From contig JAUIHP010000016.1 in assembly GCA_030431975.1 (NCBI GenBank), forward strand, positions 1 to 64,000: a DNA stretch of 64,000 nucleotides. Reading direction: 5' to 3'. The notes under the pieces were generated by a model. The model had not been told where the DNA came from. It did no database searches and worked only from the letters and a program-made list of their open reading frames with translations. Positions 1-64,000 of the stretch are shown here, one piece after another (within the stretch, counting starts at the first letter, position 1; the number at the start of each line of letters is the position of its first letter). The position numbers and the translations under genes are program-made. The stretch is from a bacterium. Lineage in GTDB: Bacteria > Eisenbacteria > RBG-16-71-46 > CAIMUX01.

Positions 1-1
1 C

Positions 2-328
2 GGGACGGCATTTCAGGCTCCCGCGGACATGAGGATTGCGGTCATTCCCGTCGGCTATTCGAACGGGCTTCCGCGACCGCTTTCGAATCGGGGGCATGTT
101 CTCATCCGAGGATACAAGTGTCCCATTGTCGGGTTGGTCAACATGAATGCCTGTATCGTCGACGTTTCACGCGTCGGTGATGTGGAAACCGGGGAAGAGG
201 TCGTTCTGGTGGGGAAGCAGAAGAAGAATGTGATCCCGATTCGCTCGTTCTCGGACTTCTCGAACGAGCTGAACAACGAGTTCATCAGCCGACTGCCCGC
301 TGCGATTCCCCGAAGAGTCGTGCGATGA
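2..328 (+). CDS. alr: Alanine racemase, C-terminal part (5' end outside window)
   Basis: This is the C-terminal beta-domain of a PLP-dependent alanine racemase, which interconverts L- and D-alanine for peptidoglycan. The frame is open to the left edge, so the barrel with the PLP lysine is missing. Visible family marks are DMRIAVIPVGYSNGLPR, with the catalytic tyrosine in GYSNG, then the RGHVLIRG and CPIVGLVNMN strands, and the end motif ISRLPAAIPRRV. Two positions differ from the usual form: YADG is YSNG, and the usual MDQ is MNA. The stop codon overlaps the start of the next gene (ATGA, 325-328), so the two are probably translated together. Confidence 0.85.
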   Translation, partial: GTAFQAPADMRIAVIPVGYSNGLPRPLSNRGHVLIRGYKCPIVGLVNMNACIVDVSRVGDVETGEEVVLVGKQKKNVIPIRSFSDFSNELNNEFISRLPAAIPRRVVR

Positions 329-1500
329 CCTCTCCGGTTCCGGACTCTCTCTTAGCGCTGCGGCACGAGCTGCACCAGATCCCGGAGGCCTCGGGTTCAG
401 AGCGAAAGACGGCGGCCAGGATTCGTCTCGAATTGGATCGCCTGAATCCCGACGAGATCGTCGATGAGGTCGGGGGCCACGGCATTCTGGCCATCTTTGC
501 CGGACCCGAGCCGGGACCCACCGTGCTCTTTCGGTGCGAGCTTGACGGTCTGCCGATCGACGAACCAACGGACGCGCTGCCGTATGCGTCGTCCCACCCG
601 GGGTACTCTCATCGTTGTGGGCACGACGGTCACATGACCATGGTCACCGCTTTGGCGTACGAGTTCGCCAAGGCTCGCCCGAAGACCGGTCGCATCGTCC
701 TTCTCTACCAGCCAGCTGAAGAAACCGGCGAAGGCGCCGCTCGCGTGCTCGACTCGCCCGCCTTCCAGAAGGTGAATCCGGACTACGTGTTCGCCCTGCA
801 CAACCTTCCCGGGTACGGTCTCGGAAGCGTTGTTGTAAGAAAGGGCGTGTTCGCCGCGACCAGCTGCGGTCTGCGCGTGACCTTCACGGGAATGACGTCA
901 CACGCTGCGGAACCCCACCTGGGCTGCAGTCCGGTCATGGCGATTAGTCAGTGTGCCATGTCGCTGGCGTCCTTTCCCCAAAGGCACGTGGGCCTCGACG
1001 ACTCGGCCAAGGTCACCGTGACGCATCTTCGGGTCGGGGAATCCAACTTCGGGATCACCCCCGGCGACGGTGAGCTGACCGCGACGCTGCGAGCCATGAC
1101 TTCTGAGACCATGAAACGCCTGAAGGATCGCTGTCGCCGCCTCGTCGAAGGCTTGGCGTCGACCTACGATCTCGAAGCGAAGGTGTCCTGGGAGGAAGAG
1201 TTCCCGATCACGGAGAACTCGGGCGAAGCCGTGGATCACATCGTCGACTGCGCCCAATCCATGGACCTGAGGGTGGAGGTCCCAGTCACACCCATGGCCT
1301 GGTCGGAAGACTTCGGACACTTCACCGGCCGCTACAATGGGGCTCTGTTCGGACTCGGCGCAGGTGTCGACGTTCCCGCTCTACACAATCCGGGCTATGA
1401 CTTTCCTGATGCGCTGCTGCCCGTCGGTGCGGAACTCTTCATCCGCCTTGCTCACAGACTGACCAACGGAAACACACTCGCGAGCAGGCAACTTCCCTGA
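325..1500 (+). CDS. M20D-family amidohydrolase (HipO/IAA-hydrolase type)
   Basis: This 391-aa metal-dependent amidohydrolase should cleave an N-acyl amino acid or a related amide in the cytoplasm. It has the M20D marks: CELDGLPI, then HRCGHDGHMTM with the metal ligands, YQPAEETGEGA with the catalytic glutamate, HNLPG, and a dimerisation lid from about residue 180 with SHAAEPH. The length is normal for the family. It starts inside the stop codon of alr, which points to one operon entering from the left. Substrate cannot be read from sequence; hippurate, N-acetyl-diaminopimelate and other N-acyl amino acids are all possible. Next to alr, a role in cell-wall amino acid metabolism is an inference. 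Confidence 0.85.
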   Translation: MTSPVPDSLLALRHELHQIPEASGSERKTAARIRLELDRLNPDEIVDEVGGHGILAIFAGPEPGPTVLFRCELDGLPIDEPTDALPYASSHPGYSHRCGHDGHMTMVTALAYEFAKARPKTGRIVLLYQPAEETGEGAARVLDSPAFQKVNPDYVFALHNLPGYGLGSVVVRKGVFAATSCGLRVTFTGMTSHAAEPHLGCSPVMAISQCAMSLASFPQRHVGLDDSAKVTVTHLRVGESNFGITPGDGELTATLRAMTSETMKRLKDRCRRLVEGLASTYDLEAKVSWEEEFPITENSGEAVDHIVDCAQSMDLRVEVPVTPMAWSEDFGHFTGRYNGALFGLGAGVDVPALHNPGYDFPDALLPVGAELFIRLAHRLTNGNTLASRQLP

Positions 1501-1546
1501 AGACTTCGTCGGACAGCCACCTCTCCTGAAGGCTTCGGAGTGCGTT

Positions 1547-2251
1547 TCATCGATCCGAAAGGTCCACGCTCCACTTGCGTAGTGCCTCGAGCAGTCTCGA
1601 TCTCTTCTCCGAGTTCGGAAGGAACGGCGCGCGCGAAAACTCGATCTGGATCCAGGGAATCCCACCCGGCTGTGACCGCGTGATGTAGCCACCGCGGAAC
1701 GGATCGTTGATCGCGATCCGTCCCGGAAAAAGATCTCGAAGACATTCCGCCAACGACTCGATCCATGAGGTCGGACAGGTTGTGTCGGCGTTTCCCAAAC
1801 ACACTTCCGGTCGTGGTCCGACATCGGGACCGATGGGGGGTGCGATGGCCGCCATTGTGTGTCCATCGATTCCACAGATCACGCCCGGTCGCTTCGCGGA
1901 AGCCGCCAAGTCCTCATGGTAGGGCCGATGGTATCGATCGAGAAGCGTGGCCACCGTCTCTTCCGACAGGGGCTCCCGATAGATCTGCTCTTCCCAACAC
2001 GTATGAGTCTTGACCACACCGTCGGCTCTCCGGTCGTCGACGGCACGGTTCTGGTCCACGAAAGCACGCGCGATCTTCGTCGAGACATAGGCCTCGACGT
2101 GCTCCTCGAGATCGTAGATCTCCGCCGCCCCTTCGTCTCCGTCCTTGGCGATCTGCTCCGGAGTCAGCATGGAGAGATGCTCGACTTCGGGCGGTACCCG
2201 AAGCCCGGCGTGCGGGACCGAGAGAAGCAATGGGAGTTTCGTCTTGGCCAT
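1547..2251 (-). CDS. N-formylglutamate amidohydrolase-like protein
   Basis: This 234-aa protein belongs to the N-formylglutamate amidohydrolase (FGase) family. Family marks are LLLSVPHAGLRVPP near the start, DQNRAVDD, LDRYHRPYHEDL, GIDGHTM, and NDPFRGGYITRSQ with IQIEFSR near the end. The start is the ATG at 2249-2251, where the family's N-terminal strand begins; a longer reading would overlap the gene before it. It follows the gamma-glutamyltranspeptidase gene by 8 nt and is the last gene of a three-gene coupled set. The true substrate is unknown; family members also act in histidine breakdown and near ATP-grasp peptide ligases. Confidence 0.8.
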   Translation of the reverse strand: MAKTKLPLLLSVPHAGLRVPPEVEHLSMLTPEQIAKDGDEGAAEIYDLEEHVEAYVSTKIARAFVDQNRAVDDRRADGVVKTHTCWEEQIYREPLSEETVATLLDRYHRPYHEDLAASAKRPGVICGIDGHTMAAIAPPIGPDVGPRPEVCLGNADTTCPTSWIESLAECLRDLFPGRIAINDPFRGGYITRSQPGGIPWIQIEFSRAPFLPNSEKRSRLLEALRKWSVDLSDR

Positions 2252-2259
2252 GTTGAATC

Positions 2260-3894
2260 TTACGTCCTGGGTCCGCCCGCAGATCCGTCGCGGCGAGGGT
2301 CGGCCACGCCAACGAGTCCGTCCTTCTGTCGCTGGACCAACTGGACACAACCGAGGTAGAAACTGTAGGCGTCGCGGTGGTCGACTTCGAAGCCGGACTT
2401 CTCCAGCAGCTCGGGGATGTCATCGCGGAACCGGGAGGACTCGAGCGAAACCTTGCCTTTGACTGAGCAGTGCAGTCGTGGTGCGGCCACGGCGTCGAAC
2501 GCACTCTTATCCCGAAGGCGGATCAGCACCTGAAGCATCGCGGAAACGATGCGCTCACTTCCCGGCGAACCCAGAACGAGGCTCGGCTTGGACCCGCGAA
2601 AGACGATGGTCGGAGCGACGCTGGCCCAGGGAGGTGCGTTCGGTCGCAGGTAGTAGGGGTGGCCGATGTCCTCATACTCGTACGCCGACATGTAGTTGTT
2701 GTAGAGAAAACCGAGTTCCGGTGTGGCCACGAAGGAACCGAAGACACGTTCGATCGACTGCGTCAGCGCCACGGCGTTTCCCCACCGGTCCATCACCGAG
2801 AGGTGAGTCGTCTCACCGCTGCTCTGAATTGTCGTGCCTCGCGACCGGATACGTTTTCGGATCTCCTTGGATGCCTGCTTCGCGTAGGCCGGGTCCAGCA
2901 TCTTCTGGTCTTCGACCTGTGGGAAGAACGCCGGGTCATACGGCCGGTCACGCCGGTCGAGCGCTCCCCGGCGCATGACTTCCGCAAGAAGCAACGCTCC
3001 CTTCGGTGTGTCCGGGGTCCAGTGCTTTTCCGGGAAGTTCTCGAGGATCGAAAGCATCTCCAAGAGCACGCGTCCCGCTCCCGGTGGCGGAAACGTGACG
3101 ACGCGGGCGCCTTGAAACCGGGAAGAAACGGGGCGGCGCTCAATCGGTCGAGGAACCTGCGCCAGGTCGTCGAGGTGAAGCAGGCCGTCGTGAGCCTGCA
3201 TGTCGGCATGAATGGCGCGTGCGATCCGACCGGAGTAGAAGTCGTCCGCGCCCGCCTTGGCCAGTCGGGACAGTGTCTTGGCCAGCGCCGGCTGCTTGAG
3301 TCGACTGCCCGGCTTGTGCGGACGGGTTCCTTTCTTCAGGAACTGCTCCGCGGCGTTTCCGTCCTTCAGATTCTTCAGCTCGCGTTCGGACAGCGCCTCG
3401 AAGAGTTCCGTCGTCTCGAAGCCGGACTCGGCCAGCTCGATCGCCGGCTCGAGTATCTGCGCCAATGGCAGTGTTCCGTAGGTAGACCGGAGATAGTCGA
3501 GAACGGCCGGCGTGCTTGGTACGGTCGTGGCGCGGTAGCCGCGTCTCATTTCCTTTTTGGTCAGGCTCTCGGGTGTTGCTCGGTTGGGTGCCCGCGTCGA
3601 CCCGTCGAGTGCCACCGTCGTGCGGGGTTCGGCGTTGTGAACCAGCACCATTGTCTGCCCGCCGATCCCGGAAGCCTGCGGTTCACAGACTCCCAAGGCG
3701 AAAGCCGCGGCCGCCGCGGCGTCCGCCGCGTTTCCTCCGGCCTCCAGCATGGCGACGCCGGCACGGGTCGCCGCGAAGTGCGCAGTCGAGACCATCCCGT
3801 TCCGGGAATGCGCGACCCTCTGTGGTTGAACAGGGCGTCGCCGCCCGGGCTCCAGATGCTCAGTCTCGGACTCGGTTTTCCGACGCGTGTTCAC
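2260..3894 (-). CDS. ggt: Gamma-glutamyltranspeptidase
   Basis: This 544-aa Ntn-hydrolase should cut or transfer gamma-glutamyl groups, for example from glutathione or gamma-glutamyl peptides. Seen in the sequence: GGNAADAAAAAAFALGVCEP near residue 55, the autoprocessing site SGETTHLSVMD near residue 365 where the threonine nucleophile is made, LTQSIERVFGS, and GSPGSERI. There is no clear signal peptide, so it may stay in the cytoplasm, unlike the periplasmic E. coli enzyme. The start is GTG at 3892-3894 in a GTGA overlap with the stop of the upstream ATP-grasp/M20 gene, which indicates coupled translation. The region overlapped by a long antisense reading frame is a shadow. Confidence 0.88.
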   Translation of the reverse strand: MNTRRKTESETEHLEPGRRRPVQPQRVAHSRNGMVSTAHFAATRAGVAMLEAGGNAADAAAAAAFALGVCEPQASGIGGQTMVLVHNAEPRTTVALDGSTRAPNRATPESLTKKEMRRGYRATTVPSTPAVLDYLRSTYGTLPLAQILEPAIELAESGFETTELFEALSERELKNLKDGNAAEQFLKKGTRPHKPGSRLKQPALAKTLSRLAKAGADDFYSGRIARAIHADMQAHDGLLHLDDLAQVPRPIERRPVSSRFQGARVVTFPPPGAGRVLLEMLSILENFPEKHWTPDTPKGALLLAEVMRRGALDRRDRPYDPAFFPQVEDQKMLDPAYAKQASKEIRKRIRSRGTTIQSSGETTHLSVMDRWGNAVALTQSIERVFGSFVATPELGFLYNNYMSAYEYEDIGHPYYLRPNAPPWASVAPTIVFRGSKPSLVLGSPGSERIVSAMLQVLIRLRDKSAFDAVAAPRLHCSVKGKVSLESSRFRDDIPELLEKSGFEVDHRDAYSFYLGCVQLVQRQKDGLVGVADPRRDGSAGGPRT

Positions 3895-6050
3895 TTGACG
3901 TCCTTTTCGCCTTTGTCAAAGAGAAGACCCGTGAGAAGCAGAGTCCTTTGAAGAAGACTGATTCTCTGGATCGCTTCCTGCGGAGTGTAGAGATTGACCG
4001 TGGCTGGCCCCAATCCGCAAAGGGCCGCCGTCTTGGCTGGGACGAGTCCAGCAGCAGATGGCCAAACGGAAGACTCCTTGCCGACTTCGGCTCCCCACTC
4101 TTCGCCCAACGTAGCGGCGAAACGGTGAAGGGCCAAGCCTCCCCGTCGCTCCTTCATCGGAGGCCGGTCGACGACGAGCTTGAGCGTGCACTCATAGCCG
4201 TCCTTCTTGAAGATCTTCTGCAGCTCCGCCTCAGCTGCCTCGGCGCGTTCCTCTTCGCGATAGGTGACGAGCAAGGTTGCAGAGATGCGATGAGGCAACA
4301 GCACGGGATAGTGCTCGGTCTTGAAGTCGAGCACGGAAACGGAGAGGCCGGCCCGGGGGCGAGAGAGCTGAGAGGCTCGTTCCAACCGTTCGAAAGTCCA
4401 GCGCACGACATCGGGCGTCCGGAACGGCCTGCCGGGACGCCGGGGCGTACCCACCACCCGAAGGGAATACTTCCTTTGACCGCGCCGGCTCGTGATCACG
4501 CGATCGCCGACGTTGCCGGGACGGAGGACGAGAACACGTCGGGCCCGGGATGCAGCGTCCTTGATGGCCTTCAAACTGTACCGGCAGTCCGTGCCCTCGT
4601 CCGTGTAGGCGAGAACACCGATCGGCAGGCGATGAAGTTGTCGGGCGGAACGCAATGCCGTCAGGGACATCTCGATCATGGCCAGACCGGCGCGGGATGA
4701 GGCGACGCCTTCTCCGTAAAGCCACTCCGGATCCCTTCGAAACACCTGAACGGGAACGCTGGGATCCAGGGGAACGTCCAGGTGGGCGAGCAGCAGAGTG
4801 CCGCCGTCCAGTCCCGTCTTCGTCTCCCAACCGTAGGAAAAGCGATCGTCGGTCAGATCTGAGATCGGACGAAGCTTGAGGTCGGTCATCGACTTGTCGA
4901 ATGCGCGGGCTGCGTCCTGCAGGCCGACGGGATCGGCCGTCCGACTGGTCAGTCGCGTCCAACGCTCGACGCGTTCCTCCAAGGCGTCCCTTCGTTCCGT
5001 CAGGTAAAAGGAGACCTGGGATCGTGGGTCCTTGCGGCCCGGCTCGACCGACAACGGTTCCGGAGTTCCGAAGTAGCGCGCGCTGGCGACTTCTACGAGG
5101 CGGTTGACGAGTCCCGTAAAGTCGAGTCCCACGGCTTCGGCGCCCTGCACGTACGAGCCGTGCTCGCCGAGACTGGGGAGGCTGTTGACCTCCAGGATGT
5201 AGAGCTGACCGTCGGCATCCATCCGCATGTCGACACGGGCGCAGTCGTAGCAACCCAAAGCCGTGAACGCGCCTCGCGCCAGCTCCTGCGCACGCGCGGT
5301 AGTCTCGGCATCAAGGTCGGCGGGACATCGGACTCCGATTTCGCGGCCGCTCTTGCGCGTCTTGTCTTCATAGGTGTAGATCGCCGGGCCGTCCTTTCCG
5401 AAGAGAATTTCGGCGGGCGGAAGGGCGTCCGGCGGATTGTTCCCGAGAAGTCCGACGTTGATCTCGCGACCTTCGATGTACTGCTCGGCCAGAACCGGTT
5501 GCGAGAACTTGTCGAAGATGTTCTGCGAGGCGTCGCGGAGTTCGTCCTCGTTGTGAACGACTTTGATCCCGAAAGAGACGGACTCGTTCTTCGGTTTGAC
5601 GATCAACGGGAACGGAAGGTCGGGCATCTCGAAGCCTGCCGACTCGAGTACGGCAAAGGCCGGTGTCGAGAGACCGCGTTGCTGAAAGATCATCTTGGCG
5701 ACGACTTTGTCGAGAGCAAGGGAGTGGGCAAGCGGACCGCTGCCGACGTAGGGGACTCCAACCATCTCCAGGATCGAAGGCACGTGGGTGTACCGCGCCT
5801 GTCCCTGAATCCCGTAGGAGATGTTGAAGACGATCCCGGGACGCTCTCCCTTCAGCACCCTCGGCATGAACTCCTCGAGGTTGTCGATGAGATCCTTGTC
5901 GCCCTCGAAGGACTCGACCTGGTGGCCTCCGGCTTTGAGAGAGTTTCTCAAGCGGGCCACTGTCTTGAGGCCGATGGTCTCCTGGTTGGGAACGCCGAAG
6001 AGATTGATGACGGACCGGCTCTCGCGGTTGTAGACGATGGCGATCTTCAT
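3891..6050 (-). CDS. D-Ala-D-Ala-ligase-like ATP-grasp enzyme fused to a degenerate M20 peptidase domain
   Basis: This 719-aa protein has two parts. Residues 1 to about 325 are a D-alanine-D-alanine ligase-type ATP-grasp module: VGVPYVGSGPLAHSLALDK, PLIVKPKNESVSFGIKVV, EQYIEGREINVG and ILEVNSLPSLGEHGSY. Residues about 360-719 resemble an M20 peptidase: LLLAHLDVP matches the HxD metal pair, but GEGVASSRAGL has serine where the bridging Asp should be, and AYTDEGTD has Gly where the second Glu of the DEE motif is expected. The M20 half is therefore probably not a normal di-zinc peptidase. An SD-like GTGGAG lies before the ATG. It leads the coupled set with ggt and the FGase-like gene. Confidence 0.8.
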   Translation of the reverse strand: MKIAIVYNRESRSVINLFGVPNQETIGLKTVARLRNSLKAGGHQVESFEGDKDLIDNLEEFMPRVLKGERPGIVFNISYGIQGQARYTHVPSILEMVGVPYVGSGPLAHSLALDKVVAKMIFQQRGLSTPAFAVLESAGFEMPDLPFPLIVKPKNESVSFGIKVVHNEDELRDASQNIFDKFSQPVLAEQYIEGREINVGLLGNNPPDALPPAEILFGKDGPAIYTYEDKTRKSGREIGVRCPADLDAETTARAQELARGAFTALGCYDCARVDMRMDADGQLYILEVNSLPSLGEHGSYVQGAEAVGLDFTGLVNRLVEVASARYFGTPEPLSVEPGRKDPRSQVSFYLTERRDALEERVERWTRLTSRTADPVGLQDAARAFDKSMTDLKLRPISDLTDDRFSYGWETKTGLDGGTLLLAHLDVPLDPSVPVQVFRRDPEWLYGEGVASSRAGLAMIEMSLTALRSARQLHRLPIGVLAYTDEGTDCRYSLKAIKDAASRARRVLVLRPGNVGDRVITSRRGQRKYSLRVVGTPRRPGRPFRTPDVVRWTFERLERASQLSRPRAGLSVSVLDFKTEHYPVLLPHRISATLLVTYREEERAEAAEAELQKIFKKDGYECTLKLVVDRPPMKERRGGLALHRFAATLGEEWGAEVGKESSVWPSAAGLVPAKTAALCGLGPATVNLYTPQEAIQRISLLQRTLLLTGLLFDKGEKDVK

Positions 6051-6218
6051 GATTTCTCCACTTCAGGAAGGTGGCCGAAGCTATGTGCATTAGAGATCGA
6101 CCGCTGCTATAGACGTAAGGTTCAAGGCGGGGAAGTCTGCGGACCAAGAGAGAGACAAGCGAGCCGGACCAGGTTATTGCCCTGGGTCTGAACAAGATTC
6201 CTTGGAAGGTAACTCCGC

Positions 6219-9200
6219 CTAGAGTTCAAAGGACTGGTAAGTGAGACGGTCTCCGTCCACCTCCCTTCTCTCCTGACGGAGGTATGGTCGGAATTCACTG
6301 AGTCGCTGTTGCGCCTTGATGTTCGGGAATTCGGATATTATCGAGTCCCTCTTCCCGAGGCCCCCGTACGACGAACCCACGGACAGGCCTTTCTCTTCAG
6401 TAAGATACAGACGGTCGTGAAATGGGCACCGATGTGAATCACGAGTCCCTACAACCACGATTCGTGTCTCCGGCGGTCGTTCACTACGTCTCTCGGCCCA
6501 CTCCTTCAGGAACGCAGCTCGAGCGTCTCCGTCAATCTCCTTTAGTGAATCCATGCCAGTCAATACCTCTACTCTCGTGTCCGTCGAGTTCTCGCAGATC
6601 AAGACGAGCAGGTCAACATCGACAGGTCTAAAGTATGGATCGACGATAGTGATTGTCTCATTGGGTGCTAAGGACTGAACCCAGAGCCTTATCCGTTCTA
6701 GTGCCCTCTTTCGCTCCCCCGATCGATACAGATCGGAGTCGGAGTGGTCAAAGGCTAGCTCTCCATCTGTCTTTGGATCATAAGCCTCAGAAGTCAAGGC
6801 GGCCAGTTCTGCCGCCATGACGCACGCTTCAAACAGCGGCCTTATCTTCTCACTTGGTCGTGAGCGCTTCAGCTCGTTCCTTACGCAGTTCTCTACGAAG
6901 AGCGCATAGAGTGGATATGATTCCGACATTGAAAACTCTGGAGCGTTCTTGAGAGCGGTCAGGTAATGGCTGTCTGGGACAGACTTGACCCTTCCGGCTT
7001 GTAGGCTGCCGAGCCTGAGCCAAGCAGCGTCAACGATGTCACGGAATCTCGGTTCTTCTTTCTCGATGGCGGACTGGGCAGGTCTCCGACTTTCCATCAG
7101 TGTGTCACGAAGGCGAAAGATCTCAAGCTGCCTGTTAACCATGTTCTTGGCGGGGTCGTCATCTACCGCCTGTGCCAGTGTCTCTGCAAACTCAGGATCA
7201 ATGCGATAGGCTGCGTTGATCAGTGATCTCCGACGCAATTGAATCGATTTTGCCTCACCTCTGAGCAGTAGATTGGCCGCTTCGTGGAGGAGGCTTCGGC
7301 AAAAGGCGCCATCTTTCGAATTCGCCATTACCGCGATCTGCTCAAGTCTTCCAACTCTGTCCAGCAAAGAAGGAATCTCTTGAATGACAGACCTTGCCTC
7401 GTTGAGTAGCGGTGCGCGGTCCTTGGCCTTGGACGCAAAAACACCGATGACGGCAAGAACAAAGGCTCTGTCTGCGGTATTGGGCACGGCCCTCGCACGC
7501 TTTGCCAGACCCTCGGTACTGACCTTGTCCTCCTTGGGTCGGAGCCGGTTGATATGAGACTCAGCAACTATGATATAGCCTTCGTGGGACACGCCACTTG
7601 GCGAAGGAAACTTTGTCGACACCAATTCAGATAGCTGGCGCGCAATATCCGCCTTTTGGGCCCTTTTGATTGTTCCGTGGCGTTCCGCAGACAGCGCCGA
7701 ATCGACGATCTCGACAATGATGCTATAGATGTGCCAGTCTACAGTCATACTGTGAACAACATCTATTACTTGACAAATGGTGTCATAACTGGGCATCAAC
7801 CCAGGGCGAGAAAACTCGTATGCATCCCCAATCGGGACCCTAGTCAGCAGCGTCCAAGCGATTCGGTGGCGGGCATCTTCCTGCCACAGCTTGGGTAGCC
7901 TGAGGAGGATCGCCTTCGCCGCAGCACGAAGGCCTAGGTGAAGCGCTGGGGCCGCAACAACAGTGAGTCGGTACTCGTAGTTAGCCTGATCTTCATCCAA
8001 ACTGTCCAGCAAAGGGAGAATGCTGTTCTCGACGAGAGACTTCGACACATCTGGGCGCTCAGCGAAGTAAGCTCGGACCGCGAGGTCGGTGAAGTGCTCG
8101 ATGCGTTCTTCTGCGCCACCGCAACGATCGATGAGTCGGACCAGTCGATCAAGGTCGTTCTCAGTTGCGAGGGTCCCCTCCAGCATTCCCGCCACGGCCC
8201 TGTTCGCAAGAAGAATGGCCCAACCCGCAGCGGCGGTGGATTGCTCATCACGAAGAAATCTTTGGCCCCTCAACTCTCCAATTCTCTCTCCGAGGCGACG
8301 CGCAAGATCCAAGTCTACGTCAGCGACCTTCGTGACGATGTCAAATCCGATCTCAAGCTTCTGCCAGCCCGCATCCATTCGGTCCCAGGATCGGTACAGC
8401 TCAACGGCTACCTTCTGGCGGCTGCTTGCGTCAATCTCAGACGCCCGAAGCAACTGCGAGTAGAAGTCGGCCAACGAGGACACTCGAAGCGATACGTTCG
8501 TGACGCGCCTTAGTGCAGAAACCAAGAACTCGACCGTACTGTCGTCGAATACTGACGAATCGCCCGTTGCGCTCAGCTTTGAGACAAGGGCTCCCACCGC
8601 ATCATCGAAGACCTCGTAGCTCTCAATGCTGCTCAGAGCCTTCTTGATCTCTGCTATTCGGAGATCCTTGGCCGGCACGAACAAACATGCTTCGACAAAC
8701 CCGCCAAGGGCTTCTGATCTTCTCCAACCTGTATTTATTCGCTGAATCAAGGTGAGGCAGTACTCTGGGTCTACAGCAGCCAGTCCCCGTATCACTTCTT
8801 CAGTTGCCTCGTAGTGCTCGGCGCACCCATCAAGCAGGTGGTCGACTGTCGAGCCTAGTTCGAGATCCACGACCTTATACAAATCGGTCTCGGAATGACC
8901 CAGCACAAGAAGGACTCCTCGGAGTCTGGCTAGGCCGCCGGCGCAGACGGTCTTGTCACTTTCTGCGTCGAGATAGGAGTAAACGGACTCAAGGCGCTTC
9001 AGTGCCGATTCTTCGGACAAGTCGTGAGCGCCTCTTGCCATCAGAAGAGCTAAAGACACGTATGCTTGCGTGGGGCCGATGTGCTCAACTACCGGCAACT
9101 GCCCGTCAAGTAGCGACAGTGCCCGTGCAAGGTGATCTTTGTCGCCGACACTCGGAATGCAGAGAGCGAGATCACTAAAGGCGAATGCCGTAGCCGAGTA

Positions 9201-11093
9201 TTCCGTTGATTTGATCGCTAATCGAACACCCTCGAAGAATACTTCAATGGCATCGCCTCTCGTTCGGTTACCTCTCATCCATTGGCGATACAAGTACAGG
9301 CGGTCCTCAACCGAGGAGATCTTCTTTGCGTGCGCCAGAACCTCGCTCGCGGAGAGATTTCCTAGGATTCCGACGGCCCTCATCATCAAACGACGTAGAT
9401 TCGGTGATGAGATTGGCTTCTCGAAGATGTCGGAGCTGCCCTTAGCATTCGGATCTCCATTGCCAAGTTGTGCCTGGATCAGGACGCTTGTCATTGCGAA
9501 CTCAGCTGAGTTGGAGCCCTTCTCGTTGGCGGATAGTTTTCCAACAAGGTCCACTGCGAGATCCGGAGCTATCAGAAAGAGGTTGGTAGCTAGGTCGGGG
9601 ACCAACCGGGGATTGTCGTTGTGGTCAAATTCGTTGTAGAGGTCACGAATTCGATCTATGACTTGCCTCTCTTCAGGAAACCCGTGCCGGTGCATGATCG
9701 TTGCCACCGCAGTCAAGAGTCGGAGCTTCTCCTCCGTTCTGTTAGTCGCCTCTGCGATAGCCATCGCTGTGTCGTAATCACCTACCGCGGCGTGAGCAGA
9801 GGCCTCAGCTACTTTTGCTCGTGAATGAGAGATCTCTTCTATCGCGGATCTTTGGAGCGCGAAACGGATTCGTTCGCCGTTTCGCGCCAGTGCTTCAGCA
9901 GCTGCCAGTCCTCGGTCAACATGGTTCTTGACGGTTTCCAGAGAGCTTGAACCTTTGTACATGTCAGCAAAACGCACAGGGGTCAGGAAGTCGATGAGCT
10001 CACCCGGCCTTCCAGACTGCACATAGTGTATCGGGAGACAGTTCAGCGCGGCGGGAGAGTCCGGACTGTCTTGGTACGAGCAGATCAACAAATCTCGAAT
10101 GTGGTCCTTCCTATTGGCAAGTCTTCTGCTCACGAAGCGCGCAGCCGATGGGTGCGAGAAGGTGCACAGGTCGCTATCGTCGATGTCAATGAATGTCAAT
10201 CTCGCTAACCGGGTCTTGACATCATCTGGTGTTAGTTCAAGCAGGGCGGCGATCTCTTTGGCTGGGAAAGGCCTCTCTTCAGTTGACATTAGCGCCAGTA
10301 TGTCAAGTGTGGATGAGTCCTCTGGATCAATATCCCTCCACTCCAACTCAAGAAGGTCGCTGCCTTCCACGACGTCGGAAACATCTTTGCCCGATTGGAG
10401 GAGCTTCCATACTGAGGCGACGGATGCGGGCATCCCTTGGGTCGAGCCGTATACCTTCCCCAACTGGTCTTCGCTCAGGTCATAGCTGGCCAGAAAATCG
10501 GACACCTCGCCCCGGCCGAGGACAGACATCGTATAGGTCTTGCTGATACGACGCGCGTCAGGCGTTAGTGGTAAATCGCCAAAGCATCTCGCGCTGATGA
10601 CAAACCGAAACCATGTGCGCCCGAAAGGCAATAGGTCGAGTAGGTGACCCGCCGCCGCCGCATGGTGTTCCGGGATGTCCTCGACACCGTCAAGTACAAA
10701 GAAGTATGGAGTTCGGTTGCGTGTCGCTCTTGCATGTAGCTTGTTGTATGCGCGTCCGAGTTCTCTCTTGCCGATGGTCTTGTTTGGCGCGACGGCAGTG
10801 CCGAGGATCTCGGAAATTCTGGCATGTAAGTCCGCCGCGACCATCTCTGGGTCGTAGGCCCACCTACTAGCGGCCGACAGGAAGACCGCTATCGTCCGTT
10901 GAGGGTATGTGTCGGCGAACTGGCCGAGAACAGTGGTTTTCCCGATGCCGTCAGCGCCCTCTACGACAAGGAAACGTAGACCTGCGTCGAAGAAGGAGTT
11001 TAGAGTTAGGATGACTTGATCTCGACGGATTTCTGGCCAACCGGTCGGGCGTGGCCGGGCTTTTACGTCAGTATGAAAAGGTGGAACACTCAA
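6219..11093 (-). CDS. STAND NTPase with long helical repeat region and C-terminal PLD-like domain (possible defence protein)
   Basis: This 1624-aa protein starts at TTG (11091-11093) behind a good GAGGTG ribosome site. Residues about 35-260 form a STAND-type P-loop NTPase: Walker A VEGADGIGKTT, Walker B FFVLDGVED, arginine finger-like FVISAR, and TQGMPASV in place of the GLP motif. A winged-helix-like part follows, then about 1100 residues of helical repeats with many Ala/Leu pairs, TPR-like in look. From about residue 1478 there is TITIVDPYFRPVDVDLL and CPFHDRLYLTEEKG plus GSSYGGLGKRDS, like HDR-type phospholipase-D folds (His about 1559). The gene is lower in GC than its neighbours and stands alone. 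Antiviral function is an inference. Confidence 0.7.
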   Translation of the reverse strand: MSVPPFHTDVKARPRPTGWPEIRRDQVILTLNSFFDAGLRFLVVEGADGIGKTTVLGQFADTYPQRTIAVFLSAASRWAYDPEMVAADLHARISEILGTAVAPNKTIGKRELGRAYNKLHARATRNRTPYFFVLDGVEDIPEHHAAAAGHLLDLLPFGRTWFRFVISARCFGDLPLTPDARRISKTYTMSVLGRGEVSDFLASYDLSEDQLGKVYGSTQGMPASVASVWKLLQSGKDVSDVVEGSDLLELEWRDIDPEDSSTLDILALMSTEERPFPAKEIAALLELTPDDVKTRLARLTFIDIDDSDLCTFSHPSAARFVSRRLANRKDHIRDLLICSYQDSPDSPAALNCLPIHYVQSGRPGELIDFLTPVRFADMYKGSSSLETVKNHVDRGLAAAEALARNGERIRFALQRSAIEEISHSRAKVAEASAHAAVGDYDTAMAIAEATNRTEEKLRLLTAVATIMHRHGFPEERQVIDRIRDLYNEFDHNDNPRLVPDLATNLFLIAPDLAVDLVGKLSANEKGSNSAEFAMTSVLIQAQLGNGDPNAKGSSDIFEKPISSPNLRRLMMRAVGILGNLSASEVLAHAKKISSVEDRLYLYRQWMRGNRTRGDAIEVFFEGVRLAIKSTEYSATAFAFSDLALCIPSVGDKDHLARALSLLDGQLPVVEHIGPTQAYVSLALLMARGAHDLSEESALKRLESVYSYLDAESDKTVCAGGLARLRGVLLVLGHSETDLYKVVDLELGSTVDHLLDGCAEHYEATEEVIRGLAAVDPEYCLTLIQRINTGWRRSEALGGFVEACLFVPAKDLRIAEIKKALSSIESYEVFDDAVGALVSKLSATGDSSVFDDSTVEFLVSALRRVTNVSLRVSSLADFYSQLLRASEIDASSRQKVAVELYRSWDRMDAGWQKLEIGFDIVTKVADVDLDLARRLGERIGELRGQRFLRDEQSTAAAGWAILLANRAVAGMLEGTLATENDLDRLVRLIDRCGGAEERIEHFTDLAVRAYFAERPDVSKSLVENSILPLLDSLDEDQANYEYRLTVVAAPALHLGLRAAAKAILLRLPKLWQEDARHRIAWTLLTRVPIGDAYEFSRPGLMPSYDTICQVIDVVHSMTVDWHIYSIIVEIVDSALSAERHGTIKRAQKADIARQLSELVSTKFPSPSGVSHEGYIIVAESHINRLRPKEDKVSTEGLAKRARAVPNTADRAFVLAVIGVFASKAKDRAPLLNEARSVIQEIPSLLDRVGRLEQIAVMANSKDGAFCRSLLHEAANLLLRGEAKSIQLRRRSLINAAYRIDPEFAETLAQAVDDDPAKNMVNRQLEIFRLRDTLMESRRPAQSAIEKEEPRFRDIVDAAWLRLGSLQAGRVKSVPDSHYLTALKNAPEFSMSESYPLYALFVENCVRNELKRSRPSEKIRPLFEACVMAAELAALTSEAYDPKTDGELAFDHSDSDLYRSGERKRALERIRLWVQSLAPNETITIVDPYFRPVDVDLLVLICENSTDTRVEVLTGMDSLKEIDGDARAAFLKEWAERRSERPPETRIVVVGTRDSHRCPFHDRLYLTEEKGLSVGSSYGGLGKRDSIISEFPNIKAQQRLSEFRPYLRQERREVDGDRLTYQSFEL

Positions 11094-11388
11094 GGGACAC
11101 CTCAGGTTGTTGCGGGAAAGTCTTCCGAGTGGCTTTCTTGGCTGCCGAAGTGATGGCTTGGCTTGTCGATCCTAACGTAGCTCTAGAGTTCTAGTCAGTC
11201 GACAGGATACAGGAACCTTCGGATAAGGCACAGAAGGTCAATCCGGACTCTACAGTATGTGCGGCGTCAAAGTAAATGAGGCTGGTGGTTGGTTAGAGTG
11301 TTGTTGGAGTCAGGCCTTGCGGACTCGCGGCTTCGCCAAGGACGAGGGTCTAGCTAGACTTGCTTGGACGTCGGAGCGCGCCTCGCGT
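11094..11388. other. Intergenic region upstream of the STAND gene
   Basis: This 295-nt stretch separates the GGDEF gene from the STAND gene; both are on the minus strand. I see no conserved reading frame, no tRNA and no clear repeat. It must hold the promoter of the STAND gene. The composition is closer to the STAND gene than to the flanking genes on its left half, so the transferred segment may include it. Confidence 0.5.
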
Positions 11389-12504
11389 CTACGCGGCTTC
11401 GGACTCCGCCGAGTCATCCGCGCGGCTCACGGTCCCGGCGTCGAATGTGGGGTTCGAGTCGTCCTGCAGCAGGTCGGAGGCCGCCGTCACGCGGTTGCGT
11501 CCGGTGTGCTTGCTTCGGTAGAGAGCCTTGTCCGCCGCCGCGACCAGATCCTTTAGAGTCCGGCCGTCTTCGGGAAAGACGGAGACCCCGATGCTGATCG
11601 TGATCCGGATCTTGTCCCCGTTCCAGGGAAAGACCTGGTCTTCCACGCTGCGCCGAATTCGTTCCGCGACGTCCATGGCGTCATCGAGTGATGCTTCCGG
11701 CAGGCCGGCCATGAATTCCTCACCGCCGAAACGGCCGACAAGGTCAAAGCCGCGCAGGTTGTTCTCGAAGAGGGAACCCAGCTCGGAAAGGATCCAACTT
11801 CCGCCCTGGTGACCGTACCGTTCGTTCACATTGCGGAAGAAGTCGATGTCCATCATGAGCACGGCCAGGGGAAAGTGCCGCTGCTCGCATCGGGTGAGTT
11901 CCGACGTGATGGCGAGGTCACAGGAGTCCTTGGTCAGCAACGAGGTCAGGGGATCAAAGTGGATCCGCTGCTGAACCGTCTTGTGAAACCGGGCTTCCAT
12001 TTCGTCGAGGATGCAGAAACGAAGGGTCGTGTCCCCGGTTTGGATTTTGTCCCCGTTTTCGAGGTAGTGCGACTCGACCGCCTGTCCGTTGACGAAAGTG
12101 TGGTTCGTACTGCCAAGATCCCTCAGCAGGTAGCGCGTTGCGTTCGTATCCGCGTCGTACTCCATGACGACTTCCGAGTGCAGCCGGGAGATCAGGTGGT
12201 CGGCCCGCAGTGAGATGCAGGCATCGGAGGCCCGGCCGATGGTGTAACGGGTGCGCCGCAGCGGGAACTGATTGCCGATTTCCGGCCCGTCGAGGACGAC
12301 GAGTGCCGCGCAGGTTTCTTTGGGTCGACGCTTGATCGGCGCCGGCCGGACGATCGTTGTGTCCTCTTCCGATCCGGGCAGGTGGTCCCGGTAGCGACGC
12401 CGTGGCTCTCCGTCCGATTCTGTGGGCGAAAGCGCGCTCTCGGGGAGATCTTTTCCCGTCGGCTCGGTTTCTTCGGGGCGCGTGAAGTCTTCGGAACGGC
12501 TCAT
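11389..12504 (-). CDS. FHA domain-containing diguanylate cyclase
   Basis: This 371-aa cytoplasmic protein joins a phosphothreonine-reading FHA domain (about residues 60-155: YTIGRASDACISL, HLISRLHSEV, RDLGSTNHTFVNGQ) to a GGDEF domain (about 180-345). The active site is GRFGGEEFMAG, so cyclic di-GMP synthesis is expected. An RxxD inhibitory site (RGFD) lies five residues before GGEEF, so product feedback is likely. DIDFFRNVNERYGHQGG and SIGVSVFPEDG are also typical. The FHA part suggests that a Ser/Thr kinase signal controls the cyclase or its partners. N- and C-terminal tails are polar and probably disordered. Confidence 0.9.
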   Translation of the reverse strand: MSRSEDFTRPEETEPTGKDLPESALSPTESDGEPRRRYRDHLPGSEEDTTIVRPAPIKRRPKETCAALVVLDGPEIGNQFPLRRTRYTIGRASDACISLRADHLISRLHSEVVMEYDADTNATRYLLRDLGSTNHTFVNGQAVESHYLENGDKIQTGDTTLRFCILDEMEARFHKTVQQRIHFDPLTSLLTKDSCDLAITSELTRCEQRHFPLAVLMMDIDFFRNVNERYGHQGGSWILSELGSLFENNLRGFDLVGRFGGEEFMAGLPEASLDDAMDVAERIRRSVEDQVFPWNGDKIRITISIGVSVFPEDGRTLKDLVAAADKALYRSKHTGRNRVTAASDLLQDDSNPTFDAGTVSRADDSAESEAA

Positions 12505-12635
12505 GCGTCCCTATCGGCGGGCCTCGCGTTCTCCCTTAGATCCGGGTGTCCGGCACGGCCTGATCTCGATGGGAGACCTGCGGCAGCGGGGCGGTAGAGT
12601 CGAAAACCGCCGCCTCCATGGTGAGTTCCGACGCG

Positions 12636-13394
12636 CTAAAAGACGTCGATGTCCCCGGCGCGCTCGAAGATGTGGTTGGGACGGAAAGGGACCTTGTCGA
12701 GGTCGTCCCGGCCCGAATAGCCGGTCAGGACGAGGATGGTGTCCATTCCTGCCTGGACTCCGGCAAGAATGTCCGTGTTCAGATTGTCCCCGATGATGAC
12801 GGAGTCCTCGGAGTGTCCGTCGACGCTGTTGAGAGCAGCTCGCATCATCCAGGCACTCGGTTTTCCGACGTAGAATGGTTTCTTCCCGGTGATTCGTTCG
12901 ATGGGAGCGCAGAGGGCACCGCAGGCCGGGAACCCCTTGGGGCCGGCGACATCCGGATTGGTTGCAATGAAGCGTGCGCCTTCCATGATGAACCACGACG
13001 CCTTCTGGATCATCTCCCAGTTGTAGGACTTGGTCTCTCCAACCACGACGTAATCCGGATCGATGTCGGTGATGGTGAACCCGACGTTGTAGAGCTCGTG
13101 CGTGAGGGCGGAGTCTCCGATGACGAAAGCTTTTGTGCCGGTCTGTCGTTCGAGGAAAGCGGCCGTGGCCATCGCCGAGGTGTAGAACGCTTCGACGGGG
13201 AGAGTGACTCCCGCGTTGGCGAGCCGATTCTGAAGGTCCTTCCGCGTCTGCGACGGGTAGTTGGTCAGCAGCAGGAAGGGGAAACCGGACTTCTCCATGC
13301 GGTCGATGTAGACGTCGGCCCCTTCGATCAACTGGTTGTTGTGAAGGATGACCCCATCGATGTCACTGATGATCACTCTACCGCTCAAGTCCAC
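12636..13394 (-). CDS. nagD: HAD-superfamily phosphatase, NagD-like (HAD-IIA)
   Basis: This 252-aa protein is a HAD-IIA phosphatase. Seen: motif [15 protein letters not shown] with nucleophile Asp, motif [10 protein letters not shown], the cap region in the middle, motif III lysine in [11 protein letters not shown], and motif [16 protein letters not shown]. NagD-like members dephosphorylate nucleoside monophosphates or small sugar phosphates in the cytoplasm; the exact substrate is not given by sequence. The start is GTG at 13392-13394, just before the first beta strand. It is transcribed away from the ferredoxin-aconitase pair; the two start codons are about 130 nt apart, so the promoters face away from each other. 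Confidence 0.85.
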
Positions 13395-13522
13395 TCCTTG
13401 TGCTTCGGTCCTCGGGCCCGCGAATGCCGGCGGCCCGAAAACTCTCCGTCAACTCGTTCCAGCTCCGTCCCAGCTCCGTCCCCGCCGCGCCTTGCGACCC
13501 GACGAGGAGGGATCCTGTCACA

Positions 13523-13984
13523 ATGTGGTATCTTCTCCAAATCATGTCTGACGGGACGGAACCCGAAAAGAAGGGAACGAAGGAGTCGCAACGAGCCGTT
13601 GCGCAGTCACTTGGCATCCCGGTGCTCCGGCGCCACATCTTCCTCTGCTGCGACCAGACCAAGGCCAAGTGCTGTGACGCCGAGCGATTGGATGCCGCCT
13701 GGAACTACTTGAAGAGGCGGCTTCGGGAGCTTGGGCTCAGCGAGCAGGGAGGGATCTTCCGCACCAAGGCGAACTGCCTGCGGGTTTGCGAAGGCGGGCC
13801 GATTGCCGTCGTCTATCCGGACGGCACCTGGTACGGCCACTGCGACCCGCCGGTTCTGGAGCGGATCATCCAGGAACACCTCATTCAGGGAAATCCGGTT
13901 GAAGAACACCGGATCATCGAGCGCACCCTTTCCGGCGAGCCCGCGGAGCCGCGGCCCCGCCCGGAACGCGCTTCCGACAAGTAG
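13523..13984 (+). CDS. Thioredoxin-like (2Fe-2S) ferredoxin
   Basis: This protein of about 153 aa has the thioredoxin-like 2Fe-2S ferredoxin pattern: [14 protein letters not shown] at the start of the fold, then [20 protein letters not shown] and GTWYGHC. The cysteines in [10 protein letters not shown] and in NCLRVCEGG are the cluster ligand candidates. It carries electrons in the cytoplasm. The start is uncertain: ATG 13523 has GGAGGG about 12 nt upstream, while ATG 13544 gives the shorter MSDGTEP form without a visible ribosome site. The gene ends 15 nt before the aconitase-like gene, so the two form an operon; a link to iron-sulfur or redox care of the aconitase is an inference. Confidence 0.8.
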
Positions 13985-13999
13985 AAGGAACGCCCAGAA

Positions 14000-16030
14000 A
14001 TGCACAAGATTCTCGAGGCCCGACCCAAGCCCACCTTGGATCTGGATTCACTCGACTCGGACACAACCGGCGCCGCGACGGGATCTGCTGCCGACGCCAT
14101 CGAGGGAACGGCACTCATCTTTTGGGACCCGAAGAATCCGGGTCAGAAGCTCGACGCCATCGACACTGACCAGATCACTCCCGCCGCCGACTGCGTTTCC
14201 GAGTCTCTCGACGCAATTGATCAGAAATGGAAAGAGGGCGCGTTTCGTTACCTGATGCCCGACTTTCGGGAGCGGGTTCATCGTGGTGAGAACTTTCTGA
14301 TCGCCGGCGATCGGTTTGCCATCGGCTCTTCCCGGGAAATGAGCCCGGCCGGACTCAAAGCGATCGGAGAGGAGGCGGGACACGAACTCGTCGTCGTGTG
14401 CGGTCGCAACATGGGAGACATCTTCCGTCGGAACTCTTTCAATCTGGGACTGCAGGTCGTGCAGTGTCCCGAAGCGGTGGCCGACGCCCAGGACGGGGAC
14501 CGGTTCCGCTTCGAACCAAGCGGCCGCACGCTGACCAATGTGACCCAGAACAAGTCCTACGAACCGACTCCGCTGACCGCGAAGGAAGATGAGATTCGCA
14601 AGAGCGGAGGGATCTTCCACGTCGGCCGCAGCGAGTTCGCGGATTCTGTTCGGCGGAAGCCGGAACTGGTGTGGCCGAACGAACGTCAGGCTCGGCGAAT
14701 GACGACGACCGAGCAGATCATTTGGGCGCACCGCGTCGACAAGGACGCCCGCCTCGAACCGGGCGCCACGCTTCGTGTCTATGCGGACCTGTTGCCGGCA
14801 TCGGACGGAACAGCGCCGTTTGCCATTCATACGTTCAACCAGATCACCCGGGATCAGATCTATCCGCGCCAGGCCGCGGTGGCGAGTGATCACTTCGTCT
14901 TCACCGGTCGCGAGGCCGACGACAAGCAGACGGAGATCGGTCGGGACTTTGCGCGGGCGCAATCGATGGAGAAGCCCTACTTCGCGAACGCAGGCGACGG
15001 GATCTTCCACTTCTATTTCCCCGAGCAGGGACTCGTCCTTCCCGGGCAGTTCATTCCAGGCGCGGACTCTCACAGCCGGGCCTACGGCGCCTACGGCGCG
15101 GTCGGCATCGGCGTCGGGTCGACGACTTTGGGTTTCGGATGGTCAACCGGATACGTCTACTTCACGTTGGCCAAGGCTCGCCGGGTCGTCTTTGCCGGAC
15201 AACTGCAGCCGTGGGTCGGCGGCAAGGACATCGTGCTGCGCCTCCTCGAGAAGTGGGGAGCAAAGCAGTCGCAGGGAATGTCCGTAGAGTTCGTCGACGT
15301 CAACCAACAACTACCCATCGCGTATCGCAACACCATTGCCAACATGATGGCCGAGGGCGAAGCCCAGAACGGCATCTTCGCGCAGGACGAGGTCACAACC
15401 CGCTGGTACCAGGAAAAGGGAATGGGCGAGTTGCTCTATCCCCAGGTCGTTCCGGGGATCGAGGCGCAGTACGAGATCGACGAAACGCTCGAGCTGACCG
15501 AGATCGTTCCCATGATCGCCAAGCCCTACAGCCCCGGGAACGCGTTTCCGGCAGAGGAAGTGGCCAAGGAGAGGATCACCTTCGACAAGGCCTATATCGG
15601 TTCCTGCACGAACGGCAGCTACACTGACCTGTTGCAGGCCGCCCTCGTCATCGAAGCCGGCAAAGCCAAGGGAATCTCCAAGGCCGCAACCGACTTCGTC
15701 ATCTTTCCGGGGTCGGGCGGCGTCAAGAAGCAGATCGAAGATCCCGAATCTCGTCTCGGCGGCCAGTCCATTGCCGACGTCTTTCGCTCGGTCGGCGGAG
15801 TCATCCGCCACTCCTGGTGCGGCCCGTGTTTCGGCCAGGGAGAAGACGCGTTGGAGGCCGGCCAGCGCGCCATCACATCGTTCAATCGGAACTGGCAGAA
15901 CCGCATGGGACTGGGTGGCGAGGGGTATCTGGCCAGCCCGATCGTCGTTGCGAGTTCGGCCCTGGCGGGTTACATGGCGCCGCCGAGCGAACTCGGAATC
16001 GAGTGGCAACCAGATCGGTTCGAGCCGTAG
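14000..16030 (+). CDS. Aconitase/isopropylmalate-isomerase family hydratase with N-terminal swivel domain
   Basis: This 676-aa protein has both aconitase-superfamily parts in one chain but in swapped order. Residues about 35-190 are the swivel (LeuD-like) domain with DQITPAADC and the substrate motif FAIGSSREMSPAG. Residues about 220-676 are the catalytic (LeuC-like) domain: GADSHSRAYGAYGAVGIG, IGSCTNGSYTDL with the first cluster cysteine, and RHSWCGPCFGQGEDA with the CxxC pair. It should hold a 4Fe-4S cluster and move a hydroxyl group on a tricarboxylate or a related acid. A ribosome site AGAAGGAACG precedes ATG. Citrate, homocitrate or isopropylmalate activity cannot be told apart here. Confidence 0.82.
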   Translation: MHKILEARPKPTLDLDSLDSDTTGAATGSAADAIEGTALIFWDPKNPGQKLDAIDTDQITPAADCVSESLDAIDQKWKEGAFRYLMPDFRERVHRGENFLIAGDRFAIGSSREMSPAGLKAIGEEAGHELVVVCGRNMGDIFRRNSFNLGLQVVQCPEAVADAQDGDRFRFEPSGRTLTNVTQNKSYEPTPLTAKEDEIRKSGGIFHVGRSEFADSVRRKPELVWPNERQARRMTTTEQIIWAHRVDKDARLEPGATLRVYADLLPASDGTAPFAIHTFNQITRDQIYPRQAAVASDHFVFTGREADDKQTEIGRDFARAQSMEKPYFANAGDGIFHFYFPEQGLVLPGQFIPGADSHSRAYGAYGAVGIGVGSTTLGFGWSTGYVYFTLAKARRVVFAGQLQPWVGGKDIVLRLLEKWGAKQSQGMSVEFVDVNQQLPIAYRNTIANMMAEGEAQNGIFAQDEVTTRWYQEKGMGELLYPQVVPGIEAQYEIDETLELTEIVPMIAKPYSPGNAFPAEEVAKERITFDKAYIGSCTNGSYTDLLQAALVIEAGKAKGISKAATDFVIFPGSGGVKKQIEDPESRLGGQSIADVFRSVGGVIRHSWCGPCFGQGEDALEAGQRAITSFNRNWQNRMGLGGEGYLASPIVVASSALAGYMAPPSELGIEWQPDRFEP

Positions 16031-16112
16031 ATCGAACTTCATCCCGTTGACGGTCTCGCTCTTCTGAACCTCGACTCGGGTCTGTGGCCGAGCCGGCACA
16101 GTCCGACAGTGC

Positions 16113-16670
16113 CTATTCGTTCGTTTCGTTTCGCGGATGCGAGCGGATGACTTCCGACACTTGCTGCACGCTGCGTTCCACCGAAGGTGTGCCTTCGATT
16201 CTTAAAACCCGGCACTGCAGCGAGTCCATCCAGTCGGTGTGCATCTTCAGATTGCGCACCGGCGTCTCCGGGTTTTCATACTTCGAGGCCCAGTCGATGA
16301 ACGCGACATGTTCTTCGTGGATGTCGCCGCCGGGATCGATGCGGTCGCCGAACCGGGAACGCTCGCGCGCTCGCAGGCGTGGGATGCGAGTCTCTGGGGG
16401 CACGTACAGAAACACCGCCAGATCGAGCCGATCCGCGGCCAGGGCTCCGATCTTCTGTGAGCCGGCGAGGATCCAGGAGTCGATCCCCTCCGTATCCGCC
16501 GAGAACAGTGCGAAGGCTTCCTCCGGGCTCCGGTTCTTTTGGAACGGGGGATCTGTCGCGACCCAGAAGTAGTCGTCCGAGTCAAAGCATGGAATGTCGA
16601 CGACACGGGAGAGTGCCTTACCCAAGGTCGAACAGCCCGATCCTGCCGCGCCGAAGATGAGTACCTTCAA
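16113..16670 (-). CDS. Small P-loop NTPase (adenylate-kinase-like) with altered Walker A
   Basis: This 185-aa protein begins with VLIFGAAGSGCSTLGKAL, a P-loop in which the usual lysine before Ser/Thr is a cysteine. It also has FDSDDYFW after the second strand, WILAGSQK, and an Arg-rich lid TRIPRLRARERSRFGDRI, all like adenylate/shikimate kinase-type proteins. Related unnamed proteins often show GSGTTTL at this place. The start chosen is TTG at 16668-16670, with AGGAG 8 nt upstream, because the first beta strand begins at once; ATG at 16700 is an alternative. Substrate is unknown. It is convergent with the aconitase gene. Confidence 0.65.
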   Translation of the reverse strand: MKVLIFGAAGSGCSTLGKALSRVVDIPCFDSDDYFWVATDPPFQKNRSPEEAFALFSADTEGIDSWILAGSQKIGALAADRLDLAVFLYVPPETRIPRLRARERSRFGDRIDPGGDIHEEHVAFIDWASKYENPETPVRNLKMHTDWMDSLQCRVLRIEGTPSVERSVQQVSEVIRSHPRNETNE

Positions 16671-16798
16671 GAGCGTTTCTCCTTCCCCTTCCCCCAGCAT
16701 AGCCAATGCCGCGCGACCACTGTAGTTGCCGTCCACTCTCCGTCCGATCACCAGTCCGATGCGTTCTGGCTGGCGTCCGGCTCGGTTCCGACCGAAGG

Positions 16799-16862
16799 CC
16801 CGGAGGCGCGACGGCCCGACGGCCCGAAGGCGCGAAGGTCCGAAGGCTAAGGCCGGAGCCCG
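16799..16862. repeat. Short GC-rich tandem-like repeat
   Basis: A run of 8-9 nt units of the form cgacggccc / cgaaggcgc / cgaaggtc follows the small P-loop gene's upstream side. It is one of several intergenic short-unit repeats in this window and is not coding. Confidence 0.6.
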
Positions 16863-16925
16863 AACGGGCCGATTACTGAAGAAGGACGTTCAGCCGGAAG
16901 CCAACCCAGGAGGGGAGAGTTGTCG

Positions 16926-17348
16926 ATGAGAGTTTCCACGAAGATCCTGGCGGCAAGCCTGGTACTGACGGTGTGTTCGGTGGGCTTTCCAAGAGCGGAA
17001 GCGGCGGCTTCGGACCCGCCGTCGGCGCAACGGAGTCCGATCGGAGCATGTTGCCTCGACGACGGATCCTGCGAGTGGCTTCCCAAGGAAGACTGCGACG
17101 ATCTTGGCGGCAGCTACCTCGGTGACTTCACCGAGTGTGATCCGAACCCCTGCGGGGACCCTCCCGGAGCCTGCTGCCTCAGCAACAGTGCCTGCATCTT
17201 CGTGCCGGAGGGAGAATGCACGGACCGTGGCGGGGCCTACCTGGGAGTCGGCACGATTTGCGACCCGGATCCCTGTCCAACTCCGACGACAGATCTCACT
17301 TGGGGGAAGATCAAGAACCTCTACCGAACAGAACTGTCCGGCAGCTAA
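16926..17348 (+). CDS. Secreted protein with two cysteine-rich GACCL repeats
   Basis: This 140-aa protein has a signal peptide (ILAASLVLTVCSVGFPRAEA) and then two copies of a cysteine-rich unit: GACCLDDGSCEWL...DCDDLGGSYLGDFTECDPNPC and GACCLSNSACIFV...ECTDRGGAYLGVGTICDPDPC. Each unit has six cysteines at matching positions. Units of this kind are common in large secreted proteins of Planctomycetes and Eisenbacteria-like bacteria and are probably disulfide-held. The start is ATG 16926, behind AGGAGGGGAG. The C-terminal 20 residues after a Thr/Pro linker do not match a known domain. Function unknown. Confidence 0.75.
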   Translation: MRVSTKILAASLVLTVCSVGFPRAEAAASDPPSAQRSPIGACCLDDGSCEWLPKEDCDDLGGSYLGDFTECDPNPCGDPPGACCLSNSACIFVPEGECTDRGGAYLGVGTICDPDPCPTPTTDLTWGKIKNLYRTELSGS

Positions 17349-17570
17349 CTCGAATGGTTTCCGAGACTACACGGGATCTGTGGAGATTTTTGTAAGACGC
17401 GAAAACTGTCAACACTATTGGACCGATAGATTTCACAACCTTAAAAAGTAAACCTCACCTACATTTCCTCTAAGCGTGTGCGCAAAGTTTGACCGCTTTG
17501 AACGTGCCGCGATGCGTCGCTACTCCCGGCGCCCTGCCTGATGCTGGACTCCCATTCAGGGGAATCGAAG

Positions 17571-18188
17571 ATGGAACCGACCGTTTTCTTGGTCGACGAG
17601 GAACCGTACGTTCGCCAATCCGCTGCGCGACTCCTTCGGGGACTGGGCCGTCGCGTTGAGAGTTTCTCGGACCCAATCGACTTTCTGCGGTGCGTCAATC
17701 CATCCTGGAATGGCGTCATCGTGTTGGCGCTCGAACAATCGCCTCTTTCCAGCACTGAGTTGTTCGAAGAACTCCGCCGCCGCAAAATCGAAGTTCCTGT
17801 GGTGATTCTCTCGGACAAGATCGATGTCGCTGGAGCCGTCGGAGCCATGAAGCGCGGCGTTTTCGACGTCCTCCTCAAGTCCGGTCCCGAGGTCGCGTTC
17901 TTCGAGGCGATTAGTTCGGCGATGCGGGTCGGCGTCGAGATGCAAAGCGTTCGTGAGCAAACCTCGGTGATTCTCAGTCGGATCCGGCAACTGACGAACC
18001 GGGAGCGCCAGGTTCTCGATCTGGTGCTCGACGGACAAAGCAGTCGCCGAATCGGAACTCACCTCGGAATCGAGGAGAAGACCGTGGAGAATCACCGGTC
18101 CCGCCTGATGCGCAAGATCGGCGTGCAGAACGTCGTTCAACTGACGCGCGAAGTCGTGGTTTCGGGTTACGATCCCTCTTCCGAGTAA
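17571..18188 (+). CDS. FixJ/LuxR-type regulator with receiver lacking the phospho-Asp
   Basis: This 205-aa protein has an N-terminal receiver-like domain (VFLVDEEPYVRQSAARLL) and a C-terminal LuxR helix-turn-helix (LTNRERQVLDLVLDG, IGTHLGIEEKTVENHRSRLMRKIG). In the receiver, the strand that normally ends in the phospho-accepting Asp reads VIVLALEQSPLSS; alanine stands at the Asp position when aligned to FixJ-type proteins. The lysine near VLLKSG is kept. It is therefore probably an atypical, phosphorylation-independent response regulator. Start ATG 17571 has AGGGGA upstream. The stretch 17349-17570 is AT-richer than its surroundings and probably carries its promoter. Confidence 0.85.
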   Translation: MEPTVFLVDEEPYVRQSAARLLRGLGRRVESFSDPIDFLRCVNPSWNGVIVLALEQSPLSSTELFEELRRRKIEVPVVILSDKIDVAGAVGAMKRGVFDVLLKSGPEVAFFEAISSAMRVGVEMQSVREQTSVILSRIRQLTNRERQVLDLVLDGQSSRRIGTHLGIEEKTVENHRSRLMRKIGVQNVVQLTREVVVSGYDPSSE

Positions 18189-18226
18189 TCGTCGGTTCTT
18201 CGACGTTGAGTTCGCCTCGCGAGGCG

Positions 18227-18748
18227 ATGGAGAGGAGAAGCCCGTTGGATCCCCAAGCTGCGTTCCGGTCACAATTTCAAGCGGCTATCCGAACGCTTCG
18301 CAAAGCGATCGAAACTTGTCCCGACGACCTCTGGACGGACGACTCATTCGGCAACACCTACTGGCGTGTTGCCTACCACGCACTCCACTACACGCACCTC
18401 TACCTGAGCCCGTCGGAAGCGCAGTTCAGTTCGTGGCCCAAGGCGCGGGAGCACGTCTACTATTTGGGGGATCGTCTGCACTGGCCACCCCATGACGAGA
18501 TCGTGGTCGGAGAGCCATACTCCAAAGCCGATCTCATCGAGTACGCGGATCGGATCGAAGCGGAGTTGCCGTCTCTGCTCGACGCGACGTCTCTCGAATC
18601 GGAATCCGGCTTCGAGTGGATCCCGTTCGGTCGCTTCGAGCTTCACCTCTACAACCTTCGTCACGCGCAGCATCATGCGGGCCAGCTCATCGAGCGTCTC
18701 AGAACCTCTGCCGACACAGGCGTCGGTTGGATCGGGCACGGCGACTGA
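18227..18748 (+). CDS. DinB-fold putative metalloenzyme
   Basis: This protein of about 173 aa has the DinB four-helix bundle pattern: TYWRVAYHALHYTHLYL with the first histidine ligands and YNLRHAQHHAGQLIERL at the end, with the HxxxH-type pair. DinB-fold proteins bind a divalent metal and often act as thiol transferases or remain unassigned. ATG 18227 is used; TTG 18244 has a better spaced GGAGAGGAG and is an alternative. It follows the LuxR-type gene by about 40 nt and precedes the HerA-like ATPase by less than 100 nt, so all three could be co-transcribed. Confidence 0.7.
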   Translation: MERRSPLDPQAAFRSQFQAAIRTLRKAIETCPDDLWTDDSFGNTYWRVAYHALHYTHLYLSPSEAQFSSWPKAREHVYYLGDRLHWPPHDEIVVGEPYSKADLIEYADRIEAELPSLLDATSLESESGFEWIPFGRFELHLYNLRHAQHHAGQLIERLRTSADTGVGWIGHGD

Positions 18749-18838
18749 GATCGCCGCCGCCGGTGAAGACATGAAGCGACCCATCGTGTACGTTTCCCCC
18801 TTCAAAAGGTGACGAAACGAAGCGAGGGAGATGTTCGG

Positions 18839-21361
18839 ATGCAGGCTTACGAGAAACTCGGCGCATTCTATCTGGGCAAGCGCGTTGAGGCCGAAAGCGG
18901 CAACCTCACCGATGAGTTGCTGCTCTACGATTCCAAGGATCTGACGACCCACGCCCTTTGCGTCGGGATGACTGGAAGCGGCAAGACCGGTCTTTGCGTC
19001 GGACTTCTGGAAGAAGCCGCCATCGATGGTGTTCCCGCGATCGTCATTGATCCCAAGGGAGACCTCGGCAACCTCCTGCTTACGTTTCCGGACTTCAAAC
19101 CGTCGAGCTACGAGCCCTGGATTGATCCGTCGGAAGCGACACGCAAGGGCCTGAGCCCGTCCGATCTCGCCAAGAAGACCGCAGATCTATGGAAGAACGG
19201 ACTGGCGGACTGGGATCAGGACGGTGACCGCATTCGTCGACTCCGCGAGGCGGCGGACTTCAATATCTTCACTCCGGGTAGCCGGGCCGGAGTGCCTCTG
19301 AAAGTGCTCCGATCGTTTCAAGCGCCGCCCGCTGCGCTTCTGAATGACGAAGACGCCTTTCGGGAGCGGATCGCGGGAACGGTGTCGGGGCTTCTTGGAC
19401 TATTGGGCATTGATGCCGATCCGATCCAGAGCCGCGAGCACATCCTCATCTCGAATCTGCTCGACCGTGCCTGGCGGGAAGGGCGGACTCTCGACCTCGC
19501 CGGACTGATTCGCGAGATCCAGAGTCCTCCGTTTCAACGCGTGGGTGTCCTGGACCTCGACGCCATCTTCCCGCCCAAGGATCGTTTCCAGTTGTCGATG
19601 CGGCTGAACAATCTGTTGGCCTCTCCGGGCTTCTCCGTTTGGATGGAGGGAGCTCCGCTGGACATCCCGTCGCTGCTCTACTCGCCGGACGGTCGGCCGC
19701 GGATCTCCATCGTCTCCATCGCGCACCTTTCCGACGAGGAGAGGATGTTCGTCGTCACCCTGCTGCTGAACGAACTCAACGCGTGGATGCGTACGCAACC
19801 GGGAACGTCCAGCCTGCGGGCGCTGCTCTACATGGACGAGATCTTCGGCTACTTCCCGCCGAGCAAGAATCCTCCGTCAAAGACGCCGATGCTGACTCTG
19901 CTCAAGCAGGCGCGCGCCTTCGGCGTGGGTGTTGTGCTTTCGACGCAGAACCCTGTCGACCTCGACTACAAGGGGCTTTCCAACTGCGGTACGTGGTTTC
20001 TGGGACGTCTTCAAACCGAGCGTGACAAGCTGCGCATCCTCGACGGACTGGAGGGCGCTTCGGCTGCGAACGGTCAAACCTTCGATCGATCGACGATGGA
20101 CACGCTTCTTGCAGGGCTGGGGAAGCGGGTCTTCCTCATGAACAACGTCCATGAAGGAGCCCCGATCCTATTCCACACACGCTGGGTTCTGTCGTATCTG
20201 CGTGGGCCGATGACACGCCAGCAGATCACAGAGGTCATGGAGCCGAAGCGGGACGCGTTGTTGCCTCGACCGGCGGGCGGAGCAGCGACGCCCAGCGCGA
20301 CTCAGCTGGCCGCAGCGGTGGCGCCGAACTCCGTCGGTTCTGGAGGTTCGGTCGGCACGGTCGGCTCGGGCGCTCCGGCCCCGCCTACAGCGGCAGCCCA
20401 AAGTTCCGCTCCGCGCCCGATCGTTCCCGACGGAATCGACGAGTCCTTCATTCCCTGGTTCGGCGGGTCCGGCGACGACATCGTTTACCGTCCGCATCTG
20501 CTCGGTCGAGTCAAACTTCACCACGTGAAGTCATCGCTCAACCTGGATGAGTGGTCCGACCAGTTTCTGCTGGCTGCCTTGGACGAAAAGAATATCGATG
20601 ATCCCTGGCCGAAGGCGGAACGGGTTGCACTCGATATCGAGCTGGAATCGGAACCCGCGGAACGAACCCGCTTCGTCCCCTTGCCCGTGGAGGCGGAGCG
20701 GTCCCGCTCTTACAAGTCGTGGGCCAAGGAACTCAAGAACCGGGTCTACCAGACGGAGGCGTTGACGCTCTTTCGCTCGAAGGCGCTCAAGGAGGTTTCG
20801 AAACCCGGAGAGAGCGAAGGGGAGTTCCGTGGCCGACTTGCGCATGCGGCGCACGAACAACGGGACCTGGAGATCGAGAAGCTCCGCCAGAAGTACGAGA
20901 AGAAGCTGACGTCCGTCCAGGACAAGATCCAGAAGGCCGAGCTGCGCGTGGACAAGGAAGAGGACCAGCTGAAGCAGCAGAAGTTTCAGACGGTCGTTTC
21001 CGTCGGCGCAACGGTGTTGGGTGCGCTCTTCGGTCGCAAGCTCACCAGTCGGGGCAACATTGGACGGGCTGCAACCGCAGCGCGAGGTGCCGGGCGCGTT
21101 TCCCGTGAGCAGGGGGACATCGAAAGGGCTCAGGAAAAGCTGGAAGACTTGCACGAAAAGCTTACGGCGCTGGAAGCTGAGTTCGAAGCGGACGCGGAAG
21201 CGTTACGAGAGAAGTTCGATGCAGAGACGATCGAACTGGAGACGGTGGCCGTGCCGCCCCGAAAGTCAGACATCGACGTAGATGTCGTTCTCGTCTGGAC
21301 TCCGTGGCAAACGAAAGCGGGCTCGAAACCCGAACCCGCTTTCCTACTCGATACTGTCTAG
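18839..21361 (+). CDS. HerA/FtsK-superfamily ATPase with C-terminal coiled coil and Gly-rich hairpin
   Basis: This 840-aa protein has a HerA/VirB4-like AAA-type ATPase at its front: Walker A VGMTGSGKTGL near residue 45, IVIDPKGDLGNLLL, and Walker B LLYMDEIFGYFPP near 340, then LLKQARAFGVGVVLSTQNP. Residues about 470-540 are a low-complexity Ala/Gly/Pro/Ser linker. The end is a long coiled coil (LEIEKLRQKYEKKLTSVQDKI... and EKLEDLHEKLTALEAEFEADA) split by VSVGATVLGALFGRKL, a glycine-zipper-like stretch. No nurA lies nearby, so a HerA-NurA end-resection pair is not supported. Proteins of this layout are widespread but unassigned. Start ATG 18839 has GGGAG upstream. Confidence 0.75.
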   Translation: MQAYEKLGAFYLGKRVEAESGNLTDELLLYDSKDLTTHALCVGMTGSGKTGLCVGLLEEAAIDGVPAIVIDPKGDLGNLLLTFPDFKPSSYEPWIDPSEATRKGLSPSDLAKKTADLWKNGLADWDQDGDRIRRLREAADFNIFTPGSRAGVPLKVLRSFQAPPAALLNDEDAFRERIAGTVSGLLGLLGIDADPIQSREHILISNLLDRAWREGRTLDLAGLIREIQSPPFQRVGVLDLDAIFPPKDRFQLSMRLNNLLASPGFSVWMEGAPLDIPSLLYSPDGRPRISIVSIAHLSDEERMFVVTLLLNELNAWMRTQPGTSSLRALLYMDEIFGYFPPSKNPPSKTPMLTLLKQARAFGVGVVLSTQNPVDLDYKGLSNCGTWFLGRLQTERDKLRILDGLEGASAANGQTFDRSTMDTLLAGLGKRVFLMNNVHEGAPILFHTRWVLSYLRGPMTRQQITEVMEPKRDALLPRPAGGAATPSATQLAAAVAPNSVGSGGSVGTVGSGAPAPPTAAAQSSAPRPIVPDGIDESFIPWFGGSGDDIVYRPHLLGRVKLHHVKSSLNLDEWSDQFLLAALDEKNIDDPWPKAERVALDIELESEPAERTRFVPLPVEAERSRSYKSWAKELKNRVYQTEALTLFRSKALKEVSKPGESEGEFRGRLAHAAHEQRDLEIEKLRQKYEKKLTSVQDKIQKAELRVDKEEDQLKQQKFQTVVSVGATVLGALFGRKLTSRGNIGRAATAARGAGRVSREQGDIERAQEKLEDLHEKLTALEAEFEADAEALREKFDAETIELETVAVPPRKSDIDVDVVLVWTPWQTKAGSKPEPAFLLDTV
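21313..21343. terminator. Hairpin between convergent genes
   Basis: Arms gaaagcggg (21313-21321) and cccgctttc (21335-21343) pair perfectly over 9 bp. It lies in the last codons of the HerA-like gene and 38 nt past the stop of the selenothioredoxin gene on the other strand, where it is followed by GTTTGCC. It may end transcription from the minus strand, or from both sides. Confidence 0.55.
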
Positions 21362-21380
21362 TGGACGACTCTACGATTCA

Positions 21381-21788
21381 CTAGATGTTGTTGAGCCTCT
21401 GCAGGACGTCCCGCGAGTCCTGGCTTACGATCTTGCCGTCCTTGTAGAGCCACAGCGTCGGCAGTCTCTGGATGTTGTACTGCTGCGCGACGGCCGAATT
21501 CCAGTTCTTGATGTCGACCTTGCGGAGCGGGATTTGCGTTTCGTTGATCTTCGCCTCCAACTGAGGCTTGAGTTGGCGACAGCCGCCTCACCAATCCGCC
21601 GTGAACTCGACCACGACCAGCCCCGACTTCGGGACCTTGGCGTCGATGTCCACGGACTCACCATGTGAGATGTAGCTGATCAATTCGTTCGACTCGGTTC
21701 CGCTCTCCTTGCCCCCACCGCTGCCGGAACACGCTGCTCCGAATACGATGACGAAGGAGAGCATGCTCAGAAAGAGTAGCCTGCCCAT
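21381..21788 (-). CDS. Selenocysteine-containing thioredoxin-like lipoprotein (UGA at catalytic site)
   Basis: Read through the TGA at 21588-21590, this is one 135-aa frame ending in TAG. It has a lipoprotein signal (FVIVFGAAC), a short Gly/Ser-rich linker, and a complete thioredoxin domain: VVVEFTADW, then U67-G-G-C70, RQLKPQLEA, VDIKNWNSAVAQQYNIQRLPTLWLYKDGKI. The UGA stands exactly where the first active-site cysteine of W-C-G-x-C belongs, and the cis-proline in LPTLW is present. The frame stays open and family-like on both sides of the UGA, so it is not a decayed end. SD AAAGGAG precedes ATG. It should act as a membrane-anchored selenothiol reductant outside the cytoplasm. A gene caller would stop at 66 aa. 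Confidence 0.87.
21553..21567 (-). promoter_or_regulatory. Candidate SECIS hairpin in the selenothioredoxin gene
   Basis: Stem GCCTC/GAGGC (5 bp) with loop AGTTG lies 20 nt past the UGA, inside the coding sequence. G is the second base of the loop, as expected in bacterial SECIS models. The nearby SelW-like gene has almost the same hairpin. An overlapping alternative stem (CCAACT/AGTTGG, 21557-21576) starts 11 nt after the UGA and would exclude it. Confidence 0.6.
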
Positions 21789-21910
21789 TGGTCTCCTTTA
21801 TGGGAACCCGTCGTCGAGTCCCGCCCCGTGTGTCGAGTCACCTTCCAGCTTCTATAGAATGTTCGGCACGGGGCCGTGACCCATTCAGTAGATGCTGGAG
21901 ACGCTTGGCT

Positions 21911-22138
21911 TCAGCCCTTGAGGGCCGTGAGTTTCTCGAGGATCTCGGAATCTTCCGGGAATCGGCCGACGTCGCCTTTGCTGAAGATCATCTCGCCGTC
22001 GACTTCGACGTCGAAGATGCCTCCGCCGCCTCGGACCAACTCGATTTCAGCGTCGTGCTCTTTTCGAATGGCGGCCTCCAAACTGGAGGCGCGGGGGAGG
22101 TAGTTTCAAACCCCGCAGTACTCGATTCGGATTTTCAT
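21911..22138 (-). CDS. SelW/Rdx-family selenoprotein (C-G-V-U)
   Basis: This 75-aa frame runs from ATG 22136-22138 (SD AAGGAG, 5 nt spacing) through TGA 22106-22108 to a second TGA at 21911-21913. With Sec at residue 11 it reads MKIRIEYC8-G-V-U11-NYLPRASSLEAAI, then IELVRGGGGIFDVEVDG and IFSKGDVGRFPEDSEI. This is the SelW/Rdx pattern: a thioredoxin-like fold with CxxU after the first strand, a G-x-F-E/D-V strand pair and the SK...GRFP motif. Rdx proteins are cytosolic thiol redox proteins of unclear partner. It lies 122 nt upstream of the selenothioredoxin gene on the same strand. Without recoding only 10 residues would be made. Confidence 0.88.
22074..22090 (-). promoter_or_regulatory. Candidate SECIS hairpin in the SelW-like gene
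   Basis: Stem GCCTCC/GGAGGC (6 bp, perfect) with loop AGTTT lies 15 nt past the UGA. The second loop base is G. Stem and loop nearly match the hairpin of the neighbouring selenothioredoxin gene. Confidence 0.65.
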
Positions 22139-22391
22139 CAGAACTCCTTCGTGAGGGTGGACGGTGTGGGGCAACGCCCCCAGGACCGGGAACGAACTGC
22201 CGAACCTTCACCAGTTTCGATGTAGGCAGGAAGGCTGGGGTTTCCCGTCAGGGTCGGTCAAGGGCGGAATCTACATATGGATCGGCGAGCGAAGCGCCGA
22301 TAACGCGAGAAGCGGGGAGGCCTCGGATCTTGCCTCCGTCGCGAGAGACAACTCCGTAACGTTTTTCCGAACAGCATCTTGTGAGAGTGCC

Positions 22392-22874
22392 ATGACAGAG
22401 CCGGCCCGGAAGATCGCGTCCCCGAACCCGATTCCCACACCGCCTGAAGCCCCGGAGCCGAGTTCGCTTCACGTCAGCCGGCTCCTGTGGATCCTGCTCG
22501 CGGCATCCGCTGCGTTTCTCGTGGCCGTGCAGTTCTACGTCCGGTCCCGGGAAGGCGCGGCGCCTCCGGCCTCGGAAGCTGTCGCTGACCTCCCCGTTTT
22601 GGGGGCGGGCTCGCCGGCCGCTCCGGTGTTTGCAGAGTCACTGGTCTTGGAATGGGATGCGGTTCCGGGAGCGACCCAGTTCCACCTGCGGATCCATCTG
22701 GCCGACGGAACTCCCGTCGTCGATCCGGTCCTGGTCTGGAATCACTCCTGGACGCCATCGACGCAGATTCTTCCGGGCCTCGAGACAGGCATGTACGTGT
22801 GGTCGGTCGAGGCACTGGATTCCGCCGGAACCGTGCTGGCCAAGTCACAGCCGCAGAACTTCCGGATCCAGTAA
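22392..22874 (+). CDS. Single-pass membrane protein with fibronectin-III-like outer domain
   Basis: This 160-aa protein has a proline-rich cytoplasmic start, one membrane helix (LLWILLAASAAFLVAVQFYV, about residues 35-54), and an outer beta domain with LEWDAVPGATQFHLRIHL and TGMYVWSVEALDSAG, which is a typical fibronectin-III-like strand pattern. No catalytic motif is seen. It reads away from the SelW-like gene (253 nt between the starts) and runs into the end of the outer-membrane barrel gene, leaving 5 nt between the stops. A similar outer domain ends the protein at 52522-53532. Function unknown. Confidence 0.65.
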   Translation: MTEPARKIASPNPIPTPPEAPEPSSLHVSRLLWILLAASAAFLVAVQFYVRSREGAAPPASEAVADLPVLGAGSPAAPVFAESLVLEWDAVPGATQFHLRIHLADGTPVVDPVLVWNHSWTPSTQILPGLETGMYVWSVEALDSAGTVLAKSQPQNFRIQ

Positions 22875-22879
22875 GAGCC

Positions 22880-23656
22880 CTAGAAGTCGTAGGTGAGTCG
22901 GATCCCGTACGAGGCGTCGAGGTCGGCGAAGTTGGCTTTGTACTGATCCTCGTCGACGGTCTGGGTCACCGACATCTGCACGCGACGCGGAACATAGAAC
23001 AACTCGATCGCGGACAGCGGAGTCCCGGTCGGGATCGCGACCCCGAGTTCGAGAGATCCGTAGATGCCCGTCCCCTCGGCATCGGCGACGCGGTCGCCGC
23101 AGTAGGTCGTCCCCACGCAGTAGTCCGGAATAGCGCCGGTCCAGGCGCGGTTGAAGTCTCCGGTGAAGGAAACCCGCTCGATGCCGGGCCCGATGAAAAC
23201 CCCGATCCGTTCGTGCAGTCGCGCCAGCACCGTGGCGTTCAGCGAGACGCTGGTGTACTCGAAGGATTCCACGAGCTTCCAGGAATACGGGGGAGTCTGG
23301 GAGGAGGTATTCGTGAAGTCGACCCTCACGTCCTCCATGGAGCCCTGACCGTAGCCGAGGCGTAACCGGGTCTCCCAGCGCGGCTCTCCTCCGACCCGTC
23401 CGGCCGTGGACGACGAAAGCCGGGCGCCGACCCCGGCGTGCCAGCTGCCCTTCCAGTCTTTGACTTCGATCGGGAGGAGCAGTTCATCCGTGTCGGATCG
23501 TACGTTCTGAACAGAGGATCCGCTGCCGAAGAGCGAGAAGCCGACCTCGGCCGAGGCGGAATCGCTAGTAATGAAAAGTCCGGAGACGGCGGCGGCAACG
23601 CCCAGACCCGAGAAAAGAAGGGATCGGACGGAAGTCGGACGGGCCTGTGAAACCAA
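22880..23656 (-). CDS. Outer-membrane beta-barrel protein
   Basis: This 258-aa protein has a signal peptide (residues about 10-36, ending SASA) and then alternating strands with many aromatic residues: HAGVGARLSSS, TRLRLGYGQGS, VSLNATVLARLHERIGVFIGPG, and SYGIRLTYDF at the very end. The final phenylalanine is the usual outer-membrane insertion signal. YCVGTTYC in one loop could form a disulfide. It is probably a small porin-like or structural barrel; no closer family is recognised. Confidence 0.7.
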   Translation of the reverse strand: MVSQARPTSVRSLLFSGLGVAAAVSGLFITSDSASAEVGFSLFGSGSSVQNVRSDTDELLLPIEVKDWKGSWHAGVGARLSSSTAGRVGGEPRWETRLRLGYGQGSMEDVRVDFTNTSSQTPPYSWKLVESFEYTSVSLNATVLARLHERIGVFIGPGIERVSFTGDFNRAWTGAIPDYCVGTTYCGDRVADAEGTGIYGSLELGVAIPTGTPLSAIELFYVPRRVQMSVTQTVDEDQYKANFADLDASYGIRLTYDF

Positions 23657-24045
23657 GACGAGGGTCTCCTCGGAAAGGATCGAATGGGGCGGGAGCCTAC
23701 CCAGCTCCGGTAATTATCGATATCTGCGCGAGCTGAAGGAGCCCGCCGCAGACCGTCTGCCGATCGTACCCTTCCACGGCGCTTTCGTTCCACCCGCGGT
23801 TGCGGGGCGGCGCGAGACCCGGGCCAATCCGCCCGATGGGCCAGGTGAGGCCCTGGTGTGCCAATTCGTTGGGGCGACGTCCATTCGAAGGGGCCTGCCG
23901 CCCGGGGCGCCTTGGACGATGGGTCCAGGCCCCAATCAGAAAAACCTCCGAAATGACGCAACTCGCTGGCCCACATCATCGATACGTGCAACGGCACGAA
24001 GCTGGCAACACAGAACCCCGTGGCTGCCCCAAAAGGAGACGAACG
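23657..24045. other. Divergent intergenic region
   Basis: These 389 nt lie between the starts of two diverging envelope genes. I see no coding frame with family signals and no RNA gene. Several short GC-rich inverted repeats occur (for example around ggcccgatgggcc, 23828-23840), but none is clear enough to name. Promoters for both genes are expected here. Confidence 0.5.
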
Positions 24046-24504
24046 ATGATGACGCGCGCCGAAACCAATCGATCTGCCCTCCTCGTCCTCGTGGGCTCAC
24101 TCCTGTTCTTCGTGCTTTTCCTCCTGGCCGCAGCCGGGAAGTCTGAAGCAGCAGAGTCTTACGGTTCTAAGGAGGTCACGACCCGGACCATCCGTGGGGA
24201 CCACGGCGGGTGGCTTCGCAGCGGTCCGTTCACCCTTGTTTTTCGCGCCGGCGCACTTTCCGGGGATGTCGATGTCACTCTGGAGCACGGTCCGGCCGGT
24301 CGTCGCTGCACCATCTCTCCGTCGGACCTGATCGTGGACGGCGCCGTCCTTCGGATCGAGTCGAAGGACACCGCCGGGCAGGTGTACTTTCGCCCCGTCG
24401 GCAGTCCCAACTGGATGAGGGCGGAAGTGAAAGTCTTCCCCAAGCGTGGTTACGTCGAGGTTCCGGTTCGTCGCTTCGGAGAGTTTGAAGTCCGTCCTCA
24501 CTAA
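24046..24504 (+). CDS. Secreted small beta-rich protein
   Basis: This 152-aa protein has an N-terminal membrane or signal segment (LLVLVGSLLFFVLFLLAAAG, about residues 12-31) followed by a beta-rich part: FTLVFRAGALSGDVDVTLEH, CTISPSDLIVDGAVLRIES and KVFPKRGYVEVPVRRFGEF. The pattern of strands is similar to ZU5-like or bacterial surface beta domains, but I do not recognise a family. The start is the ATG at 24046, with AAGGAGAC upstream. Confidence 0.6.
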   Translation: MMTRAETNRSALLVLVGSLLFFVLFLLAAAGKSEAAESYGSKEVTTRTIRGDHGGWLRSGPFTLVFRAGALSGDVDVTLEHGPAGRRCTISPSDLIVDGAVLRIESKDTAGQVYFRPVGSPNWMRAEVKVFPKRGYVEVPVRRFGEFEVRPH

Positions 24505-24722
24505 CTCGTTCCGTTCTCACCGGCACGGGGTGGGGATGCGAGGCCACGGTGGTACTTCCGACCTCGCCAAGCAATGAGCCTTGGTTCCTGCAAGGAAGCG
24601 GCCCCTCGCTCCGCCACAAACGAGCCGCGACGCCGGTCGCCTTGGCGTGACGCTGCTTCGTTCCCCGTGTACGATCCACCCTGGAAAACGCCCTCCTCAC
24701 CCTCTTTCTGGAGCACCAGTAC

Positions 24723-26816
24723 ATGCCGAAGCGGACTCCGATCACGCCCGAGGATCTCTACCAGGTCCGGATGCCGACCTACTGTGAGGTCAGTCCCGAC
24801 GGACAGCGGCTTCTGACCGTCGTCTCACAACAAAAAGAGAAGACCCTGAAGACCGAGTCCCACCTGTGGGCCACGGATCTGGGCGCCGAGGACCCGGCGG
24901 AGAGCCCGAGTTATCCGTACACGGGCGGCGACAAGAACGAGACGCGTCCGAAGTGGTCTCCCGACGGTTCGCGCATCGCGTTCATTTCCAGCCGCAGTGG
25001 AAAGTCCGAACTGTGGACGATTCCTGCCGGTGGCGGTGAGGCCAGTCAGCTCACGAAGCTGGAAGGAAGCATCTCGGACTTCGACTGGCATCCGAACGGA
25101 AAGCGACTGGTGGTGGCTCTTCAAAAGACCGGGGAAGAAGAAAAGGCGCACGCTGAACTCAAAGAGAACAACAAGCCGGGCGCCGACTCCGAGCGCGTGC
25201 GTCACTACAAGAGATTGACCTACAAGATCGACGGAGCGGGGTTTCTGCCGCATCCGCGGGCGCATCTTTGGCTGGTCGATGCCGGCACCGGGAAAGGCAA
25301 GGCTCTGACAGAGGACGACCTCTACGAAGAGTCCGAGCCTCGATTCTCACCGGACGGTCGTACCATCTACTTTGTCAGCAACCGGCAGCCCGACCCCGAT
25401 CAGGATGTTCTGCGCGCGGACGTTTGGTGCATTCCAACGCGCGGTGGAGAGATCGAAAAGGTGCGGACGTTCGCCGGGCCCTCGAACAACATCGCGATCA
25501 GTCCGGATGGGCAGTGGATTGCGTTCATTGGACGGCCGGATCCGCACGTTGCCTGGAATCAGCATCAGTCCCGGCTCTATCTTGTTCCATCCTCCGGCGG
25601 TCGGCCGGTTCTGCTCTCCGGTGTGCTGGATCGCGACCTGACCAACGCATCGATCGGTGACGTCTTCGGAAACATCGGGGATCCCAGGCTGACTTGGAGT
25701 CCGGACTCGGAGTGGATTTACTTCGTCGTATCGACGGAAGGTGACACACAGCTGTGGCGGGTGTCCCGAAAGAAGAAGCAACCGGAACCGGTGCTCAGCG
25801 ATCCCGGTGTGATTCTCGACTTCTCGATCGATTTCGAAGGCCGGTGGATCCACTACAGCTGGTGTGACCTTCACACACCCGGAGAGATCCTGAGTTCGCG
25901 GCTCCCCGATCCAAAAGTCCGGACGGCGAAGCCTTTGAGCAAGCGAGAGTATCGGACGCCCCGGGTTGCCACTCCGACTCGTCCCACCGTTCGTTCGAAG
26001 CTCAACTCGGAATGGATCGGGGAGAGGCATGTCTCGCTGCCCGAAGAGATCTGGTTCGAAGGGCGCGGCAACCATCCGTTGCAGGGATGGGTTCTCTATC
26101 CGCCCGGGTTGCGCAAGAACCGGAAGTATCCAGCCCTGCTTTACATTCACGGCGGGCCGGGCGCCCAGTACGGTCACGCGTTCTTTCACGAGTTTCAGGC
26201 GTTGGCGGCCCAAGGCTACGTCGTCTTCTACTCGAACCCTCGTGGAGGGCAAGGCTACACCCAGCGGCACCTGAACTCGATCGTGGGACGTTGGGGCACC
26301 TACGACTACGAAGACCTCATGAAGTTCACCGACGTCGTGTTGCGTCGGAAACGCTTCATCGATCGCAAGCGAGTTGGAGTGGCCGGCGGATCCTACGGCG
26401 GGTTCATGACCAACTGGATCATTGGGCACACCCAGCGTTTCGCCTGCGCGGTGACCCAAAGGTGTATCTCCAACTGGATGAGCTTCATCGGAGCCAGCGA
26501 CTTCGGCCAGGAGTGGCGGCGGGAGTTCGACTTCATCGATCCGTGGAAGAATCCGATGTACTATCTGAAGAGATCTCCGCTGTACTACGTGGACAACATG
26601 CGAACCCCGACCTTGATCGAGCATCAGGAGGAAGATCACCGTTGCCCCATCGATCAGGCCGAGCAGCTTTGGTCCGCTCTGAAGGTCAAGGGAGTTCCTT
26701 GCGAGTTCATTCGCTATCCGGCGGAACCGCACGGGATGTCTCGAACGGGGCGCCCCGACCGAAGGATCGACCGGATCAAACGCATCGTGGGATGGCTGGA
26801 CCGCTGGCTGAAGTAG
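24723..26816 (+). CDS. S9-family (prolyl oligopeptidase type) serine peptidase
   Basis: This 697-aa enzyme has an N-terminal seven-bladed beta-propeller of WD/TolB-like repeats (PKWSPDGSRIAFISSRSG, PRFSPDGRTIYFVSN, ISPDGQWIAFIG) and a C-terminal alpha/beta hydrolase. The catalytic serine is in VAGGSYGGFMTNW, the Asp in EEDHRCPIDQ and the His in EPHGMSRTG. It should cut short peptides, as S9C acylaminoacyl-peptidases do. No signal peptide is visible at the chosen ATG. It is followed closely by the GWxTD lipoprotein gene. Confidence 0.9.
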   Translation: MPKRTPITPEDLYQVRMPTYCEVSPDGQRLLTVVSQQKEKTLKTESHLWATDLGAEDPAESPSYPYTGGDKNETRPKWSPDGSRIAFISSRSGKSELWTIPAGGGEASQLTKLEGSISDFDWHPNGKRLVVALQKTGEEEKAHAELKENNKPGADSERVRHYKRLTYKIDGAGFLPHPRAHLWLVDAGTGKGKALTEDDLYEESEPRFSPDGRTIYFVSNRQPDPDQDVLRADVWCIPTRGGEIEKVRTFAGPSNNIAISPDGQWIAFIGRPDPHVAWNQHQSRLYLVPSSGGRPVLLSGVLDRDLTNASIGDVFGNIGDPRLTWSPDSEWIYFVVSTEGDTQLWRVSRKKKQPEPVLSDPGVILDFSIDFEGRWIHYSWCDLHTPGEILSSRLPDPKVRTAKPLSKREYRTPRVATPTRPTVRSKLNSEWIGERHVSLPEEIWFEGRGNHPLQGWVLYPPGLRKNRKYPALLYIHGGPGAQYGHAFFHEFQALAAQGYVVFYSNPRGGQGYTQRHLNSIVGRWGTYDYEDLMKFTDVVLRRKRFIDRKRVGVAGGSYGGFMTNWIIGHTQRFACAVTQRCISNWMSFIGASDFGQEWRREFDFIDPWKNPMYYLKRSPLYYVDNMRTPTLIEHQEEDHRCPIDQAEQLWSALKVKGVPCEFIRYPAEPHGMSRTGRPDRRIDRIKRIVGWLDRWLK

Positions 26817-26848
26817 GTGGGGAATACGAACCTCCATGCCGACGGTAT

Positions 26849-29290
26849 GTGGATTCGCCGCGGACCGAAGGCCCAAGCGTCCAGCGTGCGGATTCGCCGC
26901 GGACCGAAGACCCACGCATCTCGCTGACTGTCTCGGCTGTCGCTTCACCCGTTGTACGGATCGTCTTCCTCCTTCTGCTCGTCGGGTGTGGTTCCGGGCT
27001 CGAACTCTACGAACCGCGTCGGCCCACTCCGGGCCCTGACGACGTAGAGCCGTTCCCCGAGCGCACGCTCTTCGATTCCCGAACGGAAACTCCGGCCGAG
27101 ACGCTGGAAAGAATCGCCGGCGTCTTTCGCCAGATCGCGCTTACCGAAGGCAACGACCAGCTCTGGATGCGCGACGCTTTGAAGGCCGAGATCCGCTCTA
27201 TCGAGAAAGAGATCGACTCGTTGCGGTTAGGGGCGGGTTCCATCATGCGTCTCCGTCTCGGTGGGCTCTCTGAGGAAGAACGGAGTGAGTTCGAGTTAGC
27301 GGCACGGCTCCATGCCCGTCTGGCTCTCACGCGCATGCGAACTGGGTTCGCCGATGACCGTGTCCAGGGGGCGCGGGTTCTCGAGGACGCCTGCCGCTAT
27401 GACGACGACAACGCTGTTCTCGCCGTCGTTCGGGCATCCTACCTGGAGATGGCCGGCTTTCGTTCGAACTCCCTTCGGTCCCTCGACGACTACGAAAAGG
27501 AACACGGGGAGAGCGAACTCATCGATCTGGCCCGGTATCGGAAGAACGTTCGGGAATGGTCGATTCAGGGACACGACGAGCATCGAATCCAAGCTGGAGT
27601 TCTCATCGATGACCTGACGGACCGTGTCGCGTCCGCACGCGGGGTTCCGAGTTGGTTGCTTTGGGAGCGGGCCCGCTTCGACTTTCTTTCGGACTCCCTT
27701 TCATTGGCCGAAGTCGGAGCGGATGCCATTCTCGAGAACGAAGGCCCGGCGGTTCGCGACACGCTTTCCGCCTTTCACGCGCATCTTCTCAAGGGACTGG
27801 TCGACGTCCGGCGTATCAACCACGAAGCGGCGGCGGAGCACTTCGAAGCGGCGAAGGCTTTAGCGGCGGGTTATCTCCCGCTCGCGGATGTACGCACAAC
27901 TCTTCGAGTCCCATGGGATCTGTGGTCGCTCTCCGAACAGGAACGTTTCGATCTGTCGTTGTCACGACGGGACTTCGTTCGCGCCTTCTGGCAGCGAAGT
28001 GATCCGATCTGGGCCACGCCGATTCTTTCGGAGCTGGAGATCGACTACTACGCACGAGTCGCCGAAGCCGTGTTTCGCTTTGCGGATCTTGATGCCCGGA
28101 TGATGGGTCCGTCGACAGAGCCGGGCAAAGTCCTCCTTCGTTTCGGTGCACCGCATCGGTACCGAGCCATGGGTGCGCAGGCGGCGTTCGAACCCGACGA
28201 AGTCTTTGACAACGCAGTCCACCCGACGTGGGTGTGGGACTACCTGTGGTTTGGCGGCGGAGAGCATCGCTCCGTTTTGCTTCAGGACCGAAGCGGAAGT
28301 CGCGGACACTATGTCGCGACCGATTCGTTGCGCCCCCCGGAGTGGCCGATGCACGAATTCGATGGGGACTTCCTCGGTCGGGGCTATCGATCGAACAAGC
28401 GTGTCTCGCGGTTCCGGCAGCTCGATGGAAACACCCGCCTCGTCGTTTCGTTCGACACGGTCCTTCCGAACTACAACATTCGGTATCCGTTTCAAGGCTT
28501 TCGCTACGACGGAGAAGCCAAAGTCGACTGCGCGATCATGGAAGTCGTCGGCCCACGCTTCCGGGAACAGTGGTCGGGAAACGTCGAGCTGAGTCAGCTA
28601 CGAACGACGAACCAGCAACATGAGTTTCGGCGGAGGTCCGGCCAGCTCGTCGTGACGGATGTCGAGGCGGGAAGCTACCAGATCGCGACCTTCCTACGGT
28701 TGCGGGACGAAGAAGAGCAAACCCTCCATGTCGCCATCGACAACGGATCTTCCTTCGACGTGGGCGGGTTCCTCGAGGACGACTTCGATGCTTCCGACCT
28801 ACTCGTCGCTTCGGATCTGGAAGGGATCATCCAGGATGATGTCGAACGCGAACTGGCCCCGGGTTGGGTTGCCTTCGGTCCGGACCCGAACCTCTTCAAT
28901 ATGGTGCCCCGAGGAAGTCTGGACTTCCTTCGCGGCGAAAGTTTTGGCTACTACCTGGAGATCTACAACCTCGACGATCGGGAAGGGGTGGTCAACATCG
29001 AGCTCGAGACCCGGCTGGCCAAGATCGACGGGGAAGGCGAGATCGAGTACGAAATCAGCCTTCGCGGGGCCAACACGAACCTGATCCGATTCGGTGTCCG
29101 CCAGTGGAATATCGCACGTTCGATCGGCCTGGGCGAGCTGGAGACCGGGGACTACCGGTTTACCATCGGTGCGTTCGATCGAATCGGTAGTCGAAAGCTC
29201 GAGCGATCGGTGGAGTTCCGGGTCGTCGAGCCCGCGGACCTGATCGAGAAGTATCGGTGGCGAACGCTTCCGAAGCCGGTCGTTTCGTAG
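26849..29290 (+). CDS. GWxTD-domain lipoprotein
   Basis: This protein of about 813 aa has a lipoprotein signal (VVRIVFLLLLVGC) followed by a long alpha-helical, TPR-like part, then a GWxTD-type domain (FWQRSDPIWATPILSELEIDYYARVAEAVFRFAD and EPGKVLLRFGAPHRYRAMG) and a C-terminal beta-rich part. GWxTD proteins are outer-envelope proteins of unknown function common in FCB-type and Acidobacterial genomes. The start is unclear: no ATG lies before the lipobox in frame, and GTG 26849 gives an odd 37-residue lead built from a repeat. The exact start codon may be a rare one closer to the signal. Confidence 0.65.
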   Translation: MDSPRTEGPSVQRADSPRTEDPRISLTVSAVASPVVRIVFLLLLVGCGSGLELYEPRRPTPGPDDVEPFPERTLFDSRTETPAETLERIAGVFRQIALTEGNDQLWMRDALKAEIRSIEKEIDSLRLGAGSIMRLRLGGLSEEERSEFELAARLHARLALTRMRTGFADDRVQGARVLEDACRYDDDNAVLAVVRASYLEMAGFRSNSLRSLDDYEKEHGESELIDLARYRKNVREWSIQGHDEHRIQAGVLIDDLTDRVASARGVPSWLLWERARFDFLSDSLSLAEVGADAILENEGPAVRDTLSAFHAHLLKGLVDVRRINHEAAAEHFEAAKALAAGYLPLADVRTTLRVPWDLWSLSEQERFDLSLSRRDFVRAFWQRSDPIWATPILSELEIDYYARVAEAVFRFADLDARMMGPSTEPGKVLLRFGAPHRYRAMGAQAAFEPDEVFDNAVHPTWVWDYLWFGGGEHRSVLLQDRSGSRGHYVATDSLRPPEWPMHEFDGDFLGRGYRSNKRVSRFRQLDGNTRLVVSFDTVLPNYNIRYPFQGFRYDGEAKVDCAIMEVVGPRFREQWSGNVELSQLRTTNQQHEFRRRSGQLVVTDVEAGSYQIATFLRLRDEEEQTLHVAIDNGSSFDVGGFLEDDFDASDLLVASDLEGIIQDDVERELAPGWVAFGPDPNLFNMVPRGSLDFLRGESFGYYLEIYNLDDREGVVNIELETRLAKIDGEGEIEYEISLRGANTNLIRFGVRQWNIARSIGLGELETGDYRFTIGAFDRIGSRKLERSVEFRVVEPADLIEKYRWRTLPKPVVS
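26851..26916. repeat. Two-copy 39-bp-period repeat before the GWxTD lipoprotein
   Basis: Copies of ggattcgccgcggaccgaag start at 26851 and 26890, a period of 39 bp. It lies between the S9 peptidase stop and the lipoprotein signal. Confidence 0.65.
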
Positions 29291-29345
29291 TAAGGCGGCG
29301 TATCTTTCGCCTACAATTCGGCATCGCAGGCAAAGGGAGGTCGAC

Positions 29346-29693
29346 GTGGAAATCGAGCGGATCAAGTTCATCCTTTGGGCCGTCGAGATGGACCGGGCGA
29401 TGCAGTTCTGGACCGGCTGCTTTGGCCTGACCACGGTCTTCGCCACGGAACATTGGAGTGAGCTGGACCTCGGGGGATGTCACCTGGCTCTGCATGGCGG
29501 ACACGACGGCTCCGTCAAACCGTCTGGGTTCAGCATTCAGGTCAAAGGGCTTGATCAAGCGTTGGTCGAGATTGCGGATTGCGGCGGGACGATCGTCAAA
29601 CCACCCGTCCGGCCCGAAGGTGAGCCCGTCCGGATCGCCGAAGTTCGCGATCCCGAGGGCAATGAGTTTATGGTCACCGAGTACGTCGGCTAA
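29346..29693 (+). CDS. Glyoxalase/VOC-fold protein
   Basis: This 115-aa protein shows the vicinal oxygen chelate fold: ILWAVEMDRAMQFWTGCFGL in the first half, LDLGGCHLALHGG, and VRIAEVRDPEGNEFMVTEY at the end, with the usual DPEGN-x-x motif. VOC proteins include glyoxalases, dioxygenases and resistance proteins; none of these is decided by sequence. The start is GTG 29346 behind GGGAGG. It sits alone between the GWxTD gene and the aldehyde dehydrogenase. Confidence 0.8.
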   Translation: MEIERIKFILWAVEMDRAMQFWTGCFGLTTVFATEHWSELDLGGCHLALHGGHDGSVKPSGFSIQVKGLDQALVEIADCGGTIVKPPVRPEGEPVRIAEVRDPEGNEFMVTEYVG

Positions 29694-29732
29694 GCTCGAT
29701 TCGAGCTTCTTCCACGGCGCGAGCCTGAAGAC

Positions 29733-29781
29733 GGTTCCTCGCGAGCCGACGGAGGTTCCTTGGGAGCCGAAGGCGGTTCCT
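29733..29781. repeat. 21-bp tandem repeat
   Basis: Two imperfect full copies and a partial one of a 21-bp unit beginning ggttcct (starts at 29733, 29754 and 29775). It lies between the VOC gene and the aldehyde dehydrogenase gene. Confidence 0.65.
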
Positions 29782-29828
29782 GCGGAAGATGGTCGCGGAC
29801 TGAGTTGTAACATCGAGGAGATTCTTGC

Positions 29829-31214
29829 ATGACCGTTACGACGTTCCAGACTTTGGCGTCGATCAACCCGGCGACGGGTGAGACCGTGGGAGAAGTGCCG
29901 GTGACGCCGGCGGAGGACATCCCGAAGATCGTCGCGAAGGCCAAAGCGGCTCAAAAGGAATGGGCTCGCCTTTCCTTCGATGAGCGGATCGCCATGATGG
30001 CCGTCGGCGGAAAAGTCCTGGTCGACAAGGCTGAAGAGCTGGGTCGGTTGTTGACTGCCGAGATGGGCAAGCCGCTCGCCGAGGGCACCGGAGAGGTCAA
30101 AGGCTGCGGGATGAGTGTCGAACCCGACGCCCGCGAAGTTGCCGAAGCCCTCGCTCCCGAAAAGAGAGAAGACAAGTACACGAAGACCACGCAGTACTTC
30201 GATCCGTTCGGGGTTTGCGCGGCGATCACTCCGTGGAACTTTCCCATCGCGATGCCCCACTCGCTGGTCATTCCCGCTTTGACCGCCGGCAACGCGGTCA
30301 TCCTGAAACCGTCGGAAGAGACTCCTTTGATCGCGCAGGCGTTTGTCGACGCATTGAACGAAGGGCTTCCCGAAGGCGTGCTCCAGATCGTTCATGGTGC
30401 GGACGAGCAGGGGAAGGCCCTGGTCAACTCGGACGTCGACCTCATCGCCTTCACGGGCTCACGTGAAACCGGCAAGAAGATCCTGTCCGCGGCGTCCGAT
30501 GGCTTGAAGCGCGTCGTGCTCGAGTTGGGCGGCAAGGATCCCATGATCGTTCTCGACGACGCGGACATGGAGAAGGCCGCGCGCTTCGCGGCCATGAACA
30601 GCTTCCGCAACGCGGGACAGGTTTGCGTTTCCACGGAGCGCATCTACGTTGATCAGTCCGTCGCCGAAAAGTTTCAGAACGCCATGATCGAGGTCGCGAA
30701 GACTCTCAAGGTCGGCAACGGCGCCGATGAAGGCGTCCGCGTCGGTCCAATGATCAGTCGCCGGCAGAAGGATCACGTTCTTCGCCAAGTCGACGCCGCG
30801 AGGAAGGCCGGCGCTCAGGTCGTGTACGGGGAGAACCCGGACGGCGAAGGGAACTTCGTCCAGCCGACGATTCTTTCCGGCGTCAACCACGACATGGAGA
30901 TCATGCGGGAAGAAACCTTCGGTCCCGTGGCGTGCATTCAGACCTTCTCCTCGGATGACGAAGCGGTCGAGTTGGCTAACGACACTCCGTTTGGCCTGGG
31001 CGCTGCCGTTTTCGGCGGGGACGAAGAGCGAGCCTCACAGGTCGCTCGACGTCTGGAAGCCGGGATGATCGGGGTGAACAAAGGCTGTGGCGGGGCTTCC
31101 GGCTCTCCGTGGGTCGGAGCGAAGCAAAGCGGCTACGGCTATCACAGTTCGACGGAGGGGCATCGTCAGTTCGCGCAGGTTCGGGTCGTCAGTCTTCCGA
31201 AACCTCGCGACTAA
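29829..31214 (+). CDS. Aldehyde dehydrogenase (succinate-semialdehyde dehydrogenase type)
   Basis: This 461-aa NAD(P)-dependent aldehyde dehydrogenase has all catalytic parts: PWNFPIAMPHS, NAVILKPSEETP for cofactor binding, FTGSRETGKKI, the general base in VVLELGGKDPMIVL, the catalytic cysteine in NAGQVCVSTERIYV, and EETFGPVACI near the end. The overall look is that of the GabD/succinate-semialdehyde subfamily, but substrate is not proved. The APH-like kinase gene starts 16 nt downstream, so both are probably in one transcript. Confidence 0.9.
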   Translation: MTVTTFQTLASINPATGETVGEVPVTPAEDIPKIVAKAKAAQKEWARLSFDERIAMMAVGGKVLVDKAEELGRLLTAEMGKPLAEGTGEVKGCGMSVEPDAREVAEALAPEKREDKYTKTTQYFDPFGVCAAITPWNFPIAMPHSLVIPALTAGNAVILKPSEETPLIAQAFVDALNEGLPEGVLQIVHGADEQGKALVNSDVDLIAFTGSRETGKKILSAASDGLKRVVLELGGKDPMIVLDDADMEKAARFAAMNSFRNAGQVCVSTERIYVDQSVAEKFQNAMIEVAKTLKVGNGADEGVRVGPMISRRQKDHVLRQVDAARKAGAQVVYGENPDGEGNFVQPTILSGVNHDMEIMREETFGPVACIQTFSSDDEAVELANDTPFGLGAAVFGGDEERASQVARRLEAGMIGVNKGCGGASGSPWVGAKQSGYGYHSSTEGHRQFAQVRVVSLPKPRD

Positions 31215-31229
31215 CCACCCGTCGACGAG

Positions 31230-32279
31230 TTGGCTTTGGGTAACGTACTCGAGTTGGCGGTCTTGCGGGAGGCTTTGGCCTCCCGTTTTCCGTCGGCCCG
31301 AATTGATGCGGTCCGTTGGGAGCGGATCGGCGAAGGTTTCGGCCTGGCCAGCGAGATCTACCGCGGGCACCTGTCCGGCCAGGACGTGCCGGAATCCGTG
31401 GTCGCCAAGCTGTGGAACACCGACGGTCCGGGCGGAACGCGGGAAGCTTCATTCTTCGAAGCTATCGCCACCCGCTTGCGCAGCGTGGCACCGGCGCTAC
31501 GTCTTCCCGAGTGCTACTTCGCGAAGGTCGACGAGGAGGTCGGTCACGGTTGTCTCGTCATGCAGGACTTCGCCGGTTTCATCCAGGGTGACTGTCTGCA
31601 GCATCCACGTCGGGATGAAGCCGTCGCGCTCGCGAAGCAGTTGGCGGAACTTCATGCTGCGGGCGCCAACGACACCTCTCTCCTCGACCACGATTGGATT
31701 CCATCGACGACTCGCCATCAGGTCACGCCGGAATGGATCGACAGCCGGCGTCGGGAGTTTCTCGCCCTCTATTCGGACCGACTCGATCCGTTCGCCAAAG
31801 GCTTCATGGCTCGTTTGGAGGAAGAGGTCGATCGCGCCCGGTCGATTCTTGCTCCATGTCCTTCCACCCTGCTTCATGGCGACTTCCACTTCGACAATGT
31901 GATCCTGGATCCAACAGGTGGAACTCCCGTGATCCTGGATTGGGCCCGCATCTGTCGGGGACCCGCCGCACTGGAGATCGCCGAGTTGCTCTTCGCCGTC
32001 AGCAGCGCCGAGGACGCCGACGCCGCCCGAAGCGCGTATGACGTTACTTTCGATGAGTGCCGGTCTTCGGGGGCCTCGGTTGGCGCCGAGCCGAAGCTCT
32101 TGGGCGCCGCGCTGGTTTTCTTCTTTGTCACGTCCACCTGCGGCGTGGCGCGTTGGACTCCCGGTACGAAGCGCGAGGAAGATCTGATTGCGACCGGTAT
32201 CGACCGAGCCGTGCGTGCGCTTTCCCGCTACCGGGGATTGGTTGATTCCCTGACTTCGAATTTGCGTTCCGCCGAGTGA
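31230..32279 (+). CDS. Aminoglycoside-phosphotransferase-fold kinase
   Basis: This protein of about 349 aa is an APH/ecdysteroid-kinase-like small-molecule kinase. Catalytic loop LLHGDFHFDNVIL and the metal Asp in VILDWARICRGP are clear; VVAKLWNTD holds the ATP lysine. It should phosphorylate a hydroxyl on a small molecule in the cytoplasm; antibiotic resistance should not be assumed. The start TTG 31230 is weak and a slightly later start is possible. It follows the aldehyde dehydrogenase closely. Confidence 0.8.
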   Translation: MALGNVLELAVLREALASRFPSARIDAVRWERIGEGFGLASEIYRGHLSGQDVPESVVAKLWNTDGPGGTREASFFEAIATRLRSVAPALRLPECYFAKVDEEVGHGCLVMQDFAGFIQGDCLQHPRRDEAVALAKQLAELHAAGANDTSLLDHDWIPSTTRHQVTPEWIDSRRREFLALYSDRLDPFAKGFMARLEEEVDRARSILAPCPSTLLHGDFHFDNVILDPTGGTPVILDWARICRGPAALEIAELLFAVSSAEDADAARSAYDVTFDECRSSGASVGAEPKLLGAALVFFFVTSTCGVARWTPGTKREEDLIATGIDRAVRALSRYRGLVDSLTSNLRSAE

Positions 32280-32391
32280 CGCATTTTCGCACTCTCCGTT
32301 ACCCAAACTCGTTCGTTTCCCTGCCCCGGCACCGATAAGGTCCTTCGTGAGTCGTACGAAGACAACCGTTCCCTCTCCAAGGAGAACCGAC

Positions 32392-33195
32392 GTGCCTCGG
32401 ATGACGAATCTCCCGAATCTCTGGAAGCCCTGGAAGAAGCCAGTCTTCACGATGATGGTTTTGGTCCTGCCGTTTGGGTACCAACCTGACAATCCGGATT
32501 CATCGTCGATGTCGATCGGAGTCTATGGGGGAATGGGTCAGGCCGTTGCCGTCCTCAGAGACTGCAGCGGGCGCATCTCCGAAACCGCTCCCTACGAGTT
32601 CCGGGAGGGAGCGGTCGCCGTGGGCATTTCTCAGGTCAGCGGCGATGCCCAGGTCCTCATGGGGATCAAGGGTGGCTGGTTGAGGGCCGACGACGTTCTC
32701 ACCGACACCGAAGACGACACGGAAAAGTACCGGGATCGCCGGTCGAGCTACATCAATCCCAACATCAGTGTCGAGGGAGCCTACACCGGTGCTGGGTTCG
32801 GCCTACTGTTCGGGGATGTTCCGCTTTTTGCGGAAGACGTAACCCTGGATCCGACCGAAATGCAGCGAGTGGATGTTGGAGTGACCGGCCACCTTCGCGC
32901 CGGAAGTCTCTCCGAGGTCTACTTCCTCCTGAGTCTGAACGAGACGCTTCCGCTCTACTCCGGTGGAGGGCTGTTCAATGCGGGCGTCGGATATCCGGTC
33001 GGTCGTGACGTTCGACTCTTCACGGGCTTCGCGCTTGGGGTTCAGGAAAAGCCAGGGTTCCTGCAGCAGGCGACGATCTCGATTCCGGATCAGCCCGTGC
33101 AGCTGCATCTCGCCGGTCGTCTTGGTGCTCCGAACGATCGGGACGAGAACTCCGGTTCTGTCGGGATCACGTGGTCTTCACATTCGAACCGGTAG
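32392..33195 (+). CDS. Putative exported beta-rich protein of unknown function
   Basis: This 267-aa protein has a hydrophobic stretch near the start (PVFTMMVLVLPFGY) and a long beta-rich body with Gly-rich strands: MSIGVYGGMGQAVAVL, NISVEGAYTGAGFGLLFG, VDVGVTGHLRAGSLSEVYFLLSLN and DVRLFTGFALGVQEKPG. It may be a surface or outer-membrane protein; no family is recognised. Start GTG 32392 has AAGGAG with 7 nt spacing; ATG 32401 is possible. Confidence 0.55.
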   Translation: MPRMTNLPNLWKPWKKPVFTMMVLVLPFGYQPDNPDSSSMSIGVYGGMGQAVAVLRDCSGRISETAPYEFREGAVAVGISQVSGDAQVLMGIKGGWLRADDVLTDTEDDTEKYRDRRSSYINPNISVEGAYTGAGFGLLFGDVPLFAEDVTLDPTEMQRVDVGVTGHLRAGSLSEVYFLLSLNETLPLYSGGGLFNAGVGYPVGRDVRLFTGFALGVQEKPGFLQQATISIPDQPVQLHLAGRLGAPNDRDENSGSVGITWSSHSNR

Positions 33196-33264
33196 TACCG
33201 ATGCCGGCCGCAGTTTGATTCGGCGACCCGGATCGCGAGTGACCAGTCGCCGAGTCCGATCAGC

Positions 33265-33305
33265 CCCCAGGCCTAGCAGCCCCCAGCCCAGGCAGCCCCC
33301 GTCGC
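33265..33305. repeat. Short cagccccc repeat
   Basis: Three spaced copies of agccccc within about 40 nt, in the 130-nt gap before the sigma-like gene's stop. Non-coding. Confidence 0.5.
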
Positions 33306-33323
33306 GTCTTCGAACCCGGATCT

Positions 33324-34412
33324 CTAGGAGAGGGAACTCACCCAGGAGTCGGAGAAGAGGATCCCGCCGCCACCCGGGCCGATCCGGGGAAAGGGCGTGG
33401 AAACCTCGATCATCGGCGGGAGATCGGGAACCAGCGAAACCTGGACGTGCTCCCGATGGCCGGTGACGATGGCGGCACTCGCGCGCGGGGCAGCGTCCAT
33501 TCGATCCATTTCCTGCTCCGCGGCTTTCATGTGCTTGGACTCGTCCAGGGACACGACCAGCATTCCGACCGCGCAAAGGGAAAGGGCGAGCGGGCCGAGC
33601 CACTGGGTCGGCTTCGTCCACGGTGAGGAGCTCCGTCGACGGTGCGTCGTCCGCCCCGCCGCTTCCATTGGATCCCATCCGGCCTCTCTGCACATCTGTC
33701 CGTAGTCGTGCAGCAAGGACTCGACACGGCGGCGCTCGGCAGCCGCGAAGAGAGGTTCATTCTTGTTCGGGCTGTGGTGCTTCATGTCATGTTCCCGCAA
33801 GTTCCCACCGCCGGGACTCGGCGGCAGGTCGTCGTCATCGTTTCGCTTCCGTTTCCCATGATTCCGTTCACGAGTTCCCGGCGCATCTTCCTGGTACTTG
33901 CGCAGAGAGGGGTGACAGCGAAGTCGTTCCAGGAGTCGCATCTTCCGAACGCGAACAGTGCTGTCGGGCAATCCGAGTTCCGAGCCGATCTCGGAGGAGT
34001 TCAGCCCCAGAAGGTCCAGTCGCAACAGCTCTGCTTCGTCGTCATCCAGCACGGCGAAGGCATCCCGCGCGAAATCGAGAAGGTAGACCCGGTCCTCCGA
34101 TGTGGCCCTGGGGCAGGCCAAGGACAAACCGTCCAGGGTTTCAGATGCCGGGTTTCTCCTGCGCACGTCCCGAATCTTGTTTCGCAGCAGGAGTCCGACC
34201 ACGTCCGTCAGCCAACCGCGAACGGTCCGCTTCCGACCGGCGCGGTTCAGGATGGACTCTTCGGTCAGAATCCGGATTTCTTGGGACCGGGCTTTCTCCG
34301 CGAAGACCATCAACGCGTCTTGCGCGACCTCTTCCGCGTCTTCCCGGTTCAATCCCTTGACCCGGGCTACACGAACGAGCTCGGAGAAGTGGTCCGCGAG
34401 GCGGACGTTCAT
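33324..34412 (-). CDS. ECF-type sigma factor fused to a membrane-anchored C-terminal part
   Basis: This 362-aa protein begins with ECF sigma region 2 (LNREDAEEVAQDALMVFAEKA) and region 4 (FAVLDDDEAELLRLDLLGLNSSEIGSELGLPDSTVRVRKMRLLERL). From about residue 175 a charged linker follows, then a second part with one membrane helix (LGPLALSLCAVGMLVVSL, about residue 272) and an outer tail. The frame is open throughout, so this is one chain and not a sigma/anti-sigma gene pair. It may be a sigma factor kept at the membrane by its own tail. Another sigma-like plus membrane layout occurs at 52522-53532. Confidence 0.75.
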   Translation of the reverse strand: MNVRLADHFSELVRVARVKGLNREDAEEVAQDALMVFAEKARSQEIRILTEESILNRAGRKRTVRGWLTDVVGLLLRNKIRDVRRRNPASETLDGLSLACPRATSEDRVYLLDFARDAFAVLDDDEAELLRLDLLGLNSSEIGSELGLPDSTVRVRKMRLLERLRCHPSLRKYQEDAPGTRERNHGKRKRNDDDDLPPSPGGGNLREHDMKHHSPNKNEPLFAAAERRRVESLLHDYGQMCREAGWDPMEAAGRTTHRRRSSSPWTKPTQWLGPLALSLCAVGMLVVSLDESKHMKAAEQEMDRMDAAPRASAAIVTGHREHVQVSLVPDLPPMIEVSTPFPRIGPGGGGILFSDSWVSSLS

Positions 34413-34636
34413 TCCGTTTTTTCTCCGTGGTGCCCCGACATTCTTAATATGTGAGAAAAGTAGGGGTGTGTTCCACCAAAAACATTCCAGGTAAGGCGGA
34501 ATGAGAGGTCGGAATCAACGTCCCCTACAAGGGAGGTGACCTTCGTCAAGAACCCCGGGCTCGGTGCCAGTGGGTTGATCGACGTGCAGACCCATTGATC
34601 AGATATGTCGCAGGGTTGCAGCACGCTCGAGAAGGT

Positions 34637-34674
34637 GCGCCCCGCCTCGTTGAGAGGGAAACGAGGCGGGGCGC
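34637..34674 (-). terminator. Strong hairpin after the secreted selenoprotein gene
   Basis: Perfect 15-bp arms (34637-34651 and 34660-34674) with an 8-nt loop, 37 nt past the stop of the minus-strand selenoprotein gene. It is very GC-rich but has no T-run after it. Confidence 0.6.
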
Positions 34675-34711
34675 GGAGGGAAGACTTCTCGTAACCGTCG
34701 AAGCGGTCCTT

Positions 34712-35809
34712 CTATCGAAGCAGCCGGAGTCCTCGGGAAACGTCGCCGTTCGCAAACCTCACCCGGTACAGATACGCTCCGTTCGGGAGTGCCAGACCGT
34801 GTTTGTCCGTGCCGTCCCAGCGAATCGCATGTTCGCCCGCGGTCAGCGTATCGTCGACCAGCCGCCGAACTTCACGTCCCGCAACGTCGAAGATGCTCAC
34901 GATTACCGGGCCATCCTGCATGAGCTCAAAACCGATCGAAGTCACGTCCGCAACGGGATTGGGAGCGTTCTGGAACAGAACGACGCTTTGGGAGCGGGCG
35001 GGGAGATCCGTCGGTGCGTCGGCCGGAACCCCCGCTGCTTTTCCTGCATTCCAGATGTATTGATCCGAGTCTCTTTGGACCCACGCCACGATGGTCAGAT
35101 TGTCGGCTACCCAGGTTGGATCAAGATCGAAGTCCAGGTCGATAGTTTGCACCTCCTGGCTCTGTGAGGCGGTCAGAGGAGTGTCGGGAAGGACCTTCCG
35201 GACGATGTAGTCCCACTCGTCCTGTCCTTCCGGATCGCAACAGGCGATGATGTCGTCCTCGTAGACCAGCGCCCGGATCTGGCTTCCGGTGGGATCGATC
35301 GACTCGCCGTCACCGATCTCGATCCGAATGGAGGCCGAACCACTGCCCGTTTCGAAAGTGGCGGAGGTCACTTCGACGGAGACTTCGGACAGGTCGCGCA
35401 GTCGGTCCTCGGTCCGCTGAATGTAGGTCGCCGTCGTTCCCGGAGTGAAGCCGACCACCCGATTGCCGCCGTCAAACAGAACGGTCGGACTTCCAAGGAC
35501 GTTGTAGTAGTTGGTCCTTGCCGTGGTGTCGTCGTTTTGGAAGAGCTGAGCCGTGTGGTAGTCGACATGGATGAACTGCGGGCTGTTGTCGACCTCGATC
35601 TGGGCGAGAGCCTCCCGGGCTCCCGGACAGAACGGTCAGGTGAAGAATCCGAACTTCTCAGCCAAGACCGTACGCGGGAAGAGTTCCGCTTGGGCGGGAA
35701 GTGCGGACAACGTCAATCCAAAGGCGGTCAGGGCGGCTGCCGACCCCAGTTTCCGGACGCGGCGGAGCAACGAGCCGAGTCCGGTGACATCGGATACATT
35801 CGTTTTCAT
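34712..35809 (-). CDS. Secreted selenocysteine-containing thioredoxin-fold (Omp28-like) protein with FlgD-type sorting tail
   Basis: Read through TGA 35636-35638, this is one 365-aa frame. It has a signal peptide (ALTAFGLTLSALPAQA, about residues 25-40), then LAEKFGFFT-U58-P-F-C61-PGAREALAQIE, FIHVDYH, and NVLGSPTVLFDGG with a cis-proline, which is the thioredoxin/Omp28-like pattern with Sec at the first active-site cysteine. Residues about 285-365 are a FlgD-Ig-like sorting domain: VIVSIFDVAGREVRRLVDD, GEHAIRWDGTD, LPNGAYLYRVRFANG. It should be an exported thiol-active surface protein. The start is ATG 35809 behind GGAGG, which is buried in a palindrome. Gene callers would report only a 248-aa C-terminal piece from 35458. 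Confidence 0.85.
35606..35624 (-). promoter_or_regulatory. Candidate SECIS hairpin in the secreted selenoprotein gene
   Basis: Stem GGGAGCC/GGCTCTC (7 bp, one G-U pair) with loop CGGGA, starting 11 nt past the UGA. The second loop base is G. The spacing and loop fit the general bacterial SECIS form. Confidence 0.6.
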
Positions 35810-35833
35810 GAGTACCTCCGTCGGAGGTACTCA
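35809..35833 (-). promoter_or_regulatory. 12-bp palindrome hiding the ribosome site of the secreted selenoprotein
   Basis: Arms tgagtacctccg (35809-35820) and cggaggtactca (35822-35833) pair perfectly around one base. On the minus strand the GGAGG ribosome site lies in the 3' arm and the first base of the ATG is in the stem. The folded mRNA would block initiation. It could also be an operator for a dimeric repressor. Confidence 0.65.
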
Positions 35834-35867
35834 GAGCGGCACCATCTGTGACACTAATGGGTTGCGA

Positions 35868-35935
35868 AACCCGGCCGCACCTCGAACCCGGCCGCGCTGT
35901 GAACCCGGCCGCACCTCGAACCCGGCCGCACCGTG
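35868..35935. repeat. Four tandem copies of a 17-bp unit
   Basis: Units beginning aacccggccgc at 35868, 35885, 35902 and 35919; copies 1 and 3 are identical. Non-coding, between the secreted selenoprotein gene and the MOSC gene. Confidence 0.8.
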
Positions 35936-35990
35936 AACGGTCCGCGACTCGCAGGCACGGAAGGAGTCACGAAAGATTGACGAATCGAGG

Positions 35991-36734
35991 TCAACTTGGC
36001 GTCAGGATCACATCGTCTCTCATCGCTATTGCACCGGGCTCGACGGTCGTTCCGTAGACTCCAAGGCAACCGTCTCTTTCCTCAGCCACGGTCCGGAGCA
36101 CTTGCGGAAGCCGTTCACCGGTTGCCGGGTCGATCGTGATGACCACGCAGCGTCCGTCCCGCTTGTCGACACGCATCCGGTACGCTCCAATCTGAATGGT
36201 CCTTCCGACCCAGCTATCTTCTTCGAAGGGGAGGTCGGAGATCAGGTCCACCAGAATGTTGGGACGAAACCGTTCGATCTGAAGTGGAGTACCCACCCGT
36301 ACTCCGATCTCCCGAATCGTTTGTGTCGTGATCAAGGACACCGGGAAGGTATCGAAGACGCCGCGACTCTGGCGGATGACCCGTGCCTTACTTTCAGCAA
36401 GGGCTTCGGCCAAGGCGGGGTCGGTGACGTCCATGGATCGGCCGTCGGGGGTTTGGACGACGGTGGCCGACTCATCCGGACGGGTCGGGTCGGCGAATGT
36501 CGGACGGTACTGGTTGAGGTCCCCCCGTTGTCGCAGGGTGAACCACGGGAACCCACTCTGTGGGACATCGTCTCGAACGAAGGCCCAGCGGCGATCGCCG
36601 GCCAGCCCGAACCACGAAACCTCTACCGTTTCCAGCGGCTCCGCGGCCATGGATTTGACCGGGTATCGCCACAGCCCGACCACGCTTCCAACGACTTGAG
36701 TTTCGGGAGATGACTTCTCGGTGGATTGCATCAT
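35991..36734 (-). CDS. MOSC-domain protein
   Basis: This 247-aa protein has the N-terminal MOSC-associated beta barrel (VVGLWRYPVKSMAAEPLE, LAGDRRWAFVRDD) and the MOSC domain with RFRPNILVDL, RVDKRDGRCVVITIDPATGE, which carries the cysteine thought to hold sulfur or molybdenum cofactor. MOSC proteins act in molybdenum cofactor use or N-hydroxylated substrate reduction in the cytoplasm. No molybdoenzyme gene lies next to it in this window. Confidence 0.88.
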   Translation of the reverse strand: MMQSTEKSSPETQVVGSVVGLWRYPVKSMAAEPLETVEVSWFGLAGDRRWAFVRDDVPQSGFPWFTLRQRGDLNQYRPTFADPTRPDESATVVQTPDGRSMDVTDPALAEALAESKARVIRQSRGVFDTFPVSLITTQTIREIGVRVGTPLQIERFRPNILVDLISDLPFEEDSWVGRTIQIGAYRMRVDKRDGRCVVITIDPATGERLPQVLRTVAEERDGCLGVYGTTVEPGAIAMRDDVILTPS

Positions 36735-36740
36735 GCCTCC

Positions 36741-36764
36741 TGGCCCGACCTACTCATGAAGGTC
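36741..36764. mobile_element. Solitary end copy of the MITE-like repeat
   Basis: These 24 nt match the left terminal repeat of the 47357-47540 element in 21 of 24 positions. Just upstream of the MOSC start codon, so it may affect that gene's promoter. Confidence 0.55.
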
Positions 36765-37003
36765 CGGGCTTGAAGAAGGCGCCCTTGCCGAGTGAGGATA
36801 CCGCGTCGAGCGTGACGGGCGGTTGAGCCCGCTGCAGCGCCTCTCGACGGGGGCACCCCTGCGAATCGACGCGAGGTGCGTTTTAGAATTGGAACAGGTC
36901 GCGGATACCCTGGTCAAGCATCCGGGCGTGCGCCTTGCGTTACTTCCGGGTAGCCGCCGACTGAGTTGACGAACCATTCCTGGAGCGGGGCGTTCGATCG
37001 ATC

Positions 37004-37519
37004 ATGACTTCTTCTGCCATCTACCCAAACTGCGAGAAGGTCCTGCGTACGATCGCTTGTGGCGGCGCCTCTGCGGATGAACTCGTGAAACAACTGGTGC
37101 GGCATGACGTCTCGTTGAACCCCTACGCCGAGCAGCTACTTTCGGATCCAAACTTTCCGACATCCACCCAGTCGGTCGAGTGCCGAACCGTGCAGGTTCG
37201 GGCGAGAGATTTGGGATTCCCCGACGGGGCGTTCTTTTCCGACATCACTCGAGCAGCCACCACGGTCGGCCTCGAGGTGTGCCCGCTCGAGCTTGCGCCG
37301 CACTTCCGGCTGCAGTTTCCCGAGGAGATCTCGGAGCAGCGGGTCACGGTCACATCGAACCGGCTCTACGAGAGTGACGAGTTTCCCCGTGGCTTTTACC
37401 TTCAGCACCGGGACGGTCAGTCCTGGCTGCGAGCCTACCGGGCCTCGGACGATCACCTTTGGGATCCGGACGAGTGGCTCGTCTTCGGACTGACCCCGGG
37501 ACTCGACGCCCCGCGTTAG
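37004..37519 (+). CDS. Conserved protein of unknown function
   Basis: This 171-aa soluble protein begins YPNCEKVLRTIACGG and later has RARDLGFPDGAFFSDITRAA, VGLEVCPLELAPHFRLQFPEE and ends with WDPDEWLVFGL. It looks like a conserved small family found in many bacteria with the same order of blocks (DLGF, GLE-CP, P-x-LRLQ), to which no function is attached. No membrane segment is present. It is alone, with a 168-nt gap to its right. Confidence 0.6.
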   Translation: MTSSAIYPNCEKVLRTIACGGASADELVKQLVRHDVSLNPYAEQLLSDPNFPTSTQSVECRTVQVRARDLGFPDGAFFSDITRAATTVGLEVCPLELAPHFRLQFPEEISEQRVTVTSNRLYESDEFPRGFYLQHRDGQSWLRAYRASDDHLWDPDEWLVFGLTPGLDAPR

Positions 37520-37720
37520 ACTCCTCAATCGGTTGTAGTCGGAAGATTGAGGACGAGATCAGGCCAAGTGGCTCTGTGACGATGATGCTCGATTCGCGCG
37601 GTATCTAATCTTTCGTTCAGACATCGTCGGCGCCCGAAAATCCGTGAACGATCGGCTCTTGCTTTCGTCTACACGTGTAGTAGTTCGGTGGGCACGTGTT
37701 TCAGAGAGGGGAGAGAGCCT

Positions 37721-38926
37721 GTGAAGCCTCTGCAAGTCCGTTCGAAAGTCCGATGCGTCCTCTTCGGGGTGTCCTTGGCCGTCTTTGGCGTTGCGACTTC
37801 GCTTTCTGCGAAAGACGTGGAGAACTCAGAACCTCCGCTTCACGGAGAGAAGACGCTCAAACTCGAAGAGGTCTGGCGGTTGGACGGAGACGGTGAACTT
37901 CTGTTGGGAGTCATCTCCGATGCCGTCCGGGGGCCGGACGGGAACACCTATCTGCTCGACTCGCAGCTTCATGAGATTCAGGTGATCTCGCCGGACGGCG
38001 AGTACCTGCGCACCATCGGCCGCGAAGGAGAAGGTCCCGGCGAGTTCCAGCGAGCATGGAGCCTGATGGTTCTGCCGGATGGAAGAGTCGGTGTCCTGCA
38101 GAGTCGGCCCGGAAAGATCGTGCTGCTCGAACCAACCGGTGAACCCGCGGGAGACCTTGCTGCGCCGGGACCGGAGGGATCTACGCCTACGCTGATCGAC
38201 GCGCATGTCGCGGGGAATCAGATGTTCTGGCGGACGTCCACTTCTCAGCGAATCGACAACGGTTTTCAGGTGCGCCAGGTCATCACGCGAACCCGGTTGG
38301 ACGGAACGGACCCGGTCGAGATCACCGCGACAGAGTTTGAACGGGAGTTTTCTTCGGAGATTCGGGAGGTGACCGGAAACGGATTTCGCCGTTGGGCCGT
38401 GACCGCGGATGGTGCGCTGTTTCTGCAGCACGGCTTCCACGAGTACGAGTTTGAAGTCTTCCCTCCCGGGGAAAGTCCTGAGTCTTCGGGCTCGTGGCGG
38501 GTGCGTATGAATCACCGTCCACACGAACGGACGGAAGCCGAACTCGAAGCGGCTCGCAGCAAGTTCTTCATCAGCGGCGGTGTTCAGATCGAATACATCG
38601 TCAGCCCGACCGATCCGGCGACGGTCCGTTTGGACGCACGAGAAGACGGACGTCTTTGGGTTCTGACCAGCGACGGCGCCTACCGAAATCCAGCGGGTAC
38701 CGTCGGCGTCTGGGATGTCTTCGAGGCCGACGGCCGGTTCGTCGAACGCGTCACTCTTCGCGGTAACGGCGATTACGATTCGGACGGATTCGAGTTCTTG
38801 GGGACAGAGCACTTCCTCGTCGTCGAAGAGCAGAGCAGTGCGACCCGGGCGAGTATGGGATCCGGAGAGGATGCTGAGGACGAAGAGGTCGTGCCGTTGT
38901 CAGTGGTCTGTTATCGGATCCGTTGA
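37721..38926 (+). CDS. Exported six-bladed beta-propeller protein
   Basis: This 401-aa protein has a signal peptide (VRCVLFGVSLAVFGVATSLSA) and NHL-like six-bladed propeller repeats: DSQLHEIQVISPDGEYLRTIGREGEGPGEF is the classic mark of the 6-bladed beta-propeller family of FCB bacteria. Later blades include WRVRMNHRPHERTEAELEAA and DGRLWVLTSDGAYR. The start GTG 37721 sits behind GAGGGGAGAGAG. It is probably a periplasmic or surface binding protein. Confidence 0.75.
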   Translation: MKPLQVRSKVRCVLFGVSLAVFGVATSLSAKDVENSEPPLHGEKTLKLEEVWRLDGDGELLLGVISDAVRGPDGNTYLLDSQLHEIQVISPDGEYLRTIGREGEGPGEFQRAWSLMVLPDGRVGVLQSRPGKIVLLEPTGEPAGDLAAPGPEGSTPTLIDAHVAGNQMFWRTSTSQRIDNGFQVRQVITRTRLDGTDPVEITATEFEREFSSEIREVTGNGFRRWAVTADGALFLQHGFHEYEFEVFPPGESPESSGSWRVRMNHRPHERTEAELEAARSKFFISGGVQIEYIVSPTDPATVRLDAREDGRLWVLTSDGAYRNPAGTVGVWDVFEADGRFVERVTLRGNGDYDSDGFEFLGTEHFLVVEEQSSATRASMGSGEDAEDEEVVPLSVVCYRIR

Positions 38927-38968
38927 CGCGTCCAAGAGAGACGACGAGAAGCCGTGTTTTCAAAAGGA

Positions 38969-39007
38969 AGCCGCATTGGGATCAAAAGCGGATACCCCAA
39001 TGCGGCT
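38969..39007 (-). terminator. Terminator hairpin between convergent genes
   Basis: Perfect 12-bp arms agccgcattggg (38969-38980) and cccaatgcggct (38996-39007). Read on the minus strand it is followed by TCCTTTTG, so it fits as an intrinsic terminator of the small secreted-protein gene. Confidence 0.65.
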
Positions 39008-39019
39008 CTCCGGCCGGAC

Positions 39020-39409
39020 CTATGGACAGGCGATCGGCCCGAGGATGACCTCGTCCGAGATCGGAAAGGAGTCACAGAAGCACACTGCCGTGATTCGGTA
39101 CTCATAGCCATAACTGGACAGGCAGTTTGTGTTCGGGTCATCAGCGTAGTTGTAGAGGATTCCGAACGAGAATCCGCCGGAGTCCAGCAGCGTCCACGTC
39201 GAGGTTCCGTAGCAGCGCCGTTCGATCTTGAGGAGGTTCGACTGGCAGCCGGGTTCGCCGTCGACTTGGTAGGTGAGGATCATCTTGTCCGTATCGTGAC
39301 CGACTCCGCACTCGACCGAAGCTGTCGTGAAATCGCAAGCCAAGGCTTGAACTGCTGACATGCAGATCGCGATCATGGCGGCGATAGAACATCCGAGATT
39401 CCTTGTCAT
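39020..39409 (-). CDS. Small secreted cysteine-containing protein
   Basis: This 129-aa protein has a signal peptide (MTRNLGCSIAAMIAICMSAVQALA) and a beta-rich body with several cysteines: ACDFTTASVECGVGHDTDKMILTYQVDG, ERRCYGTSTWTLLDSGGFSFG, NCLSSYGYEYRITAVCFC. The pattern of strands is fibronectin-like. The start is ATG 39407-39409 with GGAGAG upstream. A longer reading to the left of the start is not coding. Function unknown. Confidence 0.65.
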   Translation of the reverse strand: MTRNLGCSIAAMIAICMSAVQALACDFTTASVECGVGHDTDKMILTYQVDGEPGCQSNLLKIERRCYGTSTWTLLDSGGFSFGILYNYADDPNTNCLSSYGYEYRITAVCFCDSFPISDEVILGPIACP

Positions 39410-39689
39410 CTTTACTCTCCTGTTTCTTAGGTTCCGAGATTCGTTTGTCGGTGGCATGCATGCGAGTTGAAACAGGGCAATCAACATGCCGACTCTGCTC
39501 CGGGTAGGAGGAGACCGCGGAAACGCATTGGTCCGACGATGCTTAGGAGGCAGAGAAAATCGGATCTTCCACGGAGAGGCCCGGCGGCGTATCCCGAAAG
39601 GCCCAGTGGTGGGCTTTGACCTACCCGTACTCGTGCGACGGTCCTCAAGGATGCCCGGTAGGGGTCGATCGGGGTGCTTGTACCTGGGG

Positions 39690-40367
39690 CTACTCGAGCA
39701 GCCCCAGGGTCCACGTCGAGATGCGCTCGGCGAGTTCCTCCAACACCTCGTCGTCGGTGCGCCCGGTCCGCTTGAGAACATGAAAGCCGTGGTCCGCGCC
39801 GTCGACGATGTGCAGCGTCGACCGTTTCTTCAGCTTCTTGCAGACCGGTTCCAGAAGAGTGAGGTCGGCGAGGCTGTCACGGGTGCCTTGCAGAAAGAGC
39901 ATGGGGACTCGAATGTCATCGAGGTGGGCAGCACGAGTGTCCGATGGCTTTCCCGGTGCGTGCAAAGGGAATCCGAGAAAGGCGAGGCCTAGAACACCGG
40001 GCAACGGCTCTTTGGCCTGCGCTGTCGAAGTGAGTCGTCCCCCGAACGATTTCCCTCCGGCGATCATCGGAAGCCCCTTCGCCAACTTGGACGCGGCGGT
40101 CACGGCATTGCGAATCGTCTCTTCGACGACCTTTGGCGAGTCCGGTCGCTTCTTGCCCTGCTCCATGTAGGGAAACTGGTAGCGAAAGGTTGCGATCTTC
40201 CGTTCCGCGAGATGTTGCGCGATCGACTCCATGAAAGCGTGTTTCATCCCCGCGCCGGCGCCGTGGCCGAGCACGTAGGCGGCGGTTGCGCCACGAGGGC
40301 GAAGCCAAAGAGCGGAGACGTCTCCGGCGGATTCGGTGGCCTGAAAGGAGAGTTCTTTGGTCGTCAT
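39690..40367 (-). CDS. Alpha/beta hydrolase (Tex30/KANL3-like)
   Basis: This 225-aa cytoplasmic hydrolase has YVLGHGAGAGMKHAFME near the start, the nucleophile elbow AGGKSFGGRLTS, the acidic residue in LFLQGTRDSLAD and the histidine in VDGADHGFHVLK. This order is that of the Tex30/KANL3-like dienelactone-hydrolase relatives. Substrate unknown. ATG 40365-40367 is used as start; GTG 40376 is a close alternative. Confidence 0.85.
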   Translation of the reverse strand: MTTKELSFQATESAGDVSALWLRPRGATAAYVLGHGAGAGMKHAFMESIAQHLAERKIATFRYQFPYMEQGKKRPDSPKVVEETIRNAVTAASKLAKGLPMIAGGKSFGGRLTSTAQAKEPLPGVLGLAFLGFPLHAPGKPSDTRAAHLDDIRVPMLFLQGTRDSLADLTLLEPVCKKLKKRSTLHIVDGADHGFHVLKRTGRTDDEVLEELAERISTWTLGLLE

Positions 40368-40619
40368 GTCGGGCACAACTCCGTGAATCTACGGCGCTAG
40401 GCAGCCGCGCAAAGTGTCGAATCGGCGGACACAGCTACGCCCGGGACTCCGACCCGGATGCTCAAGAGGTTTGCTTGCAGAAGCTACCTGATGAGGGTCC
40501 CGACAGTCTTTCCCGAACTCCGAAAGATCGTGGTCTCCGTGAGCCGTGTGCACAATTCTGCCTCTCCGTCGTTGACCGGGTGACAGTCGTTTTTCGCACT
40601 CCGCGCGAAGGAGAAGCTC

Positions 40620-43600
40620 ATGCCCCGTCAGATGTTCGGCGTTGGGTTCGCCCCACGGCACGGTCGGTCGTGTCGATTCGTCCAATCCTGTTCCACGTTC
40701 AAGTTCACGTTCACGTTGGCGATTACGGCAGCCGTCCTCTGGGGAACCGCTGCGGATGCCCTCCCGGAGTTGGCCTGGTCGGGCGATGGAACGCAATCCG
40801 ACGAAGCTTACGGTTTCTCTGTTTCGACGGCCGGGGATGTCAACGGTGACGGCTTCGACGACCTCATCGTCGGGACGCCTTACACCGAGGTAGCCGGCGT
40901 TCGGAGGGGCCGGGTCTGGGTCCATCACGGGGGCCCGTCCGGATTGGACGCGGCTCCGGCCTGGATCAAAGACGGAGGGACGGAAAGCCTCTACGGCTAC
41001 TCCGTTTCATGCGCAGGTGACGTGAACAACGACGGTTTCGATGACGTGTTGGTCGGGGCGCCGCTGGAAAGCGTCGGTGGCCAGATCAATGACGGGCGCG
41101 CCTTTCTCTACTACGGATCTGCTGCCGGGCTGGCGGGCACACCTTCGTGGACGTACGACGGTCCTCAGGCGGAACAACTCTTCGGCGACACGGTCGCAGG
41201 TGTCGGCGACGTCAATGGTGACGGCTTTGCCGACTTTGCCGTCGGAAGCTGGGCTTACGACAGCGGCGGGAATTTGAGTAGCGGTCGTGCCTACGTCTTC
41301 TTCGGCGGTGCAGGCGGTCCGACGTTGGGCTGGGTTCACGATGGAGACTGGGCCGCAGCTCTCATGGGTTCGGGGATCTGGAGCCTCGACATCAACGCGG
41401 ACGGGTACAGCGACATCGTCATTCGCAACTACAACCCGCAGTTTGAGGCCACGTACAATCTCTTTCTCGGTGGACCGGCCGGACCGAATGCGAACCCCAC
41501 ATTGATGACGACGGCGGGAGACATCTTCACAGGAGGAAGTGCGGCCTCGGCCGGTGACGTCAACGGAGACGGATTCGAAGACATGATCATCGGCGATCCG
41601 ACAGCAACGATCGGATCGGCAGCCAATGCGGGGCGCGTCACCGTCGTGTTCGGTGCGACGACACTTCCAGGCGAGGTCTGGCAGTATGAGGGCACGGAAG
41701 CAGAAGAGCGTTTCGGCATTCACGTAAGCTTCGTCGGCGACGCCAACGGAGACGGATTCGGCGACTTCATCGCGAGTTCTGCGGAACCGGACGACTCGGG
41801 ACGAGTGAGGCTGTTCTACGGAAGGTTGGACGGTCCGACGGACGAACCGGTCTGGGAACACTCCGGCGCGGCGGCCGGCGACGACTTCGGCGACCGGTGT
41901 GCCCCCGCCGGTGATGTCAATGGCGACGGGCTCAGTGATCTTGCCTTTTCGTCTCCGTATCTCGACAACCCGAGTGACAGCGAAGGACGGGTCGAAGTCT
42001 TTCACGGATCAATGGAGGCGCCCGGCTCCCTCTGGCTGTGGAGCGCCGACGGAGCGCACCCGGACGCCGGCCTCGGAGGCGCGCTCGCCATCGGTGACTT
42101 CAACGGCGACGGTGCCGACGACGCCGTCCTTGGCAACCCTCTGTTCGACGGTTCGTCCGATGACGAAGGACAGGTTCTGGTTCATTACGGACCGGAACTC
42201 GACATCGATGCAGACTGGTCCGTCCAGGGAGACGATGAGGGAATGCAGTTGGGCGCCGCCGTCGCGACTGCGTTGGACGTGAACGGCAACGGCTATGAAG
42301 ACCTGCTGGTGGGCGTCCCCGGAGCCAACGAGGGCCGGGGAGAAGTCCGGCTTTACTACGGTGGGGCGAGCGGGCTTTCCGTGACGCCGGCGTGGGTCCG
42401 CGCAGGTGCCGCGGACGGAGACGCATTCGGCTGGTCGGTCTCGAGTGCGGGCGACCTCAACGCGGACGGGTATGCGGACGTCATCGTCGGATCGCCGGCC
42501 AGGAGGGGAGCGGGCAAGCCCGGACGCGTGGATGTCTTCTTTGGTTCCTCGGTCGGTCTTACCGACGTGCCCCAATGGAGCCATGTGTCCCCGCAGAATG
42601 AATCCCTGTTTGGATTCGACGTCTGTTGGGCCGGGGATGTCAACGCGGACGGCTTCTCCGACGTACTGGTCGGTGCGCCCGGCTACGACGACCCCGAGAT
42701 GGACGAGGGTAAGACGTTCCTCTTCTTCGGATCCGCCACGGGCGTCCAACCGGGTTTCTGGACGACGGAAGTCGATTCACCCGGGGCACTCCACGGCTAC
42801 TCCGTTGCCGGTTCGGGTGATGTCAACGCAGACGCGTTCAGCGACGTGGTCGTTGGGTCCCCCGGGTTCGGTGGCGACGATGCCGGCCGCGTCGACGTCT
42901 ACCAGGGCGCAGCCAGCTCTACGAACTATGTGATGGTCCATCAGTGGACCGCAAGTCATGCCGGTGCACGCACAGGGACGTCCGTTGAGATGGCGGACTT
43001 CAACCTCGATGGACGAAGCGATGTCGTTCTCGGGATTCCGGGAGTGGACAACGGACAGGTCGACGAAGGTCAGGTCTGGGTCCTGCGTGCTCCGTTCGAC
43101 GGTGTCCTCTGGTTTGCCAACGACGGCAACTTCGATTACGGAGGACACGGCACCGCGCTCGCGGTGGGAGATATCAACAGCGATGGTGTCCCGGATCTCT
43201 TGAGCGGAGCTCCCGGAGAAGCGGGAGAAGCTCAATCCCAGGGCCGCGTCTGGCTGTGGCCGGGCAACGGGATCTGGAGCACGTCACTTCCTTTCCTCTT
43301 TGGGGGACAGCCGCGATACCTCAGCCTTCGTCACGAGAACACGAGTCAGCCCGTCCCCTTGATGGGGGCTCTCGAGGAGTCGGTCGTTGATGTCGAAGCT
43401 GACCTGCGCAGTCCGGTCGGCCGCGATCGTCTTCGTCTCGAAGTCGAGATCAAACCGTTCGGCCAGCCCTTTGACGGTAGCAACACCGCGACGTCCGCGC
43501 TCTACGACACCGGGATTCCGCAGAACGATTCGGGAAGCTGGGTCACGATTCGTGAGACGCTTTCAGGTCTTGCAGAAGACGACTACCGATGGCGGGCACG

Positions 43601-44015
43601 CGTTCTCTCGAAGAGAGCCGGGGTCAAGCGGTCGCCGTGGTTCGGTCCGGCCCGAAATGCGGCCGGGGAAATGGACTTCCGTATTCGGACAGTTCCCGCG
43701 TCGGCAGATGAACTCGGGGCCGATGGTGGATTTCATGGAGTTGACGAGCTGGCAATGACCGCATCGCCGACCCCATTCCGGACCTCGACGACGTTGCGCT
43801 TCCGGACACCCGAGACGGGGCACGTTCGAGTGCGGATCGTCGACGCGTCCGGCCGACTCGTGTCGACTCTGTTGGATGAGCGACGGGTTGCGGGAGAGCA
43901 CAGCGTGGAGTGGCTCCCGGGCCGCAACGGTGAGAGTCCGGCGAACGGCGTCTACTTTGCGATTCTGGAAGCAGATGGACGAAAGTCGAAGCTCGGTCTC
44001 ATTTACGTGCGGTAA
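40620..44015 (+). CDS. Large secreted FG-GAP repeat protein with FlgD-type sorting domain
   Basis: This 1131-aa protein has a signal peptide (FKFTFTLAITAAVLWGTAADA), then at least 11 FG-GAP/integrin-alpha-like repeats of the form AGDVNGDGFDDLIVG...GRVWVHHGG (about residues 45-880), a beta-rich region, and a FlgD-Ig-like C-terminal domain: VRVRIVDASGRLVSTLLDE, GEHSVEWLPG, GVYFAILEADGR. The DxNxDGxxD loops bind calcium. It should form a beta-propeller-type surface or extracellular adhesin, exported by a system that reads the C-terminal domain. Start ATG 40620 with GGAGAAG. The 252-nt region upstream has no gene. Confidence 0.85.
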   Translation: MPRQMFGVGFAPRHGRSCRFVQSCSTFKFTFTLAITAAVLWGTAADALPELAWSGDGTQSDEAYGFSVSTAGDVNGDGFDDLIVGTPYTEVAGVRRGRVWVHHGGPSGLDAAPAWIKDGGTESLYGYSVSCAGDVNNDGFDDVLVGAPLESVGGQINDGRAFLYYGSAAGLAGTPSWTYDGPQAEQLFGDTVAGVGDVNGDGFADFAVGSWAYDSGGNLSSGRAYVFFGGAGGPTLGWVHDGDWAAALMGSGIWSLDINADGYSDIVIRNYNPQFEATYNLFLGGPAGPNANPTLMTTAGDIFTGGSAASAGDVNGDGFEDMIIGDPTATIGSAANAGRVTVVFGATTLPGEVWQYEGTEAEERFGIHVSFVGDANGDGFGDFIASSAEPDDSGRVRLFYGRLDGPTDEPVWEHSGAAAGDDFGDRCAPAGDVNGDGLSDLAFSSPYLDNPSDSEGRVEVFHGSMEAPGSLWLWSADGAHPDAGLGGALAIGDFNGDGADDAVLGNPLFDGSSDDEGQVLVHYGPELDIDADWSVQGDDEGMQLGAAVATALDVNGNGYEDLLVGVPGANEGRGEVRLYYGGASGLSVTPAWVRAGAADGDAFGWSVSSAGDLNADGYADVIVGSPARRGAGKPGRVDVFFGSSVGLTDVPQWSHVSPQNESLFGFDVCWAGDVNADGFSDVLVGAPGYDDPEMDEGKTFLFFGSATGVQPGFWTTEVDSPGALHGYSVAGSGDVNADAFSDVVVGSPGFGGDDAGRVDVYQGAASSTNYVMVHQWTASHAGARTGTSVEMADFNLDGRSDVVLGIPGVDNGQVDEGQVWVLRAPFDGVLWFANDGNFDYGGHGTALAVGDINSDGVPDLLSGAPGEAGEAQSQGRVWLWPGNGIWSTSLPFLFGGQPRYLSLRHENTSQPVPLMGALEESVVDVEADLRSPVGRDRLRLEVEIKPFGQPFDGSNTATSALYDTGIPQNDSGSWVTIRETLSGLAEDDYRWRARVLSKRAGVKRSPWFGPARNAAGEMDFRIRTVPASADELGADGGFHGVDELAMTASPTPFRTSTTLRFRTPETGHVRVRIVDASGRLVSTLLDERRVAGEHSVEWLPGRNGESPANGVYFAILEADGRKSKLGLIYVR

Positions 44016-44075
44016 CCAAAAGGGGCGGGGCGCCGCCTCGGGAGCGAAGTGGGACTCTCGATCCGCGTCGCGGCA

Positions 44076-45737
44076 CTATCGAAAGACGAAGACGAGGCTG
44101 TCCTGGCTGGAACCCCAATCCAGTTGAAAGGTTGAGGCTTCGTCTTCCGACTCGACACCAGGGTACCAGCGGCTGATACCGGGGTACCGGAACCCGCCCA
44201 GTGTGTAGGTTCCCGGTGGGAACGGGCCGACGTCGAACTTCCCGTCCTCGTCGCTGCGACCCAGGTTGCGATTGACGTAGTTGTTGTCGATCCCCGTTGC
44301 GGAGAAGAAGATGTCATTGAGAGGGGTGCCGCTCTCGTCGACGACCGTGCCTTGTATGCGTGCGGCCTCAAACAGCGGCCAATCGATCACGGTCTTTGTC
44401 CCGGCTTCTCCGAGTTGAAAAGGCTCCGGTTCGAACACGGGTCCGGAAGGCGAGTACCAGTGGCTGATTAGGTGGTCCTGATTTGTGACGAAGGCCAGAG
44501 TGACCTCTCCCGGAATGAGGCCGGTGAAGAGCCGCGGGTGAAACTCCCGATCCTCGGCGGTAGAGGCGACTTGGGTTCTGGCCAGCAGATCATCACCATC
44601 GGCCGAGTGAATCTGAAGCCAGCAGAAATTCTCGCTTTGGATCTCCGCCTGTAGTCGCACTTCCAAGGCACATGCATCAAACGAAGGGAGCGTGGTCTCC
44701 GAGCCGGGTTGATACGTGATGACCGGCTCCTCCAGCTCATTGTACGAAGTGAGATAGCGATCAACCGGAATGGGTTCGCCCAGCGTCGGGTGGCGGAAGT
44801 AGGTTGAGATGCGAAACGGCGCGGTCTCGAAGAGGCGGAAGTGGAGGGGGCCGTTGTCCTGAAGAGGGATACTCCTGATAGGGCGGTTGTCGTCGAACCT
44901 CCGGACTTCCAGCTCGACGGGGTAGACCGGATCCGCGACCGAAAACCTGTTGATGTTGATCGTAAAGTCCGTCGCCGGTCTCAATCGTGCCGAGTAACGA
45001 GACATCGAGCCCGGGGAGACAGTGGCCACCTCGACGGCGCTACCAGCGAGTTCGAAGTCGATCTCACAATATGCTTCGTCCAAGTAGACATAGCCCCGCA
45101 CGTCAGTGACCGGTACACGAGGAAACGTGAACTCGGCAACTCCGTTTTCGACGACAGCGGAGCCGTATTCGACCTGATTGCCGAAGATCGGTGTTTCGAG
45201 CGACAGGAAGACGGTTTCGCCTTCGAATTGTGGGGCAGACAATGCGACCTCGACTCCGCCGTACCTGGCTCGAATCGCGGGCACCGCCTCCTGCTCCGTT
45301 ACGCTCAGGACCTCGGCCTGTGCCTTGTGGGGCCGAAGCCTGCCTCGATCGTAGTACTTGCGGTTCACGTGCACGATCCACCTGCCGGGAAGTAGCTGAA
45401 GCCGAAACTGGCCGAGGGAGTCCGTTCGTGCCTTCACGTACTCATCGTCGAACTCGAATCGTTCTGCGGTTACTTCGGTTCCTACAACTGGGCCGCTTGC
45501 GTCCTCAACGATTCCCTCGAGACGTCCGACGTACACGTCCGTAGGAGATGTGCTTTCTGAGCAGGCGACAAAGAAAGGTATGAGAGCAAGACTGACCGCC
45601 AGGTAGAGGAGACGTAAGAAAGTCGGAAAGGTTGGTGGATGAAGAGGGCTATCAACCAAGTTCAGTGAACCCCGATAGGAAGCCCGACTCCGGCTCTTCC
45701 CAATTGCCACCACCATAATGCGAGTGTGGGGATTCAT
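44076..45737 (-). CDS. Lipoprotein with carboxypeptidase-regulatory-like beta domains (second of a pair)
   Basis: This 553-aa protein has a long N-terminal lead, then a lipoprotein signal (LLYLAVSLALIPFFVAC). It carries repeats of the carboxypeptidase-regulatory/SpaA-like sandwich: GRLEGIVEDASGPVVGTEVTAER...GQFRLQLLPGRWIVHVNRKYY and IQGTVVDESGTPLNDIFFSATG...GKFDVGPFPPGTYTLGGF. It starts in the ATGA overlap (45734-45737) with the related gene upstream, so the start at 45737 is supported although the lead is long. Function unknown; probably an outer-envelope scaffold. Confidence 0.7.
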   Translation of the reverse strand: MNPHTRIMVVAIGKSRSRASYRGSLNLVDSPLHPPTFPTFLRLLYLAVSLALIPFFVACSESTSPTDVYVGRLEGIVEDASGPVVGTEVTAERFEFDDEYVKARTDSLGQFRLQLLPGRWIVHVNRKYYDRGRLRPHKAQAEVLSVTEQEAVPAIRARYGGVEVALSAPQFEGETVFLSLETPIFGNQVEYGSAVVENGVAEFTFPRVPVTDVRGYVYLDEAYCEIDFELAGSAVEVATVSPGSMSRYSARLRPATDFTININRFSVADPVYPVELEVRRFDDNRPIRSIPLQDNGPLHFRLFETAPFRISTYFRHPTLGEPIPVDRYLTSYNELEEPVITYQPGSETTLPSFDACALEVRLQAEIQSENFCWLQIHSADGDDLLARTQVASTAEDREFHPRLFTGLIPGEVTLAFVTNQDHLISHWYSPSGPVFEPEPFQLGEAGTKTVIDWPLFEAARIQGTVVDESGTPLNDIFFSATGIDNNYVNRNLGRSDEDGKFDVGPFPPGTYTLGGFRYPGISRWYPGVESEDEASTFQLDWGSSQDSLVFVFR

Positions 45738-47233
45738 GGCAACTCGAAGAAGAGGCCTTCGATGCCGTCATGGGAGTCGACTAGAATGACTTCGGCCTCG
45801 TCGAACTCAAAGGTGCCAGGGTAGTAATAGAAGCGTCGGTACTCTCCGATGCGTGCCCACAGCCGGATTGGTTCGTAGCCGATGTGGTCGATTCGAAAGT
45901 CACCCGATTCAGACGTCTCGATGGTGGTGTTGAAAGGCGAGTATCCGGGACAACCCCCGTCGAATTGCAAAACCTCGTGCTCCATCAGTGGGCGGCTGAG
46001 AGCCCCTGATATCGTGGTCCCATCCCAGGGTGTCCAGGAAACATGGGTCGTTTCGCTCGCGCGGATCTCGATCAGGCTCTCCTCTTCGGTTCCTCGTAGC
46101 CACTGTCTTGGCGGACTGTTCTCGGTTGTGCAGCCCTGTAGTGCCACCCGGTACTTGCCCTCCTTCGCCACGAGGCGAAGTGTTCCTGGAGCTGCATCGC
46201 GTGTGGCCGGCCTTTGAATGATGTAGGTGGATCCTTCCGGATAGAGAGTCATCATTAAGTGCTCGAGGTCGATGTTCTCGTCATGGACTTCGATGACGAG
46301 CTCACCGAACGAGATGGAGGCGACGATGGTGTCTCCCGGGGCAGCGGTCCACCACTCTCTTTCATTGCTGGCGGGAAAGGAGGCATTGGACGAAGCCGCT
46401 ACACGCAGGCGGAGGGGTTCCGAGTCGAACACAGGAAACGTGACCGTAGCTCGACCGTTCGTGTACTGGGTCGAGGCGTAGGGGCTGCTTCCGTTCTGGC
46501 GATACCCGGAAACGTGGAGGGTTGGGTCCCGAAGGTCGTCGGGAAGGCCGTCCGCGACGACTCGGATGAAGAAAGGTGCCGGCATCGCTCCGACGTACTG
46601 CCTTTCTTTCGACGGTCCGACCTCGAAGTGGGGAAGCTCATCTCCGTCTTCGGACAAGATGGGACTCACGACCTCTCCCCAGGGAGTGGTGAGGTTGATC
46701 TCGTGCGTACCCCCCGGCAGATTTCGCAGTGGCGGGGCGCCTTCAGTCGGGCGAAAGTGGTCGCGAAAGAGAGTGTCAGAGTCGTGCTCGACTACGAGGA
46801 GCCAGTCGCGGTCTGCCCCGTGGTCCGGTAGGAAGTCGAAGAGGATCCGGTAGGCCTGAGGCTCCCAGTGCAGGCTGCCCTCCGACGCGAGGATCGACAC
46901 GACTGACCGCTCCGCCGTGAGCTGGCCTTCCTGATTCAGAAACATGGGCCACGAGTAGGGAAGATCGACCTCCACATTGTACTCACCGGGGACGACTCCC
47001 ATCGCGAACCGACCCAATGAGTCGATGATGGCCTGTCCTACGCGCAGATAATCGCCGACCGGGGTGATCTGGACGTCACCCTGCACCAGTTGGCGAGGCT
47101 CCCAGTCTGCATCGAACACACCCGAAAGTGTGACCGGTGGGTGCACGGTGGTCGGGCCCTCATCTTCGCCGCACCCAAAGACCACGAGGGCAGCGAAGAC
47201 GAGTAGAGATTGGGCTCCAGGGACTCGGCCCAT
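45734..47233 (-). CDS. Lipoprotein with carboxypeptidase-regulatory-like beta domains (first of a pair)
   Basis: This protein of about 499 aa has a lipoprotein signal (SLLVFAALVVFGC) and beta domains of the same kind as the next gene: GVFDADWEPRQLVQGDVQITP...LGRFAMGVVPGEYNVEVDLPYSW. The two genes are probable paralogues, coupled by ATGA. ATG 47231-47233 has AGGA 4 nt before it and gives a normal-length signal; earlier starts at 47254 and 47329 exist. The MITE-like element lies just upstream (47357-47540), so its promoter may run through or next to that element. Confidence 0.65.
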   Translation of the reverse strand: MGRVPGAQSLLVFAALVVFGCGEDEGPTTVHPPVTLSGVFDADWEPRQLVQGDVQITPVGDYLRVGQAIIDSLGRFAMGVVPGEYNVEVDLPYSWPMFLNQEGQLTAERSVVSILASEGSLHWEPQAYRILFDFLPDHGADRDWLLVVEHDSDTLFRDHFRPTEGAPPLRNLPGGTHEINLTTPWGEVVSPILSEDGDELPHFEVGPSKERQYVGAMPAPFFIRVVADGLPDDLRDPTLHVSGYRQNGSSPYASTQYTNGRATVTFPVFDSEPLRLRVAASSNASFPASNEREWWTAAPGDTIVASISFGELVIEVHDENIDLEHLMMTLYPEGSTYIIQRPATRDAAPGTLRLVAKEGKYRVALQGCTTENSPPRQWLRGTEEESLIEIRASETTHVSWTPWDGTTISGALSRPLMEHEVLQFDGGCPGYSPFNTTIETSESGDFRIDHIGYEPIRLWARIGEYRRFYYYPGTFEFDEAEVILVDSHDGIEGLFFELP

Positions 47234-47356
47234 TGCTTCCTGTTTGTCACCCATGGGTACCAGAATAGCACGGTGAGTGGACCCGGGCCTGTTTCTGTAC
47301 AAGCCGTTGTCGATCCGCATGCTCGCCATCCCGCCTGGATTGGTTCACGAAACCTT

Positions 47357-47540
47357 CTAGCCCGAACTATTCATGAAGGTCTACTGCGATGACGAATCTG
47401 CCCACAGCTACCGCGTTGCGCTTGCCCTCACTCCTCGACGTAGCGCATCGGCTACGCCTGCGTCGTTCGGGCTGCGCGCGCCTTGTAGCTGTGGCCATCT
47501 TCGCCATCTCGCTACGACCTTCATGAATAGCTCGGGCTAG
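47357..47540. mobile_element. MITE-like element with 24-bp terminal inverted repeats
   Basis: The first 24 nt (47357-47380) and the reverse complement of the last 24 nt (47517-47540) match in 23 of 24 positions. Both ends begin ctagcccga. The 136-nt middle has no coding frame and is itself rich in short palindromes. Related ends occur at 36741-36764 and 53618-53651. The stop codon of the neighbouring SGNH gene lies inside the right end. No transposase is present in the window. Confidence 0.75.
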
Positions 47541-48703
47541 GGACCCAAGCGATTGTCGGGGTCCGATATGAGCCCCGAGATCCGTTCGGCCATTCGACGG
47601 GCTACGATCTCATTCCCAAGATCCCCGTAGTGGGATCGATCCACGAAGTAGGACTCGACCGGCCGTGGAAGCGGCGCACTGACATCGAGAAAGATGTCGT
47701 CGACCTCGGCGCGTAGTTGCTGATATGCAAACTGAAAGACCCGATTACCTTCCTGCCCCGGACCGAGGGGTTGGAGAAAGAAGAACGGGCGGACGTTGTA
47801 TTCGAGGCTCACGGCCGTCGCCATCTGCCGGTTCTTCCGCATCCGTTCGATCGTGGACAAGACCAACCCAGATGCGTCCTTTTCGCTGAACGGCACGGAG
47901 TCTTCCGGATTCTCCGCTGCCTCGATCAGCTTGAGATACCGGGCCAGTCGTAGCGGCGGGAACGTGGCGTTGACGTCGAACCATGGTTCCTCGTGACCGT
48001 AGTACAGGGGCTGTCGCTGCTCATCCCAGCCTCGCTCGGCGCGCGCGGTGAAGTGCGGCACTTCCATTTCCTTGAGGCCCGAGAAGAGATCATTGATGCC
48101 GTCGAAGAAGACAACGACATCCGGCGGATCGTTCTCACGAAGGAGAGCGACATAGAGCGCCACCTCCATCGAGCTGAAGTAGTAGGAGTGTCCGTGGTTG
48201 ACGACGACGACCTTCCGGTTCGGCACGAGTTCCTGCAACGCGATCTGCATGTGTGACGCGAGGGTGTTCTCGTCTCCGACGCCCCATCCGAAGACTGTGG
48301 ATCCGCCGAACAACCAAAGTCGCAGCTCCTCCATCCCGTTCTCGACGGGAGGAACCGTTCGTCGCGTGGGGAAGGGCTCGGTCGGGTCGACGTGAACCTT
48401 TTCTCCATCGAAGGGCGACTCCATGAACGTCGTCCAGGGGTTGAACTGGTACGACTCCCGCTCACCCATCTGGTCGAAGTCCGCTCCGATTCGCTGGGTG
48501 TCTTCGGGGGTGGTGTGTCCGTACGACGCGGCTTCGAAGCGGGCGGAGTAGACCCGGGTGCTGTTGCTCGAGATCGTGCGGCGAATGAAGAAGTCGGCGA
48601 CCAGCGATCCGATGGTCAAGACGAGCAGAGTATTGAAGACGAAGAGGGCGACGTTCCGGTAAACACGCGGTAGCGACGAACGGGAACCGGGTTCAGCGGG
48701 CAT
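47537..48703 (-). CDS. Membrane-anchored SGNH/GDSL hydrolase
   Basis: This 388-aa protein has one membrane helix (VALFVFNTLLVLTIGSLVADFF) and an outer SGNH hydrolase: nucleophile block LWLFGGSTVFGWGVGDENT, VVFFDGINDLFSGL and the Asp-His pair in FVDRSHYGDLGNEIV. It may act on acyl or sugar esters at the envelope. Its stop codon TAG is inside the right terminal repeat of the MITE-like element, so insertion has set its C-terminus. It overlaps the end of the DAHP synthase gene by 11 nt. Confidence 0.8.
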   Translation of the reverse strand: MPAEPGSRSSLPRVYRNVALFVFNTLLVLTIGSLVADFFIRRTISSNSTRVYSARFEAASYGHTTPEDTQRIGADFDQMGERESYQFNPWTTFMESPFDGEKVHVDPTEPFPTRRTVPPVENGMEELRLWLFGGSTVFGWGVGDENTLASHMQIALQELVPNRKVVVVNHGHSYYFSSMEVALYVALLRENDPPDVVVFFDGINDLFSGLKEMEVPHFTARAERGWDEQRQPLYYGHEEPWFDVNATFPPLRLARYLKLIEAAENPEDSVPFSEKDASGLVLSTIERMRKNRQMATAVSLEYNVRPFFFLQPLGPGQEGNRVFQFAYQQLRAEVDDIFLDVSAPLPRPVESYFVDRSHYGDLGNEIVARRMAERISGLISDPDNRLGP

Positions 48704-50069
48704 CGTGTCCGTTGCCGCGCAGGTAGCCGGCGATCAGCATGCTCATCTCCAGCGCCTGCTCGTAGTTGAGGCGCGGATCTACCTGGGACCGGTAGTCGCG
48801 CTTGAGGTCATCTGCGGTCAGGCCGCGCGCACCGCCGATGCACTCGGTGACGTCTTCGCCGGTCATCTCGAAATGAACGCCGCCGAGATGGGATCCGAGC
48901 TGACGATGCACTTCGAACGAGGACTTGAGTTCGGAGAGGATGTTGTCGAAGTTGCGCGTTTTGATTCCATCACCAGTCGTCTCGGTGTTGCCGTGCATCG
49001 GGTCGCAGATCCAAAGGACATCGCGCTTCGCCTTCCGAACGGTCTCGACGAACTCCGGGAGCTTGCCTTCAACGTTGCCGGCGCCCAGGCGAACGATCAG
49101 GGAGAGACGTCCAGGCTCGTTGTTCGGATGGAGGGTCTCGAGCAATCCGGTCAGCCACTCCGGCGTCATTCCCGGACCGATCTTGATTGCGATGGGGTTG
49201 TTGATTCCGCGGAAGTACTCGATGTGCGCGCCGTCGACCTGTGCCGTCCGCATTCCGATCCACGGCATGTGCGTCGACAGGTTGTACCAGCCTTCGCGAC
49301 GTGGAACCTTTCGAGTCTGTGCCTGCTCGTAGAGAAGAGACAGACCCTCGTGGCTGGTATAGAAATCGACGCGGCCGAGGTTGCCAAGTCGAATGTCCGC
49401 GACCGCCTCCATGAAGCGAATCGACTCCTGAATTCCATCGACGATCCGTTCGTAGTCCGAGGCGAGCTTGGCGTGGCGGATGAAGTCGAGCTTCCAATAC
49501 TCCGGATGGTGAAGGTCGGCAAAGCCGCCGTCGGCCAGAGCGCGAACGAAATTCAGAGTGAGAGCTGCACGTTCGTAGCCACGCAGCATGAGCCGCGGAT
49601 CGGGAATGCGCTCGTCCGAAGTGAACCCGATCCGGTTGACGAGATCGCCCCGATAGGACGGAAGCGTCACGCCGTCGCGGCTTTCGGAATCGCTCGATCT
49701 CGGCTTCGCGTACTGACCGGCCATGCGTCCGACCCGAATGACGCGGGTCCGTGTGCCGTGGACGAGAATCAGCGACATTTGCAGCAGAATCTTGAGCTTC
49801 GAGGCGATGTTGTCCGAGTCGCACTCGTCGAAACTCTCGGCGCAGTCCCCTCCTTGCAACAGGAAGGCTTCTCCCGCCGCGGCCTTGGCCAACTGGTCGC
49901 GCAGGCTCTCGACTTCCCAGGACGTGACGAGCGGAGGAAGAGCCGCGATCTCGGAGACGACGCGATCGGTCTCTTTCGCATCGGGATAGACGGGTTGTTG
50001 CAGAGCCTGCTTGGCCTGCCACGAAGTCGGAGACCACGGGTCGGAGTGCTGCATATCGTCGTCGCTCAT
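48693..50069 (-). CDS. aroG: Class II DAHP synthase (shikimate pathway)
   Basis: This 458-aa enzyme makes 3-deoxy-D-arabino-heptulosonate 7-phosphate from phosphoenolpyruvate and erythrose 4-phosphate, the first step to aromatic amino acids. Class II marks are plain: WSPTSWQAKQALQQPVYPD at the front, LLQGGDCAESF, RVGRMAGQYAKPRSSD, LNFVRAL, TSHEGLSLLYEQA, CDPMHGNT and GGVHFEMTGEDVTEC. Length is normal. The symbol names the activity; class II enzymes differ from E. coli AroG in sequence. It is followed by and overlaps the SGNH hydrolase gene. Confidence 0.92.
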   Translation of the reverse strand: MSDDDMQHSDPWSPTSWQAKQALQQPVYPDAKETDRVVSEIAALPPLVTSWEVESLRDQLAKAAAGEAFLLQGGDCAESFDECDSDNIASKLKILLQMSLILVHGTRTRVIRVGRMAGQYAKPRSSDSESRDGVTLPSYRGDLVNRIGFTSDERIPDPRLMLRGYERAALTLNFVRALADGGFADLHHPEYWKLDFIRHAKLASDYERIVDGIQESIRFMEAVADIRLGNLGRVDFYTSHEGLSLLYEQAQTRKVPRREGWYNLSTHMPWIGMRTAQVDGAHIEYFRGINNPIAIKIGPGMTPEWLTGLLETLHPNNEPGRLSLIVRLGAGNVEGKLPEFVETVRKAKRDVLWICDPMHGNTETTGDGIKTRNFDNILSELKSSFEVHRQLGSHLGGVHFEMTGEDVTECIGGARGLTADDLKRDYRSQVDPRLNYEQALEMSMLIAGYLRGNGHDAR

Positions 50070-50132
50070 TCCTTCATGCGTTCCAGAATAGTGTTCAAAG
50101 GTACCACAAGCGCGGGGCCGGGCAGGTCGGCA

Positions 50133-51884
50133 CTATTGGTCGATGACCTCGAGCCGCATCTCGTCGTGAGGATTCAGATGACTGGCCCCTTCGAGCTGCG
50201 TGCCGGTGGCGCGGTAGTCGCGTTCGCCGGTTGCGCCCCACGCCTCAAGGATGAGTAGAAGGATGACCGGCGCCAACCATACCCAGCGGGAGCGGCCCGA
50301 CTCACGACCGAGGAAGGCCGGTTGCCACTGGAAGAGGTCCGAACCCGGTTCTCGAGTACGAGCTGCCGGATCCGCGGTGTCATTCCGGCGCCGAGTGAGC
50401 GACCACATGGCTCGGAGCGAAGTGACGACCTGCGTCATCCAGACGGGAGTGAGCAGGACACCGAGACGGGCGTATCCGAAGAAAGCTCCGGTGGCGAGCA
50501 TTCCAACGGAGGTCAGGGCGAGAGTGAGCAGCGCCCAACGACGAGGAGCACCCCCGGCGCGCAACTGAAGAACGAGACCGGTGACGATGAGCGGCAAAAG
50601 GATCCACGAGAGCCAGCCGCGGTCGGGAACGAAGAGGTCCACAGGCCGTCGCACACCGTTGAGTCCGCCGGGCAGGTTCCACTGCGTCCATCCCAGAGTC
50701 AACGAGTCGCCGAAGAGTTTCCATCGTTCGAAAACGAGTCCCAGAAACTCGGTCGGGTGGGACGCGATCCAGTCCCAACCGATTCCGTAGCCGTTGAGAA
50801 AGTAGTCGTAGTGTTGCGGATCCTTCAGGTCGAGGACGGCCACTTTGGCGCCGGAAGTCAGGATCTCGCGGCTAAAGGTTCCGTCCGCCAGGTCATTGTT
50901 GGCCAACGCGAAATTGAGCGGACCGTAGGCGGTGACCGGAGCGAAGGTCGGCAGCGGTGCCTCGACCTGGTCTCCGAACTGCGTGTTGAATCGGCTGAGC
51001 GTCTGATGGTTGCGGATCGTCCAAGGCAGGAGAGTCAGGACGAATGCGAGCGCGGCCAGTCCCCAGACAGCCGTCGACCTCCAACGGGAACCGGCGCTCG
51101 CAGGCGCCTTTGCTCTCGAGGTACGCCAAAGTGCTGCGGCGAGGCCGAGCCCGATGATGAGGAGTGCGACTCCCAACCCTTCCGCGCGAGTCAGGGAAAG
51201 AAGACCGAGGCCCACACCGAGTCCTGCTGCTCGCAGGAAGGTGGCTGGCGAATTGCTGGAGGCCGACCCGTCGGCAGCTGAAGCGCCGGAAGTCGAAGCG
51301 CCGGGAGCTCTACCGCTCGGGGCCGAGCCAGGAGCTCCCGCTGCAGCGCCCAGCGGATGGGGGAGCCCGGCCAACAACCCGCAGCAGGTGAGCAGGACGA
51401 GCAGATAGAACGATTCACTGACCGGCGCCACCGAGATGACGTAGAGACCGAATGAGTAGGTTGCGAGTAGAGCAGCCGCCAACGCGACACCACGTCCAAC
51501 GTACCTTCGGGCGACCCAGAAGAGAGCCGGCACGCAAAGACTTCCCAGCACTGCGGTCCAAGCCCTGACCTGCACGTGCGGCACCTGGCTCGTGACGCTT
51601 CCGGCCCCGACCCATTCGTGAATCACGGCCAGAAATCGCGGCCATGCCGGAGGGTGAAACGGAATCCCGGAGTCATAGGGAACGCCGGCCAGGATCGACC
51701 GCGCGTAGTTATAAAACGTTTCGGAGTCTCCCTCATAGAAGATGGAGAAGCCCCAGGTCGTATCCGTGTTCGAAGCGAGAAAGAAGAGTCGGTGGGTCAG
51801 AGCCAGAACAAACAGGGCGACCGCCAAGGCGTAGTCCGTGCCCTGGGACTTCGAGGGTCCTCGGTCTTTCCGCTTCGAATTCAT
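50133..51884 (-). CDS. GT39/ArnT-like membrane glycosyltransferase
   Basis: This protein of about 583 aa has many membrane helices (about 10-12) and the GT-C marks: the first long loop after helix 1 with YEGDSETFYNYARSILAG, containing an acidic pair, and RAWTAVLGSLCVPALFWVARR. It probably moves a sugar from a polyprenyl carrier at the outer face of the membrane. A low-complexity Ala/Gly/Ser/Pro loop (GAAAGAPGSAPSGRAPGAST and on) is inserted between helices. ATG 51882-51884 is the preferred start. Acceptor unknown. Confidence 0.75.
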   Translation of the reverse strand: MNSKRKDRGPSKSQGTDYALAVALFVLALTHRLFFLASNTDTTWGFSIFYEGDSETFYNYARSILAGVPYDSGIPFHPPAWPRFLAVIHEWVGAGSVTSQVPHVQVRAWTAVLGSLCVPALFWVARRYVGRGVALAAALLATYSFGLYVISVAPVSESFYLLVLLTCCGLLAGLPHPLGAAAGAPGSAPSGRAPGASTSGASAADGSASSNSPATFLRAAGLGVGLGLLSLTRAEGLGVALLIIGLGLAAALWRTSRAKAPASAGSRWRSTAVWGLAALAFVLTLLPWTIRNHQTLSRFNTQFGDQVEAPLPTFAPVTAYGPLNFALANNDLADGTFSREILTSGAKVAVLDLKDPQHYDYFLNGYGIGWDWIASHPTEFLGLVFERWKLFGDSLTLGWTQWNLPGGLNGVRRPVDLFVPDRGWLSWILLPLIVTGLVLQLRAGGAPRRWALLTLALTSVGMLATGAFFGYARLGVLLTPVWMTQVVTSLRAMWSLTRRRNDTADPAARTREPGSDLFQWQPAFLGRESGRSRWVWLAPVILLLILEAWGATGERDYRATGTQLEGASHLNPHDEMRLEVIDQ

Positions 51885-51949
51885 CAAAGCAGTATAGAAG
51901 GTGCGAGCCCTTGCGGACAGCCGTCTCCACGCGTACGGTTGAGTGCACC

Positions 51950-52369
51950 ATGAAACAGCATCAGGCACTTCTCTCCGTCCACTCGCCCGGCCAGGGCCTT
52001 CACGACATCACCGATCAGATCATGGCGGTCGTTGCGGACGCGGAGGTCGAGGCGGGGATGTGTCACGTGTTCGTTCGCCACACGTCGGCGTCCCTGCTGA
52101 TTCAGGAGAATGCCGACCCCTCCGCCCGTCATGACATCGAACAGTACTTTCTGCGCGTGGCCCCGGAAGGGGACCCTGCCTACACTCACACGATGGAAGG
52201 CGTCGACGACATGCCCGCACACCTGAAGAGTGCGTTGACGCATACCTCAGAGCAGATTCCCATTCGGCAGGGACGGCTCGGGCTGGGGACGTGGCAGGGG
52301 CTTTATCTGTTCGAGCACCGTCATCGACCGCATCGTCGTGAGGTTTTGGTTCACGTCATCGGCGAGTAG
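51950..52369 (+). CDS. yjbQ: YjbQ-family protein (UPF0047)
   Basis: This 139-aa protein has the YjbQ pattern: QGLHDITDQIMAVV, GMCHVFVRHTSASLLIQENADP, YTHTMEGVDDMPAHLKS and LGTWQGLYLFEHRHRPHRRE. YjbQ proteins have weak thiamine-phosphate synthase activity and an uncertain main role. The start is ATG 51950. It diverges from the glycosyltransferase gene with 65 nt between the starts. Confidence 0.9.
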   Translation: MKQHQALLSVHSPGQGLHDITDQIMAVVADAEVEAGMCHVFVRHTSASLLIQENADPSARHDIEQYFLRVAPEGDPAYTHTMEGVDDMPAHLKSALTHTSEQIPIRQGRLGLGTWQGLYLFEHRHRPHRREVLVHVIGE

Positions 52370-52521
52370 GCGCTCGGCGAGGTCAGGGGTGGAGAGTCCG
52401 GGAACGGACTTACCTGAAGGTCGCTCGGATCAAGTTTGCGACCAACTAGACCTTCAGTTCACTTCTCCACGGTCGGCAAACGTACGTGACGGTCGTGATA
52501 GCGCCGCCTCGAGTGTTGTCG

Positions 52522-53532
52522 CTAGATCGGCGGATAGGTCGCCATTCGACTCATGGCGATGACCTCGTCCCGCTGCAACGCTTCGATCTTGTACAGATAC
52601 GAATCGGGAGCGGTCGAGTCCGGAAGTTCCGCCCGCCGAATGATGGCGGCCTCACCTCTTACGTTGGGGCGCGTAAAGAGCGTGTCCATTTTCGAGCTCA
52701 TGAGGATGACGCGGTAGCTGTCGGCGTCCGGGTACGGTTCCCAACGGAACGTCAGTCTTTGTACGTCGGTCTCGAGGGCGACATCTCGAATGGACCCCAT
52801 CGATGGTGAGCTGATGTCCGGCTCGGAAATGTTGGGCGTCGTCTCGCTGACCTCCGTCGCGGGCTCTTCGAGTTGCCGCTTCAGTGCGCGGTTTTCCATC
52901 TGCAGAAGAGCGATCCAGCCTACGAGTGCCGCAAAGACGACGAACCGCAGCAGGGTACGAAAGCGGGTCCTGCGAAGGCGATGGCGTAGGGGATCCTTGG
53001 CCTCGCTCGAATGTGCGAACTCGTCGCCGAAGTGTCCCTGGAGAAAACGGTCCAGGTCGGCTTCCGCCGTATCCCAACCCGATCGCTTGACGATGACGGA
53101 GTCGTTTGGAATGTCCCGATACTTCAGGAACTCCTCACGGAGTTCGCCGCAGGTTGGGTAGGACTCCAGGTAATGCATGTTGGGTGTGTCGCCCAAGACC
53201 TGACAGGGTTCGGGACCGAGTTCGCTGCGTTTGAGCTTGAGCTTTGCAGCCGACTCGGTGGCGAGGTACTCGAAGATCCAGTGGTCGAGAAGCCGTCCTT
53301 CCGGCACCTGATCGAGTGTTCGGCTGGCCCACAGAAGCGCGTTGCGCGTTTCGACCATGGCCTTGTCCCGAGCGCGGAGCTGCGAGTAGGCCCACAGATA
53401 AACTCGCTGGACGGACCGACTCAGCAGTTCGCGAAGGACGCCGCTCCGGTCCCGGTCGCTTTCCCAGCCGCGCGCAGCGAGCCGCTTTTCATGTTCGATC
53501 CGGGGATCTTCTGTGAACTCGGTTTCAGACAC
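52522..53532 (-). CDS. Sigma-region-2-like protein with membrane helix and fibronectin-like outer domain
   Basis: This 336-aa protein has, at residues about 30-90, a helical part that resembles sigma region 2 (LLSRSVQRVYLWAYSQLRARDKAMVETRNALLWASRTL), then a linker, one membrane helix (LLRFVVFAALVGWIALLQM, about residue 210) and an outer fibronectin-III-like domain (LTFRWEPYPDADSYRVILMS). No region-4 helix-turn-helix is seen, so it is not a complete sigma factor. It may be a signal-transducing membrane protein or a diverged relative of the 33324-34412 fusion. Confidence 0.5.
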   Translation of the reverse strand: MSETEFTEDPRIEHEKRLAARGWESDRDRSGVLRELLSRSVQRVYLWAYSQLRARDKAMVETRNALLWASRTLDQVPEGRLLDHWIFEYLATESAAKLKLKRSELGPEPCQVLGDTPNMHYLESYPTCGELREEFLKYRDIPNDSVIVKRSGWDTAEADLDRFLQGHFGDEFAHSSEAKDPLRHRLRRTRFRTLLRFVVFAALVGWIALLQMENRALKRQLEEPATEVSETTPNISEPDISSPSMGSIRDVALETDVQRLTFRWEPYPDADSYRVILMSSKMDTLFTRPNVRGEAAIIRRAELPDSTAPDSYLYKIEALQRDEVIAMSRMATYPPI

Positions 53533-53617
53533 GATCTCTCAAGGTTACCTCATGGATGACGGAAGCGGAGAGCGTTTCATCCAAAATGGGGCGGCATGGT
53601 TGGGCGGCCTGGGCCCG

Positions 53618-53651
53618 GTCTCGCTACGACTTCATGAATCGATCGGCCTAG
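53618..53651. mobile_element. Remnant end of the MITE-like repeat
   Basis: The run tctcgctacga, cttcatgaat and cctagg matches the right end of the 47357-47540 element with a few changes. No left end is present nearby. Confidence 0.55.
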
Positions 53652-53684
53652 GCGGCAGCCTCGTTTCGAGGCTAAACTCCGGAG

Positions 53685-53948
53685 ATGTCGAAATGTGATC
53701 TACCCCTCCACGGCTTGACGGTCGTCGTCGAGTCGAACTCCAGCCGTATCTATATCGGTCGCTTTGATGTCGAGGACGAGCGGGGCGTCCTGCTTCGGGA
53801 TGTCGACGTCCGCGACCTGGAAGCGACCGAGTCCGTCGACGACTACGTCGGCAGGACGATCAAGTTCGGGGTCGCCCGCAACACGGACCAGATTCGGGTT
53901 CCCCGGTCCGAGATCGCGTCGCTCCGAAGGCTCTCCGAGTTCCACTAG
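53685..53948 (+). CDS. Small conserved-looking protein of unknown function
   Basis: This 87-aa soluble protein reads LHGLTVVVESNSSRIYIGRFDVEDERGVLLRDVDVRDL and KFGVARNTDQIRVPRSEIASLRRLSEF. The beta-rich pattern and clear GGAG just before ATG support a real gene, but I recognise no family. It sits between a repeat remnant and the PLP enzyme gene, which ends on the opposite strand. Confidence 0.5.
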   Translation: MSKCDLPLHGLTVVVESNSSRIYIGRFDVEDERGVLLRDVDVRDLEATESVDDYVGRTIKFGVARNTDQIRVPRSEIASLRRLSEFH

Positions 53949-54027
53949 CCCACCGGTAGGTCACAGGGCGCGACGAACCGGGCCGGGTCTGCGGCCGCTG
54001 CCGACTCGACGATGCTTGCGAATTCCG

Positions 54028-55197
54028 CTACTCCGAGAACGCCTGATCCAGGTCGGCCTGGATCTCCTCGACCGGCTCCAGCCCGACAGAGATCCGGATG
54101 AGCCCGGGCTCGATTCCGGCTGCGGCCAACTCTTCCGGCGTGCTCGAGGCATGGGACGTATGGAGAGGCAGGGACGAGATAGTTTCGATCCCTCCCAAAG
54201 AAACGGCGCGGCCAATGCGGCGGAAACGGTTGTAGACGGCCATGGCCGATTCCAGGTCCGGCATCGCGAAGGCCAGCATCGAACCGAAGGTCTCCATCTG
54301 CTTTTCTGCAGTCTCCCGGTCCGGATGTCCGGGCAGTCCGGGATAGTGCACTGCGCAGATGGACTCGTCCTCGCGTGCCCGTGACTGCAACCATAAGGCG
54401 AGAATCGCAGCACTCTTCGACTGCTGGCGAACCCGAAGCTCCAGCGTGCGTAGTGAGCGGCAGTAGAGCCAGGCGGTGTCCGGTGAAAGGATCCCACCGG
54501 TGCGGCGACGGAAACGCTCCAACGGTTCGAGGACTTCGTGGTGGCTGGTGACGATCCCACCAAGACAGTCGGAGTGTCCGCCCAGGAACTTGGTCGCACT
54601 GTGAATGACGATGTCGGCGCCGTGAATGAGAGGCCGCTGCAACGGCGGCGGCAGAAACGTTCCGTCGACGCAAAGGAGTGCGCCTGCTGCGTGAACGACT
54701 TCCGCGGTGCGTTCCAGGTCGACGACGCGGCAGATCGGATTGACCGGCGTTTCGATGTGGACGAGCCGGGCCGAGGTCGACTGGAGCTTTCGGTGCAGGT
54801 CTTCGAGGTTGAAGGGATCAAACCGCTCGACACCGATGCCGAATCGCGGCAGGTCTGTTTCGATAAGGGCGTGGACGCCACCGTACACCTGCCGGCTGCA
54901 CAGCAGGACGTCGCCCCGACTGAGAAGTCCGCAGAAGACGGCGTGAAACGCAGCCATGCCCGAGGCGAAGGCGACCGCGCCGTCTCCCTGTTCCAGTTCG
55001 GCGACCAAAGACTCGAACTCGCGCCCGTTCGGGTGGCCGTAGCGCGGATAGAACTCGCCGGGGAGTTCGTCGCTGCCGACGTCCCGAATGGTCAGAGCGT
55101 CCTTCATGGCAAAGGTGGTCGAGCGGGTCAGGTCGGGGGCGAGGGGGCCGTACGGAGTCTTGATAGAGTTGGGCGTACCGTAGGGATAGTTCGTCAT
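54028..55197 (-). CDS. PLP-dependent Cys/Met metabolism enzyme (cystathionine gamma-synthase/lyase family)
   Basis: This 389-aa protein is a trans-sulfuration enzyme: FYPRYGHPNGREFESLVAELE for the N-terminal arm, AVAFASGMAAFHAVF, VHIETPVNP, the PLP lysine in VIHSATKFLGGHSD, and SLGGIETISSLPLHTSH near the end. It may be cystathionine gamma-synthase, gamma- or beta-lyase, or methionine gamma-lyase; sequence alone does not settle it. The start is ATG 55195-55197. It is the third gene of a minus-strand set with the LiaX-like and DUF2089 genes, 29 nt after the latter. Confidence 0.88.
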   Translation of the reverse strand: MTNYPYGTPNSIKTPYGPLAPDLTRSTTFAMKDALTIRDVGSDELPGEFYPRYGHPNGREFESLVAELEQGDGAVAFASGMAAFHAVFCGLLSRGDVLLCSRQVYGGVHALIETDLPRFGIGVERFDPFNLEDLHRKLQSTSARLVHIETPVNPICRVVDLERTAEVVHAAGALLCVDGTFLPPPLQRPLIHGADIVIHSATKFLGGHSDCLGGIVTSHHEVLEPLERFRRRTGGILSPDTAWLYCRSLRTLELRVRQQSKSAAILALWLQSRAREDESICAVHYPGLPGHPDRETAEKQMETFGSMLAFAMPDLESAMAVYNRFRRIGRAVSLGGIETISSLPLHTSHASSTPEELAAAGIEPGLIRISVGLEPVEEIQADLDQAFSE

Positions 55198-55226
55198 GGT
55201 TCGCAGTCTATCCTCTCTTTCCCGCG

Positions 55227-55595
55227 CTAGGCCATTCCCCGATTGCGAAGGCGCCGCGTGGCTTCGTCGACATCGATCTGGCCCGTTCGCAGGTCCATGA
55301 GGATGTCGTCGGCGCTCTGGTTCTCGTTCGGGTCGGGCGCGTAGCCCATCGTCTTCCAAAGCTGGTCGAGTCTCGAGCGCGCCGTTGGATAACTGACCTC
55401 GAGCTCCCGCTGTAGTTCTTTGACGTTCCCGCGAGCCTTCAGAAAGAGGTGGAGCAACGCCTGGTCCTTTTCGTCCAAACGACAAAAGGGACACAGGCTG
55501 AAGTGTCCTTCCACCTTGGTTGCGCATTGGGTGCACCCGAGAGCGTTGACCTCGAGTGCACCCTTGCATGCGGGGCATTGGTGTGGCGGTTTCAC
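55227..55595 (-). CDS. DUF2089-family protein
   Basis: This 122-aa protein has a zinc-ribbon-like start with CPACKGALEV, CTQCATK and CPFCRL, then a helix-turn-helix-like part (LKARGNVKELQRELEVSYPTARSRLDQLWKTMG), as in DUF2089 proteins. It is likely a small DNA-binding regulator. It overlaps the LiaX-like gene by 4 nt (ATGA, 55592-55595). In other bacteria these two families also occur together. Confidence 0.85.
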   Translation of the reverse strand: MKPPHQCPACKGALEVNALGCTQCATKVEGHFSLCPFCRLDEKDQALLHLFLKARGNVKELQRELEVSYPTARSRLDQLWKTMGYAPDPNENQSADDILMDLRTGQIDVDEATRRLRNRGMA

Positions 55596-56800
55596 GACCG
55601 GTGGTCCGAAGGATCATCCATCCACGGGTCGCGATCCGTCTCCGGTACCGGTGGACGCTTCGAGCGGTCGGGTTCGCCGAAGTCCGGTTCCGTTTCCGCG
55701 GACGCGCCTGGACTTCCGGATCCCGGGGCAGGAGGCGGTGTCGGCCGCGATGGATCCGGGAAGTCATCGTCGTCATCCATCGTCGAGTAACCGGCCGAGG
55801 CCATGGCTCCACCGGCTGCATCGCGGATGTCCGTGTCTTCATAGACTTCCTCTTCCGGTCCGCTGTCCGACTCCAGGTGGTCCGCCTGAACGCGAATCCA
55901 TCCTGCGACCGTGTCGAGAGAGAGCCGGCCCTGGCCGTCACCCAGGACGACGACCCCGCGGCGCCGCGTCCGGGAAGCCGAGCGGACGGCGTTCTTCGGA
56001 AGAACCAGGTTTCCGCCGAGCGTGGAAGAGGCCTGGATCTCGACGGAGGCATCTTCGGTCGGGCTGACTTCGATGTCTCCGCCCGTGGTCCGAATGGAAG
56101 CGAGACCCTGCTGCAGAGCGAGGTCGCGTACCCGGACCGATCCACCGAGGGAGCGGACCTTGAAGGGGGAGCGGGCGCCGACGATCGAAGCGTTGCCTCC
56201 GAAGCTCTCGATCCGGAACTTGCCGTCGAAGTCCGAGAGGCTGACGTTGCCGCCCAGTCCGCGGATAAAGAGATGCGCGACGGTGGCCGGTAACTCGACG
56301 ACGAGGGAGCTCTTGGCCCATGTTAGAACGAACTCGTCCTCGTTCCGGTGCACCTCGACCGCGCTTCCCTGAAGGACCCGGGCCTTGGACCCCGGGACCC
56401 CGCGAACGGTGACGGCCCCGCCCGCACTGCTGCCTCCGATGCTGACCCGAAAAGCCGGCTGGATCCGGAGGGTGGCCCCTTCCGGGATCTCGAATTCGTT
56501 GGAGTCGACGTCGACCGGCTCGGTGTCCGGACGGTGTTCATCAAAAACACGTTGGAATGCGCGGGCGCCTTCCATGGCTGCGGACTTCACGGCCGTGGCA
56601 GCGTCCTCCACGGCCTTTCCGAAGTTCTCCGCGGCGTCCCTGGCCCCTTGCTTGGCCTTGGAACTGCTTGTGGGGCCAGCAGATGTAGCCCCGCCGGGAG
56701 CGGCTCCCTCTTCGAGGGCCGCCAAGAGGCGTTCGCCATCCTCGGCGGAAATCTTGCCCTCGGCGATCATGGTGAGAATTTCAAGGCGAGCTTTCGACAT
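55592..56800 (-). CDS. LiaX/YvlB-like protein: SHOCT-like helix plus DUF4097-type beta repeats
   Basis: This 402-aa protein begins with a SHOCT-like helix (ILTMIAEGKISAEDGERLLAALEE) and has a beta-helix-like DUF4097 part of short repeats (GNVSLSDFDGKFRIESFGGNASIVG, GGDIEVSPTEDASVEIQASS). The C-terminal 70 residues are acidic and Pro-rich, probably disordered. LiaX/YvlB-type proteins work in envelope stress in Firmicutes; here that role is an inference. Start ATG 56798-56800 behind GGAGG. First gene of a coupled set with DUF2089 and the PLP enzyme. Confidence 0.75.
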   Translation of the reverse strand: MSKARLEILTMIAEGKISAEDGERLLAALEEGAAPGGATSAGPTSSSKAKQGARDAAENFGKAVEDAATAVKSAAMEGARAFQRVFDEHRPDTEPVDVDSNEFEIPEGATLRIQPAFRVSIGGSSAGGAVTVRGVPGSKARVLQGSAVEVHRNEDEFVLTWAKSSLVVELPATVAHLFIRGLGGNVSLSDFDGKFRIESFGGNASIVGARSPFKVRSLGGSVRVRDLALQQGLASIRTTGGDIEVSPTEDASVEIQASSTLGGNLVLPKNAVRSASRTRRRGVVVLGDGQGRLSLDTVAGWIRVQADHLESDSGPEEEVYEDTDIRDAAGGAMASAGYSTMDDDDDFPDPSRPTPPPAPGSGSPGASAETEPDFGEPDRSKRPPVPETDRDPWMDDPSDHRS

Positions 56801-56884
56801 TTTGACCTCCCTGCCCACTATTCGGGTCTCAAGAGTGGGATACGCAGATCAAAATGGAAAGTTGCGTTTGCTAATGAAGAAAGT

Positions 56885-58591
56885 CTACCGCTCCATCGCC
56901 ACGGTTCGTCCACTTCGAGTGGACAGGTAGGCTGTGACGCTCTCGGACCAGCCCTCGGCTCTCCTCACCTGGGCCTCGAACGCAAGAAACGGAAGGTCGT
57001 CTTCGTTCTGCGGCAGGTTCAGATTGCGTCCTTGTGTCGCCGGGACCTGGCGAAGCGGAACGGCGCAGTCTCCGGTCTCGATCCAGTCCGACCAAGCCCG
57101 GGCCTTCCGGTCCGAGTCACAGAAGGCGAACCGCGAGCGATACAGGGGAAGATGGCGCGGGTAGATTCCGCGTTCGTGACCGAGATCGCGGAACCGCACC
57201 TCGCCCTCGTCCAGGACAAAGAACTCGAGTGGCGCGATCTCGTCAAAGAACCGCTTGCCGATCTGGTTGCGCCGCGCTTTCAGGATCTTGCCGATGTACT
57301 CCGCCGATCGCGGGTCGGTGTAGCCGGCGGACTGCACGATGCCGTCGATCTGTTCGTCGGTGAACGCGGTGATGATCTTGGCTGCCCAGTAACCGTCCTC
57401 TCCGGTGCGGTTGGCGAAAGCGGTGTTGGGTTGCAGTGGTTTGAACCCTGCCGGGTTGTAGTACTTCGCGTCAAAGTAGCCGACGGCGGGAAGTCCCTCC
57501 GGACGACTGCGTTTTCTCCATGTGGTTTCGTAGGCGCCCAGCGAAAAGAGGCGTCCCATCGAGGCGGGCAGGTCGACGGTGAACTCATAGCCGTGCCGAG
57601 GTTGCGGACCTTTCGCTCCGGAGCCGAGAGTGCTGGCGAAATCGATGAGGTAGTGCTTCACGAACTGTCGGCCGTCTTCTTCCACGAACATGTCGAGAGA
57701 GTTGTGTTGCTTCGTGTCGAAATGATTGAGCCAGGAGGCGAAGATCTCGAGCCCGCGGAGGGAACGCCGGTGCTTGTGATCGATGCGATCGTTCGGATCA
57801 TCACCGCGTGTGCCGAAGTAGTTGAACGGACCGATGGGGCGACCGGAGAGAAACTTGCTCGAGATGGCGAACCACTCTCCGCTGGGAAGTCGATCGACGG
57901 AGTTCAGAATCTCGTCGATGTCAGCGTCCGTCATCGGTCGTCTGCTTCCATCCTTCAGTTTGATCCTGACGTCTTCACCGAGCACCAGGTCTTCGCGCCG
58001 GAACCGGACCGTGACGTCATCGGGAACGTTGTAGCCGGCCGCGTGAAAGATCTTCGTGCAGACAACACCGGCGCAGGTCGTCATTTCGAGGTAGCCCTGC
58101 GGGTCGAACTTGATGAGGTAGGTGTTGCCTTTCGCGTCTTTGATGTTGAAACCGGGAGTGACGCCCTCGGTCTTGGCGCTGACGATGGTCCACTTGCCGG
58201 AGCGGTCCGGTCCCTGTCCGGTTCCGGGGCCTTGAACGACTTCGTCGACGCTCATCGGGAAGAGCCCGATTCGATTCGTGAACCAGCTGCTGTTGAAGAC
58301 CTCTCCCAGGGCATTGATGTCCGATGCACGTGAGACGTGATCGCCGCCGAAGATCGTGCCGACGCGGCGAACCTGACGGACCGGGTTGAAGAAACGGCCC
58401 ACCGGGCGCATCACGGTGTCCTCGACTCCGTCCCAGACGATGTTGGGCTCACGCTCCCGGGGCTCTTCGATGTTTTGATCGTCGATGTCCCACCAAAGAA
58501 CGGTTTCCGAGAGTGTTTGTCCAAAGCTTGTGGAGAAACTCGCGGCTAGTGCTAGGCAGAACAAAAGGACGAGAGCTGAAGTTCGGCACAT
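56885..58591 (-). CDS. Exported protein with protein-kinase-like motifs
   Basis: This 568-aa protein has a signal peptide (SALVLLFCLALAASFS) and a central part with kinase-fold marks: TYLIKFDPQGY with a possible ATP lysine (K161), HFDTKQHN at 290-297, which matches the H-x-D-x-K-x-x-N catalytic loop, and LIDFAS at 315-320, in the place of DFG. It has no close match I can name; it could be an atypical secreted kinase, a relative of HipA/FAM20-like enzymes, or a kinase-fold protein with another role. ATG 58589-58591 is the start, as it opens the signal peptide. The Omp85-like gene lies 76 nt upstream on the same strand. Confidence 0.6.
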   Translation of the reverse strand: MCRTSALVLLFCLALAASFSTSFGQTLSETVLWWDIDDQNIEEPREREPNIVWDGVEDTVMRPVGRFFNPVRQVRRVGTIFGGDHVSRASDINALGEVFNSSWFTNRIGLFPMSVDEVVQGPGTGQGPDRSGKWTIVSAKTEGVTPGFNIKDAKGNTYLIKFDPQGYLEMTTCAGVVCTKIFHAAGYNVPDDVTVRFRREDLVLGEDVRIKLKDGSRRPMTDADIDEILNSVDRLPSGEWFAISSKFLSGRPIGPFNYFGTRGDDPNDRIDHKHRRSLRGLEIFASWLNHFDTKQHNSLDMFVEEDGRQFVKHYLIDFASTLGSGAKGPQPRHGYEFTVDLPASMGRLFSLGAYETTWRKRSRPEGLPAVGYFDAKYYNPAGFKPLQPNTAFANRTGEDGYWAAKIITAFTDEQIDGIVQSAGYTDPRSAEYIGKILKARRNQIGKRFFDEIAPLEFFVLDEGEVRFRDLGHERGIYPRHLPLYRSRFAFCDSDRKARAWSDWIETGDCAVPLRQVPATQGRNLNLPQNEDDLPFLAFEAQVRRAEGWSESVTAYLSTRSGRTVAMER

Positions 58592-58667
58592 GATAAGTCC
58601 CACGAGAGATCCCGTCGTCGAGTGAACCTGACGACGCCGATCCTCGGAACGGAAGGCGCCGGAGGTC

Positions 58668-60101
58668 CTAACGAAGCGCGGATTGATCACGCCCATTGAA
58701 GAGCCCTCCTCTCGCATACTGGAAGATCTGGTCCGAGCCGACGCGGAGGACGAACTCATCCTTGCTCCACGCCATCTCGAGTCGTCCGTTGTAGCCGTCG
58801 CGCCCGATCATTCGGATCCCGCCGCCGTAGGAGACCTGAACATTGCGGGCGGAGATCTCTTCGAACTCATTGAAGACCTGACCGACGTCCGTCAGTAGGT
58901 AAACGTCCAGCCCGGGCCCTCCGACCTGGTTGTCGACCCACAGGGGCCATCGATACTCGAGTGACAAACCGGTGAGCCCGCGATCGCGCCATCGGTAGTC
59001 TTTGAAGCCACGAAAGAGGTCGGGTTCATCGTTGGTCAGCAATCGTTGGAACGGAATGAGATCGCTCTCTTCGTCCAACCAGTTGACGTAGCCGCGAATG
59101 GCGAGGGCTCGTTCCGTGTGCCAGAGGCCGATGAACTGCTCCAGGTCGAGTCGGTACGACCAGAAAGAGGACTCCGCCTCGTCACCGGTGGACGTGAAGT
59201 AGGTCGCACGCAGACGTTGGATGCTTCCGGACTCGGGTCGTCCGGTCTTCATCGTGCCGTCGCGAACGATGCCGAGGTTGAGGGTCAATCCTGTCGAGAG
59301 GTCGCCGTATCCAAAGGGACGGGTGCGTTCGCGGGTTCCGTTGAAGAGGTCGGGGAGAGCGGGTTCATCTTCATCGTGAGGTCGGCGTGCGCCGACTCCC
59401 GAATAGAGAGTCCCAAGCTCGATGCGAAGCTCGTCTTTGATCCGTTGGCTGACGAGGAATCCGCCCCAGCTCGTTTCCTGTGAGTAGAAACTTTCGTTGC
59501 GGTTGCCGGCGTCCGGTCCGAGTCCGAAGTAGCGGGCGTTGCGCCGGATCCGGTAGCCGCCGCCGACCTCCAGCATGCTCGCCTTCCGGTCTCCGAAGAG
59601 GGTTCCCAGAGTGGCTTTCGTTTCCCCTTTGCTCGTGAAGGTCGTCCGGATCTTTAGGCGGTTGTGTGGGCCGAAGAACTCCTTGTGGAAGATGGATACG
59701 CCACCGCCGATTCCGGACAGGCCTCCGCCTTTTACGGTCAAAAGCGCACCGTAGGGGAGTTCCTTGGGGCCGAGAATCTGGGCGATCCGGTAGGCGAGCC
59801 CGCTTTCATCCGCATAGACGTAGGCCGCGCCGATCGTGCCGACGACGGCTCGAAAGGGCAGCTGCACGATGCGGTACGGAACGAGGAGCGGGTACTCCCA
59901 CGCGGGTCTGGGATTCTGTTCGACCTCGGTGCTGTTGGAGTCGGCCCTTGCCTCGATGGGTCCCCAGTAGCTCTCGCCGCTTCCGTCCTTCCCATGTGCG
60001 CTCGTGGCGACAACAAGAGTGCCGACGAGGAGGCAGAGAAAGGCGAGAACCAGCGGTGGTTTCCAGATGATCAGACTTCGATCCGGCGTTTGCGGCGTCA
60101 A
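58668..60101 (-). CDS. Omp85/BamA-type outer-membrane barrel without clear POTRA domains
   Basis: This 477-aa protein has a signal peptide (LVLAFLCLLVGTLVVATSA) and an Omp85-like beta barrel: LFRGFKDYRWRDRGLTGLSLEYRWPLWVD, the VRGF/Y-type motif, then LDVYLLTDVGQVFNEFEE, and MAWSKDEFVLRVG near the end. POTRA domains are absent or reduced, so it is more like a short TamA/patatin-type or FhaC-like barrel than BamA. Start TTG 60099-60101 is used because the next upstream start would lie inside rpiA. It precedes the kinase-like gene and may help export or anchor it. Confidence 0.75.
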   Translation of the reverse strand: MTPQTPDRSLIIWKPPLVLAFLCLLVGTLVVATSAHGKDGSGESYWGPIEARADSNSTEVEQNPRPAWEYPLLVPYRIVQLPFRAVVGTIGAAYVYADESGLAYRIAQILGPKELPYGALLTVKGGGLSGIGGGVSIFHKEFFGPHNRLKIRTTFTSKGETKATLGTLFGDRKASMLEVGGGYRIRRNARYFGLGPDAGNRNESFYSQETSWGGFLVSQRIKDELRIELGTLYSGVGARRPHDEDEPALPDLFNGTRERTRPFGYGDLSTGLTLNLGIVRDGTMKTGRPESGSIQRLRATYFTSTGDEAESSFWSYRLDLEQFIGLWHTERALAIRGYVNWLDEESDLIPFQRLLTNDEPDLFRGFKDYRWRDRGLTGLSLEYRWPLWVDNQVGGPGLDVYLLTDVGQVFNEFEEISARNVQVSYGGGIRMIGRDGYNGRLEMAWSKDEFVLRVGSDQIFQYARGGLFNGRDQSALR

Positions 60102-60133
60102 CGATGAGTCCTCGGTCCTTGGGTTTGGGTTGG

Positions 60134-60823
60134 CTACGTTTGGTCGCGAAAGTTTCGTCTCTCGACTCCCGTGGCGGTACCGATGAAGACCTCGTCGGCC
60201 AGGCCGAGAAAGAGCCCGGTCTCGACGATGCCGACACGACAGCTGAGTGCCGCTTCCAACTCCCAGAGATCCCCGAGGTCTTCCTTGAAGTGAAGATCGA
60301 CCACGTAGTTTCCTTCGTCGGTGCGAAATGGTTCGCCGTCGCGGATTCGCAGTGTCGGTTCGGCGCCGAGGCTTTCGAAAAATGACTCGTGTCCGGCCCA
60401 ACCGAAAGGCACGACGTCCACGGGAAGCGCAAAGGTTTCGCCGAGGCGGGAAACGACCTTGGACTCGTCGACCATGACGACGAGTCGCGACGAGGCCTGG
60501 GCTACGATCTTTTCGCGCAGAAGGGAACCGCCTCCGCCTTTGATGAGATTGCCTGCCGGGTCGACTTCGTCGGCGCCGTCGAAGGTGACCTCGATTGGAG
60601 GAACCTCACCCTCCGCTACCAGTGGAATGCCGAGTTCCTGGGCAAGACGCGCCGTTCGCCGTGAGGTCGGAACGCCGACGATATCGTGAACACGCCCGGC
60701 GGAGACTTCCTTGGCAAGGGCTTGCACGAAGAGCTCGGCCGTCGAGCCGGTTCCCAATCCGATGGTTTTTCCGCTCGGAACGATCTTGGCGGCAGCTTCC
60801 GCGCATGCTTGCTTCGGCGTCAT
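60134..60823 (-). CDS. rpiA: Ribose-5-phosphate isomerase A
   Basis: This 229-aa enzyme interconverts ribose 5-phosphate and ribulose 5-phosphate in the pentose phosphate pathway. RpiA marks are IGLGTGSTAELFVQAL, VPTSRRTARLA, TFDGADEVDPAGNLIKGGGGSLLREKI with the catalytic acid residues, and VMVDESK. Length is normal. It ends 32 nt before the start of the Omp85-like gene and diverges from the ABC ATPase gene with 41 nt between the starts. Confidence 0.95.
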   Translation of the reverse strand: MTPKQACAEAAAKIVPSGKTIGLGTGSTAELFVQALAKEVSAGRVHDIVGVPTSRRTARLAQELGIPLVAEGEVPPIEVTFDGADEVDPAGNLIKGGGGSLLREKIVAQASSRLVVMVDESKVVSRLGETFALPVDVVPFGWAGHESFFESLGAEPTLRIRDGEPFRTDEGNYVVDLHFKEDLGDLWELEAALSCRVGIVETGLFLGLADEVFIGTATGVERRNFRDQT

Positions 60824-60864
60824 GCGGGAGATGCTAACATGACCGCCGAAACGAGGAACCCACG

Positions 60865-61620
60865 TTGATCGAAGTTGAGAATCTGCGAAAAGAATACGGA
60901 AGCCGAGTGGCTGTTGACGGCATTTCCTTCCGCGTCGAGCCGGGCCAAATCTTTGGGTTGCTCGGTCCCAACGGCGCCGGCAAGACGACGACGATCTCTT
61001 GCATCTCCGGGCTGATTCGACCGACCTCCGGCACGCTCAACGTCCGCGGTGAGGACATGACCCGTGGTCGATCGGAAGCCCGACGCTCGCTGGGAGTCGT
61101 TCCGCAGGAGCTGGCGATGTACATGGAGGTCTCCGCGCAGGAAAACCTTCAGTACTGGGCCAGTGTTCAGGGGCTTTCCAGCGATGAGGTGAAGCGGAAG
61201 GTACCGGAGATGCTGGAACGTGTCGGCTTGGCCGATCGTGCCAAGGATCCGGTCAAAGACTTCTCCGGCGGGATGAAACGCCGTCTCAATTTGGCGATAG
61301 GTCTCGTCCACGATCCGGAGGTCGTCCTTATGGACGAGCCAACGGTCGGAGTGGATCCGCAAAGTCGGGGACACATCCTGGATCTGATCAAAGAGCGAGC
61401 CGCGGCCGGTTGCGCGATTCTCTACACGACGCACTACATGGGCGAAGCCGAGGGGCTCTGCGACAGCTTTTCGATCATGGATCACGGAAAGGTCATTGCA
61501 GAGGGGACGCTCGACGAGTTGCTGTCTCAGGCGGGAGATGCCATTCAGAGGCAGACCGTTCCGGAGCCGAGTTTGGAGCGGCTGTTCCTCCATCTGACCG
61601 GAAAGGAATTGCGCGAGTGA
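60865..61620 (+). CDS. ABC transporter ATP-binding protein (ABC-2 type export)
   Basis: This 251-aa ATPase has Walker A LLGPNGAGKTTTI, Q-loop VPQELAMY, signature FSGGMKRRLNLA, Walker B VVLMDEPTVGVD, and the switch histidine in YTTHYMGEAE. It is of the DrrA/CcmA-like ABC-2 class. It should power the two membrane permeases downstream for export of a lipid, drug or polymer. The start TTG 60865 opens the fold. It overlaps the next gene by 4 nt (GTGA). Confidence 0.93.
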   Translation: MIEVENLRKEYGSRVAVDGISFRVEPGQIFGLLGPNGAGKTTTISCISGLIRPTSGTLNVRGEDMTRGRSEARRSLGVVPQELAMYMEVSAQENLQYWASVQGLSSDEVKRKVPEMLERVGLADRAKDPVKDFSGGMKRRLNLAIGLVHDPEVVLMDEPTVGVDPQSRGHILDLIKERAAAGCAILYTTHYMGEAEGLCDSFSIMDHGKVIAEGTLDELLSQAGDAIQRQTVPEPSLERLFLHLTGKELRE

Positions 61621-62885
61621 ACGCGCGCAACCTCTATTTCGCCATCGTCAAGGACTTGAAGCGCTGGGCCCGCGATCCCGTCGGGATCCTCTTGTGGGCT
61701 TTCATTCCGCTCGTCATCGCGTTCGTCATGAAGCTCGCATTTGGCGGAGATGAGGTTGCCGTCCAGGCCAAGCTCGTCATCGTGGATCCACAGCCTTCGT
61801 TCGTCACCGGCCTTGTCAAAGGATCCTTTTCGCAGGGTCCTCTCGCCGACCTGTTCGAAGTCACGGAAGCTGATTCGGCAGATGCCGTGGCCAGCGTTCG
61901 CGCCGGGAGGGTTTCGTCGGCGCTGTTTCTCCCTCGCGGTTTTGCCGACGACTATCTGCGCGGTAAGAGACCGCAGCTTCGATTGCTTCAGAATCCGGCC
62001 GAGCAGATTCTTCCGCGAATCAGCGAGGAGACGATGGAGGTTCTGATCGACGGGGCGACCGCGGTTCGAACCGTGCTGGGTGGTCCGATCGAACAGGTCG
62101 TGGATCTGACGCAGGCAGTTTCGCCCCCGTCGGACTCGACTCTGTTCGATGTGACGTCGCGTTTTCGGGGGCCGGCAGAGACGATTGGGGCACATCTCTT
62201 CCCACCGTCGATCGAGGTCGTGGACCGAAAGGTGGGGGAAGGTGGTTCCGACGTCGGGAGGGAGGATGGTGACCCGGGTGTCGGGTTCATGGCGCTCTTC
62301 TTTCCCGGAGTCCTCATCATGTCCCTGCTCTTCGTGGGGCAGGCCGTCGCGGGCGATCTGTGGGAAGAGGAACGCATCGGAACCTTTCGTCGATCGCAGA
62401 CTCTACCCGGGGGAGCGAACTACCTCGTTCTCGCGAAGTTGATCGCGGGGGCAATCCTTCTGTTCGTGATCTTCTTTGCGCTGCTCGTAGTCGGCCGGTA
62501 CCTGTTGCAGATCGAGCTGCAATCCCTCCACCTTGCCGCAGCGTTCCTGGCGCTGACCGGGTTCGCGTTCCTGGCCGGGCTCAGTTGGTTGGCCGTGATC
62601 GCCAAGTCCCAGAACGGTGGGGCCGTGCTCAGCAATCTCTTCATCATGCCCATGATTCTTCTCGGTGGCGGTCTCTTTCCGTTGGAGTCCATGACCGGCT
62701 TGCTTCGAACGATCGGGACACATTCGCCGACCGGGCTCATCCTGCAGGATGTGAAGGGCATTCTCTATGGACGCCCTGACTGGGGTTCCGCGTCGGTGTC
62801 CGTGGCCGTCTGCCTGGTCATCGGTCTCGTGCTCAGCTTCTTCATCGCGCGGCAGGCTCGCCGTCGTTTTCTCGGAGAGGCCTGA
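61617..62885 (+). CDS. ABC-2 type permease (first)
   Basis: This 422-aa membrane protein starts at GTG 61617 inside the stop of the ATPase gene. It has one helix near the start (VGILLWAFIPLVIAFVMKLAF), a large outer domain (about residues 50-220), and five or six helices at the end (GFMALFFPGVLIMSLLFVG, LIAGAILLFVIFFALLVVGR and more). This is the layout of ABC-2 half-transporters with an extracellular domain (YhhJ/DrrB-like). It follows the ATPase and precedes a similar gene, so the two probably form a heterodimer. Confidence 0.88.
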   Translation: MNARNLYFAIVKDLKRWARDPVGILLWAFIPLVIAFVMKLAFGGDEVAVQAKLVIVDPQPSFVTGLVKGSFSQGPLADLFEVTEADSADAVASVRAGRVSSALFLPRGFADDYLRGKRPQLRLLQNPAEQILPRISEETMEVLIDGATAVRTVLGGPIEQVVDLTQAVSPPSDSTLFDVTSRFRGPAETIGAHLFPPSIEVVDRKVGEGGSDVGREDGDPGVGFMALFFPGVLIMSLLFVGQAVAGDLWEEERIGTFRRSQTLPGGANYLVLAKLIAGAILLFVIFFALLVVGRYLLQIELQSLHLAAAFLALTGFAFLAGLSWLAVIAKSQNGGAVLSNLFIMPMILLGGGLFPLESMTGLLRTIGTHSPTGLILQDVKGILYGRPDWGSASVSVAVCLVIGLVLSFFIARQARRRFLGEA

Positions 62886-62887
62886 CG

Positions 62888-64000
62888 ATGAATCTGCGCA
62901 ACGTCGGCGTGCTCTCGCGATTCGATCTCCGCTACATGCTGCGGAGTCGCGAAACCATTCTGTGGATGTTCATCATGCCGGTTCTCTTCATGTTCCTCAT
63001 CGGGCGCATGACGGAAGCCAGAGGCGGTGGTGGTGTTCCCACGATGGCCGTTCAGGACCACGACGGTGGGATGTTGGCCGCCGATCTGTGTGCTCGCATC
63101 GAGTCACTGGGATACGCAGTTCAGCGGGTCGACGCGGACACGACTCTGGCGAAGTACTCCCGTCAGCTGACGATCCCCGGTGGTTTCACGTCAGGTGTTC
63201 TGTCGGGCCAGCCGCAGAACGTGGAATGGTTCCGCAAGGGATCAGGCACCGAGTCGGGTGCGTTGGACCGGGTCCGTGTACAACGAGCCGCGTTTCAAAC
63301 TCTGACCTCCGTCATTGCGATCCAGTCGGAAGGTCGCGAGGTGTCACCAGCAACCTTGGAGGAGCTGCGATCCCGGCCGCGGGCGATCGATCTCGAGGTC
63401 GTCTCCGGCGGGAAAGCGTTCACGGCTCCAGACGGGTTCCAGCAGTCCGTGCCGGGTATCCTCGTCATGTTCGTCGTTCTCGTCTTGATGACGACGGGCG
63501 GCGTGCATTTGGTCATTGAACGGGAAGAAGGGTTGCTGCGTCGGTTGGCGTCGACTCCGGTTTCCCGATCCGAAATCGTGGCCAGCAAACTTGTGGCGCG
63601 AATTCTCGTCGCCATCGTTCAGGCGACCTTTGCCGTCTTATTGGGAACGTTCGTCTTTCGGATCAGCTGGGGTGGTCGCCTACCCGAGATCGGACTTCTG
63701 TTGCTGGTCTACGGAGTCGCGATTTCTGTTCTCTCGATCCTCTTCGGCAATTTGGCGCGGAGTCGCGGCCAGGCCGTGGGACTCGGGGTTCTCTCGGCGA
63801 ACGTGCTGGGTGCTCTGGGTGGATGCTGGTGGCCTATCGAAGTCGTACCTGAGATGATGCAGCGAATCGCGTGGATGCTGCCGACCGGATGGGCCATGTA
63901 CGGAATGCACCGTTTGATGAACTTCGGCTCCGGCTTGGAATCCATACTCATTCCGCTGCTGCTGTTGAGTGGGTTCACGGTGGCGGTGTTCTTCCTGGCC
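62888..64000 (+). CDS. ABC-2 type permease (second), cut by the window edge
   Basis: This frame starts at ATG 62888, 3 nt past the stop of the first permease, and stays open to the window end (371 codons). It has the same layout: one early helix (ETILWMFIMPVLFMFLIG), an outer domain, and later helices (VPGILVMFVVLVLMTTGGVHL, IGLLLLVYGVAISVLSILFG). REEGLLRRLASTPVSRSEIVASK is the typical ABC-2 cytoplasmic loop, and MLPTGWAMYGMHRLM is also usual. It completes an exporter with two different permeases and one ATPase. The last part of the protein is outside. Confidence 0.88.
   Translation, partial: MNLRNVGVLSRFDLRYMLRSRETILWMFIMPVLFMFLIGRMTEARGGGGVPTMAVQDHDGGMLAADLCARIESLGYAVQRVDADTTLAKYSRQLTIPGGFTSGVLSGQPQNVEWFRKGSGTESGALDRVRVQRAAFQTLTSVIAIQSEGREVSPATLEELRSRPRAIDLEVVSGGKAFTAPDGFQQSVPGILVMFVVLVLMTTGGVHLVIEREEGLLRRLASTPVSRSEIVASKLVARILVAIVQATFAVLLGTFVFRISWGGRLPEIGLLLLVYGVAISVLSILFGNLARSRGQAVGLGVLSANVLGALGGCWWPIEVVPEMMQRIAWMLPTGWAMYGMHRLMNFGSGLESILIPLLLLSGFTVAVFFLA

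Follow-up and report, generated by a model that had tools for sequence, protein, structure and literature searches.

A probable selenocysteine-containing thioredoxin, with a predicted envelope anchor, in a genome of the Eisenbacteria

Introduction

In a stretch of 64,000 nucleotides from a genome of the Eisenbacteria (the window), a reading frame for a thioredoxin-like protein contains a TGA at the codon of the first catalytic cysteine. This begs the question whether the TGA ends the protein, marks a decayed or misread gene, or is read as selenocysteine (Sec). A sequence-only reading of the window had favored the last of these, and had described the product as a lipoprotein that standard gene calling would miss.

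Selenocysteine in a thioredoxin is not without precedent. Sec-containing thioredoxins (Trx, PF00085) of the UxxC type have been catalogued as experimentally verified (PMC13188914; PMC9312934), and by 2006 they had been reported in Geobacter, Anaeromyxobacter, Carboxydothermus and Treponema denticola (PMC1794560), so that the kind of protein discussed here is not new. Sec-thioredoxin has been described as adapted to high substrate concentrations (PMC13188914). Our literature search found no publication on selenoproteins in Eisenbacteria.

Results

The thioredoxin gene lies on the minus strand (21381..21788) and comprises 135 codons from ATG to TAG, including one UGA. With TGA translated as U, the frame yields 135 residues, MGRLLFLSMLSFVIVFGAACSGSGGG...VVVEFTADW-U-GGCRQLKPQLEA...QRLPTLWLYKDGKIVSQDSRDVLQRLNNI*, and the start, the TGA and the TAG lie exactly where the sequence-only reading had placed them. 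The sole in-frame TGA is codon 67 (21590-21588), the first catalytic residue of a W-U-G-G-C active site, and the TAG stop is at 21383-21381. A Shine-Dalgarno-like AAGGAG (21798-21793) precedes the ATG.

The thioredoxin domain is continuous across the UGA (VVVEFTADW-U-GGCRQLKPQLEA ... QRLPTLWLYKDGKIVS). When a cysteine is put at position 67, the Pfam Thioredoxin model (PF00085) matches residues 49-123 with E=2e-18 and 66.7 bits against a cut-off of 23.5, and the match thus crosses codon 67, as had been claimed from the translation. The earlier claim that the UGA takes the place of the first catalytic cysteine, with the second cysteine and the cis-proline kept, also holds: in an alignment of 27 homologues, F62, the Sec/Cys position at residue 67, the resolving cysteine Cys70 (codon at 21579..21581) and P110 are invariant. 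AlphaFold2 predicted a confident thioredoxin fold, with a mean pLDDT of 88 and values of about 98 across residues 41-135. The solved structures nearest to this predicted model are E. coli-type thioredoxins, for which the TM score, normalized to the length of the target, reaches about 0.70.

With respect to its place in the cell, the protein begins with a hydrophobic segment, a predicted signal or anchor (residues 4-18; 21735..21779, minus strand), which is followed by a weak lipobox, GAAC. The same kind of segment is found in 16 of the 18 Sec-encoding sequences (the window's and 15 others), 52-70 residues ahead of the active site. A strict lipobox occurs in just two of the Sec sequences (LAGC in L075, LLSC in L081), and no match to it was found in the window protein or in its relatives L025 and L055. 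Of the original label of a thioredoxin lipoprotein, the N-terminal segment therefore stands, whereas the lipid attachment site does not have the strict motif. Since the lipobox is weak and most relatives have a hydrophobic segment only, we prefer to call the protein envelope-anchored, on the strength of its N-terminal sequence, with a lipoprotein as a possibility. A thioredoxin that carries Sec but stays in the cytosol with an unprocessed N-terminus would agree with the imperfect lipobox of the window protein and with two Sec relatives, L077 and L088, that lack the segment. However, all other Sec sequences have the segment, and two of these a strict lipobox as well, which makes a cytosolic location improbable.

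The window protein has its nearest relatives in L025/L054 (49% identity) and L055 (50%), each of them likewise with UGA at codon 67. The genome of L055 was not among the 47 genomes listed by the search of the window's phylum and thus belongs to another phylum. When a profile built from the window protein and these relatives was used to search 392 genomes from the phylum to which L055 belongs, members turned up in 23 of them. Together with the window and L025, the profile members make up the 27 sequences considered here, 18 of which carry UGA at codon 67 and nine a cysteine codon (TGC). The exchange of UGA for Cys among homologues, which the sequence-only reading had named as a check, is therefore seen, and both halves of the domain, before and after residue 67, align between the UGA and TGC homologues.

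In a phylogenetic tree, the 18 Sec sequences and six of the Cys sequences form one clade (support 100/100), within which Sec and Cys members are intermingled, and which is separated, likewise with 100/100, from 31 further Cys thioredoxins. Among the Sec sequences and Cys thioredoxins sampled in this tree, the clade of the window protein is thus distinct from the ordinary thioredoxins that its relatives possess. Of the 47 genomes searched in the window's phylum, only two have the gene. Its occurrence in the other phylum is scattered, and transfer between phyla is possible. No relative was found on viral contigs, and the phage matches all had less than 60% identity, with none covering 80% of the query.

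Bacterial Sec insertion calls for a hairpin (bSECIS) 16-37 nt after the UGA, with a stem of 4-16 bp, a loop of 3-9 nt with G in one of its first two positions, and a minimum free energy of -7.5 kcal/mol or lower (PMC13188914). Downstream of codon 67, the sequence GCCUC-AGUUG-GAGGC (21553..21567, minus strand) can form such a hairpin. Its AGUUG loop has G in second position, followed by U, and lies 25 nt after the UGA. The stem of 5 bp is short (the SECIS stems of the thioredoxin genes range from 5 to 9 bp), and the energy is borderline, at -6.9 kcal/mol for the bare hairpin and -8.3 kcal/mol with two flanking bases on each side. Taking every TGA of the window together, about 6.5% are followed by some hairpin answering to similar rules, so that the hairpin alone is no evidence for Sec; its conservation is.

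Most Sec relatives have a hairpin at the matching place, with stems that have changed yet still pair, such as GGUCCUC/GAGGACC (L066), GAUCCUC/GAGGAUC (L070), CCCGC/GCGGG (L077) and GCCUC-AGGUU-GAGGC (L088). The fit is poor in four of the Sec sequences (L072, L073, L075 and L081), and in L025 a competing fold is favored. Across the 18 sequences, a stem of seven pairs is paired in 81.7% of cells, as compared to 75.4% after shuffling and 30-58% when the partner strand is slid. The covariation score was reached in one of 500 shuffles, a count that is not a probability because the sequences are related. Codon choice under the hairpin is strongly biased: leucine is encoded by TTG in 12/14 cases (15/182 elsewhere in the same genes) and proline by CCT in 15/18 (10/80 elsewhere). 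No matching hairpin was seen at this place in the Cys (TGC) homologues. Another possible stem of the window copy, CCAACU/AGUUGG, would put its loop 17 nt past the UGA; it was rejected as a SECIS candidate, since neither of the first two loop bases is G and the relatives do not generally keep it. Rfam SECIS_1 (RF00031) gave no match, but as it gave none in any control genome either, its silence carries no weight.

These observations bear on the possibility that the gene is a pseudogene, or its TGA a sequencing error for TGC or TGT, with the frame beyond it no longer in use. One base separates TGA from either cysteine codon, and the product is small, as this explanation would have it. However, UGA is retained at this very codon by 17 further loci from 15 genomes, so that it is neither chance nor a sequencing error, the part after the UGA is as well conserved as the part before it, down to the TAG end, and the hairpin with its biased codons is confined to the copies with UGA. 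We therefore consider decay or error very unlikely.

Reading the UGA as selenocysteine further requires the Sec machinery, and the four genes that the sequence-only reading had proposed to look for are all present in the source genome (6.19 Mb, 97% complete). SelA scored 493.7 bits (cut-off 267.9), SelB 344 (cut-off 242) and SelD 373, and tRNA-Sec, the product of selC, scored 70.7 bits (cut-off 47) and was called SeC(tca), with anticodon TCA, by ARAGORN. The selD gene itself (L018:1477-2526) carries a TGA within its frame (TCAGUASK), after which a hairpin GCUCCGG-AGGAU-CUGGAGC follows, so that SelD is a selenoprotein, too. Among ten relatives examined, selB was above cut-off in nine; in the exception, a 68%-complete genome of the same family as the source (G002), selA, selB and tRNA-Sec were all missing from the search results. 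For L055, the search of the genome yielded selA but no tRNA-Sec. Matches resembling tRNA-Sec in L057-L060 turned out to be Leu, Ser and Gly tRNAs.

Directly upstream of the thioredoxin gene, on the same strand and separated from it by 122 bases, is a second selenoprotein gene (21911..22138, minus strand). It encodes a SelW/SelT/SelH (Rdx) protein of 75 amino acids with a C-G-V-U motif and scores above the curated cut-offs of both family models (PF10262, 63.6 against 22.6 bits; NF041051, 92.7 against 88). It has the CxxU motif and is an ordinary member of this family. Its Sec-UGA is codon 11 (22106..22108), and a SECIS hairpin GCCUCC-AGUUU-GGAGGC (22074..22090, both on the minus strand) has its loop 21 nt after the UGA. 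All 33 Rdx matches from 32 genomes, the window's included, have an in-frame TGA, counted anywhere in the frame. No Rdx gene was found next to the thioredoxin in related loci, and the pairing in the window is therefore not a conserved operon. Scanning the window for other frames with a UGA and a hairpin gave 16 candidates, with redox-like translations only for the thioredoxin and the Rdx gene.

The frame open beyond the UGA would also be expected if UGA were a sense codon in this organism (e.g., for Trp or Gly) or termination were leaky, without any Sec. However, TGA also serves as a stop codon here (as in the Rdx gene, at 21913-21911), the full Sec machinery is present, and the internal UGAs fall on redox positions where homologues have Cys, with a SECIS after them, which leaves this explanation with next to no probability.

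On the other side of the thioredoxin gene, a terminator-like hairpin (21318..21332, minus strand) was noted 3' of the stop, by consensus match only. A convergent gene for a protein of 850 residues with a P-loop (GMTGSGKT), likely an ATPase (18809-21361, plus strand), ends some 20 bases away from the stop codon of the thioredoxin gene.

Discussion

The thioredoxin gene very probably encodes a selenoprotein in which UGA-67 is read as Sec by way of tRNA-Sec, SelB and the hairpin, and whose product is predicted from its N-terminus to be exported and held at the envelope. The Sec reading first proposed from the bare sequence has thus gained support from the machinery of the genome, the UGA/Cys homologues, the SECIS and the adjoining SelW-type selenoprotein. 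That automatic annotation misses the gene, as was also held, is plausible.

In terms of mechanism, the hairpin, 25 nt past the UGA of codon 67, would recruit tRNA-Sec and SelB, and these would decode the UGA as Sec during translation. The product would then be exported and probably remain attached to the cell envelope through its N-terminal hydrophobic segment, where, by analogy with the thioredoxin family, the U-x-x-C pair may exchange thiols and disulfides (selenenylsulfides) on the membrane's outer face. Following the same analogy, Sec67 would attack the disulfide of a substrate, the protein acting in the direction of a reductase, and Cys70 would resolve the mixed selenenylsulfide.

The window protein resembles the published Sec-thioredoxins in its thioredoxin domain, in the Sec that takes the place of the first catalytic Cys and in the resolving Cys that is kept. 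Traits that may set it apart, when the two are compared by description, are the N-terminal anchor and a signature W-x-S-P-V-A-x-Q, which in the anchored Sec-thioredoxin stands ahead of the cis-Pro loop. Its best NCBIfam match is the thioredoxin equivalog TIGR01068 (residues 51-123), at 58.1 bits and thus below the family cut-off of 96.8. Of the NCBIfam models with selenoprotein in their names, just one matches it at all, NF045694 (TsoB, a rhodanese/DsbD fusion-like selenoprotein), with 17.1 bits against a cut-off of 805, TsoB being a much larger protein. For the thioredoxin and the anchored, mostly Sec-containing clade, no matching NCBIfam selenoprotein model reaches its cut-off.

It is conceivable, with the chances slightly against it, that the clade is an undescribed envelope-anchored subfamily, in which Sec is usual (18 of the 24 members identified) and Cys exceptional, whose SECIS lies in the codons for Pro-Gln-Leu-Glu, and which occurs in at least two phyla, possibly having entered the Eisenbacteria by horizontal transfer.

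These results add two adjoining selenoprotein genes to a lineage of bacteria about which little is known, and they reveal a clade of putative envelope thioredoxins, most of which use selenium. Genes of this type tend to appear truncated or missing under standard annotation, such that the count of redox functions in these bacteria is probably too low. Furthermore, the 18 Sec and six Cys members of the clade are a natural set for the question of when Sec is retained and when it gives way to Cys. Two genomes each hold two different Sec-thioredoxins of the clade, G096 (L075 and L089) and G166 (L080 and L088).

Follow-up and report, generated by a model that had tools for sequence, protein, structure and literature searches.

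A predicted selenocysteine-containing Omp28-like protein of Candidatus Eisenbacteria and its probable export by the type IX secretion system

Introduction

Can a bacterium export a protein that carries selenocysteine (Sec), and could such a protein even reach the outer face of the cell? This question is raised by a gene in the window, i.e. the whole 64,000-nucleotide stretch of DNA analysed here, in which a TGA codon lies within the frame of an Omp28-like protein that begins with a signal peptide and ends with a sorting domain. Selenocysteine is costly and easily oxidised, and its use outside the cell would therefore call for a strong advantage and for some means of preserving its reduced state. 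To our knowledge, surface or outer-membrane selenoproteins are rare in bacteria.

Layout of gene and protein

An earlier note on this DNA had described a signal peptide, an FFT-UGA-PFC motif and a FlgD-Ig domain in a single frame. Reading-frame translation together with Pfam and NCBIfam matches bears this out, and the coordinates given there are correct, with the gene lying on the minus strand. Its features are as follows.

34712-35809, minus strand: Sec-containing Omp28-like gene, 365 aa, stop codon TAG at 34712-34714
35687-35809, minus strand: signal peptide, residues 1-41, recognized by eye (RRVRK, hydrophobic stretch, cleavage AQA|E)
35636-35638, minus strand: TGA within the frame (Sec58, UPFC motif); homologues all have Sec or Cys here
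35627-35629, minus strand: Cys61, resolving residue of UxxC, nearly invariant in the alignment
35596-35634, minus strand: bacterial SECIS-like hairpin, upper stem 35605-35625, apical loop CGGGA
35486-35488, minus strand: Pro108, the putative cis-proline of a thioredoxin fold
35039-35674, minus strand: thioredoxin-like/Omp28 domain, residues 46-257, by profile matches
34715-34963, minus strand: FlgD-Ig/T9SS type A C-terminal sorting domain, residues 283-365, by profile matches

The ATG is preceded by a Shine-Dalgarno-like GGAGGT, and the motif around Sec58 reads E-K-F-G-F-F-T-U-P-F-C-P-G-A-R. Read on the plus strand, 34712-35809 has no meaning. In the thioredoxin-like/Omp28 part, NCBIfam NF045500 (Omp28-related selenoprotein, Omp28_seleno) matches with 44.2 bits (E 1.6e-11; curated cut-off of 200 bits not reached), and Pfam PF11551 (Omp28) matches residues 99-257 with 31.1 bits, just below its gathering cut-off of 34.9. 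The thioredoxin-like fold with a cis-proline that had been proposed earlier is supported by these profile matches and by invariant residues, as P108 is found in 29/29 aligned sequences. At the C-terminus, Pfam FlgD_ig matches residues 302-355 with 40.7 bits (cut-off 27), and the T9SS type A sorting domain model TIGR04183 is reached with 23.6 bits at a cut-off of 23, a margin of 0.6 bit. Near residue 190, within the Omp28 part, there is a vicinal Cys-Cys pair (ACCDPEG); such pairs (ACCDPEG, WCCGYGG etc.) also occur in the Sec members L003, L025, L050 and L101 and are absent in most others.

Decoding of UGA-58

The earlier note had proposed to see whether Cys or UGA stands at residue 58 in homologues. 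A search of the phylum with NF045500 gave matches in 14 of 47 genomes, many of the matches containing one TGA; the curated cut-off (200 bits) was reached by no genome of this 47-genome sample. From the ORFs of the phylum, 36 distinct domains could be collected, and the column in question turned out to be conserved, with UGA in 25 and a Cys codon in 11 domains. Each Sec domain contains exactly one in-frame UGA and none contains a second TGA. A chance UGA is thus excluded, since the column is Sec or Cys in 36/36 domains with a single UGA per Sec domain. The region ahead of the UGA (35638) aligns with the N-terminus of the family.

The genome itself contains four Sec copies, namely the window gene, L001 (contig C33), L003/L028 (C10) and L050 (C17), and all three paralogues have the UGA at the same column as the window gene. 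The paralogue on C33 matches PF11551 with 46.5 bits. In a tree that was built without the Sec/Cys site, at least five Sec/Cys switches are needed, of which well-supported branches make three unavoidable, and the window gene groups closely with L001 and L065 in a small clade. A contig scan with a six-sequence alignment found four loci, all from Ca. Eisenbacteria, and the relatives are named Candidatus Eisenbacteria in public records, all of them being metagenome-assembled. Tandem neighbouring Omp28 genes occur in L115 (G010:C172) and L105 (G008:C143), and in case of L115 one copy is a Sec form and the adjoining copy a Cys form. In one Cys member, L103 (G006:C534), the second Cys of the motif is missing (WCANG), and this site may therefore have lost its function.

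The machinery for Sec incorporation, which the earlier note had recommended to look for, is present in full in the source genome (6.19 Mb, 97% complete): SelA (494 bits), SelB (366 bits), tRNA-Sec (SelC; UCA anticodon, 70.7 bits) and SelD (373 bits), the last of these itself containing an in-frame UGA. An in-frame UGA alone would also be compatible with an organism-wide code change by which UGA is read as a standard amino acid. TGA, however, is an ordinary stop in the window, as it terminates 10 of the 40 called ORFs, no other UGA is found within the Omp28 domains, and the Sec machinery is there, which together leaves a code change with a negligible probability.

A hairpin behind the UGA

Most Sec members share GCCCGGUGCGGGC, which codes for A-R-C-G-L, after the UGA, with the loop of the resulting hairpin about 20 nt from the UGA. 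In an explicit pair count over 21 Sec sequences, 85.7% of the cells of the 5-bp stem are paired, versus 21-68% for slid versions, and at one stem pair six of these sequences have a compensatory C-G to G-C change; as the sequences are related, these counts do not represent independent events. Codon usage points in the same direction. The Arg codon at Sec+7 supplies the GGU loop of the hairpin, and it is CGG in 17/20 Sec forms versus 78/279 of the Arg codons found elsewhere in these domains (p=5e-7), a bias that favours this loop. L047 uses AGG and L043 has Trp (TGG) in place of this Arg codon, and GGU is kept in both, whereas the two Cys forms with Arg at this position use CGC and have lost the GGU loop. 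While most relatives have GGU, the clade of the window gene has other loops (CGGGA, CGUGC, CGUGA), with CGGGA in the window gene itself.

The hairpin of the window gene is strong (-21 to -25 kcal/mol) and only moderately better than shuffled versions (z -1.98; 11/200 equally good). Behind UGA the mean folding energy is lower than behind Cys codons (p=0.02). As one control offset, however, was equally low in this GC-rich DNA, folding energy alone is not relied on. RNAalifold recovered only two pairs from the 21-sequence alignment, and a search of Rfam for a known SECIS family gave no match.

Could the UGA nevertheless be a real stop in a pseudogene or decaying gene that yields no more than a peptide of 57 residues or a 248-aa protein from an internal start? 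Standard ORF calling at the locus indeed returns only an internal GTG ORF (34712-35458, 248 aa), but codon 58 is the sole in-frame stop ahead of the TAG, and nothing else interrupts the 365-codon frame. In addition, the same UGA is kept in three paralogues as well as in many relatives, the only replacement seen being Cys, and the conserved hairpin, the codon bias and the complete Sec machinery also argue against a stop, which makes this reading very improbable. Sec coding is thus well supported by computation, and UGA-58 almost certainly encodes a selenocysteine that would be inserted by SelB and tRNA-Sec, aided by the hairpin just downstream.

Export and the type IX secretion system

The signal peptide is expected to take the protein across the inner membrane. 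For the outer membrane, a type IX secretion system (T9SS) is the candidate route. SprA is found in the genome with 490 bits, together with neighbours, and two PorU sortases with 540 and 456 bits, all over cut-off; a PorV-like gene (107.9 bits, below the curated cut-off) lies about 3 kb away from one of the PorU genes. TIGR04183 finds at least 150 tails over cut-off in the genome, whereas in 14 control genomes the tail model matches in two and is over cut-off in one. A plasmid search returned tail matches only. The tail of the window protein also matches the sorting domain that PorU carries. Both the sorting tail and the presence of a T9SS are thus well supported computationally. The earlier note had claimed that a Sec protein passes the inner and perhaps the outer membrane, and this is strengthened by the T9SS of the genome, with the outer-membrane step being deduced from sequence. 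T9SS-mediated outer-membrane passage is the best inference in view of the TIGR04183 and PorU-tail matches and of SprA, PorU, the PorV-like gene and at least 150 tails in one genome. In such a pathway, the T9SS would read the FlgD-Ig tail and carry the protein through the outer membrane, and PorU would probably trim and anchor it.

FlgD-Ig folds occur outside T9SS cargo as well. A true selenoprotein could therefore in principle stay in the periplasm or at the inner face of the outer membrane, with the FlgD-Ig domain serving a structural purpose and not as a signal for the T9SS. It would agree with such a location that the best PDB match of these FlgD-type Ig folds is flagellar FlgD, and that L001, one of the Sec paralogues, lacks a tail altogether, from which it follows that the tail is not essential to the function of the domain. 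The translocon and sortase genes, the abundance of tails over the T9SS cut-off and the match of the window tail to PorU's own sorting domain nevertheless speak for T9SS export, and we regard retention on the inner side of the outer membrane as quite unlikely.

Relation to known proteins and likely function

The Sec-Omp28 family as such is already known. GOS_C, a Sec thioredoxin-like family with UxxC, was predicted from marine metagenomes by Zhang and Gladyshev in 2008 (PMC2398784), and a 2026 review ties it to NF045500 (PMC13188914). With this family our protein shares the Omp28/thioredoxin-like domain, a UxxC motif with Sec in first position, Sec/Cys exchange and a SECIS-like element, and the NF045500 model is matched by 29/29 aligned members. 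In case of the window protein, the matched part of the model is 39-263 of 377; other matches of the phylum have calcium-binding-type repeats in model part 273-310, which are absent in the window protein. The passages on the family in PMC2398784 and PMC13188914 mention neither a sorting tail nor a T9SS. A table of the review contains a few outer-membrane selenoproteins, e.g. a TonB-dependent receptor and an MtrB/PioB-type barrel (PMC13188914).

Also known is HBP35 of Porphyromonas gingivalis, a thioredoxin with the same layout that has Cys and is exported by the T9SS. When the family profile was compared with solved structures, HBP35 came out best (5y1a, E 1.5e-8), followed by archaeal thioredoxins and Omp28 (2r2c). 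HBP35 has a thioredoxin activity that depends on two active-site cysteines (PMC2907840), and the Por secretion system, i.e. the T9SS, carries it to the surface (PMC3120885). Like the window protein, it combines a thioredoxin-like site with a further domain and a T9SS C-terminal domain, but it has Cys-x-x-Cys instead of Sec, is distant in sequence, and hemin binding is a feature of HBP35. P. gingivalis Omp28 (PF11551, 2r2c) aligns over the part C-terminal to the thioredoxin part; in comparison with it, the window protein, which taken alone is under the Pfam cut-off, has Sec and a sorting tail.

By analogy with the thioredoxin activity and Por-dependent surface transport of HBP35, the most likely function is that of a surface thiol/selenol-disulfide oxidoreductase, in which the Sec-x-x-Cys site of the thioredoxin/Omp28 domain would act much as the Cys protein HBP35 does; redox direction, partners and substrates are likewise matters of inference. 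As HBP35, the nearest solved relative, binds hemin besides having thioredoxin activity (PMC2907840), one might instead think of a protein that mainly binds heme, a metal or a metalloid at the surface and is no disulfide oxidoreductase. However, a UxxC site, an invariant proline and exchange of Sec with Cys are all typical of redox enzymes, and since a truncated 27-kDa form of HBP35 bound hemin too, the whole of HBP35 may not be needed for this binding (PMC2907840). A mainly binding role thus appears unlikely. As a whole, we give the explanation that this is a T9SS-exported selenoprotein of Ca. Eisenbacteria acting as surface thiol/selenol oxidoreductase a probability of about 80%.

We found no open-access paper that joins selenoproteins with Omp28 or with type IX secretion. 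As GOS_C/NF045500 had been predicted earlier and no such paper on Sec-Omp28 with T9SS was found, the novelty lies in combination and multiplication: Sec-Omp28 domains are joined to T9SS tails and occur as many paralogues in one uncultured phylum, Ca. Eisenbacteria.

Genomic neighbourhood

A perfect 12-bp inverted repeat (TGAGTACCTCCG / CGGAGGTACTCA, 1 nt between) at 35809-35833 covers the Shine-Dalgarno sequence GGAGGT as well as the first nucleotide of the ATG. It could hide the ribosome site or act as an operator; the three Sec paralogues have no such repeat in front of them. The stretch that separates the selenoprotein gene from an upstream MOSC-domain gene (35991-36734) contains about four copies of 17-nt tandem repeats of the AACCCGGCCGCACCTCG type (35868-35952), and just upstream of the MOSC-domain gene an SAH riboswitch match is found at 36770-36851 on the minus strand (39.1 bits, gathering 37). 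Downstream of the selenoprotein gene and on the same strand lies an ECF-sigma-like gene (33324-34412) with weak family scores.

On contig C30 of genome G005, which contains the nearest relative of the window gene, the gene just upstream of this relative encodes an exported peroxiredoxin-like protein with an in-frame TGA (GGW-U-PYC; L110:2771-3397). The genome of the window has a peroxiredoxin-like homologue with TGA elsewhere (G000:C47:30846-31454, L120), with no Omp28 gene adjoining it in the flank examined. The pairing provides a lead, drawn from gene context, that Sec-Omp28 and the peroxiredoxin-like protein may share a peroxide or disulfide chemistry outside the cytoplasm. One could go further and imagine an extracellular selenium redox system of Ca. 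Eisenbacteria, composed of multiplied T9SS-exported Sec-thioredoxin/Omp28 proteins and an exported Sec peroxiredoxin-like enzyme; we consider this possible but tentative, and doubt prevails. If it were true, selenoenzymes would act on the outer cell surface.

Implications

As ordinary ORF calling cuts genes at UGA, Sec-Omp28 proteins are easily mis-annotated in these genomes. The family represents a natural series of Sec/Cys switches within one architecture, and it offers a test of the ability of the T9SS to carry Sec proteins. If the protein is indeed exported, selenium chemistry would take place on the cell surface, a location from which few bacterial selenoproteins have been described.
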